DNA of 64,000 bases from Paramacrobiotus metropolitanus (taxonomy: Eukaryota > Tardigrada > Eutardigrada > Parachela > Macrobiotidae). A program made the position numbers and the translations under genes. Under the pieces are notes generated by a model. The model was not told the DNA's origin and did not search any database. It was given only the letters and a program-made list of their open reading frames with translations. The stretch lies in contig NW_026570222.1 in assembly GCF_019649055.1 (NCBI RefSeq), forward strand, positions 3,100,001-3,164,000. The letters run 5' to 3'. Below are positions 1 to 64,000 of this stretch, piece by piece (the first letter of the stretch is position 1; every line of letters begins with the position of its first letter).

Positions 1-110
1 AGCAAAATATTAATTGTGCATGCCAATTCTTATTAAACTAATGAAGAAAAGGGCAGAACCGCAGCATTAAAAATAAGAATTATTGAAAATTGCCGCTAAT
101 AAATTTGCAG

Positions 111-1000
111 ATGGTCAGGGCGTTTCTTCCCGACATGATGTCGCAGAACCGCGGCCACATAGTGACCATCTCGAGCGTAGCAGCCGTCGCCGGTATTCGC
201 AAGCTTGGTGACTATTGTGCATCAAAAGCAGCAGCTACCATACTGCATGAAACTGTCGCTACGGAAGTTCGGGTAGCGGGATATAAAGGGATACATGCGA
301 CCCTTGTAGCACCTTACCTAGTGGACACGGGAATGTTTGCCGGTGCCACAAGCAGGTACGCCGCTTGAATTAGTCTATTGAGTAAAAATCAAAAAATGCC
401 GTAATGGCTTTTTCAACAACACAGAAGCCGCCACATCACACTACAGTGGATGTGGGCCATGTGGCGACTTCACCGCACTACGCCACGTTTTACAGCCATT
501 TAGCGTGGCTAATATTTCGCGTACAATATTCTTTGTTGCATTTTTAGATTCCCTTGGATTACGCCCATTCTGGGACCAGCCGTCGTAGCTGAGAAAGTCA
601 TCCAAGCCATCTTGTATAAGGAAGCAAAGGTCACTCTTCCAGCCATCATGAGATTTTTAATTCCAATTTACAGGTGTGAACATATCTTTTAATCACTGAT
701 CCACTCCTACAAGATTACATATTACTCGTATCTGCGACCAAATGAACACGCCATCTCATCCACCCCCGCAGGAAAAGCTAACTCATGGATTAGCCATGAA
801 CTTGCCATTAAAACTATGTTTTTCCATAAATTTATGCATAACGTTGCTTAGTAGAACCACTTTGCTACCCAGCGCGTTTTTGTATTATCTATAGAATACT
901 TCCTACAAAGATCGTGGAGAGCAAAGACGATATTTTTGGGCTACAAAGGTGCATGGACAATTTCACCGGTCGGAAGCGAAGCGCACACTCGGACTTATAA
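111..1000 (+). CDS. 3' exons of a retinol dehydrogenase-like SDR (5' end outside window)
   Basis: NAD(P)-dependent short-chain dehydrogenase/reductase, most like the epidermal retinol dehydrogenase / SDR16C group, which oxidise retinol or related lipids at the ER membrane. Three exons keep frame: 111-355, 548-673 and 895-1000, each with GT/AG borders, and the last ends in TAA at 998-1000. The first visible exon carries the end of the Rossmann core: the GHIVTISS strand with the catalytic Ser region, then Y-C-A-S-K, which is the YxxxK active-site motif. The second exon (PWITPILGP...) is the typical C-terminal helix region. About 158 residues are present out of roughly 300 in the family, so the cofactor-binding N-terminal half lies upstream of the window. 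The substrate is inferred from family only. Confidence 0.85.
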
Positions 1001-1282
1001 ACGACGTTTCTCCAAAATGCATGAATACCGGCAACATCAATTTCGCATCATTTTCTTGTTTAACTACTTCTTTGCAGCAGTTGCAGTAATTATATGAAAT
1101 TCAAATGCTTAACCTTCATCTGAGCAATACGTGAATTCCGAGTTTGTCAACCGAAACAAGGGCCGAAACAAGGACCAGCCATAACATAATTTCTTTAAAC
1201 TCTATGAATTTGCTTTCTATCACGAAGCGGCTAAAAACTTAAAATCGGTGCCTACGGCAAAACAATATTTCACAATTAAACT

Positions 1283-2959
1283 TTAGAATTTAACCATTTT
1301 CTTGATCGTTTCAACACACCGCCACTTGTCAGGAATGTAATACGGTTCCAGTGTATGCGGGAACGGAGTATCCCAACCACAAACCCGCTCAATGGGTGCT
1401 TCCAAATTAAGAAAGCACTCTTTCTGCACATAGGAAGCAATTTCCGAAGCGAACCCGTTCGTGACCGGTGCTTCATGAGATATCAACAATCGACCAGTTT
1501 TCGCCACTGACTGGCAGACAGTTTCAGCATCCCACGGCAGAATTGTTCTCCTAAAAAGAATACGTACACAATCAGACATGACACAAGCATAACATAACCA
1601 TTGAACAGCTGACTACGCGTCGGGGACGAAATTTCAAGGTTGTTGAGCGTAACTGCCGGTACACTTACAGATCGATAACTTCACAGCTGACTCCCAAAGT
1701 GTCTTTGGCGATAGCCGCCACCTCTTTGAGCACATGGATCTGCGTACCGTATCCCACCAACGTAACATCGTTACCTCCTTCCAATATTTCGGCCTTCCCC
1801 AAGGGGATCGTATAATCACCGGTTGGAACATTTTCTACCGCTGACCTGCAAAACAAGAAAAATAATTCAATGCCGCCGGAACTGCAACTCTGCACAGAAA
1901 CACAGATTCGAGCAGACGTAGCAATTCACTTTGATCTAAATACTTAATACGTCGTTTAAACCTGTAGAATCTCGAAAGGCAAGAAACATCTTGCTATTAA
2001 AATAAAATTCCGTAAAACGAGAAGGGAAATGAGGAAAGTAAAACAGAGAAGTAAAGCCTTTATTTTACCCAAATTCCTATCTGCCTGCTCAATGCTCTCT
2101 CTCACAACTGTGAAACGATGTCAAAAACCTACAGAAACTGCCGTAACAATGCATACGACACATGCCAGATGTTACAAAGATCTCCGATAATGCTTTCAAG
2201 GAAAAATTAACAAGTGATAGAGTTAAAGTTCGTTATTCACCTACGATGTTGCTTACAATTGTTTTTAGCCTCAGCGTAGCGCGTCAAACCGTACCTGTAC
2301 ATAATTTTCGGCTCAAAGAAAACACACGGATTATCATCACGAATGCAGGATAAGAGCAATCCCTTGGCCTGAATAGGACCACGAGGGATAACCACTTTCA
2401 GACCAGGAGTGTGGGCAAAATACGCTTCAGGACTTTGTGAATGGTACAGTGCGCCGTGTCCGACGGCGCCGTATGGAGCACGCACCGTCAGCTTCCCACA
2501 GTTGAACTGGTTCCCCGAGCGATAACGGAATTTTGCGGCTTCGTTGACCAGCTGATCAAAGGCCGGAAAGATATAGTCAGCGAACTGCACCTCGGCGATG
2601 GAAGTGGCTCCTGCCACGGCCACACCGATACCAAAACCCACGATACCCTGTTCGCACAGCGGAGTGTTGAAAACACGGTCTTTGCCGTGGCGTTCCTGCA
2701 AGTTAATGGTAGCTCGAAATACTCCGCCAAATGCCACATCTTCTCCAAATATCACGGCAGTCTTATCTGTGGCGAGGGCGACATCCATAGCGCTGTTAAT
2801 AGACTGGAAGAGGTTGAGTTTGGTTGTTTCTCCATATTCGGGATTGGCAACTTCTGGTGCATACGTGAAACGCGCAGACACGTTGCGTGTTGGAGCGGCA
2901 CAGAGGACAGCGCGATGACGGAGCAAGGAAAAGGACGAAGAGAATAATCTGAGACTCAT
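1283..2959 (-). CDS. BCKDHB: Branched-chain 2-oxo acid dehydrogenase E1 beta subunit, mitochondrial
   Basis: Beta subunit of the thiamine-diphosphate-dependent E1 of the BCKDH complex, which decarboxylates the 2-oxo acids of Leu, Ile and Val in the mitochondrial matrix. Three exons in transcript order: 2959-2295, 1845-1669 and 1550-1283, joining in frame to 369 residues (about 392 in vertebrates). The N-terminus [10 protein letters not shown]... is Arg/Ser-rich, as expected of a transit peptide. The E1-beta core is unmistakable: [12 protein letters not shown], the [20 protein letters not shown] block, [22 protein letters not shown], then [17 protein letters not shown] and the C-terminal [15 protein letters not shown]. 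The frame is also open to an upstream ATG at 3133, but the Met at 2959 gives the better presequence. No damage is seen. Confidence 0.96.
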
Positions 2960-3133
2960 TTCACACACAGAAAATGGCAGACAATTAGAGAACAACAAGA
3001 GAAGAAACCGCAAAGCACTCAGTTCTGCGTACAAATTTGGATTTGCGTACGAGCTGAAGTTATTACAGTACAGATTTCGATGCGGGATGCAATCAGCTGT
3101 TCGATGGCGAATCATAGATGTACTGTACCGCAC

Positions 3134-5306
3134 TTTACGTCTTACGACACAGCATTAGTGGATCGATGCTATGGCACTATGCTGTACTTAACACATTATT
3201 TTTTGGTAAGTGATAATTTATTAGTTAAATGAAAATGTATATATACTACAGCAGGCGTTCTGACATGAGACATAAATATTAAAGAAACAAGCCCAGCACG
3301 GATGAATATTGGCCGATGACTATTAAAAACACTAAAGTGACATTTCCTACGGAAATAGCTCCGTCAGGCCTGGATGGGAAAGGGAAATAATCGGGATAAA
3401 CGGGAACTGGATACAAACCACATGGAATACTTCTATAATTATTAGGCTATTAGCCCAACCACATTCTAGCGACAGCTATGCTGACTATGCAGTATGCCCG
3501 TATTAACTGGCATACCGTAAACCACACCCCTAACTTGTGCCAATCACAGGGGTGTAACATTTTGGTTACAGATTTCCCCATAGACCGTGCAAGAAACAAG
3601 CCGTATACACTCTTATACAGAAAGTCTCACTTTCTGTTTTTATTATAGTGTATAGGTCCTGCAACAGTGTGCAGGCCTGACGGAAAAATAAGTAATTCTA
3701 AGGATGTGTTGCTTTGCGGTCGCTTACAGACTGTCATAATATTAATGAACCCGTACGTATGTTTAGTAATATAAACGTACGTATGTACGTATGTCGTACG
3801 TATGTACGTATGTACGTATGTACGTATGTACGTATGTATGTACGTATGTATGTACGTACGTATGTACGTATGTATGTACGTATGTACGTATGTATGTACG
3901 TATGTCTATATTATGATACACTTTACATAAGTTAATCGAAACACGGACTGCCTTCTTGTACATACAGTACATAACTTCCAATGATGACTAACGCAATGAT
4001 GACTGACGTGTTAAGTTACTTACATAAATTTTTTACTTTGTATTGTACTCGTACTTATTGTTAAGTAGCAGCTCAGATATTGCTACTGTTCTGGGTCAAG
4101 TTGTGTTAGAACAGTGTGCATTTCTTATCGCGTCCATGGTAACAAGCTTATGATTGACCACTGGACCTAGACAAATGATTTGGGCAAAACGTCAACAATC
4201 TTGGATCCACCGCTACACCTAGAGAATTTTGATGTACTTTAAAGCAACAAAATTGGTGAAGTAGAAGCCGAGATCCTTTGCCTCAAAGGACAGGGCCGAA
4301 GTCCTGGCACAGGTAATCAGTATTCATATAACGAAAATCAAAAACAATCAGCAATGTTACTATATTAGGTAACAATTTACAGAATTTAGATAATGTTTAA
4401 GCAAAAAATTATAATTATATACGCGCACTGTCTATGTATGTGATCAGAAGAGGCGGAAAATAACGGTGCCGCTCAGCGTACGGTTTTGAACTATTCGTAA
4501 GTACTGTACTCCTTATGTACAATAATTATTGTTGTAGTAATAACTGCGTACAACTCCTTTTATTGTAGTTGGACTTCAATTGGAAAGCGTACGAGCTCTC
4601 AGAGCTGGAAGATGTGTTGCAGTTCTATCGCAGAATATATTGTTCTGGTGCCTTAGATATGAATAAAGGAGACTTAATAAATTATTACGTCGTTAACATT
4701 TTCCAGTTTTCTTTTTTGTTTATTCTGGCAAAATTACCGTACTTACTGTTCTGTAAGAATAACCAGATTATATAATTTTTGATAGTTTTACTTCATCGGA
4801 TGCTGGTACGAGTTGTACTCCATAAACTTTAATATCTTCAATATCTAATACACATATATTGTACAGCCAATAGTTTATATAGTAATTATAAGCTTCAACA
4901 TTGCTTTCGTTTACAAGTTACAATCAAGAAAGAGCCATAAATTAATAATGTGAACGTCCACGAACAATACATTGTACACGTGTCTATTCAACGAACAATA
5001 GCGTGCAACAATAGCGAACATCTAGTGGTATGCATGACAACACAAGCATAACGATTAGATAGTTCACTTGTGATTTATGTGTGCTATGATCTTCCTCAGC
5101 TGCGCGCATAACGCGCTGTACGGTATCGCGGTAATATTATGCCGGATGCGCTTCAGCTGTAATCATTCGCCACCGTTGAAACCTTGTTTCACATTGATTT
5201 CCTTCGGCAGAAGTTGAAGATGTCATCAGTGCATGAAATTAGCACCTTGACAATAGCTCACACGAAATCCACCTCTTCATTTCCTGCCTACAATTTACCG
5301 CTTCGA
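3134..5306. other. Gene-poor stretch between two minus-strand genes
   Basis: This stretch lies between the BCKDHB 5' end and the 3' end of the SAM-domain gene. It holds the microsatellite at 3775-3905, a short inverted repeat (CCGTCAGGCCTG at about 3361 and its complement at about 3672), and AT-rich sequence. The only coding-like signal is on the + strand. An exon-like block at 4265-4312 reads KPRSFASKDRAEVLAQ, with AG before it and GTAATC after it. A second block from 4569 reads LDFNWKAYELSELEDVLQFY, preceded by TTGTAG. They join in phase, but I recognise no family and find no start or stop. It may be a relic or part of an unfound gene. Confidence 0.4.
3775..3905. repeat. ACGT/ATGT microsatellite
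   Basis: About 130 bases of alternating ACGT and ATGT tetramers (unit mostly ACGTATGT), interrupted by single-unit phase slips. It is strictly alternating purine-pyrimidine and largely self-complementary, so it could form cruciform or Z-like DNA. Open frames on both strands here (Tyr-Val/Val-Cys/Arg-Thr repeats) are only translations of the repeat. Confidence 0.97.
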
Positions 5307-8300
5307 TTACACGAAGCCGGTATGTGGATTGCGCTCCGATTTCATAATCAACTGGGCCTCATGGAGAATGCGTGTACGCGGTCCCATGGGAACTCCCAGG
5401 CGTCGTAGTTTGTCTTCAGTCATGTAAGGCAATTCATTCAGACCGATTCTCTCAATTTCAAAGAGGCGGGCGTATTTCTATAAAAAAAATTTATTGTCGG
5501 ACCTATGTTCAATCCTGAATTAGGTAGGATAAAAACATGTGACCCGATATCCCTACCTCATAGCCCAGCTTTTTCAGGAATATACGCACCAACGGCGGTT
5601 CAGAGCCAAAAAACCTAAATAAACATTTTTCTGTTAGCAGTCAACAATTATTAAAGTACCGTTTTCATTCCTCTCACGATAGCTGATTACATTAGGGTGC
5701 TACGGTACAATACGTGCATTTACAACCAACGTTTACTGAAATTCTGTTCATCCGTTTGCGGTTCGAAGCCTTTGAGGTTCCAAGTTTGGTTACATCGATA
5801 TATCGACTTTCAGTGTACGAGTATCTGATTAACGAAATAAAAATAACTAATGGTAAGTTACATCGAATCACCGACTTACAGGTACAGTAGTAATAAACAG
5901 TAAACTCGAAAACAAAATAATTCAGTGATGCATTAATGATTAAAGCAATGCGCCAGGAAACGTTTAGCAATAAGTCAATAACCGGGCTGCATGTCAGTCT
6001 ATACTAGCAGGATTTCGGGTACACTTTACTGAAGCCGTTTATTAAAAAATAAAAGTAAGGAAATAGATCCTACTGCAAGGATAGCAATAACAGTAAGGAT
6101 AATTCGCAAAATGTTCTCTTCCGACATCACTGTAAACACTGTACTGTATTACCATACTGTTTTAACAGGGAAAATATGAAATATATAAGAAGCGGTTACG
6201 TTATGTTCCCAGATTTCTTGGAATAGATATTATTCATAATTTCCTGAACAGTCTCTTGTGGTAAGCACTAAGATCTTTCTCACTGATTTGGTAGTTGACC
6301 GGGCCTACTTTATCATTACGAACGAAAGAATTCTCTTAAATAGTCCAGATGCGAGTAGGTAACTAGTTTGTATTCAAGTGAAAAAAGTTCTTGGATTAAT
6401 AAGTGCAGATTTCCGGCCTGGTTAGTTCCATAATCCCATTCTATTTTGGTTTGCTGCGAACATTTCTTGGCTAAATAACATTACAACACAGTGCGCTTAC
6501 TTTGTTAATTTATTAACTCGTTCAGGATTGGATAGCATGTGTGTATTATCAGATGCGCCCTTGGATTGTGGAACGGTGATAACCGCACCAATGTTTGCTG
6601 GCCGGGATGACAATGCAACAGGTGTGGGCAGTGAATCCGAATTTCCGTTCTGGCTGAGATCCGTAGTTGACCTGTACACAACCGGCAACGGCTGTACGCT
6701 TGGCTGCAGGGAATGAGTCGGCGGCTTTTCATCGGCGAATCGCACTCTTGGCCGTTGGTTAAGCTCCAGATGGCGAAGAGATGCCTGTTGCGCTTCTATT
6801 TCGTTTGTTAGATATTCGATGTTTTGTGTCAGTTTACTAATATGTCCTTCCAGCATTTCACAACGTCGTTGCATGTCCACGTCATGAGGGCTACATTTTA
6901 CAAAGAGACGCAATGTACAGATGGTATACGAGTACATAACTATCTGTGTACTAGCGAGACGACTACAGTAAGCATGACAGCACCTCTGTCACGCATGCTC
7001 TGACTCTACTACTACTATTACATTATTTACATACTACCAGGACCTGATACTCGGTATAATAAAAATTGATAATTATATTGTTTTGGATGGCAACTTTTAA
7101 ATTACATTAATTTGACTAGACCATCCGCAATGCCGTAGTGAATTTAATAGTACAATTTAATACCTTTCGTTTCTTGATCGAGCAACAGCCTCCAGTGATG
7201 TTTGGGCTTGTGTATGCACATGAGCATGCTGTGGTGAAATTGCAATATTCTCTGTCGAGGGTGATGAGCGTATAAGAGGAGTCGGCTTATGGGAACTCAT
7301 GGCTTGTAACAATTTCATCTGCATATCGCATAATGCGAGAACTTGCTTTTTGGCAAGATATTCGTAAAGATTTGCGTCATCTTCTTGCAGATTCCCAGAA
7401 AATCCTTCATCGGAAGACGCCCTGTGATCACCGCCGGTAGAATCCAGATCACCGTCGGTACTGTTGCTGCCGGCATAATCATTATGGCTAGAATGCTTCT
7501 CATGGCTTGATAATGCCGGCTGATCCCAGAAACCGGCTTCATCAGCCGGAGAATGTGATTCACTAGGGCAGTTCACAGGGGAAAAGGGTGTAGAGGGAGG
7601 TGTCGATGATGGCACCGTAGGTTTACGGCTTCCGGCAAAATTCCTAAAGATACCCATGCAGCTTTGTAAATTGTATGTGTATAGATAAAGGTATCGCACA
7701 GAGGACTATTCACGATCAGTAACATACAGAGTAGTCAGCATGTAACAATAAACTACTTCTAGTACTTTATATGCATAGATTAAATAAACAAGGTTCTGAC
7801 AAATCAATTATTCATAAAGGTCTTCAGTTAATATGCACAATGCTATAATACCAATTATGCTTTTCGGCGACTTGATCAAATGGTCATGGATAAACAATGT
7901 CATCGCTAACATTCCAGAGTACGTGCAAAAACCACAACGCGTTTCTTACTACGTAATCACACCGCGTTATAACAAATTTGTTTATCGTATAATTAATTTG
8001 AACCTAAAAACCTAAACAAGCATGTTTCTAACATTATTTCGTGACTAACACTTTTTTGTGACTCTCAGGCTCTTTAATTTACGTACGCAAACATGGTCTA
8101 TCAAAAGATTTACCGGTGAACTTCACTTTGTTTGCTTTCTTTGGACATTGGCGCTCTGCTAGAGTTGTCAAAGGTCTCCCTAAACTCGACGTCGGTCAGT
8201 ATTCTTCTGTTATGTCCACTACGGGTGGGCACCGCTGGAGATGTTTTCAGATCGTAAAACTGACATTTGTTACGGTTAGGACTCCTCAACCGTAGAGGTG

Positions 8301-10095
8301 GCTTTCCGTCCCGCTGACCGGTATCAAGCGTAGCATGACGTTTCGGTAAATAAGGTCCATCATATGAGCATAAATCACTAAGGCGGTGGTACAAAACATT
8401 CGGCTCCAGCTGTTGCATATCCGGCGACGGCGATGCCGGTACGGCACGCACGTTTAGTAGACCGGTATTCATGTTATAGTAATCCTCCATCGAAATATTT
8501 TCCTGTATAAAAAAGTCTGAAGCTTCTAAAAAAATATAAGTCACATGGGAAGCGAAAATGGTTTCATATAACATTAAACCATTATCTTCTAACCTCAAGC
8601 TACGATTATCGCCTGTTAAACTTTTAACAGAAAATAATTTATAAAGCATAAGTCAAAACAACTGACGAATTGCTAAGGGCATTATATATGCAATTATGTT
8701 GGTTCGGATTTTATTTCATATGAATGTGAGGGTAGTTATGATCTTCTTGTCACAGATGCAAACAGTGGGTGGTAAATCATACCAGTAACATTGAAATTTT
8801 GTCTTGACCGGTATTCGGCTACGCAGTTTACAGTTACCATACTATCTTAATTGACTTAATATAATCAGTAATCCGCATATAACCATTATATATGTCAACT
8901 TAAGCCTAGTAAAAAGTAGTAAAGCAAGATGGTACTGTACTGGATGAAAATTGCTCTGAATGGTGAGTACGTAGCACTTTAAAACTTGTAGGCCGATAAT
9001 GACAGTACAAAAAAGGAGCACTCACACGACACTGATTCACTGCATTGTACACTCTCACCTACAACGCGGATTGTCATAGGTTGCGACTTTATTCAGTTAC
9101 TTATCATGTCGATAAAGAAACACTAATTAATGTGGTCTGTATTATCAGCTACAAGCTAATTTAAATGTTTTTAACTGTAAACTTCAAAAGTTTGCCGGGG
9201 CGATACGTAACTCGCATATTCGTTCAGATATTTATATGATCTACAGTCTGTACGGATACTGTATGTATTCGGGAAATATATCCTCTTCTATCAATAATTT
9301 TTCCTTATGGATTGTGTAAAAAAATACTCATGAAGTGCTAAACCTGTACGAATAGTATATTATACGATACCACATTTACTGCAAAACTGTATATATATGC
9401 AGTTAAAATGTGATATTACGTTTTGGTTTTTCACATGCAGTTGCTGCATCCCCGGTAAAAAATAATATCAAATTATCAAAAATCTATCAGTTAACACAAC
9501 ATCTATACATATAGATAAATTATTGATTGTGGCAGTCATTAATTGCCATTGTGTATTTCATTACATATCAGTACAATTACACGGATTACCATTGATGTAA
9601 CCAGAATGGTTGCTTTATAGAACACACCTTGGCTAAAATCCGACGCAAACGCAACTCCAGTGATGCTTCAGCGCTATCCACATCTTCTTCACTGCACCAT
9701 GACGAATTATCATCCTCATTACGCTGACCATTCCCGGAAGCTGCTGTAGCTGTGCCGGTCTGCAGTTGCAATCTGGCACGGCGTTTATGCATCTGTTTCC
9801 GTTTAAGTTCGGCTAAGGTTAAGACAGCACCGGTCGCTACAGGTGAAGGTGATGATGAGCGGACACGCTGATTGTCCGTCACAGGTGTGGCAGGTGGACA
9901 ATGGCCATTGGCAACGCTTCTCCTGGCTGCGGCAGCCGGTATGTGCAGCTTATCGAGTTTATTTTTCCAGTGTTCGGGATCATCTAAATCATAATTAATA
10001 ATAACACTCCGTCCGGGATATGGCGGTGGCTCAGCGGGACGAGCGGCGTGCGCCACCGTTGATTCTTGATGGTGCGGGTCAGATGGTGACTGCAT
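5307..10095 (-). CDS. SAM-domain scaffold protein with coiled coil (family not identified)
   Basis: Six exons join without a frame break: 10095-9628, 8502-8114, 7643-7164, 6890-6501, 5614-5557 and 5477-5307, about 651 residues. The N-terminal two thirds is low-complexity and polar (a PPPYPGR motif near residue 25, many Ser/Pro/Arg runs), as in signalling scaffolds. Exon 4 opens with an amphipathic heptad-like coiled coil (CEMLEGHISKLTQNIEYLTN...). The last two exons encode a compact sterile alpha motif: PPLVRIFLKKLGYEKYARLF, then IGLNELPYMTEDKLRRLG, then GPRTRILHEAQ. The protein ends 12 residues after that motif. SAM domains oligomerise or bind partner SAMs; a role as an adaptor is inference. 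The start is the first Met after an AG acceptor (CATAGCAG), so an upstream non-coding exon is likely. Confidence 0.8.
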
Positions 10096-11590
10096 TCTGC
10101 TATGGAGCAGTAAGTTAATGGCTAAAAAAATCAGCCAAACTAGAGTAGCTATCGCGCGAGAATCACATTAAAATGCCAATGATTTCGATCGGCTAATGGA
10201 ATTTGATGTAGAACTGATGGTGAGTAAAAAAGCTACATCCGCGTCTTTCCGTTAATAGCCAGTGGTCGATACTGATGGATTCGCGTATGTCGCCGTGTGC
10301 CTAATAAGTGACGAATTGCCCGGTGGGATATCGTGTCGATGATAGATTCTCATCAAAACTACCAACCTCTTAACAATGCAACGTTAAAGACGGCAACATT
10401 CTCAAAAGAATAGTTATGACATATAAAACAGTTCATCCATTGATTACATACACTTCCAAATTAAGCGATGAGTTTTTGATGACTTTGCCAGCAGATCAAT
10501 CAAAAAATGAAATATATTTCTAGATTAATTCTTCGATTTGATGTGTATGTGGCAGCGACATTACAACAACTAATGGTGAGAGTTAATAGACTCTCGGCAG
10601 CCGTCCACACAAGTAGCGGTAGCCAGAAGGAGTGGCTATATTACCAAGCATAAGCTGCTGGTCAGTAACTGTATCACCCGTCTATGCACGAATATGAATG
10701 CCCTGCCTTAATTCCGTTGATAAGGAGCGCAGACAGAAAGCATTCAAGCTGAAATTAATTTACGGATTTACGGGTTCTTATTAGGCTTGTAAAGTGAAAT
10801 AGTTTCATTCTTATCTGTTTGCACTGCTGTAGAAGAAATCAAAAAGATGACAGCTGAGGGCATATGTAAACATATATCCAATAACTTCTTCAAGATAAGA
10901 CCTATTTCAGAATGTGAACCAGAGAGAGAGAGTTCGATGTGAATTCTGAAGTTATTCAACAGATGTCAAACGTATGCGCCCAGCAGGAAGTTCAAAGCGG
11001 GTCATTCTTGATCAAGGAAGAGTCTGTGCCGAAAAAACGGATAAATCCGATTAGAAGTGTTAAGCCAGAAATAAAATCATGAATAAGAATAGGAGCAAGT
11101 ATCAAAATAATGATTTGGCCATTCTTGTTCTCACATTTACTGCAGATAAAACCAAATTTTAACAGAAACGCATATAATGCAACAACGAAATCGATATTTC
11201 TATACCTAAATACCTAATAGATATACGAATAGCATAATTAATATTCTGCGTTAAGCAAGTTTATATGGCACAATATACAATTTTCGATTTTCGTAAAAGA
11301 ATGTCCGTAGTATGTCATCTTTAATTTTTTCAATACAATAAACATTAAAAAGAAAACCGAATGTTTGAACATGGTCAAAACGGTATGTCTCATAACTCAC
11401 TTGCATACCATGAACTGCGAGTGCGAACCCATGAACTATTAAACTAATTAAATTCTAAAACCATATAAACTGACACGGATTAAAAGAGTAATCACCAGGA
11501 AATAGTAACTTGAGGGAGATGTAACAATTCATTCTTTTGACGGTACAGATATCACTGGACGTATTTCCAAACCATTTTTCACTAGAACGT
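10096..11590. other. Intergenic, nothing recognised
   Basis: This is the upstream region of the SAM-domain gene and the downstream region of ACAT2. It is AT-rich with no open frame showing family resemblance and no RNA gene signal that I can see. It may contain the 5' untranslated exon of the SAM-domain gene. Confidence 0.5.
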
Positions 11591-15031
<3,441 letters not shown>

Positions 15032-17649
15032 TTTCTCGGTTTCTGTGATATTCTAGATGGCGGGATATCGCGTTCCCAAGCTGGAGCGAGCAAACGTCAC
15101 ACAACTAGCTCGAAAACGATTTATTACATCTACAAGTTGGATGTTTGGTGGTCGGAGAAACCGATCTGACAGGCAAAACGATCGACCGACTGCGATAACA
15201 AACATGCAAGCCAATCAGAACCGTGCGGACGGAAATCAGCTGACTATTGACTGGTGTACTATGTGACATGCGTATTATATATCAAAGGCTCATTGTCCAT
15301 AAAGAAGGAATGCGCAATAATGAATGTAGTGCCCGCACACCGGAAATGATTGATGGAAATGCTGGGAACGGAAAAGTCCTTAGAAGTTTTCCATCATCAG
15401 TATACTTGCACTAAGATTTTGTCATTATTTACATATTCGTAATATATGCTCATGTTCGCTGCTTATCAACTTCCGGTAATAAGCGAAAATTCACAACCGG
15501 TAACGAAGCGCGAAATTCAAAGGAACAGAAGAATTGCGTAAGTAACTCCTTACTTACTATGGTGCCCGCAAGTAACTCCAGGCTTCCATTTTTTGCAGAT
15601 TGCTTATTACAAACCGGTTTATGGTTCTGTGCGGCATTGTGTTTAGAAACCAAAAGCGATATTCGGAATACTTATTGCAAAATCAGGCAATTTCTCTTGC
15701 ACGCATGGTATGCGCGATTTTTAACAACAATCAATGTCCATGGCCTGCTTGGCCCATGCAGGTGTTCCCACACACGGGGACGGCGGGGGTTTCAACGAAT
15801 TTTATTACCAGCGAACAAATGATAAAACGAAATTATATCGCAATGGGACATCAAAATTTTTTGGCAAACTATTATGGAATTCTCACGAAAACATCGTTTC
15901 TATAGGTTCGGGTGAATGAAAAATTTATTACAACTGAGGACATCAGCTAAACCACAAATCTGCAGCAGCACAAAATATTTATATGATTAAGAAATAAAAA
16001 GTGTCTGCGTCAGTTTCGCTCTTCCTGTGAAGTCTGGACTTCGAAATCGTGACCATTTTACGATGCCATATTCTACTTGTACAGGTTAGAGAATTCGCAA
16101 GTATACCACAAATTAAAAATTTCATTTATGTAGGCACGAGCATAAAAAACAAAAAACCAGCTGATATTTCACGAAATCGCGATTGCGGCAAACCAATAAA
16201 AGGTTGTTCGTCTGCAATTTATTATTGCACTAATGCGTACAGTACAACTACCGACTAGTGTATTGTACAGTACGTTCATTGCTGCTGTACTAGCTGTAGG
16301 CCCCAGGTACTGGACCCACAATGTAATTACAGTTCCTATCTGCATCTGCTAATGCAGTGGCGAAGAAATACTTTTACACGTGCTGTGCAAGAAAGGATCA
16401 GTTTCTCCTTCCTGGTCTCACCGCTCGCGATCCGGTGGGAACGCATCTAATAAAGAAACAAAGCAGCCGGTTACACTTGACAATGGCATTATTAAAATTG
16501 TTTTATGATGCGGATAATAGAAGCATAGATGTTACAATTTTTACATGATCTTGTACTTGGATGCGCCTGTGCCATGTAAGAGTGAAACGAATATATAGAT
16601 ATTAAGAAACCGTTACAGGCACCCCCCTCCCACCCACGTTATTATAGACACCCCTTTTCGCACCCTGTTTATTATAGACAGAAACCCGTTTTAATAATAC
16701 TCTGATATATTAATATCTGTATGTGAGCGTATTACTTACGAGCTATAATTATGGATTTTCATGCCAGTTTTATCGAATTCTTCAACTATTGTGAACTTCT
16801 AATCACAAAACCTAAAAGCCGATGATATCTATCACAAACGATGACAAAGCTTCTGAAAGCGGCGATAAGGTCAAAGCTTGGAAACATGGAAGGAAAGGTA
16901 AACGAAAGAAAGGTAATAATTGTTAAAGTGGAAGCGAGAAGTGTATACTTCCTTCCCACCAGTCAACTAAAAGAAACACACCATAGGGTGATCTCGGGCA
17001 AGCACCGGTGCCAAAAAAGCTTTCTAACAACATCTCCAACACTGCTCAAAACTTACAGAAAGGCAAATTTGTTATGTACTGGCTAAAGTCACGCTTAAAG
17101 GCAAGTAAAATCATCCAGCATTTGTTTTCGGTCGGTCTCACCAACCGACACTGTTGACAGTAACGGCACAGGTAAAACTAACAAAAATAACCATTAATTT
17201 TACAATTGTTAGCCTGTTAAAACTAACTGACTATCTGTAGTAGTGTAGTTTTCGTACCGGTATAGTTTCTTGCGAGTGTCAAAAACACGCCCAAGAAAAT
17301 TTACCGGTTCTGTAGGTCCAGGCGACATCGCCATATGTAAATACACCACGCAGGATGCCGGATGGACTCGTAGATCATTTTGCGAATAAACGATTCCGAT
17401 AAAACTTTACCATAATCTTAAATTAATAAAAAGTGGTGCCTGTATAATATACGGGGGTAGAAATACCCTAGTTAATATCGTAGGCAATACATTATATAGA
17501 AATTATAGCCTGTGCTATATCTCACTGGTTATGAGTCGATTAAGGGTTGAACTGAATTGCAAATTTGTAGAATTATGATTTAAAAATTTATAGTGGTGCC
17601 ATATTTTTACAGTGGTGCCTTCACTAGCCTTCACTAGCAATACATATAC
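15032..17649. other. Intergenic, nothing firmly recognised
   Basis: This stretch lies between the ACAT2 start and the VEGF-like gene's 3' end. Moderately long open frames near 15560-15900 and 16840-17090 show no family resemblance and no consistent splice partners, so they are treated as chance. A C-rich patch with two copies of a TTATTATAGACA-type motif lies at about 16624-16680. Confidence 0.5.
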
Positions 17650-19659
17650 TTACGAACAAAGATAATCGTCGAACTGCGTCCCTGAAACACATGCTCTGCA
17701 CGTTTTCGGACATTTGCATTTGCACTCCACGTGATCCCACACTCTGCAAATAGGCAGGTTTAAAATTTATCGGGCATTAACGAAAATAATTCCTTTGTTT
17801 TTCTTTGAACATATAAATTTCGAAGGAACCTTAAGGTAACTGCGGTAACATTTACCCACAACGGAATATAGTAAAGGTCACGGATTGGCACTGTGTACTA
17901 ACTGTAAGTGCCATACAAAAGTACCATCTATACATCGAAAGAGCTAACAATTACAACCATGTAGTTTGCGATTTAATTATGGCAGTTACTTATTGCAACA
18001 ACACGATATGCATTATGCAGTATGTCTTGGCAGCATAAGCGGGAAGTCACATACAAATATAACGGTAAGGTACTTAACAGTAGGGCTATAAAAAAATACT
18101 AAGCCTTAAGATTAACCTCTGATAAAAGAGTGAATTATAAATCTTTTTTACCTGTGTGGACCGCACATGACGCTGTCATCATGATTTCTGCACATGCATT
18201 TGCAGTTTGACGGCTCGTATTTTTGATTCGGTTTGCATTCATCTGGACTTTGCGAACACCGGCAACCACAGCTCAGATCTTCCGTCAAATTAAAGGTTTG
18301 ATATCCAGATGGAGATAGTTTTCCGCTCTTGTAGACCAGAATCAATCCCTAGCGCATTAAGCTGTTAATGCGAAGCGCATCTGAGCATGGGCCGACATAT
18401 ACACTGTAATTGTATGTCTTACCTTTCTTTGTACCGTACGGGAAGATGTGGACTGGCACAACAAATTGGAATGTCCACAAACTCCTGTGCAACGCTTCAC
18501 TTTAGTCCCAGCAGGATAAACTACTTGCGCCGAATTTTGATTCGGCATTTCAATGACAGCTACAATAAAAGTGTGTTTAAATATCCGGTGATAAAAGCAA
18601 CAAAGCTAACAAACGGTGAGTGTTTCTGTGTGCTACTAATATTGTACTAGATTTAGAATATTCGTAAAAATGCTATTGTTATAGAAGATTCATAATTTAA
18701 GTTCACCAATCTGTTTCGTTTCTACAGTTCAGTTAAAACTGGCTAAATTCCTAATGCATTATGCATAGAAAATTGCAGCTTAAAATGAGTTCTGTAAGTA
18801 TTTTCAACACGGATTACCCGCATTCTGTCAATTCATCAGCCAGCCAGCATCTACATGGATACATGGATAATATCTTAAGTATTACACTGATTGCTTCTAA
18901 TAAACCTGCAATTTTGCTAGCATTGATAATCTAGTTAATTGCTGAAATACTTGGACGATTAATTACGCATTATTAAGGTCAGAGAGTACCGTACACCAAG
19001 CGCCGCTTACTTTCTCGTGGCATGCAACCTGGATTTTCTGCTACCGGCACCTCCTCAACTGGCTGCGAACCGGGATAATATGAAATCGCCTCTGTAAACG
19101 TATTCAAGAAAAACACGGCAATGGCAACATTTCTTAAATATCTATATATGTACGTAAGTACGTTGCGCCTGCACTTCGTTGGCCGTAAACAAGATTAAAT
19201 TTTTCGAATGATAGAAAGCAGATATAGTTTACTCAGTTAGGGATGGAGTACCTGCCATCCGGAACAATCCTGAACCAGGATCATTTGGACGTCGCGCTGC
19301 AAGTACACCGATCAATTTGATTTACAGTATTGTATATATACAAACATAATTATCCTAAAAACCATGATTCAACGTCGATGACTCGAGTACAATCGATATC
19401 ATATCGTATAATTTATAAAGTTACCGTATACAGTATACACAATGTTTTTGTATAAAGCACGCACACTTATACCGGCCCGGTTTCACTTATGTACCAACAC
19501 AATCTTACTGTAATGCCGCCCTGAACCAATCTGAAGCGATACGGCCAGCGGCTGCGGCTCGTTTGGTGCGATTGCTGCGTTTGTTCCATACTTCTGCACA
19601 ACTTCGTCAAACGACATCAGCGCGAGTTCTTTCAAAGCGTCTATCGGATTCACCGGAAC
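17650..19659 (-). CDS. PDGF/VEGF-family growth factor (PVF, VEGF-C/D-like), N-terminal exon not found
   Basis: Secreted cystine-knot ligand of a VEGFR/PDGFR-type receptor tyrosine kinase. Five in-phase exons: 19659-19509, 19091-19011, 18559-18423, 18348-18152 and 17743-17650. The growth-factor domain runs NPGCMPRETVIE..., RCTGVCGHSNLLCQ, ...TVQRK, then GYQTFNLTEDLSCGCRC, with the knot cysteines in place. It is followed by a Cys-rich tail: CMCRNHDDSVMCGPH, then VECKCKCPKTC. The CGPH...CxCxC pattern is that of the VEGF-C/D silk-like C-terminal domain. A propeptide-like segment precedes the domain. No signal-peptide exon was found upstream. The 3' end is ambiguous: TAA at 17652-17650 overlaps a perfect GTAAGT donor, so a further exon is possible. 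Confidence 0.85.
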
Positions 19660-21597
19660 CTACAATTTCAAAAACCCTGCTTAATATTGTTATAAAATTT
19701 GAAAATTCTCCCGTTGTTAACAACAACGAGTTGTAAATAATGATCCAGTAGTGTTATAATTTGCTCGTTGTCCACTACACATACGTGCACATACCTACTT
19801 AAAATTAATAGACTTAAATTTATAATTCAATAAACTGAATAGAGCGTTACTTAAATCAAGCAAAAAAGTACCGTATTGTACTGTATAGTACAAACTGCCG
19901 TAAGGATAGTAAATTATAGTAGAGATATCTGCACATCAACCAAGACTCAGTTGGAATAAGTACTTGGGCAAGCTACGCCACAATTTCTAGTTGCCGGAAA
20001 AAGTACTGTAAATCCATCTTTGTTTCTTCACGTCGCTAATTTTGTTCTTCAGTTGTACTGCACAACAGTTTTAGCTTTGGAATAATGTTTATACTGCACC
20101 TACATCACCGGCGAAGGTCGTAGGTGACTGATATCCGCACACTAGTGCGCAATACAGAAAGAAACGTATCTGGAAGCATCTCCAAAGATATTCCATGACT
20201 AAATAAATTTGTCCAATAGATAAACTTCACAGGAAACGTTCAAGCCCTCTGGTTTTCCCAAAAAAATATAGGTTTTTCAATACGGCATAATTATTTTTGG
20301 CGTATACAAATCCGATCAATGAATCGGTCTGTTCCGCGGAATAATCCTGTCTCTGGAAATTGTGCTCAAAAGGTGACACACAAAGAATTCTTCACGTATT
20401 TTACAACGAACTGTACTCAGAATCTGCAAAAATTTATAAAATTGTTTTATTATGTTCTGCACTCATGAATTTAGATCAGAGAAAGATTAGGTTTCTTCAT
20501 ACGCGTGCGCACGTTAGTGCACAAGCGACAGTTGTTGGGTTGTGCTGCTTGTTGGTGCGGTACCGTAAAGTTGTGTTATTATTATATCGCATGAGAGTGG
20601 ATGACAAATTGTGCCACTTTAACGCATCGGCTTCGAAATTCCCCTTATTGGTTAACTACTTCACTGCTAAACTAATCATGTTTTTCTGGGTTCCTTTTTC
20701 GTTCATACTGCCCTTATCGTAGAAAGCAGATCACATGAAAGTAAGAGTGACCTTTGCATGATTTTAATCAGGGTGCTGCTTGACGCATACGTTCGGGCCG
20801 TGTCGCCTGATAAATATAACAATAATGATAATAATAATTGAATATTTGAATGTATATCATTCACAATCATTGTATGTCTACTTACTGCAGTAAAAACTAC
20901 TTTATTGTTAGTAAGGACGTACGTATATATACTGTACTCAACATCTCCATTCTTCCATCCCACAATTTGATTCTTCCATGATAATATTTAATATCATGGA
21001 AGAATCAAATTACAGTACACAGCACGTACTACTGAACATCCTTGGGGGCGAACAACCACTCGCGCACCCCGTAAACATAAATATCCTCTGTACAGTGTAC
21101 ATGCAGTTTTAATAAATAAAAAAATTTAATAACATCAGGCTTGTGATTTACAATTAGTACTTACGCGTGTAGATGCTATTAATCCTATGGCTCTGTGCTG
21201 CTATACATTAACATTTTTTAATTATAAGAGTTATGATTACAGTTGAAGAAATACGATATGATATGTACGAGGAAGCAAATTAAAGGTACTACTTATATAA
21301 ATTAGAAGCAAAGTGGAAAGCCAAAAGTGCGCGCAAATGAAGGCGTAAATTCTAAGTCAAACCCCGCCCCGTGAGGCAGTTACTCAGTTAACCATCGGCT
21401 GGGTCCCACGGAGTCGCACATGGTTAGCCTCTGACTGTCACTGGTTTTCGTCGTACAGTACTTTTCGCTTTGCGGTAGACTGATGCTGGCCAAAAATTAG
21501 GAATCTGACACTTTGGAATTCCGGTGTTTTTGACGGTTCCTCATTTTATCAATCTGGAGAACTCGAGTTTTTGAGATTGGAGTAAATTTACGCAAAG
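19660..21597. other. Upstream region of the VEGF-like gene and promoter side of RpL23A
   Basis: This must contain the missing first exon(s) of the VEGF-like gene, but I cannot pick a convincing signal-peptide exon. It also contains a perfect hairpin at 20964-21011. The last about 200 bases before 21598 are the RpL23A promoter and 5' leader. Confidence 0.5.
20964..21011. repeat. Perfect 20-bp inverted repeat with 8-base loop
   Basis: The left arm AATTTGATTCTTCCATGATA (20964-20983) is exactly complementary to the right arm at 20992-21011, separated by 8 bases. A further TTCTTCCAT copy lies just upstream. It is not followed by a T-tract and lies outside any recognised gene. Confidence 0.95.
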
Positions 21598-22881
21598 ATG
21601 CCTAAACGGACTTACAAAAAAGCTAAGGGCCCGGGAGGTAAGTCGACTGTGCGGTAGAATTAAGCTGTATGGTTCTTGGGAAGACTACGTGCATGATATC
21701 TAATTTTGCAGGTAAAACCCAGGGAAAAAAACTCGAAGGAGTCAAGAAACCCAAGGCCGCCACAGCTACAAAGGTTTCAAATGAAACAGCCCCGAAAGGC
21801 GCTGCCAAGGCAGCTCCAGTCAAAGCCGCAGGAGGAAAGACCTCGCAGGCTCCTGCCAAGAAGCCAGCCTCGGCCGCGGTAACGAAGGCACTGAAGACCA
21901 AGCAGGCTATCAAGAAGGGAACAATCACTACACGGAAGCGTAAGATTCGAACTAACATTACCTTCAAATTGCCCCGCACCCTCAAGACAGCGAGGAAGCC
22001 AAAGTTCCCGCGAAAGAGCGTTCCGCATCGTCCAAGGTATGTAGAACTACGCTGTGACATTATGACGTGTATATTTCAAATTGTAATGGTTAAAGTTATT
22101 GCTCTCGCATGCACAGTGTGAATACAAACAAAATTAAGGTGAATTTTAAATCTTAGCGCTGGACGCACACGCGAACTTTACAAAATTGAGGTTACAGTAA
22201 TTTCCAAGACTTATTGCTCTTTAGATTGTTTAGCTGTTATTTTTTGAATTTTTTTAAATAAGTTGTGGATTTTGGAAATATATTGCTTGATATAAATTTC
22301 CATCGACTCAAATTTCCACACGAATAAGGGTACTGGTGTTGGAATGGGAAGAACTAGGATTGCACGAAATACTGTAAAATTGTTATGTATTTAGGATGGA
22401 CAAATTCGCAGTGATCGACCATCCAATCACAACAGAATCCGCAATGAAGAAGATTGAAGAGAATAATACGCTTGTTTTTCTGGTACATTTGAAAGCCTCG
22501 AAACCCCAGATTAAGCAGGCGGTGAAGGCCATGTATGATGTGGATGTTGCGAAAGTTAACACCCTGATCCGGTAATTTTATTTCTGCCTAGCGAGATTGT
22601 AAAGCAATACATGTACCGGTATCGTACTTCGGGAATATTAGGAAGTAGGAACGAATTTTCGGTGGCTTGAAAGTTACTTGACAGTTTTCTTGTGTTTATG
22701 ACTAATTGGTAAATCGGTGAATGTTCGACTTAATTGTTGTTTGCTGCAGATGATATGTGCTTAGCATGGAAGTCTTAAGTGATTTGATGTTTTCAGGCCG
22801 GATGGGTTCAAGAAGGCTTATGTCCGCCTTTTACCTGACTTCGACGCATTGGATGTGGCTAACAAGATCGGAATAATCTAA
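21598..22881 (+). CDS. RPL23A: 60S ribosomal protein L23a (uL23)
   Basis: Large-subunit ribosomal protein at the peptide exit tunnel, a docking site for the signal recognition particle. Four exons: 21598-21637, 21712-22036, 22395-22571 and 22797-22881, giving 208 residues. The N-terminus is a long Ala/Lys-rich extension (residues about 10-100), typical of animal L23a. The conserved core follows: [60 protein letters not shown] and the terminal NKIGII. An AATAAA polyadenylation signal lies at 22909-22914, 28 bases after the stop. No snoRNA was evident in its introns. Confidence 0.98.
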
Positions 22882-22908
22882 ATTTCTACCCTATATTCAA
22901 TTTGGGAA

Positions 22909-22914
22909 AATAAA
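22909..22914 (+). promoter_or_regulatory. Polyadenylation signal of RpL23A
   Basis: AATAAA, 28 bases downstream of the RpL23A stop codon. Confidence 0.85.
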
Positions 22915-23339
22915 GTTTTGGATTTGTCTTGCTCTCATTCGTTAACGTTTGTCGCCATCCACTTCGGCTTAGTAAAAAATGAAACTTCTCTGGTTGGTAA
23001 AATTTGATGAACGATTTTCGGATTCTCATCCCACGCTTTCATTCTACCGCCAACTTATTTCGAAACTTCAGTGTTCACTCAATATCTTTCATGTATGTAC
23101 TTCGTGAACCACATCGCATGAATGTTTTCATTACTGTAATACCAGCGGCACGCACCAGGCCATACTCCAGTTCAATAAGTAATTACACATTAGCAGTAGC
23201 ACACAGACTTGCATGGGAATAGTGCACAGGTACATTCAAGTACTGTTTCCAGGCTTGGTGCAAACACAAACCACTCAGACGCGTGACCTGGTTACAGTAA
23301 ACACAGATTCGGATAGCGACGGATACCATAAAATGATTT

Positions 23340-24198
23340 TCACGACCGCTGTCGATCAGGGCCCTCTGAAGGAACATGCGGTTTAGGTGCGAAAGGGGCA
23401 TCTTCGGAGGGAGGGGAGCCTGGCGGCATCTCTCGGCGCCGAAACGCCAAGGGTGGACTCCGTACGGCTTTATCTTGAAATACCGTCCCTTGAGAAGCCA
23501 ATGCAGATACAGACGCTTGGAATAAATCTTCCTTGCGAATCGATGCATCTTTGCTCAAGTTCAAAAACGTGTCGGTGAACCTGGTTCAAAGAAAATATCT
23601 GAAAATAAATTTGTCGGAAACGAAAAAAGTAAAAACGGATGCTTAATCAATCACGCCATACATTACAGTACTTATTATCTTATAACTTACTTCTGTGCGA
23701 TTGTTTGTCCAACCGGACTCGCTAAATTGATTAATCCGGGGCTAGTGTAACGCTTGTAAAATTGTCTGCAGAAGATTTTCTTGGATCAAATGCCATTGCA
23801 GTTTTTGAGTCTGTAGCAACTCACGCTCTTATGATATCTTCCGGATACATTATATCAGGAATCTCTTTCATCACTGGCGGTCGATCCATCACAGGCTCCA
23901 GTTTCGGGGGAAATGCTTCGTAAACGTCATACCACAGCGGCCGATCTTCCCATTTGAGCGCACCGCCGCGCATTAACCCTTTTATTCTGCATATACGACC
24001 AAAATAAAGACTTCTAGTGAAGTTTGTAATAGCGTTCAGTCGTTCACCATTCGGCTTTGAATTCTACCATACTTACATCCCAAAATAATAAACAACATAA
24101 ACCGATGATAAACAACTGAAGTCGCTGATTGATGTCTTACGGTAAGGCCCTTACCTTGTATACACGGTTCCTAAAGTTTTCAGACGACTTTCCGCCAT
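23340..24198 (-). CDS. MRPS23: Mitochondrial small-subunit ribosomal protein S23
   Basis: Component of the mitoribosomal small subunit. Four exons: 24198-24155, 23986-23825, 23765-23691 and 23580-23340, giving 173 residues (human 190). The N-terminus MAESRLKTLGTVYTRIKGLM aligns with the start of the vertebrate protein. It is followed by the hallmark RPLWYDVYEAFPPKLEPVMD, then YPEDIIRAQFYKRY and a Pro/Ser-rich tail. The last exon uses the acceptor at TTTGAACCAG, because the stronger-looking TTTTCAG 20 bases earlier would put a stop in frame. The gene ends tail to tail with RpL23A. Confidence 0.93.
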
Positions 24199-25231
24199 TC
24201 TGGTATGCTGCTTTTACAGTCAAAATAATCTAGTCCGAGCCGCTGTCAAGACTTAAGATACAGAACAAAGCTAACCGGTAAGCAGACAGAGCGATTCCAA
24301 GCAAAGTAAGGATATCCGATATTACCGAAAATAATGCCACGGGATTAAGGGTCTAAGAAGCGAGGGCCAAAAAATGCGAAACCAATAAGCCTGTCGCAAT
24401 TTCGAAAAGACAATTAAAATCTGTACTACAACAATTATACCGGATATGAAAACAACAGAAGTATGATAGTAACATATTGTACTTGTCACTTGTGTTACTT
24501 ACTAGTAAAGTAAAATCTTTTTGTGAACTTTTAACTTTTAAATTACTTTTACAATAAATGAATGCTGCAAAACTTTCGTGCAACACCGAACCTGCAGGGG
24601 TTGCCCAGTACGCCACGCATTTCAACTAGAAGGCTCGTTACGCTACGGGTACTGTTTTCAAAAAAATGCGAAGCACGCTAACAACTTTTGAAAATGAAAA
24701 TTGGAGAGTGCAATGCAGTGAATGCGAATCTGCTTGCTTCGACTGTTTTTATATATTTGTTTTGGAAAAATACTCGAATGATTGTTTCTTTATTTTTATT
24801 CGGATAAGGCCATCATAAGGGCACAAAAGTGGCCACTGACCATCATGTAGGATTACCTTGGCTGACGAGTTCCGTGGTTCGCTGGCTCGAGAATTTTTGC
24901 GGTAAGACACCGTAAGAGTTAAGACCGTAAGAGAAGAACTGAGGACGTTTTGTATGATCGTTGCATCGAGCTTGCAGAAGGTACTTTGTATTATAGTATT
25001 TTCTAAACTTCAGACTGTGAAGTAGTGGTGGTGAAGTGGTGGAGTATATATTCATTGATTTTCGCGCCATTGGATCTGGATTTGCTGTTATTGTAGGTCT
25101 GCTGTCTGCATCACTGACTAGTGACATAAATAAATTATAAATGAATATAGGCAGTTATAAAGGCAAGTGCGGCATTCTGGACTCCGGAGGCTCATTAATC
25201 ATATTGATCACATTCATTGCATCCAATAATC
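24199..25231. other. Divergent promoter region between MRPS23 and PSME3IP1
   Basis: About 1 kb between two oppositely oriented starts. I see no gene here; the open frame at 24350-24625 has no recognisable content. Confidence 0.55.
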
Positions 25232-26777
25232 ATGAGTTTCGCCGCACCAAAAGAAACATTCAAATCGTTTGTGACTGAAAAAGAAATTGAGGAAAAGAAA
25301 AAAGTCCGACAGGCTGAATGGGAAAAAGTTCGGAAGCCTGATCAGCCGCTGCGTAAGTTTATGATTATCGCTTATGTTGTTGTCCGCATGAACATTTTTA
25401 ATTTTGTGTTTTACAATACTGTATGTAACTCTAATACGTATTACGTACAATAATTTTGGTTATAATTTATGTAAGTATACAAATATTAGATTTTTTTATC
25501 ATTTGGAAATGAAACCTAAAGAATGCACAAATTTGTCGTTTTAAAATGAGTACATATTAAATTTATAGTAATTTGTATTTAAAAATCTAGAAGACAGTAG
25601 AAGTACGATAATTACCTACTACAATAAGTACTCGTACGGGATAAAGCAGTACCACAAATTAAAAGTAATATTGTAAGTGGAGTTAAGTGCTTGTACAGTA
25701 CTGATAAATTACATATATATAGATATTATCTATATACTACTAGTATATACTTCGAAATAGGGATGTTTTACGTATCGCGATTCTCAAACATCAGTAAGTA
25801 ATTACTAATTACGTACTGATTTACTGTTGGCTGGTAGCCTGGTACTGTTTGTATGACTGACGAAATTATTGATAGCTGCTTTGACGGTAATACGCATAGT
25901 ATTTTTCTGCAGAAGCTCCAGATGAACCTGTCGATAATCGGACGCTTTACGATCGTTTGAAAGAGCAGAAACTGAAAGAGCAAGAAGAGAAAGAAGAGGC
26001 TCGAAAACTCAGTGAGACACCTGCATCACTACCGTAGTACCGACTTCCTCTGACTTGTGTCATCCGAATGCTTTTTCCTTTATTAACCGATAGCAGCTTG
26101 ATTTATTGTTTCGTTTATTTCAGAAAACTTCGTGCGTGGTTTGGAACATGATGAAGTCGAGTTCTTGGATCAGGTATAGTGTAGGGATAAGATTGATCAT
26201 CATCATAAGATCTAGCTTTCACGGCTTCTGGCAAGATTCACATTGAAATTCTGGCAAGACCGATATTTGATGATGTTAGTTACAGTATAATTTTTATAAA
26301 ATAATTCCATAGCTAGATGATATTTACGTAAGAATGGAGCGCGAAAAACAGCAGGAAGAGAAAAAAGCAATAATGGAATTTCGGGATAAACTAGCGGCTG
26401 TCCAAACAGAAGCTGCCCCGATCGCTGGAATCGCTCCTAGCTTAGTGATTAACAAGCGCAAAGAGGATCGTACTTTGGCAAGACAGTCTAGTACTGAGCC
26501 CCCTAAGAAGCGGCAAAACGACCTCTTAGCTGGAGTCGTAAAAATCAGACGGTAACTGAGAATGGGCGTGGGTCGGGACTGTCTGGATTATGACCTGTAA
26601 TTTTTTACGTTCAGGTTAAATAGCGGAAGCTCTGATGAACCCTTGAAATCCCCAGCACAGGTGGCAGAAGAGCTGCCGGAACAATCACCCGCATCCACCT
26701 CAGACCCTGTTTCTTCCAGAAACAGCTCCAGCATCGCACTCTTGGTTGCTTACGGCAGTGATTCTGACAGTGAATGA
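25232..26777 (+). CDS. PSME3IP1: PSME3-interacting protein (FAM192A/NIP30)
   Basis: Nuclear partner of the PA28-gamma proteasome activator. Five exons: 25232-25352, 25913-26011, 26124-26173, 26313-26551 and 26615-26777, giving 223 residues. The conserved NIP30 domain is clear: KSFVTEKEIEEKKKVRQAEW with EKVRKPDQP, then LYDRLKEQKLKEQEE, then KNFVRGLEHDEVEFLD. The second half is charged and predicted disordered, with a basic KKRQNDLLAGVVKIRR segment resembling the LLAGAVK block of the vertebrate protein. It ends in the acidic Ser-rich GSDSDSE, the kind of phosphorylatable tail that binds PA28-gamma in vertebrates. The ending matches better than the overall length. Confidence 0.9.
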
Positions 26778-27226
26778 ATCATGAGGCTTCTTCTCTTGGA
26801 TAATTGTGACTGTGATAGCTCCTTTGTTTTTCAGTTAGTGAAATCTATGGTGCTTCTGTCTGCGGTTTTGCTTGTTAATCTTCTTGTGCTAGACTCGAGG
26901 GAAAGAGCTGCTTACCGTACAAATTCATCTATTTCCATGCGCTAAGCTGAATAACATATGGACTAATGAACTGAACCATTGTCGTTTTTACCTATCTGCA
27001 AAGCAAATGCAGTACAGTATTGTACAAGTACCAGACTCAAGCAGAATAAATTTTATACAATCTGTACGGGTCTACTCTAAATGATAGTGACGACTCAACT
27101 CGTAGAAAATGCCAAATTCAAAAGAAGTTATCCGCTACGCAATAAAATTTTTACAACTACGAACTATAATCAACACTTCTGCAGTTAAGCAAAGCATCAC
27201 GCATGCTCAATCCCATCTACAGGAAG

Positions 27227-29258
27227 CTAGGTGTATCTGCTCCCTGGCGCGACAGTCGGATTATAGACCTCATCAATTTTGGCTTTTTTATGATCCGGAT
27301 TCGGATACTCAGCCGGTGGTTTTTCATCCCAGTTTCCTTTCCACTCTTCTTCGTGTGAATCGTATGGTTTGCCACGGTTGTGGTGCTTCTCCCAGAATTT
27401 AATAAATTCATCTTTGCTCTGCTCGCGGCGTTTGAAGTAGTGCGGAAATTGCGCTTTCTCCATCGGATGCCACATATCAATCAACTACAATAGAAAAACC
27501 ACTGTACTTGGTACCAAAAATGAAAATTATGAATTACTTACTGACGTCTATATTAAAAATTTCATTTAAGAGCTTATCGCATTAAAAATTCAGTTACAAG
27601 CTTTATTACAACGTAGGTATTGTGTTATAACTAGGCCTATTTATGACAGCAGCGATTCTGGTTTAATGAATTGTCCACACTACAAATAAAAAAACATTAA
27701 GACATGGTCACATGGACATGTTTCAGATAAAAGATTCTAAACCGGTTTAGGTCAAAAATCGATCATACTATTTGAAACTTCGTAGACTCAGTGATGTCCC
27801 GTTTTTTTCACGGGCCTGGTAATCACGGAATTTCGCATCCCGCACCCGCTTTGCTCGGAAATGCGGAGGCTGCTCGGATCGCGGTCAATATAGCCTGATT
27901 ATACGCCCGCCCGCTACTCGGGAAAACACGGATTTCTTTGAATTAAAAAATTTTTATAGAATTTCTAGCAATTTTCGCAGCCAAAGTGTGTCAGCTTGTG
28001 CTTCGCGCGAAAGTTGGTGTCTAGGGTGGGTCTCTGATTCAAAGCGAACCAGTTGCGATACAGCGATTTGATAAGCGGCATAGTCTGCCCTGTGACGCAA
28101 ACGTCGGTTTCGAAAGAAAATATATTTACGGCAATTGTATAAGTTATAATTACGGACAAGTTCAGTTTTTGAAAAGTAAAAGTAAGATTTATCATGCAGG
28201 TCTAGTCTTCTAGAAAATGCGTATCCATTAAACTTTTCGACGAAACTTTGTCACAAAAATTTTGTAATAGATTTGTAACAATTATTAAAATTATTGATTC
28301 ATTGAAAATCGGGAATCGGAGCGGGTTGCGGGACGGTCCGAGCGCTCGGGTGCGGGAGCGGGTGCGGGAAAGTTTTTGATCGTGAAAGTGCGGTCGGGAC
28401 ATGAAAAACTGCAAACGGGACATCACTGCAAGTTCGTACTCTACAGTTAAGTTAATAACAACAGTACGTAAAATACGTAGTAATGTACTGGCAGTACTGA
28501 GTAGGTAATTAATGACTTACACTGTCCATTTTCGGGCTGTACCGTTGGTATGCATTACCTCCTGGAGAATATTGAACTGCAAAAACCAATCATTTGAAAA
28601 TTTCAGAGATCTCTCTCAATATCGATATGATCACGCACACTGAAACGGTATCGGATGCTGGTTACGGAACAGCTCTTCTTCTCCGTCTTCGACCCATTTC
28701 TGCGCTTTCCTCATGTCTTTTTCATCTTTTCTTTGATCAAATCGCTGTCGCAGCAGAACTGCTCGGTATCTATATCCAGTCCTTAAAAGCAAAGCGATAT
28801 TAACTGTCACGACAAAAGGAAATTCCTACAAATTGTCATTTATTATGAATTATCGTCTAGGGTCTACCAATTACCATTACTGTAACGATTTAAAATTAAC
28901 CTATTCACAATATACTATTCTTCATTTGAATACTATATAATTGTTGAGCGAAGCTCGCTTTGTGCATATTGAAAATAAATTGCATATACTATATCGTATA
29001 GTAAGAGCTTACTTATAAACATAAACTAGAACATCAGCTTTCCCCATTCCCCATTAAATGCGCAATTGTACATGCTAATTTATTATTGAACAAGAATCGA
29101 TAAATTATGGCAGACGATGGACAAACGCCTTTACTGCAGTACTCGTACCTCTCGACAATGAAACTTTCAATGGTGCGAAGAGCCTTTTTGTAAAGCGAGC
29201 AGACTCTCTCGCGATGAGAAACTGCACGTGTGGTTAAATAAGTGTATCTGTTTGCCAT
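27227..29258 (-). CDS. NDUFB9: NADH dehydrogenase 1 beta subcomplex subunit 9 (LYR protein B22)
   Basis: Accessory LYR-family subunit of respiratory complex I. Four exons: 29258-29149, 28769-28639, 28576-28521 and 27484-27227, giving 184 residues (human 179). The LYR motif sits in the first exon as SLYKKALRTIESF, then RYRAVLLRQRFDQRKDEKDM aligns with the vertebrate [20 protein letters not shown] region. SPGGNAYQRY and MWHPMEKAQFPHYFKRREQ are diagnostic. The donor of exon 2 (CAGT|GTGCGT) was chosen because only it restores the PIPFQFQYSPGG alignment. Intron 3 carries a 640-bp transposon-like insertion. The gene is head to head with the snoRNA host gene. Confidence 0.95.
27789..28428. mobile_element. 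640-bp hAT-like non-autonomous insertion
   Basis: 16-bp terminal inverted repeats, CAGTGATGTCCCGTTT at 27789-27804 and its complement at 28413-28428. Subterminal GC-rich motifs of the CCCGCACCCGCT type occur near both ends. A CAGTG start resembles hAT termini, but no clean 8-bp target duplication is visible, so the superfamily is tentative. It has no transposase frame and lies in intron 3 of NDUFB9. Confidence 0.75.
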
Positions 29259-29757
29259 TATCAGAATTAAATCAATGCCAAAATAAAACACCAATGGAAG
29301 GTTCAACAGAATCTCGACTGCATTTAGATTGTAAAGCTTCGAGTTGACTTGTGAGCTGCAGAAAACTGAAAATAATCATTTAATGTTTTTGTTTTTGGAG
29401 TTTTGCTACCTTTGCAGGCCTTCATATGGGATGTGCTGCACTGCTGCTTTCCACCTAAATTCCCACTTCCCGAGCGTTAGTAGTAAGTACGGTACTAGTG
29501 CCACACCCCTAACAAATGTTGCGGTTTTTAACACAAGTATGGGCATCCCTAACGGGCGGTGTTTGGCTGATGAAAGCGCTACGGTAGCGCTTACGGATGA
29601 AAGCGCTAGCAGGGTACTGAGCGTAGCAGCCGCAGCTATCGCCTACCCGTCGCTAGTGCAACCTACCTGGTGCCGTCGCCAGCTAGTGAAGACGCGCCCA
29701 ACCCTTGGCTACTTCCAGGTAGCTTGAGATAGTCGTTGACTCGTTATTGCTTTCAGG
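29259..29757. other. Divergent upstream region between NDUFB9 and the snoRNA host gene
   Basis: This stretch contains a locally GC-rich block with a near-palindrome AGCGCTACGGTAGCGCT around 29577 and two copies of GATGAAAGCGCT. No gene is seen. It probably holds both promoters. Confidence 0.6.
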
Positions 29758-29765
29758 TATAAAAG
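29758..29765 (+). promoter_or_regulatory. TATA box of the snoRNA host gene
   Basis: A canonical TATAAAAG. About 25-30 bases downstream the sequence is pyrimidine-rich (TTTTATCCTCC), compatible with a TOP-like initiation site as used by many snoRNA host genes. No other gene starts here. Confidence 0.7.
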
Positions 29766-30230
29766 AGCGAAATTTTACGATTTTATCCTCCGAAATCAGA
29801 AGGCATAGCTACTGGTTGCTGTTGGCGGAGTGGTTGCTGTACTTTTTAGTTTTGTTCACAAGCCAGATGTGTTATTTTTTATTAGCTAATGTCCAGATCA
29901 GATGCCATTGAAGACGAAGCATTGCGAGAACTTGATTGCGTGAGTATTAATGGTTTATGCTGGAAGACAGCATGAAACTGGCAAGCGAACTTCGCGGCGT
30001 TTTAGGTTCGCGATTGTTCGTCTTATTAGCCGAAAAGTCTTCGTGTCTGCTTTACGGTAATCCTGACGTACCTGATGTAACAAGAGTATTTATTTGTTGT
30101 TTCAGGAGAAACATTCCAATGAATCTCCAGGAAGTAGTTTTGGCTCTTAGTAATTTGGAAAAAGTAAGAACCGTACCGGTTACTCACCAGTTTGAAGGTT
30201 CCCGGCTGTACGTACCGCACCGCATTGCGC

Positions 30231-30290
30231 AACATTGATGAATATTGTCTCGTTCGTCTGAGTGTTTGATGATTCTTTATGTCTGAAAAA
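30231..30290 (+). ncRNA. Box C/D snoRNA, 18S guide
   Basis: C box UUGAUGA 30235-30241, D' CUGA 30258-30261, C' UGAUGA 30267-30272, D CUGA 30283-30286. The D' guide GTCTCGTTCGT is complementary over 11 bases to the conserved 18S segment ACGAACGAGAC. By the D+5 rule it would methylate the A of that ACG. Terminal stem is weak. Confidence 0.75.
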
Positions 30291-30523
30291 TCAGAGATTC
30301 GTGCAACGTCTTCATGCAGACAAATTAATTTCGCCGCAGTACGGACACCATTATATAACCGCGTAGTTTTGTAGGAAGCACACCTGGGAAAAATGTTCGG
30401 CAATCAGGCTGTCGTAGAAACCGCAGACCGGTATGGAATATCGAAATCCGGCGACCTGCCACCGGATTTTGCCGGGTAAGCTAAGCTTGTAAGGTTTTTG
30501 CGATGCTACTAATTCAACAAGTA

Positions 30524-30590
30524 CTTCATGATGTTAAAAGCTACTAGATGGACTGAATACTATTGATGTCACTCCACCAACGCTGATTTT
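30524..30590 (+). ncRNA. Box C/D snoRNA, 18S guide
   Basis: C box AUGAUGU 30528-30534, D' CUGA 30553-30556, C' UGAUGU 30564-30569, D CUGA 30583-30586. The D guide TCACTCCACCAA is complementary over 12 bases to the conserved 18S segment TTGGTGGAGTGA. Confidence 0.78.
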
Positions 30591-30746
30591 TATTTTTGAA
30601 AACAGCCGGAAGCTCTAATGCTAATAGGATTCGTTTTTACATTTGTTTAATTGTGTAGATTCTCAGTGGATTGCTCGTCGAGAACCCGATAATGTAAGTG
30701 AGATATGAACGAGAAGTAGCCGCCAATGCCCGGTATAACATCCTTA

Positions 30747-30820
30747 GCATGTGATGATAAAGAATGTCCCCATCTGATATTTTGTGCTGTGTCAAACATT
30801 CTGTTCCAACTACTGAAGCT
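30747..30820 (+). ncRNA. Box C/D snoRNA, target not recognised
   Basis: C box GUGAUGA 30751-30757, D' CUGA 30774-30777, D CUGA 30813-30816, with a short AGC/GCT terminal pairing. Guides AATGTCCCCAT and CTGTTCCAACTA do not match rRNA that I can recall. Confidence 0.6.
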
Positions 30821-31234
30821 TTGCACGTACTAAAAATTATATAAATACTTATTTTAATAGTTTTTGGGTCAGAATATCCACATTTTGTGTATCCATAGTG
30901 GCACGGAATCAACACACAACGATGATTGCCGCAGCGCAGGAAAAGCACTTGATCTAGAACGCGGTAAGCGAAATAACGTTGCGTTTTGTATTGAATATTG
31001 CAACCTGAGAACGGAGGATGATTCAGTAGGGTAAAGTGCTTTTCAAGCGGAAGCATCGTGACGACTGGCTTAATCTGATAGTTTTGCTTATTTCTGCAGG
31101 CCCATTTATTCAGACGTTACGGGTAGAAATTCAAACGGTTTTTTTTTTGTTTTAGGGCTTACGCTAGATGAAAACCTGCAGTCAGGTATGTGAAGTTCCT
31201 AAGGAAATCTTACTCAAATCGTTTCTGTTGCCTT

Positions 31235-31304
31235 TTTCATGATGAACGTACATTTCTCTGAATTGGGTGTGTCGATTTGTCACTTGGTTCGTGTTTCTGA
31301 CTGT
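31235..31304 (+). ncRNA. Box C/D snoRNA, 28S guide
   Basis: C box AUGAUGA 31239-31245, D' CUGA 31258-31261, D CUGA 31297-31300. The D guide CTTGGTTCGTGTTT pairs with the conserved 28S segment AAACACGGACCAAG over 14 positions with one G-U pair. Confidence 0.75.
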
Positions 31305-31483
31305 TAAATTCAGTTACATTATGGCTAATGTTCTTGTTGATCAGAAGCAGCAACGAGCAAATAATAATTATAGTTTTTTTGTAGATTTCATGCTGTAACC
31401 AAGAAGTCATTCGTCCTGCCCCATGTTACTCGATTTAACCATTTTAATAGTAAGCTTGATCGGCTTTAATAGACTTTTTGCAC

Positions 31484-31559
31484 CATTCAGTGATGATAAA
31501 AAAACGACGGGCGGTCTGACCATACTGATGTTTGTCGTTTTTTAGCTGATTTTTGAATG
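31484..31559 (+). ncRNA. SNORD43: Box C/D snoRNA, U43-like (18S 3' end)
   Basis: C box GUGAUGA 31490-31496, D' CUGA 31516-31519, C' UGAUGU about 31526-31531, D CUGA 31546-31549, with a 5-bp terminal stem CATTC/GAATG. The D' guide CGACGGGCGGT is an exact 11-base complement of ACCGCCCGTCG near the 3' end of 18S. The D+5 position is the C methylated by U43/snR70, hence the name. Confidence 0.85.
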
Positions 31560-31717
31560 TGTTTCGGTTACACAGTACGAACTGATTTGCAGTTTGCACT
31601 ATAGGGTTGATGCATTTGAACGTTTTACAGATATACAACTTTCTTTTATGGAGGTGAATAATTTCTACGGGACCTCAGTGGTGAGTTTTAACTTTTAGTA
31701 AAGACTTTGTAGCCCGT

Positions 31718-31793
31718 TTAAATGATGACAGAACGTTCCGCCCCAGTCTGATTGTTGTGAGGATAGAAGAACTCTACGAAAATGTCTGATTCT
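31718..31793 (+). ncRNA. Box C/D snoRNA, probable 28S guide
   Basis: C box AUGAUGA 31722-31728, D' CUGA 31748-31751, C'-like GUGAGGA, D CUGA 31786-31789. The D' guide CCGCCCCAGT complements ACTGGGGCGG, a conserved 28S core segment. Confidence 0.7.
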
Positions 31794-32112
31794 GTTGTAC
31801 TTGAACAGCCGCTTGTTGGCAATCGACTTGTTTTGTTAAAACTTACATATCCATCTTTTCACAGAAACCTTCCTTTTTAGGTCTTTCGGTTTTGGAGTAA
31901 GGCCTCGTCCCGAATTCAAAGCGAATCTCGTTGCGATACAGCAACTCCACCTCGCAAGGTGGCTTCGCGTACCGTATCTTAGCGTCTTCAGCCGTGGTTG
32001 TACTTAGCGGATTCTTCGAATGACAAGGCCTAACAAAAGCATCAGGTAGGCTTGCATGTTAAGTTTTCTCCTGATACGGCGATACCCCCACGCACGTAGC
32101 TGATCTGTTAGC

Positions 32113-32212
32113 GTAAACTGATGATAAAAATGCCTAAACTTCGCGGTTTCGTACAGAAGGAGCTAGCGAATTCTAATGATGGTGGCAGATCTTCCTTGGA
32201 TGTCTGAAACTT
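32113..32212 (+). ncRNA. SNORD14: U14 snoRNA, copy 1
   Basis: C box CUGAUGA 32118-32124 and D box CUGA 32204-32207. The two U14 18S-pairing domains are both present. AACTTCGCGGTTTC (32137-32150) complements the 5' 18S segment GAAACCGCGAA. CTTCCTTGGATGT (32191-32203), directly before D, complements ACATCCAAGGAAG. U14 is needed for pre-rRNA cleavage and 18S 2'-O-methylation. The first base of the C box is C rather than a purine. Confidence 0.92.
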
Positions 32213-32618
32213 GAATCGCTTATATTCTAAATAACCTGGTTATCAAAATATACTTGTATTTCATCGTACTACATTACATATTACAATGTTGCAGATTCGT
32301 AAACGAGGAGATACTTAAGGTGTTACCGCGTTGGAACTTGGCATAAGAACGAAAAAGTGAGTTTTCCGTTGACTGCTTTTTTGTTACATATTAAAGGAGG
32401 GTCGTCGAGAGAAGTAGAGCGAAGTAGATCTGACTGAACGGGTGAGGTGGCTTGCATGAAACGTGCGGTAATACCTCAATCCAGTTTGATACATACTTGA
32501 TTGTTTGCAGACCTTTTCCATTCGGTGCCGGCCTTAATTTTGCAAGCTACCCGATTCCGGTCCGATGAGACGCCGACACTGGAGGTACAGTATGCGTTAT
32601 CAATAATGCTTTCCAAAC

Positions 32619-32683
32619 ACAAATGATGATTGAAACTTCTCTGAATAAATGAAGAAGTTCTGTTTCGCTCTCTCGCTGATTCC
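32619..32683 (+). ncRNA. Box C/D snoRNA, target not recognised
   Basis: C box AUGAUGA 32623-32629, D' CUGA 32641-32644, C' AUGAAGA 32649-32655, D CUGA 32676-32679. Guides TGAAACTTCT and TTCGCTCTCTCG are unassigned. Confidence 0.65.
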
Positions 32684-32863
32684 AGTCGGAAAATTATCTC
32701 TTTATATTTTTTTAATTAATCACTGACGAAGTATTTTGTTTTTAGTAAGACCTGTCTCGTTTTTGGACAAAACAAATAGCTCCTGAATAATTCGCGCCAC
32801 GGCTTTTGACTTCGGTTTGGTGAGTGTTCTGCCCTAAATAGATAGCCTTGCGGATTTTGCTCA

Positions 32864-32930
32864 CCTTATGATGACAATTTAACTCCTACTCGTTATGAGA
32901 TATGTGATTGAGTTCTAAAATTCTGAAGTT
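32864..32930 (+). ncRNA. Box C/D snoRNA candidate, target not recognised
   Basis: C box AUGAUGA 32868-32874 and D box CUGA 32923-32926 in an otherwise unexplained intron, with CTT/AAG flanking pairing. D' is not clear. The guide GAGTTCTAAAATT is unassigned. Confidence 0.55.
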
Positions 32931-33088
32931 TGGTCTTAATAGTATATGTCAGTTTGATATGTTTCCTTATTAAACCATCGGTTGTTTTCTTGTAGTTTTG
33001 ATTCAAGACCACCCATTTCATCATATCAACCAAAAAAACCGGTAAGAATATTAAGCAATACGATTGTGTTAATGAGTGTAAAAACCTA

Positions 33089-33184
33089 TTCTGTGATGAA
33101 AATCTTGCCTGAACTTCGCGGTTTCGTACAGAAGGAGCGTGAATCCTTATGTTGTTGGCAGAACTTCCTTGGATGTCTGATGAG
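33089..33184 (+). ncRNA. SNORD14: U14 snoRNA, copy 2
   Basis: C box GUGAUGA 33093-33099 and D box CUGA 33177-33180. It carries the same two 18S-pairing domains as copy 1 (AACTTCGCGGTTTC and CTTCCTTGGATGT), and the segment from the first domain through CAGAAGGAG is identical between copies. The spacer and flanks are diverged, so this is a real paralogous copy in a different intron. Confidence 0.93.
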
Positions 33185-33335
33185 CATTAGTTTGCATAGA
33201 TGACAAACCGGAAATGTTTCCCGTTTTAGCGTTATCGTTTTTGTTTCAGAAAGACTACATAATTGCACTTCCCTGTTGGATTCATATTGGAGGGTGAGTT
33301 TTGGCTTTCTTATTCTTTAGAGGTTTCGATGTACT

Positions 33336-33405
33336 GTAGATGATGACATATAGCTATCACTTACGCGATGATGCTGAAGAATTTTTCCTTACCTAATCTG
33401 ATAAA
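33336..33405 (+). ncRNA. Box C/D snoRNA, probable 28S guide
   Basis: C box AUGAUGA 33340-33346, internal CUGA 33374-33377, D CUGA 33398-33401. The guide TTTCCTTACCTA complements the conserved 28S segment TAGGTAAGGGAA with one G-U pair. Confidence 0.68.
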
Positions 33406-33562
33406 ACAAAAATCCGCGAACTTTCTCGTTAATGCCAATTTTTTGAGATCTCTCAATCGAATGATGCGTGTGTAGGTGGTATTGCGATACCGTACTATTC
33501 GGAGCGCCTTCTTTCATGGGGTTAGGTAAGATTTTACAATCAGATATTACCATCTTGGGAAT

Positions 33563-33628
33563 TTAAAGGATGACAATCAGAATCGCTAGCGGAATTATAT
33601 TGACGACTGATAAGTCAGTCTGAATTTT
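33563..33628 (+). ncRNA. Weak box C/D snoRNA candidate
   Basis: C-like AGGATGA 33567-33573, CUGA 33607-33610 and 33620-33623, with TTAAA/TTTAA terminal pairing. The degenerate C box and lack of a recognised target keep this tentative. Confidence 0.4.
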
Positions 33629-33711
33629 AATGGTGTTTAGCATCAGAACTAGTTGTATTGGAGATCGGTGAATTGATGACAGTTTTTTATAGGAATTATT
33701 TTGATCACGTG

Positions 33712-35609
33712 TCAGAGTCGTTGGTTGCGAATTTGTCCACGGTCACGGATCAGCGCGAATTTGGTTTTGCCAGCGTTTGGTTGGGCTTGCGAAATGAAAG
33801 ATGTAATGGAGATTTTATACATATCTTCGGCTACGCATTGGCATTTGGCTCGAAATTTTGGACTGAAGGATTGTTCTGGAATGGCTTCTTTGACGACCAT
33901 TAAACAGGTTGCCGAATCCAGTTGGTCACCGGGAGAGCATCGAAATCGACTGGAAATGAAGGCTGATCGGTCTTTAGTCCACTGACCATCGAAAGGGGAA
34001 TTCACTGCAAAGCTGTCTTTTGAGTTTTATAGTACAAATACTTCTGTATCCCGGAGCGATGTTGCTCCCGTTTTTGGAAACTTGATAAATTATAAAGGCC
34101 AGACTTTTCGAGTCACAAAATGTTTCGCGGGTTGTGTTACATGATACTTCTTGGCATAGGCACAGAATAAGCGTTCGTGCATTTAAGCCATCATTACCGC
34201 AGTCTTCGTAGGTAGGGCAGCAGCTTCCGTTTTCTTTTTTGGAAAAACAACGAAGGCCGTTTGGAGGCGTGGAGCATATTGAGCGGCAGTTAGCATAATG
34301 GAAATCACTTGAGATAAGGTTGAGTGATTTCTGCTCGTTCATACATTGGCATTGCAGAGAACATAAGTCACTGAAGGCCACAAATGATCCGGGATATGTG
34401 CACGATGGTCCATATGGTTCAACACCTTCGAGGATCAGTTTCAATGAAACATTTTACTGTTAGACAAGCTAACCGGTAAGCAGTTAAAACACCGTACTTA
34501 ATATTACTATTATTATCATCGCACTACAGCAGATAAACTCCATTAAGGTATCATACGAGGCTAATGGAAAATTTTCTTTGTTAATTTAGAAAATTTTATA
34601 CTTTTTTTTTGGTTTGATTTTATGAGATGGAAGTCGAACTCTGGACATCCAATGATTACAACTTAAAGCTAGACGACTACCAAAAGTAGACCTATAACTT
34701 TTCTAGCTAGAAGCAGAAACGGAAGGACTTTCATAATTATAACATAATAAGTACTTATATAATAATCAGTATCTGGGATCTAATTTCAAGGGTATATTGT
34801 AACTTATACACTGCACTGCATGAATTTGCATCACAAGTTCACAACTGCTCAAAGTGCGAACTACAGATATAAAGCATTATTTTCTAATGGAAATTTTAAG
34901 TACAGTAGTACCGTGTTTGCCTAATTAATTTGGCTTTTAATAAGTAAGTACGAGTACGTACTACTTCACTCTGTAAAATACTTTGTAAATGCCGGTGAAA
35001 TGCGCAATGTAAAAACTACAGTACGATATTCACCATCAGCCTTTCGAAACAAATTTCAAAACGTTACTTATGCTGTACGAGTATTTTATATGTATCTTTA
35101 CTTATTTTGAACAGCAGGTAGGTATCCACTATCAAGTATTTTAAATAATTAACACAATTGCAGAAGTGTTGCATTCTTTACCAGCTACAGTTTTATGGTT
35201 ACTGCTTGCCGCTATGAGGAGATAATTAATATGTTGCATAGAAAAATAATTAAAAAAGTACTAAAGCTGATTCTTGTTCTTGATTGTGTTACTCACAAAT
35301 CGCCATGTAATTGTCTTTGGTCAAATCCGACGGCATGGAAATCGTATCTTTGACATCAACCGATTGGATGGGAACTTGTGCCCCTTCTTGACCGGAAGGG
35401 CAAACTTTCCAAGGTGGCATTAAAACCGCTGAGTTATCAGCATCCTTGTTTAAAGTCAACTTTCGCAGTGCCAAACGGGAAATAAATTTTGCCGGCTTAA
35501 TTTTTTTCGGAGGTCTGGGAATTTTTTGCGGTTGAGCACCAGGAAGCAATATACAAATTACCACAGCCAGGGAGCAAAGAAAAAGATACATGCAGCCGAA
35601 GGTGATCAT
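33712..35609 (-). CDS. Secreted cysteine-rich protein with VWC-like domains
   Basis: Three exons in phase: 35609-35297, 34425-34198 and 34004-33712, giving 277 residues. A hydrophobic N-terminus (CMYLFLCSLAVVICILLPGA) is a clear signal peptide. A basic linker (PRPPKKIKPAKF) follows. Exon 2 has the spacing of a von Willebrand factor C-type module: CTYPG, CSLQCQC, CRSIC, then ENGSCCPTYEDC. Exon 3 has another short Cys cluster (FRCSPGDQLDSATC ... KCQCV). VWC modules usually bind BMP/TGF-beta ligands or matrix, but I cannot name this protein. The exon 2 acceptor CCTCGAAG was chosen because it is the one that joins in frame. The 3' end approaches the oppositely transcribed snoRNA host gene. Confidence 0.78.
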
Positions 35610-36202
35610 CCTTATTAAAAAGTCAAAAATGTAAAAGCGTTTGTCTCAAAATAAATGTGAAAATAATCCAACAGCCAGTTTTTGTTTAGCTCTACTCGTC
35701 CGTCGTAAACAGAAAAAAAAATACTGACCACATCATATAAATTTTCGCTGAGTCTGATGCAGTAATGAACGAGTATGCATCGCACATATCGAACAAGAAG
35801 AAATTTATTATGCCCCAATTTCTTTTCTAGTTTGACATTTATCAGGTCATCAAACGATATCTCTGTTGTCTAGAAGTTCATGATGTTGGTCACTTAGGCG
35901 GAAATTAAAACTAATCAATTCTTCCTTCGAACGACAGATCTCTGACAATTTACAGCGATCTCCTCCTCACATTTTATTAAGTGTTGTATATCTACAACAA
36001 ATACCGACATCAAAAGCCTCAAAGTTTTAAAAACAGCTTGATTTTTTAAGGCACGTTCCGTTAGTTCGCATCATAGTATACTTTCACAGATCTGTTAACA
36101 ATAACCGGAAAATCAATCAACCCGAACTCTGAACAATCAGGAGTCAGGATACTAACTGCAACAGAATGAAGCGCTCAACGACAAAACAAAAATATATAGC
36201 AT
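35610..36202. other. Intergenic, nothing recognised
   Basis: Promoter side of the cysteine-rich protein and downstream side of the ferredoxin gene. No supported gene. Confidence 0.5.
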
Positions 36203-37760
36203 CTAACTTCTTGCATCGTGCCGTGTATCTGGTATCAGCACTTCCAGACCTTCAAGACTCTTGGAAATTTGTATCTGGCAGCCAAGACGGGATCTACAAA
36301 CAATTTTGATTGTAGTGTCGTATTAGCGCACGAGTCGGCAATTAACATTAAAGTAAATGTACGGATCAGTTACAACGCGCTTCCATATTAAAAAAATCTT
36401 CGTATTGAGTTCAAGAATTCTTCCGGCATTCTTTCATTGTTTAAGCTTACACCATTTCAGTGCTAGTGTTGCCCAGCGCAAGTTTTGCTATGTGAACAGG
36501 CAATTGCAAATAATCATATTTATCACTGCAGAATGTGGCGCCGGTAAATTAATTGTCGACTAGAGGCACAAGAGTTTGTGTTTCCTTGTCAGTAAAATAT
36601 TCTGTATAGACTGTATTGTTACTACAGTAGTGTAATTATTTAATACGCACTATCTCGCGCTTGTCAATTGTAAACGCTACGGGTAAGAAAAAGAGTATGC
36701 GATGAGCATTAAACAAAAACACGAAATTGGTAACATAATGGTAGCGCAAAAATTTAGATTTGGACATGTAAAGATGCGTAAATATTCATGAATTATAAAA
36801 ACAAAATCTGGCAAACCTGTGTAAATATTTGTGAACTATAAAAACAAAAAAATAAGCAACTAAACAGAGATTCTGACGCCAAAACCAGTATTCGCAATCA
36901 TCATTCGCCAAAACCATTATTCGCAAACGTAAATCAGTTATGCAAAGTCTCGACAGCTGGTAATAATGTCACGTACGTATCAGTGAGATCGTAGGCGAGG
37001 TCCAACATATCCAGTTCTTCGTCACATGGTTTATTCGGTATCCTGTCGTAATCTTCCTTCTTCAGGACAACATGACATGTGGAGCATGCTAGCGTTCCTT
37101 CGCATGCACCTGAAATTAAGACAATCGAAATCACACACCAAACATTCCCAGTGTATTGAAGCGCATTAAAATCAAATGAAATGACCAAATTCCACCAGAA
37201 AGCAACTTATTTTAAACTATGCAGATTTACCGTTTATCCGATTTACGGTTTATGCTTTAAATTTCATAGCACAGATTTTAATATTAATCATTAATGATAC
37301 TGAAATTCCAAATTCACAGCATCTCTCACCGAATCCGTCAAAATCTAGCTCGTTATTGATGATAACATCCAATAATGTGTCGCCTTCTTTTCCATAAACC
37401 TCGTAAATCTTCCCGTCTTTCTTGAACACCACTTTTATTCTGCGTCAATACGTCAAGTCAAAAAAGAAATGCACGTAGACATTATATGATCACAACGAAA
37501 GCCGCATACTGAACTTGTACTATGTCGAAGCTGAATATATCACCGTACTCATTCTGTCCAGCAGTTTTCGGGGATGTCGCCAATACTGCAGATGAGCTAG
37601 CGTAGAAGCGTCCATGTGAAGCCACAAGCCCGTACAGTCTCCTGTGATTTGTTGGAAACATTCGTAAAAAGTTCCAAGACCCCTTGTTGTTCCTCACATG
37701 GCGAACTTGATCCAGAAGCCGACCATTAAACAATATTTTGCGGAATAGCGTAAGCACCAT
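36203..37760 (-). CDS. FDX1: Mitochondrial adrenodoxin-type [2Fe-2S] ferredoxin
   Basis: Electron carrier from ferredoxin reductase to mitochondrial P450s or to Fe-S assembly. Four exons: 37760-37510, 37439-37330, 37109-36977 and 36293-36203, giving 194 residues. The N-terminal about 70 residues are basic and Ser-rich, a presequence. The cluster ligands are [10 protein letters not shown] plus the later Cys in SRLGCQI. The acidic partner-docking helix [15 protein letters not shown] is very close to vertebrate adrenodoxin. The first donor is CA|GTATGC, the only one that restores the [10 protein letters not shown] strand in frame. FDX1 rather than FDX2 is favoured by [16 protein letters not shown], but invertebrate proteins can serve both roles. 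Confidence 0.93.
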
Positions 37761-38758
37761 CGTAAGTACTACGTGGTATGCCGACGCGAATATAAACGCG
37801 CACTACGAAGACTCGCGCACTGGATCCGGTTTGGTTCCTTACTAATGTTGCTTGCCGAAATCATGAACGCATTTCGCAAATCTCAGGCACTCATCCTATG
37901 CACAAAATAAGCAGCACGCTGATTAAATCCTTAAGCATCGGGAGCAAGAGTAAACTAGAACCCGTTTCGAAAGACAACGCGAAACCAAAAAAGTTAAACA
38001 TCGAACTTTTATTATAAAACTAAAAGTTTTCGAGTTTTCCCAAGGGCCAAGTTTTCAGAGAAATTTTAAAATAAGAAATGCAGTGTTGTTACGAAAGTAA
38101 CCATGGTCCTAGTTGCATTACAGCGTTCAATGCGAACAGCAGGTGCACACCCTAAGGCGGCAGCTACGGCACAGCGGCGACGCCTTTTTCTCCGAGATTA
38201 CTGCCGTCCCTGCAATCGGTTACCGGGAAGTTGGGATAAGTCAAATCTTTATGGAATTATGCATAAGACTATGAGACTGCCGTAAATATACACTTCCAAT
38301 CTATTTAGGCGGGTCGTGAACGGTAGATCACAACCGCGCAACTTATCGATCGGTTCGTGTACACGAATTCGTATCCGCATATTCTGAGCGCTCTGTCAGA
38401 GACTCAAAGCGAGCGCAGTAGTCGCACGCACGCTAGTTGAATGCCACTGGATCTGTTTCCCTAATGCCGGTGCTACGTGATCATTGCATGTGTACAAGAA
38501 AATATCTTGATTTTACGGTTGTCATTTTCTGTGCGCAGATTATGAATTCAGCTAAGTTCTGATTTTCACAACAGGCACTCTGTTAACCTTAAAGAAACTA
38601 AAACCCTAAAACGTGCCCACAAATCGCGAAAGAATCCGCGGCTCGCCATTAATTTACATCCGCTCTGTATGCTTGTGTTATAACAGCACTGCACAGATCT
38701 ATCAATTTTTCCATCGGCAGCTCCAGAACCAACTAATCAAGCATTCGCAAACAAAACT
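37761..38758. other. Divergent upstream region between ferredoxin and GCHFR
   Basis: About 1 kb with no supported gene. It contains a short Arg/Ala-rich open frame at 38103-38285 that I do not trust. Confidence 0.5.
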
Positions 38759-39121
38759 ATGCCGCATATCGTCATCAGCTGTCAGTCGCTCGTTGACTGG
38801 TCGAGCGCTTCGTGTACCATCGTGGGCAACGCCACCTCCAGTCGCTCCTTGATGACCTATCTGGACGCGCGGATAGATTACAAAACGGAGAATTACCAGC
38901 GTTACGCCTTTTACTTTGTCAATAGTGGACCACGCGAAGTCATGGATAAACTGGAAGCTATTGGTTATCGGGTAGTATGCATGGCGTCCGCCTGTGTAAG
39001 CATGCGACACGATGCCAACAACGTGCTGGAATACACCTGGACACTGCACGGACCGGCATACGACCCTACGCGACGGTACAGCGAAGACACTGCGGTACCT
39101 CCGCCACCGTATGCCAAATAA
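38759..39121 (+). CDS. GCHFR: GTP cyclohydrolase I feedback regulatory protein
   Basis: Small protein that binds GTP cyclohydrolase I and makes it sensitive to inhibition by tetrahydrobiopterin and activation by phenylalanine. Single coding exon of 120 residues, against 84 in mammals. The start MPHIVISCQ matches the family's MPYLLIST-type opening. YAFYFVNSGPREVMDKLEAI with GYRVVCMASA and EYTWTLH match the conserved core. About 20 extra residues (GPAYDPTRRYSEDT, then PPPPYAK) extend the C-terminus and are not in the mammalian protein. AATAAA (39117-39122) overlaps the TAA stop; the used polyadenylation site is unknown. The lack of introns is unusual for this window. Confidence 0.85.
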   Translation: MPHIVISCQSLVDWSSASCTIVGNATSSRSLMTYLDARIDYKTENYQRYAFYFVNSGPREVMDKLEAIGYRVVCMASACVSMRHDANNVLEYTWTLHGPAYDPTRRYSEDTAVPPPPYAK

Positions 39122-39372
39122 AGCCACTCAGCCATATCTCGTTGCCGGATGATATTCTCCACGTTTTCCAAATGAAGTCTGTGCTATGGTTCACGTTGCG
39201 TAATAGTTCAGTTATTAAAGTTTGCCGCATTCTTCCAGTGTTGCGCCTTTTTCGTATCTCGGATTCTTTTCAGAGTTATTGTAGAAATTTTAATTATTCC
39301 TTCCAAAATCCCGTATTCCCAACGTTTCACTGAAATTGTCCATTTCTGTGCGGCTTTTCAATAACATTTTAA

Positions 39373-39482
39373 AAAAAGTAATGTGAATTTTTGTGAACGT
39401 AAAAAGTAATGTGAACAATGTGAAAAAAAAGTAATGTGAAAAAAAAAGTAATGTGAACATAAAAAGTAATGTGAATTTTTGC
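39373..39482. repeat. Short tandem repeat, AAAGTAATGTGAA unit
   Basis: Five imperfect copies of an AAAAGTAATGTGAA unit separated by variable A or TTTTTG spacers, just downstream of GCHFR. Confidence 0.9.
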
Positions 39483-39770
39483 TGATTCGCTGGTCCTTTG
39501 CTCATACTGATTCAGCCCCGAATTTAGGGCTCGGACAAGTAAACGTCCGCCATCGTATGCACTATGCAGGATATAAGTAAGTACTGTCCGGTCTTCATAA
39601 AATTGTTACAGTCTTTACAAATTACACTGTTCATGCAAAGGCACATATCAAAAAACAACTGAAAAACAAAAAGAGTTTCGTGCAACTCGTTCATCCGGAG
39701 GCTCGCAATCGCTGAGAAATGTAGCTGGCAGTTGCCTGCAACATAATGTTTTGCTGCAGCACTTTACAGG

Positions 39771-42700
39771 CTAGAGTGGTTTTATTAAGTGCTCTACAGT
39801 CTACAATACACACTCCTTACCGCAATAAATTGTTCCCACATACTGGAGCCTGTAGTCACTGAAAAAGACAATGCACTGTTATTCAACTCATTCTTCATGG
39901 ATTCACACAGCTTTTTTACGTGTCCGGAATGATGTGCATGTTTTTTAAATGTTCAGATGAAACATTCGGATATTTAAAAATGTTCGACCAGTAACTAATA
40001 AACTACCGGATTGTTAATAGCGAACACCGACCAACCTGCACTTCTGTGGTTTATTACTCCTTCAGCATCGTTGCTTTCCTGAAATACAAATAAAAATTGT
40101 GAAACACCAGATATTAGTGGCACACGAATGATACCATTGCCTCTGCGCATTCAAAGGGAACCGGCTTACACATCGGATACGGAAGAGCGAATCATAACAC
40201 AATAATTACACCGACTTTGGTAAATATGGATGTCTTTTCGGTATTGCTTCAAATAATTGACAAACTGCGACATACTTGCTGACGATCATCGTCGTCATCA
40301 TCCAACAAATCGGCTATGACCAAACCCATGAGCTGCAAGCACACCAAACAGGATTCGACGACTGTGTATGATTTTCTGACAAGTAGCACTAGCATTCCGC
40401 AAATCAGACATGCACAGAAAAGGGACAAGTTACCACGTCCGATTCGGACAGAGGCTCTTGGAAACCAGCATGCAGAGAATCCGGCAGTATCCCCTGAGCA
40501 TTACCTGCGACCGGTGGTCGAGACCCACCGATCCGTGCCGGCAACGGCTGATCACTGGCGTAAAACGGCGAATAACCTTGTCGGAAGGGATTTCCTCGGA
40601 AATATCCTAGAGACTGGTAAGGATTTAAGAGTTTGGCAAATATCCCAATATCGCTGGGACTACGGCGGCGGTTGGTAGGCGGGTATGCGCCAACGTTTCC
40701 TCCATACGTATCTAACAAATTAGTTATCCAAAATAAATATCAAAATACTAAGAACAGCGAACGCTAAGTTGGCGATGGAAATGATTACGATGGAAATGAT
40801 TAAAGCAGACTGCTAGTCTGTCACTAACCAAGATAAGATCAGGTATGATTTTATAAAATTATTAGTCAGTCATCGTAACAATTTTTGAAATGCCGAATCT
40901 TCACAAAGCGTATCCGGCTAGCATACAATTCACTGTATGAAAAGCTGTCTACTCGACTTGGCACCACAGTATTACGCTTTCTGCTATAATAATATAATAA
41001 TGGAAGTTTATTGTCCTTGCAACGGAGCGGTTGCCCCCTCTAGGCTTCAGACAGCGGGAAGAAACAGAACGTAACAACAACACCAAGGAATAAGTCATAA
41101 TATCGATGGTAATGTGGTTAAAACGTGCATCTCGTTTTGTACCAACCAGTGAGTCCTTGGCAAATTTTTTTTACTCACCGTAAGAACTTCCACCATATCC
41201 GAAACTTCCACCAGGCACAAAAGGAGTACTAAAATAACCATTTTGGTAGCCAAATGCACCCAGGGGCGGCGCGCCGGTAAGGAATGACCCGGAATATCCT
41301 CCATAGAATGGCATCGGCGGTACCGGCACCGGGGAATTCCGGAAATTCCATAAGCACCATAACCATACGGTCCACTGGGAAACTGAGGACTTCCGCCTGG
41401 ATACTGGTTATTCGGGTTGAAAAACAAGGAATTCGCTACGTTGTCCACATTGTGGTCAATTTCAAAATCGTAATCACTGGGCCGCTTATTTGGTCTACCA
41501 CCGTACTGGTTTCCGTAATCATCGGTGTTCTCTTTGTACTGATTCTCATAGTCGTTTATATGGTTCTGATTAGGATACGGCGGATATTCACCTTCCCCAC
41601 TGTAATATGGTGGTCGCGATTTTGATGGATTACCGTACGAATTCCCGGAATCGCCGTAGGAGCCCGCATAAGTTTGACCTTTTCCATACGACGGCTTTCC
41701 TTGGGAATTGTACGCGCTAGCTAATTTATCCGTAGCAGAATAAATCTGTCCCGCTACATTACCAATAACATCCACGACTGAGTCCACGACCGGCGGCACA
41801 TACGTCTGGGAAGTTGGGTAAGTGGCGGGTTTGCTGTTGTAACCATCCGGCGGATCACTACCAGCTGAAGCATATACGCCACTGGCGAAAATTGGAGTCA
41901 AAGGTTCACCCACAGCAACTGCAGTTGGCTGACCGGAAGCCCCGTAACTAGAAACGCTAGGAGCGTTGTAGGCCGGAGCGTTAGATCCATATGATCCCAA
42001 ATTTCCATTATTATTCCCGTAGCCAGAAGATGGTAGCACTGGTATCACGTTAGCCTGCACAACCGGGATGCTGGGCGATGAATAAGTATTGACATGGTTG
42101 ACAGCTGGATAAGCAACAGGTGGGTTCAGATAATCGGACCCTGAAACATTAATTAAATCTTTAGTTGCATCTTTACAAAATTACACCGTTGATCTTTGTC
42201 CCACAGCAACACTGCGCGATGTTAGACTGCAAAAATTTGATTGCGTTTAGGTTACGTAAGTGTACGTAAGTAAACTGACTGGATGCTGGGAAGCACGGCC
42301 AGAATATTTCATGCGAGAATAAAAAAACATCAAGAACCAAGTTGTTCTTGCATGGTAAGATACGAAAAAAAGGTTAATTGGTCCAACCATGCACTCAGCA
42401 TGCAGCATGCACATTCGAGAGAACGGGTCACCACACCGAGCAACAGCAACCGGTATTGCGCATGCCCGAATACGATCAAGAATTATATGCGCAACCTGCA
42501 GAATTCGGATACGAAATCCCGTTGTAAATGTAATTGTCCGTATCGATATCCGGGTAGACAATCGGCTGATCTCCGCAGTTAACAGTCACACCCGGTCCCG
42601 GGATGAAACCATCGGCCTTGCAAGGCGGTGCTGAATTAATAACCGTCACACCTGGGTTAAATGCATCCACTGCCGACACGGCGGTGGACGATGAGACATA

Positions 42701-43246
42701 TCCAGGATTTGGAACATATGAAGCATCAACTGCCACCGGCGCCGAATTGGTGTACACTGGGCCGTAATTCCCTGCCGGATACGCTGATCCGAGCGGTGGG
42801 CGGATGGAGATGTGGTTGATATTTGGCGGAGCAGAGATCACATTCAATGGACGGTTGTCCGTGTGGACAATGACGGTCAGCGGCGGAAGTGCCGCGTAGG
42901 CTTTATCGGTTTGTGGAATGTACTTTTCTACAACCGTGTCTGTGGTTGACGTACCTTTGGTATAGTTGGGATTCGGGATGCCGACTACCACGGGATACGA
43001 CACTCCCGGTCCAATGGTATAGGCGCTGACATCCGGATACGATGCAGCCGTTGTAGCCGCGTACACTGTGCGGTCATCGTAGAATCTATTCGGTATCTTG
43101 AGCAGGGTATCGATCAATCCTGAGAGTTGTGACGCGCCGGTCAGCTGCGACAGTAATCCACCTGTGGCAGGAATCTTGAAACATTCAGTAATTTTAACAA
43201 TAAAACAGAAAAGGATGACAACGGTTTGTATTATTGGATAATACAT
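39771..43246 (-). CDS. Large secreted Tyr/Gly/Pro/Ser-rich protein, function unknown
   Basis: Seven exons: 43246-42496, 42140-41179, 40711-40505, 40313-40276, 40078-40036, 39858-39821 and 39800-39771, about 689 residues once a one-base gap is allowed for. It has a signal peptide (QTVVILFCFIVKITECF). Exon 1 is Val/Pro/Tyr-rich. Exon 2 is a low-complexity stretch rich in Tyr, Gly, Ser, Asn and Pro with YGN and SYG repeats, like structural extracellular or cuticle-type proteins. A short Asp run (DLLDDDDDDRQQ) lies near the C-terminus. In exon 2 the frame breaks at a four-C run (41331-41334 on the + strand as GGGG). Upstream reads ...GYGAYGISG and downstream continues as PVPVPPMPFYGGYSG one frame over, and adding one C restores it. 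No homologue is recognised. Confidence 0.8.
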
Positions 43247-43842
43247 GATCCACGGGTTTCATTTCGAATATTTTCTAAAAACAACTGGTTCATCAACTAA
43301 AACGATATTACAAATCTTCACACACCGGCTAATATAACGAAAGAGATATGATAGTCATAAATTACAATAAACTTGAGACATTCCTGATTGTGTAGTTATG
43401 ACCAGCGCAAAATTTGGTAGTGCATTGGTAGGATGACCACTGATAATAAGACCATCATACCGTCAACGTTTTACGGCAACTAGTTTTTCCCATTGTTCGT
43501 ACGGACAAGCTTCGATAAGCAAAAGATGTCTCTCAACCTCCTTCTGTAATGACAAAAAAGGAAAAGCAATATTTTAATAAGCGGTCTCGCCAACAGCAGG
43601 TCTACGATTGCACCTGAAAAAATATGCGTAACGCTTCGCTTCGCTAGCTTATGCTTCCGTAAAGCGAAATCAAGCTAACGAACAAGTACCATAACGGTAT
43701 AACCGGCTGACTTTAATAGGCTTCAATATTTCACGCACACACGTTCTGTAACGTACATTTACTTTGTAAAACCGATTGCATTGTCGGTACGACTGCGCGA
43801 GCCTTATTAATTTCCGGATCACAGTTCAAAACATCCAAAAAA
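43247..43842. other. Intergenic, nothing recognised
   Basis: Promoter side of the secreted protein gene and 3' flank of OSGEPL1. No supported gene. Confidence 0.5.
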
Positions 43843-45955
43843 TCAATTCGCAACAGACACTTTTAGATCACAATCACGATCATTAATTATATCCAGAGCA
43901 CTTCGGCCGTCATTCGGATCCATTTTGATTTTCTTGGACCATTCGGGAAACTTCACGGTGCCGATTCGTATTCCGGCTGTGGTCACTTTACTAGAAATAT
44001 CCTCTCCAAACGGTGCTTTGGCATCGATATCAACAGTATGCAGATTCTCTATTGGTACTAAATCCATATTTCTCTTTAGTTTTTCCATGCCATTCCAGGC
44101 GATCATGATTCCATTATCCGTGCACAGTCTGGGAGGCGGAACATGCAATGTATAGCCGTTCTTCTCGCAAAGGAACGCCAGCATCTCTCTAAGGTAGCTG
44201 CTGCAGGCTACACCACCCGACAAGACGAGTTTTCGCCTTTCCGGAGGGAGAAGGTCGTACATTTCTATGTACCGCATGGCCCGTTCCACTCGTTTTGCAA
44301 TAGTCCTGATAACGGCATGCAAGAACGACGCGCAAAGATGGTGAGCAGTTGGTATAACTCCGTGTGGACCAAAGTCATGTTTTTTTTCTTCCGCCTGAAC
44401 GAAGAAAAGAATATCATGAACGTCAGACTAACACAAGCCATCCTGCGTAGAAAGACGTGAAAACCTAACTGCTGCATATAAAACAAACTTTAATACGCCG
44501 CTGAATACCATCAAATTTTAATACACCGACAGTGCCTAGATACACTGTCACAGTACTATATCCATATACAAAAAACCTACGAAGTATGAATACAATACAA
44601 CAGTCGGAACAAATTAACTGAATGGTTAAAATTAATAGGATTTCTGTACACAGTAACTGTTATTAGGTATATACCATGATAATTTTTTTCGCTGCCCACT
44701 TCAGGCCACCAAACGAAAACTCGCAATCACGCCGACGCGACATGGCTACCGGAAAGTCAAAAAAGTCCCGATCCCCAAACCGTGCCAGATCATCCATCAC
44801 AGCGCCGCCACTCATTTTTTCATACTGCGGGAGTAGTGGTAACCGCATTTCCCGACAGGTTTTATCCAGCGCTTCGCCTGGGGCATCATCAGTGGTGGAT
44901 CCAAATAACTGGTACTTGTTAATGTCGTCAGCCACTCCGATCAGTGCGTGGCCACCTGGAATACAGAATACAATATCTACAGCTTGCCCAAATCACCGTG
45001 CTGGTCAATACAATTCGCTTCGACAAAAAAACAAATTTATGTATGTACCACACTAATGGCTAAGTGCGGTAATTTTATCTGCGTATTAAATTTAGTATGT
45101 ACAATGCCAATAAATTACTCAGCTGGACTTGTGCTTTCTAAGAACAAAGAACCACTGCAAAGTGCAAACAAATCTACAAGGATTTAAAATTGATTTTGCT
45201 GTTTATACACAAGCCACTTACAAATGAGAGATTTTTAACGTTATTATAAAATATCAATTGAAAATTATAGGAAACTTTAAATTGAGCCATAATTTTTCAC
45301 GCTGCCGGCTTGCCAGTAAAGAATACAAAAATTCGGTGAGCACCGGGTGATTGGATCCGAAAGAATGCGAGTGCGATCACTTCACGGTTCCGTTAATTAA
45401 ACATTTCTCATCAATAAATCCGTGCACCTTTTTGAAAAACGTACCTGAGACCAACAGATACAAAAAAGGAAAATCTACGGGCTCCACCATGCGAATTGTC
45501 AAGCAGTGGGCTTCCATGTGGTGGATGGGTATCAGTGGCTTGTTCCATTTCCTAGCGATCTCCTTGGCATGGTTCATGCCAACTAAAAGTGCCATGGCCA
45601 TTCCGGGTTTAACACTGACGGCTACAGCATCCAGTTGTTCAGGATCCAAGCCCGAAGCCTGTACACATTCGTTTACGACTCCTTGGATTTTAGCACGGTG
45701 CAGATCACGTGCAACCGGCGGGATGATACCACCATTGCGGATATGAATGGGCAATTGCGAGAACAGTGACTCCGAAAGCACTCTGCCATTCTCATCAACA
45801 ATAGCAGCTCCTGTGTCATCACAGGAAGTTTCTATTCCCAATACGTAGCGTGAAGAACCGGTGCTCAGCGTTCTTCGCTGTAAAACAGATGTCGTGACGG
45901 GGATGATTTGCTTACAAAGGCGGCACACAGCAGTTACAAGATTTAACCGAGGCAT
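43843..45955 (-). CDS. OSGEPL1: Mitochondrial tRNA N6-threonylcarbamoyladenosine synthase (Qri7/OSGEPL1)
   Basis: Transfers threonylcarbamoyl to A37 of ANN-decoding mitochondrial tRNAs. Three exons: 45955-45445, 44955-44675 and 44394-43843, giving 447 residues. After an Arg-rich presequence the ASKHA fold starts with LGIETSCDDTGAAIV. The metal-binding motif is HHMEAH in exon 1. SGGHALIGVAD spans the first splice junction. GGLKWAAKK, FGPHGVIPTAHHLCASF, LVLSGGVACSSYLR and CTDNGIMIAWNG are all family blocks. The third exon uses the acceptor CTTCGTTCAG. This is the mitochondrial/bacterial TsaD type, not the cytosolic KEOPS OSGEP, judging by presequence and sequence. Confidence 0.95.
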
Positions 45956-46692
45956 TGCGGTTAGTAAGCGTCAAGTGTTAACACAAGCAAGCAAAGTTTA
46001 AGGAACAGGTCAGACCTGGGCCGCCATGCCTGTACAAAATGATCACATTAAAAATTCAGTTCAAGGGTGAAATGAAGCGCTCCACTACATATGGAACTTC
46101 AAGCATTCAGTTTTCCTTAGCACCGCATTGCATCATAATCGAAAAGCTCCTTCATAAACTACAAATGAATATATCGCGCGAAAAAATCATCAAAAATATA
46201 CAATGCTTCTGATAAAGCATGGAAGCAAAAAGTCTACAACTGTGGTAAGTGGTAACCTCTGCGAAAAATTATCAATTAATTCAACTCCTCTGGGCGGTTG
46301 CTCTTAGAACATGCGTTAAAATAAAAACAGACGCACGCGGCGGCGGCACTGCGGTTTGACAAGTTACCTACGGTCCTACAGTATGTACTTAAAATACTGT
46401 AATTAATTACTTACGAAATAATAATAAAAATAATAATAAAAAGCTTTAAAGCTTTTTTAATAATAAAAAGCTTTCTCGATACTCGTAGTCGTAGTCGTAT
46501 GATTCGTATCCGATAAATTTGAGATTCCGATTCCCCACTACTGCACCACTGCGAAGTAGGGAACTGTACACTACCATGGAATAATAATATTAATAAGAGA
46601 CACCATTTGGCATTTGGTACTCCTGGATCTGCAAACTATATAGCGCACTTCTGAGTTCTTGCAGCAATCTTGCTGCTCGCTTTGTCTTCGGC
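45956..46692. other. Divergent region between OSGEPL1 and MRPL50
   Basis: No supported gene. It contains an AT-rich patch (46415-46475) with AATAAT runs around an AAAAAGCTTTAAAGC palindrome. Confidence 0.55.
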
Positions 46693-48124
46693 TTGATCAG
46701 CTCCGTTAATCTCAAGTCTGGGATGTTGGCAATGGCACGGATCAACGTAACGACGCTTTTGTCGAATTCCTTGCCGTCCAACGGCGGTGCTGCGCGGTAT
46801 TTGCATGCTTCTTCTCCTGCCTTCGCGTTCTTTCGACGGAAAAAAGTGCAAGAGGAACCCGAAGAATCAGCTGCCACTGGGACTTTCAGGCCGGAACTGC
46901 AAGCAGACGTGCTGAAAAGCGGTTTTTTGGGCCAATACGAAAAAGCTGCTTTGAATAGCGTAATTGATAAAGGGTAAGGATGCGTCTGTTTCGGTGATTC
47001 GGTGTAATGTTTCAATTTGGAAGTCTGATATTAGATATAGAAAACTAAGAATAGTGCAGCAGAGTTTGACTGTTAAGATAGCTTTGACTTCTGGTCATAC
47101 GACAGACCAGCGTTACCGCCGTTACGCCTACTAAAGACGTTCTTCTTAAAATTAGAAGATTCGGTGTTCGTTATGCATAAGAGAAGTTGATTCGAATTTC
47201 TTTTCTTATAATTCTAGACTTGGGAAAACGATTCTTCCATACGAGCCTCCGGAGGATGTCGAACGGCGAATCAGTGGAATATTTTCGGAAACATTTGGGC
47301 AGCCATTAACAGCCGAAATTGCCAGTGCTTCTTTTCCGAATAGATTGTCTAAATTTAAGGTAAGAAATTTAAAGAAACTGTTTACTGTAGCTGTTCATTT
47401 TCGTTACGCGTCCGCTTATGCGCTAGTGAACAGCGATACCGATTGGTTATTTCTGACATAAGGTTTACCATTTTTCATTTTTGCAAGATATTTCCGTAGC
47501 CTGTGCGCTTTGTGCAGACTTCTTTGTTGGCTGTTTTAGCTCACGTTTGTGTGTTATTAAGGTACCCCGGCATTCCTTTCAGGTTTACAAAGGCCAGCGA
47601 TTTGATTCTAGATAAGAAAATATTTCTTGTGCGATGTGCATGAAATTTTGAATGTGATGTGTAGCCTCTGTACGCAGCAGAACACATATGTACACATAGT
47701 AATCGCGGTTGTTTCAACTTGTTTGCAGTTTTTAACGGCGTGCGAAGAAATGTTTTCGCATGCCATTCCCAGTCCACAACTTCACGACATCACATCAGTG
47801 GATAAAGCGGCGGAATTCTATCGCACACCAGTCACGGGATTGAACGGCCTGACGCAATTCCAACGCCGCACCGATCTTCCTCCGAATATGCACGTTAGCT
47901 ACAATCCGATACGCTTTGATCCGGATAACGACCCCTATTACGGAGGTGTTACGGCGTTTCCCGGCCGATCCTCGGTTATTGTTGGATTAAAGGCTAAGAA
48001 AATGTACAAAGGCTTTCAGTTTCAAGCGGATTGGCCAAAATATATGGACACCTACAAAGTGTATCGGCATATGCATAAGCATCCCTGGAGAAATGACCAT
48101 AAGTTCGAACGCATATGGAGATAA
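46693..48124 (+). CDS. MRPL50: Mitochondrial large-subunit ribosomal protein L50
   Basis: Mitoribosomal large-subunit protein. Three exons: 46693-46973, 47218-47359 and 47729-48124, up to 272 residues. In-frame ATGs at 46693, 46723 and 46732 are possible starts; the later ones give a cleaner presequence (MARINVTTLLSNS). The conserved core runs PYEPPEDVERRISGIFSETF, LSKFKFLTACEEMFSHAIP, QLHDITSVDKAAEFYRTPV and RTDLPPNMHVSY, as in vertebrate L50, where the protein nearly ends. Here a further 73 residues follow (NPIRFDPDNDPYYGGVTAFP ... HKFERIWR), which are ordered-looking rather than low complexity. Open frames on the opposite strand are shadows. Confidence 0.9.
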
Positions 48125-48845
48125 AATAGACGCGATGTCTACATAATGTGTAAAGGCTTTGATAGCGCTGTGTTAATTTTAGTGTTGTGTGCTTTTTACA
48201 AAGGGGTCAATTGGTTTTGCCTACCTGCAACTGAAATTAAAGAGTCGAAAATAATAGCTTGTGATGTGTTGATAGCACGACGGCGCTAAAATTAGCCATG
48301 TCGATACCGCATGCGTTCGTTTACGATTGATTAGCGGTATTGCTTAATTATTCTATAAATATAACTAAGTGTAAACTATCTTGTAGGTCGATAGGTGGGA
48401 TTAAATGCTTTGATGAATTACCAGAGTGCTTCGTTACTTATTTAAACCACTCACCACTGTCACCATTCAGTTTTAATTGATAACAAAAACAGATGACGCG
48501 GGCCAGTTAGTAGGACAGTAACCTTAATGAAAAGCGTTTCCCAGGAATCTAGGAAGGAAATTGATTTTAGTAGTTAATTACTATCACTCATCCAACTTGA
48601 GTACGTATAGCACATGTTGCCGGTGAATGACGGCGATATTTCGCAACAGCTATCAGCTAATAATTACTGAATGTTTCATTTTCGACGAAAAATTTGCGTG
48701 AACTTCAAGTGGTTCACTGATCTTTGAAGTGTTCTTTAGACTTTCGAAAAAAAGTGACCAAAATGCTGATGAAGATAAAATTCACGAGTGCAACACATTC
48801 TCGTATAATATTCTACGAATTTAAAATTTTCTGCTATCGAGAAAA
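48125..48845. other. 3' flank of MRPL50, nothing recognised
   Basis: AT-rich and without gene signals up to the tRNA. Confidence 0.5.
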
Positions 48846-48929
48846 GGGACAGTAGTCTAGGGGTATGATATCCGCTTAGGGTTTTCTCTAAGTTGCGGGT
48901 GGTCCCGGGTTCAATTCCCGGCTGTCCCC
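48846..48929 (+). tRNA. tRNA-Pro (anticodon AGG) with a 12-base intron
   Basis: Acceptor stem GGGACAG/CTGTCCC. D arm with A-box-like GTCTAGGGGTATGAT, the typical Pro sequence. Anticodon stem TCCGC/GCGGG. Loop TTAGGG-T interrupted by a 12-base intron (48882-48893) directly after G37, the canonical position. T arm CCGGG TTCAATT CCCGG is the B box, and the discriminator is C. The anticodon AGG is at 48878-48880. Intron bases CTCTAAG can pair with the anticodon region CTTAGGG, as expected of a spliceable pre-tRNA. A pol III T-run follows. Confidence 0.95.
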
Positions 48930-48930
48930 A

Positions 48931-48937
48931 TTTTTTT
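48931..48937 (+). terminator. RNA polymerase III T-run terminator of tRNA-Pro
   Basis: Seven T residues two bases after the mature tRNA 3' end. Confidence 0.9.
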
Positions 48938-49601
48938 GTATTTTAAAAAACGTGTGCGAATAATTTAAATGATTTCCAGGGCAGCTCCGCCAAACCAAGT
49001 AAAATCAACGCTCAGTAATATTTTGCAACGGTTCCGTAAGCACTAGGCTGCACTTCCTAGAGTTCTAGAGTGGGAAAGTTGTTCAGTGCCGAGCGCTCGC
49101 AGTGTTACAGTGTTTATGTAAGCAAGGTTGATGTAAGTATTAATACTGCTTTAATATTACTTGAATTACCCAAATAACTCCCCAACATAATGAAACACCG
49201 ACAGCTGACTTGCTCCTAAGTCCTAATCAATCCATCAGCAGCCTCCTTATTTTATTGATATCGAAGTAAATAACTTTGCATAATCCACACAAAGTGCCGA
49301 CCGCGAATGTACTAGAATATTAGAAGCTGTCCGGGCAGGTTGTGATTAGGATATTTAAAGGAAGCCAAAACGTTTCTGTCTAGTGGCTTCTACAGAAACC
49401 ACCAATTACACAGCCCAGGAAAGTTAACATAACACCACAAAGGGCAACTCAACTTTCTATCGAACCAGCAATCAAAAACACAAAGTAGACAGCTAAATAA
49501 AAAATGTTGTATGTAAAACACAATCAAAATTATTTTCATAAATTATATAAAACAAATCATGCTTCCTTAGCGATAACGAATAAAAAATATCTGCATAAAG
49601 G
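48938..49601. other. Intergenic, nothing recognised
   Basis: Sequence between tRNA-Pro and the TFG stop codon; presumably includes the TFG 3' UTR. No supported gene. Confidence 0.5.
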
Positions 49602-51799
49602 TTACTTTGGCGGCGGTGGGTACTGACCACCGAATTGTTGCGGCGGTCCCTGATACATCCCGGGCTGGTATCCCTGGGGCGGTCCCATGGGCGGGCCCTG
49701 CGGACGAGCATAGAAATTAGCCCCCGGGGGAAACGGACCGCCGGCCATTCCGACGTTCGGCGGCGGCGGGACTCCCTGTGCCGGATTTTGCTGCTGCATG
49801 TTGGGTCCCGGTGGTCGTGCCATCCCCGGCATCCCGGTTGGTGGAGGAGGAACTCCCTGACCCATCGACTGAGGCGGAGCGCCAGTCGGGGGTGGGAATG
49901 AGTACTAAGCGGAAAAAGAAACTGCGATAATAAAAAAGCAAATTTTTTTATTTCTGTGTCTCATACCTGGGCTTTCAAATGCGCACCCATAACTTGCTGT
50001 TGGTGAGGCGACTGCTGTTGTTGCAGTTGTTGTTGCTGTAATTGTTGCTGCTGCTGTTGCTGAAGCTGCTGCTGCATAAGCTGATGTTGTTGCTGTTGGT
50101 GCGCAGCCTGCTGCATCATATGCGACTGTTGCAGCTGCTGCTGGGATGGCTGCTGAATGAGTTGTGGCTGTTGCTGGGCCTGCGGCTGTCCAAAAGCTTG
50201 AGGATGCCCATGCGACTGAGGATGAAACGCCTGCGGCGGGGCATTCGATCCGGGTGGCGCGGAATGCTGATGCGGCATCTGTCCTGTTAGAGGAATTTCT
50301 TTTTGTTCCCCAGTGCGGGGGGCACCGCCTTCCAGTTCGCCTTCCGCGCGCATGTGCTCTACAAAATACAAAAGTAAACTAGACTTCATTCTTACCACGA
50401 AAGCTGCTATGGAATTTCTATAATAACAGTGATTCAACATCACTTTCACGATATTTCACAGATGTTCATAGTCATACGCAATTATTTTATTCCTCAAATT
50501 CTCCAGATCACCGATTGTCAAACATACCTTGGTTCTGTCGCCCACTGTCACGCAGACTCAGTTCATCGAAACCATTCGACAGGCCATCGACAGCTGCAGG
50601 AAATTTTTCAGCTTTACCCACCGGAATCGTTTCCGTACGATGGGATTCCAGGGTCTGCTTCTCTGCCTTATCACTCTTTTCAGCACCCAAAATCTTCTCC
50701 ATAACACGCTGGAAGCCGCTCTCCAAGCTAGCCGGAATCTCCGCCAGCTTGCCTTGAAGCTCTCGCACTGTCTCCATAAGATCTATCGTGTTATGACTGG
50801 CGTCGCTTCCCTTGGGTTGGCTCGACACGCCAGTATCACCATTCACTACGACATCGTTAACGAGCATTAACAACTTTTCGATGATAACAGAAAGGCAAAA
50901 GCTAGCACTGGAAAATGAAAGACAATACAATAAATATATTAAATTCTAAATACAAATATCATAATTAGAAATATTCTTAGCTCAGTTAAACTGAACGAAA
51001 TTATATGAATTCACAAAATTAAAAAGTCTCAAAAACTATCGCCGCCGTTTACAATTATTTTGTGAAAATTTCTTAGGCCAATATTTTTTTCGGCCAGTTC
51101 TGTCCATTTCTCGTTTGTCAAAAAACTTGTATTTACCTAGCAGAACCAACTTCAATGTTTTATGAGTCTGCATAGCAAAAGCCAAATCAGGATCGTCCAC
51201 AATCGTGATCAGATCCCCATCTGCAACAAATTACAGATTATAAAATTCTCCTAATACACTTAACACTATACAGTAACGTGAAGGTAGTCGTATTAATCAC
51301 AAAATGAACATCAGCAGTACGCTATGCCGAAAAAGTCACATTTCAGTCTATTTCACTCACCTTCATCTTTGTACTTCACCACAATCTCGTCCGAATTACT
51401 CAATTTCCCCCGAAAAATTCGCTGCATCATCAGGATAAACTCGTTCTGGAAAGAGAAAGAAAGAGGGATCAAATTACAAACTGGAAGTGTAATACCGTTA
51501 TTCGCCAGTTTCCAGGCAAGGAAAGTTGACTGAGCCAATTGTTTACGTACATAAGTAAGGTCCTCATTGTTGAGAGGAATCCTGCGGATGTCATTGCCCA
51601 ATCGCACTTTAAAAACGACCCGACCGCTTTCCACTCCCAGGTTGTTGTGCTGCATGTTGGTTAACGGGACCGAAGCAGTTGCTGAATGGGCACTGTGCGA
51701 ATGACGATCGGAATGTCCGTCATCCCAACTGGATGAGTCGTGGCCAAAGGAAGCGCGCTGCTGCTGTTGTTGCTGACCGCCAGCCCCAACTGGATACAT
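49602..51799 (-). CDS. TFG: TFG (TRK-fused gene) protein, PB1 domain, polyQ
   Basis: ER exit-site scaffold that organises COPII carriers. Six exons: 51799-51551, 51445-51361, 51220-51137, 50845-50528, 50358-49967 and 49904-49602, giving 476 residues. The PB1 domain spans exons 1-4: FKVRLGNDIRRIPLNNEDLT, ILMMQRIFRGKLSNSDEIVV, KYKDEDGDLITIVDDPDLAF, then LKLVLLVNG. A coiled coil follows (LMETVRELQGKLAEI), then a long Gln-rich segment (about residues 285-355) and a Pro/Gly/Tyr-rich tail ending QYPPPPK. That is the same order as vertebrate TFG. The exon 4 acceptor GATGTCGTAG was chosen because it alone joins LVLLVNG in frame. A Ser/His/Gln-rich N-terminal extension of about 55 residues precedes PB1. 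Confidence 0.95.
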
Positions 51800-52643
51800 T
51801 ATCAAAGCTGCTTGAATTGGAATAAATTAAGAATCAACAGATCCCGACTATTTCTCGCGCTTCTAATCAAAATTCCAGATAAAGTGGCTCGCCAGCAGTG
51901 TCGTTAAAATTATTGTGTTGTCATACTCACAAGTTTGGGCCAACGTGTCATTTTTCGTCAGGATACTTGGTCAACAATTTCATTTTGTAAATTTCCGGCA
52001 GTAGAGAAGGAATAGCTTAACGGCTACGCCCCTGATGAGACTGAGACTTTTCATTGTCGAGACTTGAACAGCAAACTGCAAAAAATTTTCACTTTCGCAA
52101 ATTTCGAAAAGGCGAAAACGGAGCGCTTTGATAACAGTAGTTTTTTGTTTTGGTAGATGCGGTTAAGAAATGTTCAAAATAGAATAGATTTTGTTTTCTC
52201 ATGGTTTCCCGTGCGTGTTAGCAACTTACCATATCAGTTGATACAAAATATAACATACTGTATACCATATTGCTACTATCGGTCACTTGAATGAGCAGGA
52301 TACGTTGTTTGAATGTTGTCACCAAGTTGCAAGATCTATGATTTAAAGTTAAAGCCGTTTTCAGCTCTGTTGTACGGTTTAACCCTGTAGCTTTGTTAAC
52401 TCTTGTGGAATGACGGCTGTTCTTGATGTTTCGTGGATACCGGACAATAATGGTAAGAGTTTTGCAACTAAGCGAGAACAGTATTATGGCTGGCACGCAT
52501 TGGATGCTGAAGCTGACTAGTTCACTTTAGGAGGTTTCATGGTTTAACGATTCAATTTGACATCAGCCATCCATAACTGATTTGCAGATGCTTTACTATC
52601 GGATCATAACCGAGATAATTCAGCACTGCTTTATCCGCTGAGC
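51800..52643. other. Divergent region between TFG and the YY1-like gene
   Basis: Contains the 5' leaders of both genes. A TTTGCAG acceptor at about 52588 suggests that the YY1-like start codon lies in the second exon. No other gene. Confidence 0.6.
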
Positions 52644-54361
<1,718 letters not shown>

Positions 54362-54882
54362 AAAAATGCCTTTAATTTTGTGCAGCGCAATATGTCGCTT
54401 TTTTTGTTGTTCATCTTTTTGTGCGTGTTTGTTGGCTTTTATCTGGTCAGTGTAAACTAGCTCACAGATCCAATTACATATACTTCTATAGTTTTGATAT
54501 ACATGCATTATTTTCGGCAGGTAAATTACCTACCGGTACATTTTCGGTGTAATGGGTTGCTGCATGTTAAGATTTTTGTTGTATGCGTACGTAGCCACAA
54601 ATTATTTATTGTAGTTTACCTATTATTGTATGGTTTTTGAGGTCAGATGTTTTTATTCATTTCGGAGTTTGAAATGGGCTCTAATGGGGTAATAACAGTC
54701 AGGAAGTCAACATCTGGAATGCATCATTTAATTTGGAAATTCGAACATCGGAAAGGTCAAACTTGATATCGTGTGATTCTGATTCTTTACCAGATTCTGG
54801 TTAAATTGGTACCGGTTGAAATTCTGCATTTACTTGATACAAAAGCACTCGTGCGAGAGGAGTACAACAAAATTCAAAAGGA
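54362..54882. other. Convergent 3' flanks, nothing recognised
   Basis: This lies between the YY1-like stop and the stop of the first tetraspanin gene. No supported gene. Confidence 0.5.
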
Positions 54883-56601
54883 TCAAAGTTCATAATATCC
54901 CGGCTTTCCAATGGAGTAACTCAAGCCGAACGCAAAAATGACCGCTCCAGTCTGCAAAGAACGGACAACCATTCTAGCTTCCAGCTACGTAAAACAATCC
55001 GCAGAACGTCTACGCTTACCTCAACAAGTCCTGCGATTACGGAAACGGCTGTCACAATGGGAAATTTATTACGAACCAGGGCTTCCGTTTTATTAATGCA
55101 ACCCTAGAAACGGTTGCACGCTGTTAATTCTTACGTTAGAATGGGAATTTTTCTGGCTTTTACGAATAATACAAAATTTTTTCCGATCAGAATTTTGTAC
55201 TTAAATCTGTAAGATGTTATAATCCGGCGAAAGCAAATCTGCACTTTATGTGCAAATACAAAAATAAGTTGACTGTAATGTTAATTAATACTCACGTATA
55301 GAATAGAAAGCAAAATGCAAATACAGAGTCTGATAGAGTGAAGCATCGTTCATGACTGACTTTCTTTTAAAGCACTTAATCCTACCGTGTTCATCCATGA
55401 GTTGAGCGGAGTACGGACAAAAAAGCAGTTAGGATCAACAAGTTCCAATTTTTGCCAGTTGGAAAACTTGCAGCAATAAATCGGCACAACTTGCGAGCTA
55501 ATATTCCAACTCTTCTTCCAAAACCTTGTCTGATTGTAATCCAAAAATCCCGACTCTGCTCCACAACAGCCAACCTGCAACAATACGTACGTTTAACATA
55601 ATTGGCATGATTAAAATCAAAACAACTACATGATACTTTAAACACATATTCTGTACGCTTTATAACAGTAAATCGCATCTGCAGATCTGCTTACACGTAC
55701 GACAATACAAACATGCATCAAGTTAGCAAGGTATTAGTAATTAGCAAAACTGAATGAGTTGCAATGGATAATTCGTTTATGCCAGGGGATAAATCTTTTT
55801 AATACGGTATCATCATACCCAGGCTTGAATAACGTTGACCATCAGCGTGGACACTGCAGTGGCATTGTCGACTCTTTTGTGGTGAATGGGAATGATCCGA
55901 TTACGCCTTCCCATGACAGTTGGAGTGAAATCGTACGCCGGGATTAACTTTTTCATTTCCACCTCCACCGCTTCCACGACCTGGGGAGCACTTTGGGCGA
56001 AAGTGGTTGCCGCTCCCACCTCCATGATGACCACTATAAGAAGCATGACGGCATACTGTAAATAAAGGTCAATCACATGGTCAGGCCGGTTATTGCACCA
56101 GTATAAAAAATGATATAAAAGTGGCATAAAAACTAGAAGAATACATAATTGTGTATATTAACCGCAGGAAGTAAATTTACCAGGATTAATAGAAATTTAG
56201 TGTAGGTTGTGAGAATTCCCGCCGCTCCTATTACAACGGCAAGGCCTCCTGCAGCTATGAGGACTACAGCAGAATCCTTCACCCGGCGTAACGCATTTTT
56301 GAACAGAGTTTCGACTGCCTGTGCTGCTGGACCCCATAAATCCAAATTTTCTAAAGCAGTGCGAAAGCTCATAGAGTCCACCTGTAACTGAAATAATTTT
56401 TAATCGCGCTGAAAATCATTTGCTCAAAGTTCATGCTCGTTGTATTACGCATAGTAATTTAATTACAACTAATGGATTGGCAAGACCGATTATGCATGTC
56501 TAATTGTCCATCGAGTCTTTACACTCACCGCCATCCATACTCCAACACCGAGCACAGCTAATCCGCAAAGGACAATTACTATGTTGTACGCTTGCAAATG
56601 C
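54883..56601 (-). CDS. Tetraspanin A (N-terminal exon not found)
   Basis: Four-pass membrane organiser protein. Exons in order: 56601-56529 (TM1, YNIVIVLCGLAVLGVGVW), 56387-56181 (small loop and TM2), 56055-55819 (TM3 and first part of the large loop), 55574-55386 (large loop), 55103-55020 (last loop Cys and start of TM4) and 54951-54883 (end of TM4 and short tail PGYYEL). The large loop has the defining VGCCG motif, a second CC (IYCCKF), PNC and GC. All internal introns are phase 0. The TM1 exon begins in phase 2, so a short first exon with the Met lies upstream. Receptor partners cannot be read from sequence. Confidence 0.9.
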
Positions 56602-58177
56602 CTGAAAATTTGGATACATACACTTATAATAACTGTCCTCATGGTACAGGACGTCGGCGTGTTAGCAGAACGGCAGCAAAACGGCAACAGAACGGCGTGT
56701 TAGCAAAATGTTAGCAGAACGGCAGTTAGCGAATCGCTCTTTTTCGTGCAAAAGCTAACATATATATAATCAGTGCAATCAGATGGTGCGAAAACTACCC
56801 CAGGTACTCGAAGTAGGATAGCGACAATTTTGGCGAAACATAACTTAAAGAAAATGCGGAACGCACGCATATGTATCTCGCTACAAAATTTATATCTGCA
56901 AAAGGTTATTTTCGTTCAGAATTAGCAGGAAGGTTCGAAAAGCAGCATTCCTAAAGCAGTAGTTTCAAGCAGCATCAATACTTCTCCAAACAGACTCTTA
57001 ATTAATACTTATTACTTACGCACTTGATATCGGTAGCTCCACAAAGTATCATTATTATAATTAACGTTTCAATCTTAGGAAAATGATGGCGCAGTTCTGA
57101 ATGTGTACCCGGACAACTCCATGTGGCTAGCCGGAAGATTGAATGTTAATGGAGAATATTGGAACAGCATTAGCAAGGCATTAGCAACCTGCAAAGGAAA
57201 AAAAGAAGTGGTAGCTTGTCAGCTATCACAGAATGCAAGAGCCATTTGTGACACAACAACTGCAAGAACGGCAAGTGCTTGAAACACAAATGCTCACGTT
57301 AAGGTTCGAGTAACCGGCAAACGTTTGCTGTAATTAATTTTACAGATACCCGAAATTTATTCTAACTAAGTTTTCGTAATTGTAAGGATAGATTATAATA
57401 AGTATACGATGTTTTGCAAGCATCGAATCGTAGCCGATTCTACTTGAATTCAAATTTAGGGTCTAAGGTCTTAAAGCAAACCAGAAAGCTTGATAAAGTC
57501 ACACGATTGGGATACTGCTGTCAAGCCAACAGTATTAAAGCTGCTGTAGATCATCGGCAAAAACTTTGCTCATTTTTTGTGCTAATATTAGCCGTACACT
57601 AGCTAGTGTTTCCATCATCCAAACGATCATACTGGCAAAACATAGAAATAATAAATTTGTCGCAAAAGTTCTTGCGGTTGGTTATTGAATGCTTTCGTGT
57701 CTGCAGGCTGTTGTCAGCGAAAATGCCCTGGGGTCACTAAAAGTGTAATGAATTGTAACTGCAAAGGACGGCCGGTTTTGTACGGTGAGCACCTGCGAAT
57801 TCATAAACAGTCTTAAAACCTAAATTGTACTTCCCCAGCCTAGAACTACATTTAATAAGAAAAACCCAAGCCGATGTCGAAATAATAATGTAGAGAGCCC
57901 AGAGCCATCAAAAGGTCACTCTGAACTCAGTAGCAGAATTATTGTTCGTGAGTGTATAACGAATTTTTAACAGAAATCGTGGAAATTCGCAGCACTGTAC
58001 GTTCTGGTAGAGAAAAACGAACATACAGCATTGGAAAAGAACATTTCTGAGATGAACGTTTTATAAATGCGAAAAAACTTTGATTTCAGAATGGCAACTA
58101 CAGACGCCAACACATGGAATAGAAATCCACAAGATCGTCCATAAAATATCTTCCGCCTGGTTCTTAGCGTGGTTTGA
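56602..58177. other. Region between tetraspanins A and B
   Basis: Should contain the missing first exon of tetraspanin A. It contains a small array of AGCAGAACGGCA-like units at about 56655-56720. No other supported gene. Confidence 0.5.
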
Positions 58178-60125
58178 TCAAAATTCCCGATATCCGTGAG
58201 ATAACGTGTAGTAAAAGTAAAACGCCGCGACGACACCAATAATCTGCAAGCAAACGATACTTCAATATGACCATAAAATGGAAGTGCATGTCTTAAGCCG
58301 ATGCAAGCTGTAATTATTACTAGTACAGGAGTATTGGTACATACTACATATCGAGCAGGGATTGAAATTAAATGACGCTACATAACGTACATCAACGATT
58401 CCAACGCCGACGGAAACTCCAATGACGGAAGGCATATTTTTCCGCATTATGTCGGCGGTTTTGTCAGCACAACCCTATTTAGATGGATGACAAGAAAGCT
58501 TGAATTTACAACGCTCTTCGACCTGACCACAAATTAAGTAAGCACTAAGTAGTACCAAATATACATATACTACGCACCGTGTTCATCCATGAATTCTCTT
58601 CCGTTCGGACTTTGATGCATCCCGGATCTTCCAGTTGCAAGGTTTTGGTGCTGACCAGTTTACAACAGAATACAGGAGGGACACCTCCCGATTTCTTCCA
58701 GTACGGCGATGGCGCGTTCCCGAAGTCCCTGTATCCATGCAGACCACCGCAACATCCCACCTAGATACGTGCATCAGAAAAGCTGTATGTACTGATATTA
58801 CAATTATAATACTGTGTAGTTCTTTTTTGCTCGAGCTGAAACCGGTGTTGAATATTTAAATATGCAAATAATGATTTTAAAGTTTTAAAATTAATTACGG
58901 TATTTCGAACTTCGGTAGATCATAGTTGTGCCATAGTTTTATTATAACATGTCACGACGCCAAAAAGTGTAACCGGGTCAGAATAACTGAGCGTAGTCAA
59001 TCATACACATTCTACTGATCATAAGCCATTTTCGCTTACCCAGGTCTGCAGCACATTAAGCATGAGTGTTGCCTGCTCCGTAATGTTGTTGTTGGTGCGA
59101 TCCTGGAGGATGACTATGCGATCATTGGAATCCAGACCGGTTTTAACGTAATCGTAATTATCGACAGACATAGCAAAATCGCGAGCCACATTGTGGATAA
59201 TTGTCGGCTTATCCACAGCAAACGCAATACCGGCACCGAGTTCCAGCAGAACTACCAGAATCAATATGACTCCATACTACAAGAAAATATCGTACTTAAT
59301 CTGACAACAAATTTCAGAATTTGACATGGGAGTTCCGGCTGCAAAACTCCGCGCATCGAGATTCTCTTACCGTAATCAAAAGCGACTTCGATTCTTTGTA
59401 AGCCGCCCAGAATCCCAGGATTCCGATCAAAAGGGCAAATACACCGGCTGTGATGAGAACATTGGCGACAGTCTGAAGTCTCTACATAGCAAAGCCTGCT
59501 TGTAAGGTCTCTCTCCATTTTCGGAATTGAAAATACTCTATAATTTCCTTTTTACTGCAGGTTGATGACGACTTTTTTCTTATTGTTAGTTTATTTATTT
59601 GTTGTGTGTAGGGTATGTATTGTATACGTGTACAAACTTACGCTGACACCGCCGCCGACATGGTTGCGGAATGACTCTGTCGCCAAACCATGCGTAGGAT
59701 CCAGCTGAGGATTCAAGGCGGTAACAAAGCTGGAAACGTTAGTCTGCAAACAATTTTTGTATAAACGATTGTTGATTTCAGAATGTCGCATACAGTGGCT
59801 TAGTTATACCTCGCGCGAGATACGAAGTATAGGTACTTAAGAAAGTATCTTAAACAAGTCTGTGCCACAGTTATACAGTCTGGCTACACAAATAACTATT
59901 TCATTGGTACGAATGGTTATTTTTTTGCAATAATCCTAGCGGCTGGAACGTAAATGTGTCGATTTGAAAGTTGCAATGATCCAGAAATCGAAGCTCAGTA
60001 AATGCGGCTAGCTGTCGCTGCTTTTAATCGAGGGAAATCCCTTACTTACGCTGAGCCATATTCCGACACCCAGTGTCACACAGGCCAAGATGATAATTAC
60101 CACGTTGACCACGTACAACGTGTAC
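58178..60125 (-). CDS. Tetraspanin B (N-terminal exon not found)
   Basis: Exons: 60125-60050 (TM1, VVIIILACVTLGVGIWLS), 59743-59642 (small loop), 59481-59371 (TM2, LITAGVFALLIGILGFW), 59276-59040 (TM3 and loop), 58760-58578 (VGCCGG large loop), 58474-58391 (GCADKT... TM4 start) and 58243-58178 (TM4 end, tail SHGYREF). Exon lengths 237 and 84 and all junction phases match tetraspanin A. The small loop and TM2 are in two exons here but one in A. As in A, the initiator exon is missing upstream. The large loop has C-C ... FCC ... PGC ... GC spacing. Confidence 0.9.
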
Positions 60126-60960
60126 CTACAAACAAAAATGAGAGTTTTTATGAAACTTATTAACTGTACAATCATCCCACTGACTTGGCGCATCGTGGTC
60201 CACCGAGATCCATCGCCATCTTTGCGCAGTTTTTTTAAAAAATGCAGTTATATTTCAAAGAATCTAGAGCTGCGAGGACATAGTCGCCCTCCACAAATAT
60301 ATGCTACACCTAACAGAGAATTATATGCAGCTACTGTTTTAGACTACACTAGCGCCGATGTCGCCGGTTCGAAGTCTCTGCAACATAAAGCATCTGCCCC
60401 AAGAGCAAACCATTTCGCATTCTTCTTGTTGTTAGACACTGTTACGCTTCCAGCACATTAATTAAACATGTTTTTGCAATAAAGGTTTACCGTTTTTAAG
60501 TAACCCCGGGGTGTTCTCAGAGTGCTTCGAGCAAATTTTGGCTGTAGTTATAAGTTAAGATTTGGATTCGATGATCAACCAAGTACATTCACTGTATTAT
60601 ACAGTATAATATAATTAAATATGCTACATTGAAGTACAGTACTTAATAGTTCGTTTCACGTATCAGAGATGTAGTACTCCGTATATGTTGCATTTCAGTG
60701 AACGCCGTTTCATAAAGATTCGGAAATCCGTGAGTATTAAAACAAATAAATCGAGATACTTCTTTGCATGTAGAAAATAAATCGCATAAGCAAGGGCTGC
60801 ATCAAAATCCGCTTTTCCAATCCTAACGGCAACGTTCACGGAAAATCACAATCAAGGCAGTGAATGATCCATATGGCCAACTTAACAAGTCAAACTGTGT
60901 AAACGTATCTGCAATGTGCAAATCGTTTGCAGTTTCCACAGCTGCAGATGTCGTCCTCAC
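60126..60960. other. Region between tetraspanins B and C
   Basis: Probably contains the first exon of tetraspanin B. Nothing else recognised. Confidence 0.5.
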
Positions 60961-62655
60961 TTAATCATAATCAGTTTTTCCTTGGCGACATAAAATGACT
61001 GCAAATAATGCCGTGAGAAGCTGCAAGCATAAACAAAAACATTCGTAATTAGCTTTACTATTGAAGGATATATTATCTAATCGCAGCAGAAAACGCAAAT
61101 ATTCCCGTCACCTCTACTATGGCAGTTCCCATTGTTACGCCCATAATTGCAGACGCGTTATAGTCAACGAAGTTGTCGATTTCCGATTTGCAACCCTAGT
61201 AAAACAGTTTATACAGTATGTAAATATTTTTGACAGAAGATTAGCATTTCTCATATTAAATGTTAAAACAAGGAAACCTAATATGCTCCATCGAATTGGC
61301 CCTTTCATATGGATACCACAAATATCTGACTGGTGCTAATTTGCGACAAATTTAGGACGTGTAAATACCTTTGTATATTTTTTGTTACATTACATAATTA
61401 TAATATTTGGGAGGTGGTCCGGTAAAGGTACCCAAATATCTAAATTTATAACTACCGGTACGTGTCACAGTAGAATATGGATAGAAGTATAAAGATTGCC
61501 CGATTATCCCAGAAAATTCAGGAACCCTTGTTGCACAATGCACGTACCACACGATAATTCGAAACGTATTCCGAATGTCGAAACGCTATATCGGAGCATT
61601 TGCCACCGGATGCCAGCTGGAGCAATTTGGGATCATACATTTTACAGCAAAATACAGGCGCAATCAAACCGTACGGAGAATTTCTGCTGTACGGAGCGGA
61701 CATGAAGTCACAGTATCCATTTGTGACACCACAGCAACCGAACTACCAATTGCCAGCAAAAATAAAAGAATTGCGCAATTATGGAAAAAAGATTTCACAA
61801 TTTTATTAGAGTGTACCCAGGTTTGCAAAGCATTGAATACCAGCGTGGCATGGACGAACTTTCCATCCGAGTTATTCATTGCGTCCACGATCAGCAGGTC
61901 GTCTGATTTCGGCAGCAAATAAGTGGAGACGTAATCATAATAACCCACGGTTGCATTTAGCTCCTGCACGATAGTTTCCTTTACATAACCTTTACCGGCT
62001 CCCATCGCAACGCCTATAGAAGCCTCCAGTAACATAATCAGAACAGCGCAACCAACATACTAAAAATTAAACGATTAAGAAATATCTGTACTGAAAAAAA
62101 TCTGCAAAAACATCGAAAACGCTGGAGTCCAGTTTGCAGAGAATGGTTCCTGCCGACATTCCGACTTACGGCCCAAAAAGTGCGATCTTCCTCGTACGTC
62201 ACGGAACGCGCTAGTAAGCATAACGCCAGAATGGCACAAGGGCCAAGGCAGATCATAATACCGCTTATGACCTTTAGAGTAGCGAGAACAGAAGGCAGGA
62301 CACTGTTCGAGGCAGAGATACTCTCCGCATAGCCGAAAACAACAATGTTTACCACACTTTGGAAATTGATGATGTTTATCTGCAACTATGTGCTCACTGC
62401 TCTGTAATTTTACACAATTACGGGTGTGTATTTTCATTTAAGACTTGCAAACGAAATAATATTCTTACAGTGTACTAATTGTACTTCCATGCGTAGATAT
62501 GTATTATTACAGAATGTGTATATTACTTCTATAGCACACGCTAGAAATTTTGTATTAATCGTTATTTTTATTCGTCCACTAACCAGAATCCATATTCCCA
62601 TTCCAGTTAAAGCAATACCCCCAAAACCAATATTATCAGGAAGGAAAGAAAGCAT
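60961..62655 (-). CDS. Tetraspanin C (N-terminal exon not found; one-base frame break in TM1)
   Basis: Exons: 62655-62584 (TM1), 62379-62170 (small loop and TM2), 62059-61817 (TM3 and loop), 61742-61548 (FGCCGVTNGYCDF large loop), 61195-61112 (GCKSEI... TM4 start) and 61020-60961 (tail CRQGKTDYD). Phases match A and B, and the TM4 exon is again 84 bases. The TM1 exon is 72 bases where A has 73. Read in the family phase it begins CFLSFLIILVLG, then must shift one frame at a five-G run to continue GIALTGMGIWIL. One extra G repairs it to exactly the length of A. The rest is intact, so an assembly error is more likely than a pseudogene. Confidence 0.85.
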
Positions 62656-64000
62656 CTACAAGCAATGTGCGAATTTGTTATGCAGCCCAATGACCAGTCT
62701 ATCCGCGCTGGAATAAAATTACTGATACTCGTATGCTTACAGCGAACCGGCTTCGATGCGCTTGAATCCCATTTTGATGATAACTAGTAAGTACAGGTAC
62801 CTCAGTACTTCGAGAATCGAGATCTGAATTTTTGAGCGTGGATCACGATGTATAAAGCCATTTACATATAAGGTGTGGAGTGAGAGAGATTCGTTCTGGA
62901 GAGCATAAGCGGCTACCTGATTATGTGTCCTACTTCATTAACGAAACCGAACATATGCATGCAAATGATGTTTAGTTCTTTCTTAACGTTTTCCCGAACA
63001 ATGATTACCTGTTTTCACCAGTATCAGGAACTGTAGTCGCTGATGCTTTCCTATGCGCGCAGTTATCGCAAAACCGTGACGGGAAACCGAATCCACAATG
63101 CGGTTGTATATTGTACACTTACGTATCCTGTACATGTCTATTGTATTATTTACTCATACCGTCGTCCTGTACTATCCAATGCGCTAACGACATACGCTAA
63201 CTACGGCCGTGCTGCTTCCGGGTTAAAAATGTACAAAAGATGTCAGCTGATTGTGAGAACCGAAGACCTCGCGGATTAGTAATCAGACCTGCAGTTCACG
63301 AACTAATACACGCTGATAAAGTTATCAAAATTATGTTGTTACAGTGTCGACAAACGGAAGTGTGCGCTAAAGTTAGAAGGGGAAGTGAACATAAAGGAAA
63401 TGACTTTAATGAAACCGTATTTTATATGGCCGGTTGTTGCAAGTTTTCGGAAACTGAGAAGGAAAGTGCACAAATTATGATTTCAGTTTTTTTACGGTGC
63501 CGGTGATCCGGGGGTTCAAAAATCCACTGGCGACTATTTAGTAGCAATCGTTGAACAACACCAGCCCAACACCATCAGAAAAGGTCAATGGAAACCGTCT
63601 TTAAATTGTAGACCTTACAGTTCGTTTCTATGTATTCCTAATTTCCTATTGTGTGTATGGCATAGATGGTATACGAAGTATCAGAAATGTGCGATGTCAA
63701 TGTTATACTGTAAATTTCTCACAGCTCCAAGCTCTCAAGCATTTAGATTTCATTCGTTGCAAGCCAATTTTTTAAATTTGCACATACCCGTGTACCAATT
63801 ATCCTACGCTACTAATAGCAACTACACGAACATAATTCAGCCGATTTTCAACTGGGTTTTATTTATCGGTGCAGACCATAAAACCACCAGGATTGACGGG
63901 GAAACGTTCGTAACGACCAGACGTAACGAGTAGAACTGCAGAAATACTAGTACTACAGACACCGTATATTTTACATCATGGTAAAAATCACAAATAAACT
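62656..64000. other. Window end, nothing recognised
   Basis: May include the first exon of tetraspanin C. Several open frames of 60-95 codons (for example around 63043-63506 and 63649-63933) show no family resemblance or splice partners. Confidence 0.5.

Follow-up and report, generated by a model that had tools for sequence, protein, structure and literature searches.

A plus-strand locus in Paramacrobiotus metropolitanus with the features of a dedicated host gene for box C/D snoRNAs

Introduction

The locus described here, at positions 29,758-33,692 (plus strand) of a 64,000-nucleotide stretch of P. metropolitanus DNA (the window), raises the question of whether a run of box C/D RNAs lying between small exons belongs to a gene that exists to produce them, or whether they are carried by a gene or a precursor of another kind. 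In vertebrates, the host genes GAS5 and UHG/SNHG1 hold one C/D RNA per intron, have exons that change freely and contain only short open reading frames (ORFs), and begin with a 5'TOP start. According to PMC4430873, the Drosophila genes Uhg1-5, 7 and 8 are non-coding, with as many as 16 introns that hold one snoRNA each, two introns lacking one, and with no recognisable ORF; the suggestion of an earlier note on this DNA, that no such gene had been described in a compact invertebrate genome, is therefore wrong for Drosophila. The gene type is already known from flies and mammals, and the locus would be a good new example of it rather than a new system.

Results

The locus contains 15 predicted GT-AG introns of 154-249 nt, with borders picked by eye; in introns 4 and 5, spacing helped to choose between two acceptors. 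The last 3' acceptor is at 33,692, and the end at 33,650 proposed earlier was thus too short. The previously noted TATA box was recovered, and 29 nt beyond it lies a short pyrimidine stretch at which transcription presumably starts. Apart from the introns that hold C/D RNAs, the parts of the locus needed below are as follows.

29,758-29,764 (+): TATA box (TATAAAA), the sole match within about 29,000-30,200
29,787-29,939 (+): exon 1; CCTCC at 29,787 is its presumed pyrimidine-rich start
29,940-30,105 (+): intron 1, without detected C/D RNA; no Rfam match
31,865-32,045 (+): exon 9, containing an arm of a dispersed element
32,357-32,510 (+): intron 10, without detected C/D RNA; 32,360-32,500 folds better than shuffles
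33,693-34,200 (+): last exon, its end set at 34,200 for the ORF test; ATTAAA at 33,899

Exact TGATGA...CTGA units are concentrated in the locus, which holds 10 of the 14 on the plus strand of the window, whereas 500 dinucleotide shuffles of the locus averaged 0.51 and never exceeded 3; on the minus strand it holds 1 of 6. With three units recognized by eye in introns 3, 5, and 15, all with imperfect C boxes, the total comes to 13 C/D RNAs (in agreement with the earlier estimate of about twelve), one in each of 13 of the 15 introns, introns 1 and 10 being the exceptions. The units are listed with the guide or match that best characterizes each; C5 is a contig of the same genome that carries a second C/D array, and WC denotes Watson-Crick pairs.

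30,236-30,286 (+): U30-like C/D RNA, intron 2 (30,164-30,374); D' guide of 11 bp, yeast 18S A1326
30,529-30,586 (+): C/D RNA, intron 3 (30,476-30,658); imperfect C box; C5 counterpart, z 6.0
30,752-30,816 (+): C/D RNA, intron 4 (30,694-30,898); Rfam snoR117, E 7.9e-6, below gathering
31,017-31,078 (+): C/D RNA, intron 5 (30,964-31,155); imperfect C box; degenerate D' (CGGA)
31,240-31,300 (+): U18-like C/D RNA, intron 6 (31,186-31,384); D guide, yeast 25S A649 and own 28S
31,491-31,549 (+): U43-like C/D RNA, intron 7 (31,450-31,630); D' guide, yeast 18S C1639
31,723-31,789 (+): U31-like C/D RNA, intron 8 (31,681-31,864); D' guide, yeast 25S G2619
32,119-32,207 (+): U14-like C/D RNA, intron 9 (32,046-32,294); D guide, yeast 18S C414
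32,624-32,679 (+): C/D RNA, intron 11 (32,585-32,745); D guide, 15 WC to own 28S
32,869-32,926 (+): C/D RNA, intron 12 (32,820-32,995); without clear target
33,094-33,180 (+): second U14-like C/D RNA, intron 13 (33,042-33,249); Rfam SNORD14, below gathering
33,341-33,401 (+): C/D RNA, intron 14 (33,294-33,475); without clear target
33,568-33,624 (+): C/D RNA, intron 15 (33,526-33,692); imperfect C box; the weakest unit

No Rfam family matched anywhere in the window at gathering cut-offs. Below them, snoR117, SNORD14 (twice), SNORD31, and snR40 matched with E values of 7.9e-6 to 6.9e-3; because both SNORD14 scores (33.4 and 32.7 bits) are under the gathering cut-off of 64 bits, the two units are named U14-like only. 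Box-adjacent terminal stems are usual in box C/D snoRNAs and not universal. A strict search demanding such a stem with at most one mismatch returned 4 clusters in the locus, of 20 on the plus strand of the window, and was set aside in favor of tests of boxes and spacing. When only stems near the boxes were searched, one of at least 3 pairs lying no more than 2 nt from the boxes was present in 3 of 13 units (introns 4, 5, and 13) when the D box of the unit itself was used, and intron 7 joined them only through a later CTGA. For the two exceptional introns we do not claim H/ACA RNAs: Rfam yielded no H/ACA match for either with E as high as 10, their fold z values are -1.0 (intron 1) and -2.0 (intron 10), and a canonical H box is absent by eye. 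The 22-mer of SL1, sought only as an exact string, had 0 matches genome-wide, a result that says little.

The guides were compared mostly to yeast rRNA, used as a stand-in, and in part to the organism's own 28S and ITS2. Their matches cover about nine rRNA segments, including two adjacent ones in the organism's own 28S; at least five conserved segments had been claimed earlier. A clear rRNA guide is found in 9 of 13 units (introns 2, 3, 5, 6, 7, 8, 9, 11, and 13), the guide of intron 15 is weak, and no target in rRNA could be assigned with confidence to introns 4, 12, and 14. Duplex scores of at least 9 against yeast were reached by 10 of 22 CTGA sites in the locus and by 15 of 150 random CTGA sites, and one of the 150 control guides scored 13, equal to the best guide in the locus, so the length of a duplex by itself discriminates poorly. 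Under the D+5 rule, 5 of the 10 locus sites scoring at least 9, versus 0 of 26 control matches, fell at known yeast 2'-O-methylation sites. Against the organism's own 28S, the guides of introns 5 (before its degenerate D' box; 14 WC plus one G-U) and 11 were equaled by 0 of 1000 shuffled guides.

These guides likely identify U30-, U18-, U43-, and U31-like RNAs and two U14-like copies. The yeast target of the first, 18S A1326, we take to correspond to human A1383. In both U14-like copies, 13 WC fall on the C414 site, and a second stretch, near yeast 18S 84, has 10 WC and one G-U; the copies thus would pair with 18S through domain A as well as domain B, with yeast as the stand-in. The Rfam label snR40 was dropped for intron 8, whose guide fits the U31 site G2619. 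An snR40 identity was also rejected for intron 3, where D+5 falls at yeast 25S 930 for the D' guide (13 bp) and at yeast 18S 1291 for the D guide (13 WC plus one G-U); neither position is among the yeast methylation sites used for comparison. In intron 15, the guide before a degenerate D' box (CGGA) has 11 WC plus one G-U and points to yeast 25S 868, the known methylation site being 867. The D guide of intron 4 has a 14-nt match to the organism's own ITS2, equaled by 1 of 1000 shuffled guides.

The distance from D box to 3' splice site is 66-88 nt (mean 76.3, sd 7.2), a spacing of the kind known for intronic C/D RNAs (PMC8162545). The summed scores of the best 5' and best 3' splice sites exceed those of 3000 random places scored alike (Mann-Whitney p 1e-9), in keeping with the good splice sites reported earlier. 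Of the window units, 7 of 13 had their best 3' site 60-95 nt past D, as did 8 of 12 C5 units and 763 of 3000 random places; with the best acceptor sought over 20-160 nt, 6 of 13 window units fall outside 60-95, and intron 4 has a higher-scoring acceptor at 30,860, just 44 nt past D. A polycistronic cluster of the kind found in plants and yeast, which endonucleases cut and no splicing takes part, would also present tandem units at regular intervals, but flanking sites that resemble splice sites more than random places do, at the spacing of intronic C/D RNAs (PMC8162545), make such a cluster very improbable.

The joined exons would have little capacity to encode protein. Joining all exons gives a longest ORF of 100 aa (as long or longer in 49 of 400 shuffles), and joining exons 1-15 gives one of 76 aa (86 of 400), so the earlier description of a spliced RNA that looks non-coding holds up as a prediction. 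One may nonetheless consider a protein-coding host with small, fast-evolving exons and with snoRNAs as passengers, as is frequent in C. elegans, given that the 76-codon frame runs across exons 1 to 4. That frame, however, is of a length common among the shuffles and has no Pfam match, part of exon 9 (31,895-31,979) is an arm of a MITE-like, dispersed inverted-repeat element, and the C5 array shares snoRNAs with the locus and similarity with 0 of 15 tested exons; we regard a protein-coding host as improbable.

The array on C5 shares five units with the locus in the same order. In all, 6 of 13 snoRNA regions match it at z above 5, five being collinear and the sixth a U14 duplicate, and 25 nt of the intron 5 RNA (31,024-31,048) are identical in C5 (z 15). 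Within this one genome, none of the 15 tested exons (exons 1-15) reached z 2, the best being exon 1 (z 1.9; 5 of 150 shuffles as good). A genome search with the whole locus was dominated by the exon 9 repeat, and one with the locus in two pieces recovered nothing but the locus and the U14 copy on C5; homologues on C5 that have diverged further show up only by local alignment. Shared snoRNAs with unlike exons are a mark of UHG-type genes, in which introns are kept and exons are free to change. The two introns without C/D RNA and the imperfect C boxes might instead be read as signs that the locus duplicates the C5 array and has since decayed or fallen silent, but the two guides to the organism's own 28S are intact (14-15 pairs), five guide matches point to conserved methylation sites, and 7 of 13 units have no C5 match, so the locus is not simply a copy of C5; of the alternatives weighed, we consider decay the most improbable.

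Discussion

We conclude, with a probability of roughly 90%, that the locus is a Pol II gene dedicated to the production of box C/D snoRNAs; its transcription, splicing, processing, and non-coding state are inferred from sequence. The GAS5/UHG-like reading proposed earlier is thus sustained by one C/D RNA per intron, rRNA guides, splice sites, spacing, ORFs of chance length, and the C5 array. A primary transcript would start at the pyrimidine tract behind the TATA box, and splicing would remove 15 introns, with the 13 C/D RNAs at a distance from the 3' splice site at which the spliceosome can aid snoRNP assembly. Debranching and trimming, as in the known pathway, would free the snoRNAs, most of which are predicted to direct fibrillarin to 2'-O-methylate 18S and 28S rRNA, and the spliced RNA, with only short ORFs, would probably be removed by NMD.

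The locus resembles GAS5 and UHG/SNHG1 in holding one C/D RNA per intron, exons that vary freely, and short ORFs, but differs in snoRNA content; for the locus, a TOP start and removal by NMD are predictions. Drosophila Uhg differs in species and snoRNA set, with E-box/Myc control described for the Drosophila genes. Clusters I-V of Neurospora crassa are fungal hosts of the UHG kind that have short ORFs (159-267 bp; PMC2780460) and carry another snoRNA set. Short non-coding RNAs of C. elegans, like those of the locus, can be intronic; they lie in introns of protein-coding genes or have their own upstream motifs (PMC2527325). The literature searched, limited in reach, yielded no nematode gene of UHG type, which does not prove absence from print.

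We propose, tentatively and as somewhat less than an even chance, that the locus and the C5 array derive from a single ancestral snoRNA host gene, the shared order being kept after duplication while other exons took the place of the old ones, snoRNAs arose, disappeared, or were duplicated, and at least one pair (the intron 3 RNA and its C5 partner) switched rRNA targets. Pairing with ITS2 is possible for the RNA of intron 4, and that of intron 5 might connect two widely separated regions of 28S, and hence some of these RNAs may act in pre-rRNA folding and not in methylation alone. Two arrays that share snoRNAs in order and no tested exon would reveal, within one genome, selection acting on introns.

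Results

A search with one U14-like unit returned two more copies, a second unit of the candidate host locus and one in another box C/D array of the same genome, on contig C5 (L005, G000:C5:2898500-2908000):

29,758-33,692 of the window, plus strand: candidate snoRNA host locus, from a box motif search with introns placed by eye
L005, about 7671 down to 3396, minus strand: C5 array, exact C/D units plus imperfect ones

The locus contains 10 exact TGATGA...CTGA units, whereas 500 shuffles gave 0.51 on average and never more than 3, and 10 of the 14 such plus-strand units of the 64-kb window fall inside it. Three extra units with an imperfect C box were spotted by eye, giving a total of 13, and of the 15 GT-AG introns (154-249 nt) whose borders we assigned by eye, 13 contain one unit apiece, in agreement with the roughly twelve C/D RNAs reported in the earlier note. 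No C/D RNA was found in intron 10 (window 32357-32510), which is predicted to fold more stably than shuffles (z −2.0, 7 of 200 as good), with a strong hairpin.

Good splice sites had also been claimed, and this was borne out by scoring with generic weights of our own, in which each place was given its top 5′ site in the 30-90 nt ahead of box C and its top 3′ site in the 60-95 nt following box D: the 13 units far exceeded 3000 random places elsewhere in the window (Mann-Whitney p 1e-9), and 0.7% of these places reached the median score of the units. Box D of these units lies 66-88 nt ahead of the 3′ splice site (average 76.3, sd 7.2), with the acceptors of introns 4 and 5 chosen partly by expected spacing; in intron 4 an alternative acceptor at 30,860 scores higher than the one chosen. 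When the best 3′ site was left free anywhere 20-160 nt after D, it fell at 60-95 nt in 7/13 window units and 8/12 C5 units versus 763/3000 random places, and we thus consider the spacing supported but not perfect. It fits the conserved position ahead of the acceptor (optimum ∼50 nt ahead of the branch point) described in a review (PMC8162545).

Guide targets were sought by the D+5 rule in yeast rRNA as a stand-in and in the 5.8S, ITS2, and initial 1 kb of 28S of the organism itself, requiring a duplex score of at least 9 adjoining an exact CTGA. Matches were obtained for 10/35 CTGA in the locus, 9/44 in the C5 array, and 26/452 in the control (rest of the window, both strands); on known yeast methylation sites fell 5 of 10, 7 of 9, and 0 of 26 of these, respectively. 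The five locus sites are 18S 1639, 18S 414 (twice), 25S 649, and 25S 2619. The remaining locus matches (yeast numbering) are 18S 1326, which we take to be human A1383, the U30 site; 25S 930 and 18S 1291, the two targets predicted for the intron 3 RNA; and 18S 47 and 25S 2161, which lie at the score limit and were left out of the argument. Duplex length by itself discriminates less well: in a separate comparison, 6/22 locus versus 2/150 random CTGA scored at least 10, and the top score was 13 in both.

The guides of introns 5 and 11 form 14 and 15 Watson-Crick pairs with adjacent stretches of the organism's own 28S, equalled by 0 of 1000 shuffled guides, and for these stretches the yeast rRNA fit is poorer or absent. 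For intron 15 a less strong match indicates yeast 25S 868, and introns 4, 12, and 14 gave no sure rRNA target in the yeast stand-in or in the organism's own 5.8S and 28S start. The intron 4 D guide (window 30793-30812) is complementary over 14 nt, including two G-U pairs, to the organism's own ITS2 (L006 near 3440-3455), with 1 of 1000 shuffles as good for this one among 14 guides examined.

Rfam at gathering cut-offs returned no match in the 64-kb window; in E-value mode, below gathering, it returned snoR117 (7.9e-6), SNORD14 (4.2e-4 and 6.5e-4), snR40 (6.8e-3), and SNORD31 (6.9e-3). The longest ORF is 100 aa across all exons (49/400 shuffles as long) and 76 aa across exons 1-15 (86/400), the latter with no Pfam match; lengths within the shuffle range suggest that the spliced RNA is probably non-coding, as the earlier note had proposed. 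Within exon 9, window 31895-31979 is one arm of a MITE-like inverted repeat that is dispersed over at least 39 other genomic places (96-99% identity); the second, inverted arm, with at least 35 further matches, lies about 22 nt away, and in an alignment of three copies the window copy diverges in its right half. No exact SL1 was found in the genome, which comprises 169.8 Mb in 533 contigs. Its 5.8S and the beginning of its 28S resemble those of nematodes, a tentative assignment. Opposite and behind the presumed last exon lies a cysteine-rich antisense open frame of 159 aa (window 33974-34453, minus strand) with no Pfam match.

In the C5 array, the U14-like copy sits among 10 exact units that span ∼4 kb (L005 reverse complement 2097-6106); a further unit lies 1.5 kb upstream, and two imperfect units were identified by eye. 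Its content includes snR60-like, U18-like, and U14-like units and two SNORD27 matches below Rfam gathering, and guides point to what we take to be the U25 and U38 sites. The snR60-like RNA exceeds Rfam gathering (55.7 versus 41 bits) and carries two guides to 25S 817 and 908, presumably the snR60 target sites; Rfam and guide prediction agree on this RNA. The array lies downstream of a reading frame matching PTH2 (peptidyl-tRNA hydrolase; E 4.6e-7).

Discussion

Six of the 13 snoRNA regions of the locus (introns 3, 5, 6, 8, 9, and 13) align to the C5 array at z >5, five of the six collinearly, and introns 9 and 13, a duplicated U14-like unit, both align to one C5 copy. The other seven have no significant match there, so the arrays differ much in content. 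None of the 15 exons tested reached z 2 against the C5 array, the closest being exon 1 (z 1.9, 5/150 shuffles as good).

The intron 3 RNA (window 30529-30586) resembles L005 reverse complement 3404-3463 (z 6.0) with unlike guides, directed to 18S 1291 and 25S 930 in the former and to 25S 2184 in its C5 partner, and a target switch after duplication is possible. In the intron 5 RNA, 25 bases (window 31024-31048) are identical in the C5 partner; this block contains the guide to the 5′ domain of the organism's own 28S as well as 12 nt complementary to yeast 25S 2979-2990, the latter with no adjoining D box. The two complements target distant parts of 28S, and this RNA may be a folding chaperone.

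The suggestion in the earlier note that such a gene is new to compact invertebrate genomes does not hold for Drosophila: PMC4430873 describes Drosophila Uhg genes with no recognisable ORF and up to 16 introns holding one snoRNA each. PMC2780460 describes UHG-like hosts in Neurospora, and PMC5765348 names four NMD-sensitive protein-coding genes of C. elegans as snoRNA hosts. Because the Drosophila and Neurospora hosts are already described in these sources, we assign the locus to a known gene type, and its sequence features make it a well-supported candidate member of the UHG-type snoRNA host genes.
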